This document shows positions 1 through 11,280 of a stretch of 11,280 bases of DNA, in pieces. The notes under the pieces are model-generated. The model searched no databases, was not told the DNA's origin, and worked only from the letters and a program-made list of their open reading frames with translations. The translations under genes were made by a program, and so were the position numbers. Every line of letters begins with the position of its first letter. Position 1 is the first letter of the stretch. This stretch comes from a bacterium (GTDB lineage Bacteria; CSSED10-310; JAJRTK01), in contig JAJRTK010000378.1 of the NCBI GenBank assembly GCA_024278345.1, positions 1 to 11,280 on the forward strand, in the 5' to 3' direction.

Positions 1-344
1 AACGACTTGGCGGCGACCAACCCATCCGCCAACAAGACGAAGCCCGCATCCGCTGGATCCAGCTCCACAACACCCGCACCGGGGGCGCCTACCTTCAAGG
101 AATGGAAAAAGGAATGGAAAAAGGCCGCGAAGAGGGCCGCGACGCGTTGTGCTCAGGCTTCCACACCTATGCCACGGCCTACGTTGTTCGCAAGGGGCGA
201 CGACTGACGGTGGCAGTGCATTTCTTGCGAGCTGGCGAGTCGTTGGCTGAAACTCTAGAGAAGCTCAAAGGGTACATCGACGCCAGCGGGCTCAAAATCG
301 GGTGGTGCTCCAGCCCTAGGGCAATGGAGCGAAGGCGGCGATAA
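1..344 (+). pseudogene. Mosaic transposase remnant (Rpn-like tail joined to IS4/ISH3-like DDE fragment), left-truncated
   Basis: The frame starting at base 3 is open from the window edge to TAA at 342-344. Its first half ends in GAYLQGMEKGMEKGREEGRD, the repetitive charged tail typical of Rpn/PD-(D/E)XK nuclease-family transposases. From about base 150 it reads FHTYATAYVVRKGRRLTVAV followed by a helix-like stretch to about base 300. This matches the core of IS4/ISH3-type DDE transposases just upstream of the second catalytic Asp ('LLLDRGF'). At about 300 the frame is lost: VVL continues in another frame, then QP-stop-GN where LDRGF would be expected. No start codon is visible upstream of ATG 102. 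I read it as two mobile-element fragments joined and inactivated. The family assignments rest on motif memory; the second is firmer than the first. Confidence 0.6.
99..122 (+). repeat. Perfect 12-bp tandem duplication
   Basis: GGAATGGAAAAA occurs twice back to back (99-110 and 111-122). In the mosaic-transposase frame it encodes two copies of GMEK. Such charged tandem repeats are common in the C-terminal tails of Rpn-type proteins and expand by slippage. Confidence 0.85.
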
Positions 345-780
345 TGGCGAGCAGCGGGCGTCGGATGGCGACCGATGGGAGCGGAACGCAACACGAAGAA
401 GACAAAGGGTTTGCCGAGAACTCCGCCCTAAAAGAAGAGCACGACCGTTTTTCCCGGCGGCGGGGTCAACCCATTCCTCGGGCCGGGGACCGGTCATCGT
501 GGGCCGTACGCCTCTAATGGGAGCATGGCCGGTGTCCACCGAGCCGGAGCGTAGCGGAGACAATGGCCGCAGGCCATAACGGAGATTCGGCTCCGCCGAC
601 CACGGACAAGCCCTCTCGCCGTTTGGCGGCTCAGGATCGCAGTCTGGTGCCTAGATCGAGCCGCGGAGGATTTAGCCCTGTGGTCAAGCCTACGCAAGAA
701 GGGAACCAGCCGCAACGTCATGTCGGCCTCGTGAAAGCGGAGTCCTGGAGATTCAATAGATCCGCGCCCGGTGCTTCTCC
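345..780. other. Gene-poor stretch, probably decayed mobile-element DNA
   Basis: No frame on either strand gives a convincing protein. A + frame open over 563-988 has low-complexity Pro/Ser/Arg-rich content with no recognised domain. Around 670-740 it reads KPTQEGNQPQRHVGLVKAES, which faintly recalls the tails of IS1341-type TnpB proteins ('VKQEP...'). That resemblance is weak. The stretch also contains the nested inverted repeat at 541-593. It lies between a transposase fragment and the operon promoter, so a mobile-element origin is a reasonable inference but not shown. Confidence 0.4.
541..593. repeat. Nested inverted repeats (hairpin-forming)
   Basis: The outer arms are GAGCCG (541-546) and CGGCTC (588-593). 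The inner arms are ATGGCC (563-568) and GGCCAT (572-577) around a 3-base loop GCA. The arms are perfect but short. Such structures occur at ends of IS200/IS605-type elements, but no defined element boundary was found. Confidence 0.5.
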
Positions 781-784
781 TTGT

Positions 785-812
785 TTGACTTCCCTGCGTT
801 CAGGGATATACT
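785..812 (+). promoter_or_regulatory. Sigma70-like promoter of the response regulator-MoxR operon
   Basis: The -35 box is TTGACT (785-790, 5 of 6 to consensus) and the -10 box is TATACT (807-812, 5 of 6), with a 16-bp spacer. It faces the operon; transcription would begin near 819, about 200 bases before the chosen start of the first gene. It is the best promoter match I found in the window. Activity is inferred from sequence only. Confidence 0.65.
791..806. promoter_or_regulatory. Palindrome filling the promoter spacer (candidate operator)
   Basis: TCCCTG-CGTT-CAGGGA is a perfect 6-bp inverted repeat with a 4-base centre. It occupies exactly the 16 bases between the -35 and -10 boxes. A dimeric repressor or a MerR-like spacer-distorting activator could bind there; which protein, if any, is not visible from this window. 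Confidence 0.5.
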
Positions 813-1022
813 GCGCCTTTGGTATCCACCAAGTTGACCCTGAGCACTACCACGATTTTAGCGAGCGGCTGGCTCGTTGTCCCCAGCAGGATCCTCGCCA
901 TGGGGAGATCCTCGGCGCACTCGCGGCGGCAGGTTTGAGAGCATTCCCGCGATCCGGCGGCTGGCTGCTTTGTGGTGATCCATGGTGAGAGCTTCGGGAT
1001 TGAGGGCGAACCTTTGGAGCAG
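813..1022 (+). other. Leader region between promoter and first operon gene
   Basis: These 210 bases lie between the -10 box and the preferred start of the response-regulator gene. They contain a hairpin: AGCGAGC (860-866) pairs with GCTCGTT (872-878) around GGCTG, with one G-U pair and no T-run after it. A frame ending at TGA 986-988 stays open through the leader and looks moderately protein-like near its end (HGEILGALAAAGLRAFP). It has no ATG or GTG start after the promoter, so I do not call it a gene. An upstream GTG at 972 could extend the response regulator by 17 residues. Confidence 0.4.
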
Positions 1023-1676
1023 ATGATCCGAAGAGAAGGGCGGAGAAACTCGATCCTCGTCGTAGATGACAGCCCCGAGCTTCTGGAATGGATGAAGTTC
1101 GATCTGGAGGACCGGGGATTCGAAGTGGCCTGTGCGTTGAGCGGCGAAGAGTGTATCGATCGGGTACGCCAGGCGCCCCCGGCCTGCATCTTACTCGATG
1201 TTATGATGCCGGGCTCGCCCTCGTTCGTGGATCTGATGGATCGGAATGAGATCCTGCTGAGACAGGGCACAATCCTTCTCAATGATTCTCTCTTCTGTTT
1301 CAAAGACGGAGTGCGGGAGCCCCTTTACGAGGCCTTGTGCTCGGAGCCAAAGGGAATCCAACTTCTAAGGGTTGAGGGTGACGGGCCAAGCACGCTCCAG
1401 CGAGCTTCGAGTCTTTACGAGATCGTTCGCCAGCAGGCATTCATCGAAAACCACGGAGTCGCCCAGATCCACCTTGACGGCTACGCCACCTGCCAGCTTC
1501 TCAAATCGTGCAAGACCTACGAAGGAATCGGAATTGTCCTCTTCACCGCCGGCGGAGCCGGCTCGAAAAACGAGCGGGCGGAACGAGCTAAACGAGCGGG
1601 GGCGTCCAGCTACATCCTCAAGTCGGAGTACTATACGGCTCTGTTTGAGGCGATTGAAGTCTTTGCCAAGGCTTGA
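1023..1676 (+). CDS. Response-regulator receiver protein with an 86-residue insertion inside the receiver domain
   Basis: This is a single-domain receiver of the CheY type, 217 aa instead of about 125. All phosphorylation-site elements are present: the acidic pair D15-D16 in ILVVDD, phosphoacceptor D59 in LLDVMMPG, T175 in VLFTA and K200 in YILKS. Between MMPG (ending at residue 64) and LDGY (from 151), which are contiguous in ordinary receivers, lies an in-frame insert (residues 65-150, bases 1215-1472). It falls in the beta3-alpha3 loop next to D59. There is no DNA-binding or enzymatic output domain after the receiver. I chose ATG 1023 because it sits directly before the first beta strand, with GGAG at 1016-1019, although that spacing is short. 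GTG 972 or 975 are alternatives without a clear ribosome site. The gene ends 23 bases before the MoxR start and is the first gene of the operon. Its role as signal input to the MoxR module is inference. Confidence 0.85.
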
Positions 1677-1687
1677 GGGCAGCGAGC

Positions 1688-1693
1688 AAGGAG
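1688..1693 (+). promoter_or_regulatory. Ribosome binding site deciding the MoxR start
   Basis: AAGGAG lies 6 bases before GTG 1700. It favours that codon over the in-frame TTG 1673, which overlaps the previous stop, and over ATG 1712. Confidence 0.7.
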
Positions 1694-1699
1694 AAGCGA

Positions 1700-2674
1700 G
1701 TGAGCGAAAAGATGCTGAGAAAGGCGGGTGAAGTCCGCAAGCGGGTTCTCGAGGAGCTGGGCCGCGTAATTGTCGGGCAGACGGAGATCATGGAGCAGGC
1801 ACTTCTGGCTCTCATTGCGCGGGGGCATTGTCTGCTCATCGGGGTGCCGGGCCTGGCGAAGACATTGATGGTCAGTACGTTGGCACAACTTTTGGATTTG
1901 AAGTTCCAGCGAATCCAGTTTACTCCCGATCTGATGCCAGCGGACATGATTGGCACCGACATCCTTCAGGACGACCCGGAGACTGGAGAACGGCGGTTCG
2001 AGTTCTTCAAAGGGCCGGTTTTTGCGAATATGCTGCTTGCCGACGAAATCAACCGCACGCCCCCCAAGACGCAGGCGGCGCTTCTTCAGGCGATGCAGGA
2101 GCGAGAGGTCACCACTGGAGGCCGCACGTTGGTGCTGCCGCAGCCGTTTTTTGTCATGGCGACGCAAAATCCCATCGAGCAGGAGGGCACCTATCCGCTG
2201 CCGGAAGCTCAGTTGGACCGCTTCTTTTTCAGTCTGAGAGTGCAGTATCCCAGCTTGGAGGAGGAACAGCGAATGGTTCGGATGACGACGTCAATGGCGC
2301 CGCCACGATTGGAGCCGGTGTTGACGGTGGAGGAGATCTTGGAGCTCCAGGAGATGGTCTGGCGGATGCCGGTGGCGGACCACGTCATCGAGCTGGCGGT
2401 GGAGCTGGCCAGAAAAAGCCGGCCAGGCAAGGATGCTCCGGATTTCATTCGGGACTACGTGAGCTGGGGGGCGGGGCCCAGGGCGAGCCAGACGCTCATC
2501 TACGCCGCGAAGGCCAGAGCTCTCCTCTGGTCGCGGCGGTACGCATCGGAGGAAGACGTGAAGGCAGTAACGATGCCAGTTTTGGGGCACCGTATCCTGT
2601 TGAATTACCGAGGAGAAGCTGAGGGTCTGAAGGCCGAAGACATCGTGCAGCGCTTGCTCCAGGCGGCAAGTTGA
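1700..2674 (+). CDS. MoxR-family AAA+ ATPase
   Basis: The 324-aa cytoplasmic ATPase has the usual length for MoxR proteins. Walker A is GVPGLAKT (residues 48-55), Walker B MLLADE (111-116) and sensor 1 ATQNP with N157, followed by the family signature [14 protein letters not shown]. The C-terminal lid is at about 200-324, with the typical [19 protein letters not shown] stretch. MoxR ATPases couple ATP hydrolysis to maturation or remodelling of partners carrying vWA domains; the partners here are probably the three proteins encoded next. The gene is followed after 8 bases by the DUF58 gene, the standard MoxR-DUF58 pairing. GTG is chosen as start because of the AAGGAG six bases upstream. Family identity is certain; the actual client and process are not readable from sequence. 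Confidence 0.95.
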
Positions 2675-2682
2675 GGGGCCTT

Positions 2683-3621
2683 ATGAGCGGTGAAAAACAG
2701 GCGGCTTCACGGAGGCGAAGTGCCGTTGAGGAGCTGCTGGACCCGGAAGTGTTGGCCAAGGCATCTTCTCTTGCTCTTCGGGCGCGGATCGTCGTGGATG
2801 GCCTGGTAACAGGCCTCCACCGCTCCAGCATTCGCGGTCGGGATGTCGAATTTGCCGAGCACCGGGAATACTCTATCGGAGACGAGCTTCGCCACATCGA
2901 CTGGAAGGTCTATGCCCGAACAAACCGCTATTACGTGAAGCGGTTCGAGCAGGAGACGAATGCCAAGATTCAGATTCTGGTCGATTGCTCCCGCTCGATG
3001 CTCTTGGACTTGGCGGGGCGTTCGAAGCTAGATTTTGCCCGAGGCTTGGCCGCTTGCCTTTCGACGTTACTCCTTCGCCAGGGCGACGCCGTGGGGCTGA
3101 TCCTTTTCGATGCCGAGATCAGAAACCGGATTGGGGCCAAATCCCACGCGGAGCACCTCAATACGCTGTGCGAAGCCTTGACGGGCCTGGAGGCCGGACC
3201 GGACACAGACATTGCCACAAGCCTCGATGGAGTGGCCAGCGGCATGAGCCGGCGGCAGGTCATTGTGTTGATATCGGATCTTATCGATGATCCCAGGCGT
3301 GTCGTCGATGCTGTCGTTCATCTCAAGCACCGCCGGCACGACGTGACAGTGATGCAGATCCTCGACCCGGAAGAGATCCGGTTTCGTTTCCAGGGGCCGC
3401 TGCGGATTCGGGATCTGGAGTCTGGAAAAACGCTCAAGGTAGATGGCCAACGGATGAGCACGATTTATCGGACCGAAGTGGAGCGGATTCTAGAACGCTA
3501 TCGCCTGAGGTTCCATCAGGCGGGGATCGACTATTCGCTGGTGGAGACAAACCAGGATCTTTCTGAGGGGCTGCTGGCCTTCCTTTCACGGCGGTCACGG
3601 CTTCTTGGAGAGAGGCGATAG
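2683..3621 (+). CDS. DUF58 protein with vWA-like MIDAS motif
   Basis: The 312-aa soluble protein carries the DUF58 signature at residues 44-91: GLHRSSIRGRDVEFAEHREY, then GDELRHIDWKVYARTN and RYYVKRFEQE. A von Willebrand A-type fold follows, with metal-site motif D101-C-S103-R-S105 and a later VLISDLIDD strand. There is no membrane segment or signal peptide. DUF58 proteins are the regular partners of MoxR ATPases and are presumed clients or adaptors. ATG 2683 has GAGGGG at 2673-2678; an in-frame TTG at 2671 overlaps the MoxR stop but is less likely. The 20-base gap to the next gene supports one transcript. The molecular function of the family is not established. Confidence 0.93.
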   Translation: MSGEKQAASRRRSAVEELLDPEVLAKASSLALRARIVVDGLVTGLHRSSIRGRDVEFAEHREYSIGDELRHIDWKVYARTNRYYVKRFEQETNAKIQILVDCSRSMLLDLAGRSKLDFARGLAACLSTLLLRQGDAVGLILFDAEIRNRIGAKSHAEHLNTLCEALTGLEAGPDTDIATSLDGVASGMSRRQVIVLISDLIDDPRRVVDAVVHLKHRRHDVTVMQILDPEEIRFRFQGPLRIRDLESGKTLKVDGQRMSTIYRTEVERILERYRLRFHQAGIDYSLVETNQDLSEGLLAFLSRRSRLLGERR

Positions 3622-3641
3622 GACATCTCAATCGAGGAGAG

Positions 3642-5627
3642 GTGAGGGTTTTGGGTCTGTCGTTTCTCAATGAAGTTCTGCTCTGGGGGGCGCTTGCCGC
3701 GGCGGTGCCAGTGGCGCTCCACCTGCTTCGAAGGCAGCGCTATAGGGAATTGCCCTTTTCGGGCTTCCTTTTCCTTTCGCGGGAAATGCGCAAAAGACTT
3801 GAGGCACGAAAGTTGTCTGAGCTCCTCTTGCTGGCCCTTCGAGTCCTTTTGGTCATCCTCATTTCGGCCTCTTTGGCGGGGCCGGAGCTCGGGGGCCTGG
3901 TCTTGTCGTCGGGTGCGACATCGCTGGCCATCGTGATGGATCAATCGGCGAGCATGGCCGTTCGGGTCGATGGGGAAACATTGTTCCATGAAGCCCGGAA
4001 GAGAGCGCGGGAGATCGTGGAAAGGGCGGCATCCGGAGATCGGATCACCCTTGTGGGCGCAGCCAGCAAGCCGGTCATCTTGGCCATGGAGGAGCAACCT
4101 GGCGGCGGAACGGTTCGGAAGATCCTGGAAGGAATGAGCCCCTTGCCGTATGGAGGAGATTTGGGGCGTGGCGTCGAAGAAGCGGAAACGATCCTGGCCG
4201 CCTCGAAGTTGCCGAACCGGAAGCTGGTTGTGCTCACCGATGGCCAGGAGCGGGTCTCGGCAGAGGCTGGAAAAGCCGACGGCGAAGTGCAGGCGGAGAT
4301 TGTAACGCTTTCAACCGGGAGTCCCGGCAACCTCTATGTGGAAGAGGTTTCACTCCCGAAGATCTTGGCGGGAGGACCGGAACACCGGCTGGGCGTCAGC
4401 GTGGCGAATGGCGGCTTGAGTCGAGTTTCGGGGTCGGTTCGAGTCAACCTCGATGGGGCCTACAGAGGCGAGCGCCTTTTGTCCTTGGGGCCTGGAGAAT
4501 CCGTGAAGGCGGACTTCGATCTTTCCGTGGAACCGGGCCTGCACGGTGGTTTCTTCGAGCTGACGGGAGACGATCTTGCCCTGGACAACCGGCGCCTGTT
4601 TCTTTTGGGCGTGGATCGGCGGCCTAGAATCGCATTGGTTGGTGCCCAGAGCGTGCGGAGGTTCGTGGAGCTCGCGCTTTCGGCAGACTCGGCGACGGAT
4701 CGCTCGGAGCTCGAAGTCCGCTCGTTCCATAGTCTGGCCCAGGTTCTGGCATCTCTTGGCCAGCGCGATTCCCCCGAAGCCCTGATCCTATGTGATCTTG
4801 GCGATTTCGACGCGGAGAAGGCAGGAAAACTGGCTCGGATTCGGGCTGCGGGACTCGGCGTGTGGGTGTTTCTTGGCCCTAAGACGATCCCCTCCCTGGT
4901 TAACGAGGCACTGGCCAGGAGCGACATCTTGCCCATCCGCCTATTGGGAAGGCAAAAGGGCGACTGGACGGCGTCGATGATGGCCAAGGCTCCGGGCCTC
5001 CTACCAAGCTCCAAGAAACTGGCACGCAGCCTTGAAGAGACACCTTTCAGTGAGCGACAACGCTTCATCTCCCGGAGTGGAGCGGCCTTGACACTTCTCT
5101 CTTATTCCGACGGTGAGCCCCTCCTTATGGAAATCCCCTCTGATCCGCCGCTTTTCGTGACGGGCAGTTCCGCGGATCGGGCTTTTGGAGAAATGGCTGT
5201 CTCCCCGTTCTTCGTGCTCATGGCGCGAAAGATCTCGTGGCGACTGATTGGAGACCGCGATTTGGGAGCTCTGGATGCCGGGACAAACTTCCTGCATCAA
5301 GAAGCTGGCCAGTGGTTTTTCTTGCGGAATCCGACAAATCTGGAAAGCGGCGGAGTTACGCCCAGCGGCGAGCTTATGCCAGGCATCTTGGTCCACAGAA
5401 GCAGGCGGAAGATCGACCAGTGGCGTGCAATTGCCCTGCCGCGGGAAGAATCGATTCTCCGTTATCCAGGCCAAACCGCCGCCCCCCAAAAAGGTCACGA
5501 TCAGGACTCGTCCCACCGGGGAAGGCGGTCTATTTCGTTGCCCTTGATCCTCTTCTGTCTGGCACTCCTTGTGGCGGAAGGGTTGTTGGCCAGCCACATA
5601 GCACAGGAAGAAACGAACTCGTCTTGA
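3642..5627 (+). CDS. Membrane-anchored BatA-like vWA protein
   Basis: The 661-aa protein opens with the 'aerotolerance regulator N-terminal' (BatA) signature: LSFLNEVLLWGALAAAVPVA with transmembrane helix 1 at about 12-29, then LLRRQRYRELPFSGFLFLSR. Helix 2 follows at about 60-79. A vWA domain has a complete MIDAS (D100-Q-S102-A-S104-M) and the later strand VVLTDGQ. The long middle part has beta-rich stretches and a flavodoxin-like region with no named domain that I recognise. A third helix lies near the C terminus (about 633-650). In this family the vWA domain is held at the membrane by these helices; which side it faces is not shown. GTG 3642 has GAGG at 3634-3637; TTG 3651 is an alternative nine bases later. 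Function in cell-envelope or stress physiology is inferred from Bat operons, not shown. Confidence 0.88.
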   Translation: MRVLGLSFLNEVLLWGALAAAVPVALHLLRRQRYRELPFSGFLFLSREMRKRLEARKLSELLLLALRVLLVILISASLAGPELGGLVLSSGATSLAIVMDQSASMAVRVDGETLFHEARKRAREIVERAASGDRITLVGAASKPVILAMEEQPGGGTVRKILEGMSPLPYGGDLGRGVEEAETILAASKLPNRKLVVLTDGQERVSAEAGKADGEVQAEIVTLSTGSPGNLYVEEVSLPKILAGGPEHRLGVSVANGGLSRVSGSVRVNLDGAYRGERLLSLGPGESVKADFDLSVEPGLHGGFFELTGDDLALDNRRLFLLGVDRRPRIALVGAQSVRRFVELALSADSATDRSELEVRSFHSLAQVLASLGQRDSPEALILCDLGDFDAEKAGKLARIRAAGLGVWVFLGPKTIPSLVNEALARSDILPIRLLGRQKGDWTASMMAKAPGLLPSSKKLARSLEETPFSERQRFISRSGAALTLLSYSDGEPLLMEIPSDPPLFVTGSSADRAFGEMAVSPFFVLMARKISWRLIGDRDLGALDAGTNFLHQEAGQWFFLRNPTNLESGGVTPSGELMPGILVHRSRRKIDQWRAIALPREESILRYPGQTAAPQKGHDQDSSHRGRRSISLPLILFCLALLVAEGLLASHIAQEETNSS

Positions 5628-5700
5628 ATCTGGTGAAATCCCAAGCTCAGAACCGGTCAGGGCCGGCGACATTTCATAGCGAAGAACAGCGAAAACGACT

Positions 5701-7899
5701 ATGGCGACCATCTCTTTCGAAGGTTTGACTCCGTGGGCCGCCGCCGCGCTGGCAACGGCGGTCTGCCTCTTGCTGGCCTGGCGGTACCGATCATCCCTTC
5801 GGCATCTTCCCCACCGCCGGCTGGCCATCCTGAGCCTCCTCCGAGCCGCGACGGTGCTGGGCCTGGTTTGGGCGGCCCTCCTGCCGACTCGGACCGAGCA
5901 GCTTGTGGAGCCGGTGCCCCGGAGGATTGCGGTCCTGCTGGATGGATCTCTGAGCATGGAGCTGCCGGCTGCGGAAAATAAAGGCGCCCGAACAACAAAC
6001 AGGCAAAATGGATCCACCGGGAAAAGCCGTTTGGCCGTCGCAAAAGAACTCCTGGGAGAGCTTGAGAAACTCCCCCTCAGGTTGGATCTCTTCAGTTTTT
6101 CCGGAGAGTTCGTTCGGGGCACCAAAGTGAAGCCGGGTCCCACGGACCTCTACGGGGCTCTTGAAACAGTGGAATCCAGGAGTGCTGGAACGCCTTACGC
6201 GGCCATTCTCTTGCTCACCGATGGCCGCGCCACCGATGCCCCGGGAAGGCCGATTTCGACCCCGGTCTACGCGGTTCCGCTGGGGCCCACTGAGAACCAG
6301 GATCTCGCTATCGCCTGCGATGCGCTTCCATCACGGGTTCTGCCCGAAGAAACGATCCGGATAGACTGTCGAGCCTTTCGCTCAAGCCAGGCCATGGGGG
6401 AAGTGATGGTAGAGCTTGCCGGCGAAAACGAAAACCTCCGGGAACGGCGCCTGAAATTCGAGACCGATGAATGGAAAAAGAGCTTCTCCCTGGATCTTAC
6501 ACCGAAGCGCGAAGGGCTTCTTGAGGTTCGCGTCACCATTGGCCCCGCGGAGGGTGGCACACAAGAAACTCGAACCGACCTAAAACACGACGCCCCCACA
6601 AGCCGGGACGTCGTGCCACTCAATGATACGATCGACCTGGTGACGCACGCGGCTCCCTCCAAAACAAGGGTATTGGTGCTAGCTTCAAGAGCCAGCGAAG
6701 AAGCAGCTTTCGTGGCGCGGGAACTGGAGCGGCAGGCTGATCTTGAGGTTGTTCGAGCCATTCAGCTTCCCCGTGACCGCATCCTCCTGGCTGACGGAAC
6801 CATCAGATCGGCAGCGGAAATCAAACCCCTCCACCGGTACGCGGCCATCGTCATTACCGGTGCGCCGGCCATCAACACCTTCTCCGAGGAGTTGGCGGAA
6901 ACTGTGCGACAAGGCGGAGGTCTCCTCCTCATGGGCGATTCTGACGCCCCAAGCCGTTTCTTGGCGCTTCGGGACTTGCTTCCTCTCGATCTCCGCCAGG
7001 CCACGGAAAAACGGGGCCGCTTTACTGCCAGCCTCGGGCCACGTGCCCGGAACCACCCGATCCTGAAGTTCCTGGAGGATCTTCCCGACAGCGCGTATAG
7101 CCCGGCAGCTTTGCCTCCTCTGGAGTGGACTTGGGCAAGGGCATCGCCAAAGCCCGGCACCACTGTCTTGATGGAAGCTGGAGAGCCTGCCGATCCCTGG
7201 CCCCTGCTGAGCCTTGAGCGATACGGCCAGGGCCGGGTCGCCCTCGTGAGCGGAGGCCCTTTCTGGAGCTGGCGCTTCCAGCCCGTGGGGATGGGAAGCG
7301 GCAAGGAAGAGCTCTTCATCCGCCTCCTTCCCAGGCTGCTGCGCTGGACTGCCATGAGCGGAGAATTCGACCAGTACGGCCTTGCCCTACGGGAAGAGGG
7401 GAGAATACTGGAAGTTCAGGTTTCCGAACTCAAAGAGGATTTGACTCCAGCCGTGGGAAACCGCGTCAAGCTCCACCTGTTCCGCTTGGAACGAGGAGGT
7501 TCCCGCACTCTTGTGCAGCGCACCGAGGTCACTCTGGGAAGCGGGGGAAGCGCCATCTGGCGGCCGCGCATCAAAGGCCGAGGTATCTTCCTCTTGGAGG
7601 CCACGTACGCCGATGGCTCCGTGACGCGCCAAGAGGTCGTAGCCATGGGACTGCCCGAAGGGGAGTTAAACTGGACCCACGCCGACCGGCAACGCCTCCA
7701 GGCATTGGCCCACGCCACGGGAGGTCGCCTCTTGGAGCGCGCCGAGGTCGCCGCAGTCCTCCAGGAGTTCTCCCAAAGTGGATCACACCGGATCTCCATC
7801 CACAAAACACCACTCTGGGCCGATCCTCGCCTTTTGGCACTCCTTCTCTTCCTGCTCTGTGCCGAATGGGCACTCCGGAAACTCTGGGCGTTGCCATGA
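5701..7899 (+). CDS. Membrane vWA protein with glutamine-amidotransferase-like domain
   Basis: The 732-aa protein has two N-terminal transmembrane helices (about 12-27 and 41-61) and then a vWA domain with MIDAS D81-G-S83-L-S85 and a LLLTDGRATD strand. A beta-rich (Ig-like) middle follows, then a class I glutamine-amidotransferase-like fold at about 322-425 (TRVLVLASRASEEAAFVARE, then YAAIVITGAPAINTF and GGGLLLMGD). No cysteine nucleophile stands at the usual elbow, so a catalytic amidotransferase is unlikely. A last hydrophobic segment is near 709-724. Large membrane proteins of this build close many MoxR-DUF58-BatA operons. The ATG at 5701 follows a 73-base gap with no clear ribosome site, so translation may be weaker or the start slightly different. 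Its role is probably as another MoxR-system partner. Confidence 0.85.
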   Translation: MATISFEGLTPWAAAALATAVCLLLAWRYRSSLRHLPHRRLAILSLLRAATVLGLVWAALLPTRTEQLVEPVPRRIAVLLDGSLSMELPAAENKGARTTNRQNGSTGKSRLAVAKELLGELEKLPLRLDLFSFSGEFVRGTKVKPGPTDLYGALETVESRSAGTPYAAILLLTDGRATDAPGRPISTPVYAVPLGPTENQDLAIACDALPSRVLPEETIRIDCRAFRSSQAMGEVMVELAGENENLRERRLKFETDEWKKSFSLDLTPKREGLLEVRVTIGPAEGGTQETRTDLKHDAPTSRDVVPLNDTIDLVTHAAPSKTRVLVLASRASEEAAFVARELERQADLEVVRAIQLPRDRILLADGTIRSAAEIKPLHRYAAIVITGAPAINTFSEELAETVRQGGGLLLMGDSDAPSRFLALRDLLPLDLRQATEKRGRFTASLGPRARNHPILKFLEDLPDSAYSPAALPPLEWTWARASPKPGTTVLMEAGEPADPWPLLSLERYGQGRVALVSGGPFWSWRFQPVGMGSGKEELFIRLLPRLLRWTAMSGEFDQYGLALREEGRILEVQVSELKEDLTPAVGNRVKLHLFRLERGGSRTLVQRTEVTLGSGGSAIWRPRIKGRGIFLLEATYADGSVTRQEVVAMGLPEGELNWTHADRQRLQALAHATGGRLLERAEVAAVLQEFSQSGSHRISIHKTPLWADPRLLALLLFLLCAEWALRKLWALP

Positions 7900-8115
7900 C
7901 CTCGCCACGGGTAGCCTATCAAATCGTCATGTTTTTGCTTTACAATTCTTTCCGCCGAAACCGTAGCATAGGCATCTTGCCTGTGCCGTGCCATCCGGGC
8001 TTCACGGAGTCAAACCGGAGGCCCGCCCCAACGGTGAAGTTGTAAAGCTGGATCTGCCAGGTCCCGGCCACGGGAAGCCGGTATTGTATCCAACGCCAAT
8101 GGAGTGGCCGCAACG
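7900..8115. other. Spacer between vWA operon and methyltransferase gene
   Basis: It begins with a T-rich patch (about 7931-7950) and then the hairpin at 7966-7986. A loose promoter-like pair is TTTACA (7939-7944) and TAGCAT (7964-7969), but the 19-base spacing makes it weak. The second half contains the small frame described at 7988-8119. No tRNA or known riboswitch was recognised. Confidence 0.5.
7966..7986. terminator. Strong hairpin after the operon, possible terminator lacking a T-run
   Basis: GCATAGGCA (7966-7974) pairs with TGCCTGTGC (7978-7986) around a TCT loop, giving nine pairs with one G-U. It lies 66 bases after the operon's last stop codon. Neither strand has a T-tract directly after the stem, so it is not a classical intrinsic terminator. 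It could protect the 3' end or act in the leader of the next gene. Confidence 0.4.
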
Positions 8116-8119
8116 ATGA
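7988..8119 (+). CDS. Doubtful small ORF, 43 aa, overlapping the methyltransferase start
   Basis: From GTG 7988 the frame reads 43 residues, including GVKPEARPNGEVVKLDLPG and GKPVLYPTPMEW. It ends at TGA 8117-8119, sharing ATGA with the methyltransferase ATG 8116, as in translationally coupled genes. Composition looks protein-like, but there is no ribosome site before the GTG, the frame is closed by TAG at 7964, and I recognise no family. It could be the tail of a deleted gene or chance. Confidence 0.2.
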   Translation: MPSGLHGVKPEARPNGEVVKLDLPGPGHGKPVLYPTPMEWPQR

Positions 8120-8949
8120 CCAATGCCAACTCCCATCAACACCCCCTGCGGATCACGAGTCCTCGGAATCAACGCCTGCGAGGCGCCTTCGCCCTCTACC
8201 GCAAGCGGGAACGGCGGCGCCACGGGACAACACTCTTGGAAGGCGTCCGCCTGATTCTCGATGCTCTGGAGAGCAGTTTGGCCGTGGAAACACTCTTTCT
8301 GGACCGGGGACTGGATACGAAATCGCGGGAAAAACTCCTGGACGCCGCCAGAAGAAGAAACCTCCCCGAAAATGGCTGCTGGGAAGTGGAAGCCGGCCTC
8401 CTGACATCGCTCAGTGAGCTGGAGACCCCCCCCGGAGCCGCGGCCGTCGCCCAGGTCCCCAATGCAAGCCTCCGGGATCTCCTAGGGCACTCTCCGTTGG
8501 TGGTGGGACACGGGATTCAGGAGCCGGGCAACATCGGGGCAATCCTGAGAGTCGCCGCCGGGCTCGGCGCTGGCGGAGTCGTCGTGACCGGCGGCTGCGA
8601 TCCCTTCTCACCCAAGGCAATCCGAGGCTCCAGCGGGGCGGTCTTCCGCATTCCCATTGTGGTCTGGCGAAAAGGCCTTGGCCCCCTTTGCCAACGGCTT
8701 CTGGACGAATCCTACGACCTTCTGGCAGCCGATCCGGCCGGAGAATTGAGCCACCGGGAAATGGGACCTGCTACTGGGCCAATCGCCTTGCTCCTGGGCA
8801 GCGAGGCCCACGGGTTCCAGCAAGCGCTGCCCACGGGAGAAAAGTTAACCAAGGTCCGAATCGCTCTGGCCGGCGGCGTCGAAAGCCTGAACGTCGCCGT
8901 GGCTGCCGGGATTCTACTGGATCGGCTGGCGGGTAGTGGCTCCTTGTGA
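8116..8949 (+). CDS. SpoU/TrmH-family RNA 2'-O-methyltransferase
   Basis: The 277-aa SPOUT-class enzyme transfers methyl from S-adenosylmethionine to a ribose 2'-OH in rRNA or tRNA. An N-terminal RNA-binding domain (about 11-115: SPRNQRLRGAFALYRKRE and LLEGVRLILDAL) precedes the trefoil-knot catalytic domain. Motif 1 is EPGNIGAILRVA with N139 and R145. The middle signature is SPKAIRGSSGAVFRIPI, motif 2 LLLGSEAHGF and motif 3 GGVESLNVAVAAGILL. The length fits the family. ATG 8116 is preferred (GGAG at 8101-8104, spacing 11); GTG 8104 is an alternative. It is the first gene after the vWA operon, on the same strand, with its own 216-base spacer, so linkage to that operon is doubtful. The exact RNA target cannot be told from sequence. 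Confidence 0.92.
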   Translation: MTNANSHQHPLRITSPRNQRLRGAFALYRKRERRRHGTTLLEGVRLILDALESSLAVETLFLDRGLDTKSREKLLDAARRRNLPENGCWEVEAGLLTSLSELETPPGAAAVAQVPNASLRDLLGHSPLVVGHGIQEPGNIGAILRVAAGLGAGGVVVTGGCDPFSPKAIRGSSGAVFRIPIVVWRKGLGPLCQRLLDESYDLLAADPAGELSHREMGPATGPIALLLGSEAHGFQQALPTGEKLTKVRIALAGGVESLNVAVAAGILLDRLAGSGSL

Positions 8950-8953
8950 AGAA

Positions 8954-9163
8954 ATCCCCATGAGCAAGACGGGCCAATGCCGCCAAGAAACAAGTGGTGA
9001 TGGCTGCGCCTTCGTGGTCTTCCAGTTTCTTATGGATGGCCAAGGCTTGATGATAGGCGGCCTGAGCCTCTGGGATTTCCCCTTGACGGTAACAACTCGA
9101 AGTCCCGCATTTGATGCTCTTGGCCGCCCAGCTCCCCAAGCTGCCATCGACCTTCGGCATCAC
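8954..9163 (-). pseudogene. TPR tail remnant of a kinase-AAA-TPR protein
   Basis: Read on the minus strand from GTG 9163, residues 25-70 are YRQGEIPEAQAAYHQALAIH and then a helix ending ...LARLAHGD. This is a clear tetratricopeptide pattern (G-x-x-x-E-A, Y-x-x-A-L-x-I), normally one of many repeats in the C-terminal half of kinase-AAA-TPR proteins. The frame differs from the kinase fragment, whose stop overlaps this GTG by 4 bases (GTGA). After HGD the frame runs straight into the antisense of the methyltransferase stop region (8947-8949) and stays open without family character. The true C terminus is therefore missing. It is best read as the surviving tail after an internal deletion. Confidence 0.6.
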
Positions 9164-10263
9164 ACCACAAGAGCCCCTCGTCTACACTGGCACGTATTCA
9201 CCGCCTCGCAAGCGAACTCGGCCAACAGGCGGGTCTTCCCCACCCCGCTTTCACCTCCCACAAGAAGGAACTTGACCTCCTCCTCAGAAAGAGCAAGGGG
9301 AAGACGATCCCGCAACCACGCCAATTCTCTGCTCCGACCTCCGAAATCAGGGCGGTACAGGTAAGGGAGGGGGCGGGACCCTGGTGTACTGCCGTTGCTC
9401 ACTCCCACTGATCTCAGAGTCCGGGCGACGCTCAGGGCGTGTCCCAGGCGCTTGTGTGGTTCCTTCTCCAGAAGGCGCAACGCCAGGCCATCAAGCTCTT
9501 CTGGAAGACCAATAGCCCATTCCGATGGCCGCCGTGGCCGCGAGTGCAGATGCATATGCAGGAGCTGAGCAGGGGTTTCGGCCACAAAAGGCGGGCTACC
9601 GGTCAGGATTTCGTAAAGAATGCAGCCAAGGGCATAGAGGTCGGCGCGAGCATCACACAATCCGCCCCGCACTTGCTCCGGGGCCATGTAGGGGGCCGTA
9701 CCGGCTGGATGGCCAGAGATTTGTAACGCCTCCCGGGAGAGTTTGCCTCCAAACTGCTGAGTCAGCCCGAAGTCCACGATCACTGGCTGGCCCCTCTCAG
9801 TAACCAGAACGTTCTCTGGCTTGAGGTCGAGATGCACAATCCCCTCGCCATGGAGATAAGCCAAGGGGTGGCAAAGGCAGCGGACCAAAGTAAGGGCGGG
9901 CAAAACGGAAGCCGAAAAAGCATTCGGGGCAGCCCATGGTGGCCCGGAGAACGCCCCAGGGTCATCGACCAGGCCACTCCGATCTTCCGACGGGCAGGAA
10001 TGTTGCCCCAAGGATCCAGCGCCCAGGGATTCAGTCCACCAAGAAGGCGCGGACCACGAAGTCATCCGAGCCTCCTCCGATGATTCTGTTTTCACGGCTC
10101 CCACATTCTTGCGCCCTGGAACCCAGTGCCGAAGGGAGTGGCCTTCCACGAGTTCCATGGCGTACCAGGGAAGACCTTTCTCCACTCCCTCTTGGAGAAT
10201 CTGCACGATGTTCGGATGCCGTAGCCGAGCCAGCGTCTGGATCTCCCGGCGAAGGAAAGGAAC
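9160..10263 (-). pseudogene. Ser/Thr protein kinase lacking its N-lobe, fused to the start of an AAA ATPase domain
   Basis: The frame opens after TGA 10264-10266 and reads VPFLRREIQTLARLRHPNIV, the alpha-C helix region of Hanks-type kinases. The glycine loop and the ATP-binding VAIK lysine are absent. The C-lobe is intact: catalytic loop HLDLKPEN (9811-9834; L replaces the usual R of HRD), metal-binding VDFG, and GTAPYMAPEQ. About 55-60 extra residues, rich in Ser/Pro/Gly, sit between the hinge (MELVEGHSL) and helix E. After the kinase comes the opening of an AAA_16-type ATPase: FGGRSREL and Walker A GGESGVGKT (9232-9258). It then stops at 9160-9162 where several hundred more residues would be expected. 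ATP binding by the kinase should be lost. The only in-frame start is GTG 10206, inside the kinase fold. Sequencing error cannot explain the missing N-lobe. Confidence 0.75.
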
Positions 10264-10308
10264 TCACCCTACGCACACCATGCCTCCCGTGTCCGCCTCT
10301 CCTCCTCT

Positions 10309-11280
10309 TCACGCCAGACCGAAAAAATCATAGCCATCTCTCTTCAGCCGCTTGAGCCTCGAACGGAAGGTGCTCACAGGCAAACCACAAATAACCGCGG
10401 TTTTTGATAGATCCGCCTTGCTCCCACCGCCTCTGATGTTCTTGGTGCCTGCTTCAGAGCGTGCAACATCTGTTCGTACCAACTGTTTCGGGTGCTCTTG
10501 TGAGTCGAATACCCAGGGGGCGGAATCGTGGAGGAACCCGGGGAGATCGCCTGAGCAACCCGCGGAAATGCCTCGGCGCTCCAACTGGAAGGACCACCTA
10601 GGTCCGGCACTTCCCCATCATCGGCGCCATCTCGTCCCATGCTGGCCAACTCTTCCCGCACATCCTGGCCGGTGATGACGCCACTGGAGCTCTCCGCATG
10701 AACGATCAACCGTTTGATGAAGTGCCGAAGCTGCCGCACATTCCCCTGGCTCCACGGATGCTCGTAGAGCAGAATCAACGCTGCCTCCTCCACGTTTCCG
10801 GCAAACCCGAACTCCTTGAGAAAGTAATCGACGAAATCCTCAAGATCCTCTTTCCTCCTGCAGAGTGGAGGTATGTGAATCTCGAATCCATTGATCCGGC
10901 AGAGTAGATCCAGGCGGAATTCCCCCCTATCGACCATCTCCTGAAGGTTTTTGTTGGTGGTCACAATGAGTAAGCCCTGGAACCTCTTTCTGTGCTTCGG
11001 ATCCCCAACGGCATAGAACTCCCGCTCCTGAACCGCTCGAAGGAGCTTGCCTTGCAGTCCCAACTCCAGGTCCCCTATCTCCTCCAAGACAAGGGTTCCC
11101 GCCCCAACGTCTTCCAGGATCCCCGGCTTCCCTTTTACGCCCGTGGCAGTCCCGCTGGCGATGCCAAACAGTTCCGTCTCCAAAAGATTCGGTGGGATGG
11201 ATGGGGGATCCACGTAAGACGGGACAAAACAGGAAAAGAAGAGGGAAAACGCGAAGCGTACAAGAATGTGGGTCCAGGGA
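10309..11280 (-). pseudogene. Sigma54-activator-type AAA+ regulator, degenerate and frameshifted, 5' end outside the window
   Basis: In the frame open from the right edge to 10374 the AAA+ core of bacterial enhancer-binding proteins is clear: PPNLLETELFG, GTLVLEEIGDL (Walker B with Glu for the usual first Asp), FRLDLLCRINGFEIHIPPL (arginine finger region) and HPWSQGNVRQLRHFIKRLIV. The sigma54-contact loop GAFTGA is replaced by GTATGV (11136-11153), so sigma54 activation is unlikely. The first frame ends without a DNA-binding domain. The adjacent frame, from about 10446 to 10309, supplies a Fis-type helix-turn-helix: ADLSKTAVICGLPVSTFR then SRLKRL. A one-base loss near 10446 would join the two. 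The Walker A lies beyond the edge or is lost: bases 11214-11280 read poorly. It points towards the truncated kinase, so the two may once have been co-transcribed. Confidence 0.7.

Follow-up and report, generated by a model that had tools for sequence, protein, structure and literature searches.

Genes and features of the locus

The window, that is, the whole 11,280-nt stretch of DNA analysed here, starts at base 1 of contig 309 and carries on the forward strand a gene for a 217-residue response regulator receiver with an internal insert (1023..1676; ATG start, TGA stop). A TTGGAG-type ribosome site lies directly 5' of this gene, and a motif match to a sigma-70-like promoter (TTGACT-16-TATACT; 785..812, forward strand), suggestive only, is found further upstream. 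The DNA upstream of the receiver gene is poorly coding up to the contig end.

On its 3' side, the receiver gene is followed on the same strand by a moxR cluster, which comprises genes for a moxR-type AAA+ ATPase (1700..2674; Pfam AAA_3, 4.8e-62), a DUF58 protein (2683..3621) and a BatA-N/VWA protein (3642..5627), the latter two also assigned by Pfam, as well as for a large protein with no confident Pfam match (5701..7899). The moxR gene begins 23 bp downstream of the receiver gene, and the two are probably co-transcribed. In the 1.5 kb preceding each of the other moxR loci that we found in this phylum, a motif scan detected no receiver; the receiver-moxR linkage is thus particular to this genome, and a receiver-moxR operon shared across the phylum is ruled out.

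An 86-residue insert splits a catalytically complete receiver

The 217-residue protein matches the Pfam Response_reg family (PF00072) in two stretches, scoring 53.7 bits (curated cut-off, 30.2). Its N-terminal receiver part (residues 10-64; 1050..1214, forward strand) comprises the beta1-alpha1-beta2-alpha2-beta3 elements and the MMPG turn, and its C-terminal part (residues 151-217; 1473..1673, forward strand) comprises alpha3-beta4-alpha4-beta5-alpha5. Between them, as delimited by the alignment and the AF2 model described below, lies an insert of 86 residues (65-150; 1215..1472, forward strand). The insert measures 258 nt and is in frame, with the translation from the ATG at 1023 reading through ILLDVMMPG directly into the 86 inserted residues. 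It is preceded by Pro-Gly (D+4/D+5, counted from the phospho-acceptor aspartate) and followed by the Leu-Asp-Gly that opens helix alpha3. The initial annotation had proposed an in-frame insertion splitting a receiver by its phosphorylation site, and its coordinates, frame and length are all borne out. A frameshift or assembly artefact is ruled out, as no stop interrupts the reading frame and a second, independent genome (G003, see below) contains the same architecture.

The catalytic set of the receiver is complete (D15, D16, D59, T175 and K200), and its members survive on both sides of the insert at the places first assigned to them. Read from the translation, the acidic pair D15-D16 of the Mg2+ site is encoded at 1065..1070, the predicted phospho-acceptor D59 at 1197..1199, T175 at 1545-1547 and K200 at 1620-1622, all on the forward strand. 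In an alignment of 49 sequences (this protein, its relative from G003 and 47 other receivers), D16, D59 and K200 are invariant, and D+5 and D+6 form clear-cut borders of the insert. The proline of the gamma-turn is kept, and the switch aromatic is a tyrosine at K-3.

Bacterial receivers show only small differences in loop length, with proline at D+4 in 88% and glycine at D+8 in 91% of cases (PMC8510515). The distance from the aspartate to this glycine is 8 in 45 and 9 in 2 of the 47 other receivers in our alignment, as opposed to 94 in the 217-residue protein and 95 in its relative. The 217-residue protein therefore retains the proline at D+4 of the ordinary loop, whereas the equivalent glycine is found at D+94. 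Both family members also differ from other receivers on the opposite, beta4-alpha4 side of the active site: the T-to-K spacing is 25, against a usual 22, and the residues after the lysine are Ser/Asn-Glu-Tyr-Tyr, replacing the common proline. Judged from the sequences, the longer T-to-K stretch and the replaced proline would fit an adapted active-site face. We also observed a 22-nt tandem near-repeat (77%) at 1568-1611, inside the alpha4 coding region, which may be the source of part of the longer T-to-K stretch.

In base composition, the insert resembles its surroundings (GC/GC3 of 0.55/0.66, compared with 0.58/0.69-0.70 in the flanks), and a search for repeats at its edges found none. The matching composition and the lack of edge repeats speak against a recent mobile insertion.

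The insert is rare, and homologous across two families

A single full-length homologue (E 4e-40) is encoded in the 9.2-Mb genome G003, which belongs to a different family of the same phylum. The two proteins share 37-38% identity over their whole length, and the start codon of the 217-residue receiver corresponds to the equivalent codon in the relative. The G003 protein carries an insert of 87 residues at the same position, i.e., with a length difference of 1 residue. When the two inserts alone were compared (86 versus 87 residues), they aligned with one internal gap and a z of about 9-10, a score that none of 5000 shuffles reached (0/5000). By this sequence comparison, the two inserts are homologous in their own right. 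The family has two known members, too few to reveal residue-level constraint on the insert.

A search of the genome that contains the window (6.06 Mb in 550 contigs) returned the 217-residue protein as the only copy with the insert. Six other genomes of the phylum that we searched, some with a completeness of just 60-86%, contained no carrier. The same is true of the rest of a set of 386 genomes, drawn for the most part from across the domain, in a search that recovered both known members. Beyond these two, the weak matches of that search mostly covered the C-terminal part of the receiver, and we regarded them as ordinary receivers. No carrier appeared either in samples of four additional phyla (247, 235, 317 and 95 genomes), in 18 named genomes or in viral contigs, all of these being searches that had no internal positive control. 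Three long contig matches (L032, L039 and L050) were ruled out as insert carriers, as they represent tandem ordinary receivers. Taken at the level of sequence, the insert is old enough to span two families, in frame and at near-constant length, but it is rare.

This very narrow distribution, with two genomes only among those searched, would fit the view of the insert as a neutral passenger, namely an accidental insertion that the fold tolerated in one lineage and that has since been drifting. Yet frame, length (86 versus 87 residues) and homologous sequence have been kept across two families at the overall identity given above, and at such divergence an unconstrained insert would be expected to be lost or unrecognisable; moreover, the insert is confidently predicted to be folded (see below). 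We consider a neutral passenger very improbable, and this explanation is already largely refuted. The specific case of a recent accident, which would have left close relatives without the insert, is ruled out by the homologous insert kept in another family, together with the lack of boundary repeats and the matching composition.

The gene neighbourhoods of the two family members differ: the moxR cluster is absent from the G003 locus, the histidine kinase of that locus is absent in the window, and there is no shared partner gene. In G003, the insert-bearing regulator is the last in an order of four genes, preceded by those for a REC-PAS-GGDEF-EAL protein, a HAMP-GAF-PAS histidine kinase (HisKA-HATPase) and an ornithine carbamoyltransferase (OTCase). 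The gaps are 51 bp between the kinase and OTCase genes and 7 bp between the OTCase and regulator genes. The kinase gene in this apparent operon lends support to the G003 protein being a real two-component regulator. No close relative of this kinase stands out in the window's genome (best E 9e-27; assembly 88% complete). The gene between kinase and regulator, annotated as an ornithine/aspartate carbamoyltransferase, lies at 8812-9783 of L110 (G003 contig 258). Carbamoyl phosphate is a small phosphodonor for receivers, so the proximity of the carbamoyltransferase gene to that of the regulator could be more than chance.

The insert is predicted to fold as a separate module

The initial annotation had called for a structure prediction of the 217-residue protein, to see whether the receiver folds around a separate module. 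The best AF2 model, computed from the 49-sequence alignment, has a mean pLDDT of 90.4 and a pTM of 0.86 (range of pLDDT over five models, 76.8 to 90.4); over the insert region this alignment contains two sequences only, the 47 added ones being ordinary receivers. With the two family members alone, the pLDDT is 50, and the addition of the 47 ordinary receivers results in a confident model. The receiver part displays the full beta1-to-alpha5 order of the (beta-alpha)5 fold. Aligned across the insert with VIA-align 2, it superposes on RR468 (3gl9; Z 20.4, 1.4 Å, 121 residues) and on DivK (1m5t; Z 19.7, 1.5 Å, 121 residues), indicating that, in the prediction, the core is undisturbed by the insert. 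The VIA-align matches were filled by receivers and are uninformative on the fold of the insert itself.

In the model, the insert forms a compact alpha+beta module, with a block pLDDT of about 77-94. It starts with two short helices (68-74 and 76-81) and a hairpin (90-94/97-100), continues with four helices (101-106, 109-115, 124-136 and 138-144), and ends in a strand (146-149) that leads back into alpha3. The prediction thus combines an intact receiver with a compact insert. It supports the view that the beta3-alpha3 loop of a receiver with its full catalytic set has taken up a domain, which is predicted to fold as a separate module. Of the two outcomes that the initial annotation had named as refuting, neither was obtained, as a relative keeps the insert and the predicted receiver does adopt its fold.

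The insert gave no significant sequence match in Pfam, NCBIfam, PHROG or PDB. Weak PDB sequence matches (ADP-ribosyltransferase, E 0.7) were treated as chance, and a ClpP-like origin was unsupported by the sequence searches. Pfam recognised no other domain in the 217-residue protein or in its G003 relative.

Comparison with other receivers and related folds

Single-domain receivers such as CheY, Spo0F and DivK (PF00072) share with the 217-residue protein the DD/D/T/K site, the gamma-turn proline, the tyrosine at K-3 and the (beta-alpha)5 fold, as well as the lack of a C-terminal output domain. The 217-residue protein differs from them by the 86-residue, predicted folded insert between D+5 and D+6, by a T-to-K stretch that is 3 residues longer, and by Ser/Asn in place of the proline after the lysine. 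The initial annotation knew of no standard receiver subfamily with a domain at this point, and this holds across the Pfam/NCBIfam-type family searches and the literature covered; in the open-access literature, we found no active receiver described as having a domain inserted in its beta3alpha3 loop. Pseudo-receivers also depart from ordinary receivers in the beta3alpha3 region, which is a main site of their divergence, but they are missing key catalytic residues (PMC12632262), whereas the 217-residue protein keeps all of them plus the gamma-turn proline.

The closest precedents found are fungal receivers, including Ssk1 and the group VII/VIII/XI/XIII hybrid kinases, which are likewise enlarged by internal loop inserts (PMC8510515). 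These large inserts (10 or more residues) occupy the alpha2beta3 and alpha3beta4 loops, with disorder predicted for them; the one in Ssk1 averages 38 residues and is invisible in the Ssk1 crystal structure (PMC8510515). The insert described here differs from them in being bacterial, 86 residues long, located in the beta3alpha3 loop and predicted to be folded. As the fungal inserts have been hypothesised to bind targets (PMC8510515), the present one might similarly serve as a specificity element for a kinase or partner, in the form of a docking surface or dimerisation module that stays static upon phosphorylation. The Ssk1 inserts, however, are Pro/Ser-rich, disordered and in a different loop from the folded module predicted here, and we regard a static specificity element as unlikely.

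A likeness in arrangement is offered by the HAD phosphatases with C1 caps, which have a Rossmann-like core with a phospho-accepting aspartate and, placed within this core after the catalytic aspartate, an additional domain. Such caps represent insertions into the HAD core (PMC8475336), and HAD cores and CheY have a common active-site geometry (PMC8475336, citing Ridder and Dijkstra 1999). The comparison is an analogy of arrangement and of working only, not one of membership: by sequence and predicted fold, the 217-residue protein is a receiver, with no Pfam HAD match and without the general acid aspartate at D+2 of the DxD motif I (D59-V60-M61).

Proposed role of the insert

By analogy with the C1 caps, the insert could act as an active-site cap that governs whether kinase, phosphatase or water can reach D59, and thereby sets the rate or lifetime of phosphorylation. 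This is the main rival to a module that responds to phosphorylation. It is favoured by the exit of the insert two residues past the gamma-turn proline, beside the phosphorylation site, and by the extended T-to-K stretch that faces it in both members. With a cap alone, however, the protein would still lack an output module (which single-domain regulators such as Spo0F and CheY do not need), and the HAD sequence signature is absent, with methionine at D+2. Overall, we view a cap as possible, though not probable.

The best reading, to which we give about an even chance, is a stand-alone, phosphorylatable response regulator in which the insert inside the receiver is an output or partner-docking module that is shifted by phosphorylation. 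The sole module beyond the receiver would then sit in the beta3-alpha3 (gamma-turn) loop, not attached at the C-terminus. D59 would be phosphorylated by a histidine kinase, such as the one encoded two genes upstream in G003. Because the insert is anchored on both sides of the gamma-turn, next to D59, phosphorylation would be expected to shift it, and the shifted insert would change its binding, thus acting as an output or partner-docking module. As neither protein contains another recognisable output domain, the strongest candidate for such a module is the insert itself. Given its position, the insert may sense or gate phosphorylation, as the initial annotation had proposed, and a direct coupling of the insert to the phospho-aspartate, or a capping of it, is plausible. 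More tentatively, and again in analogy to the HAD C1 caps, an output or cap domain in the beta3-alpha3 loop might couple phospho-aspartate formation and module movement directly at the active site, bypassing the alpha4-beta5-alpha5 face.

Receivers are among the most abundant signalling domains of bacteria. The split receiver looks like a working variant of this very common switch, as a distant relative has retained this module at an identical position. The retention of a folded domain right after the phosphorylation site, in a receiver whose catalytic residues are all present, implies that the beta3-alpha3 loop can tolerate and retain a domain. The split receiver thus provides a natural system for studying direct coupling from an active site to a module, and the loop is a possible insertion point for engineered phospho-switches.

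Other features of the window

Positions 1-1000 of the window contain no convincing coding sequence, with two ORFs (3-344 and 563-988) that have no Pfam match above the cut-off. At the other end, on the reverse strand, an ORF for a Ser/Thr kinase (9160-10206) aligns with the kinase profile from position 103 onwards only; it continues into the beginning of an AAA_16 ATPase domain and ends there. It is followed, in a separate ORF, by a TPR fragment (8771-9163). The region 8771-10206 has the appearance of a kinase-AAA-TPR gene that has decayed or suffered an internal deletion. Also on the reverse strand, a sigma-54 activator AAA+ fragment (10309-11279) is matched from profile position 58 and has GTATGV where the GAFTGA loop would be expected. 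A weak match (E 0.004) to a possible C-terminal helix-turn-helix at 10309-10584 overlaps it in a different frame, and the sequence of this region suggests a frameshifted or degenerate activator gene.
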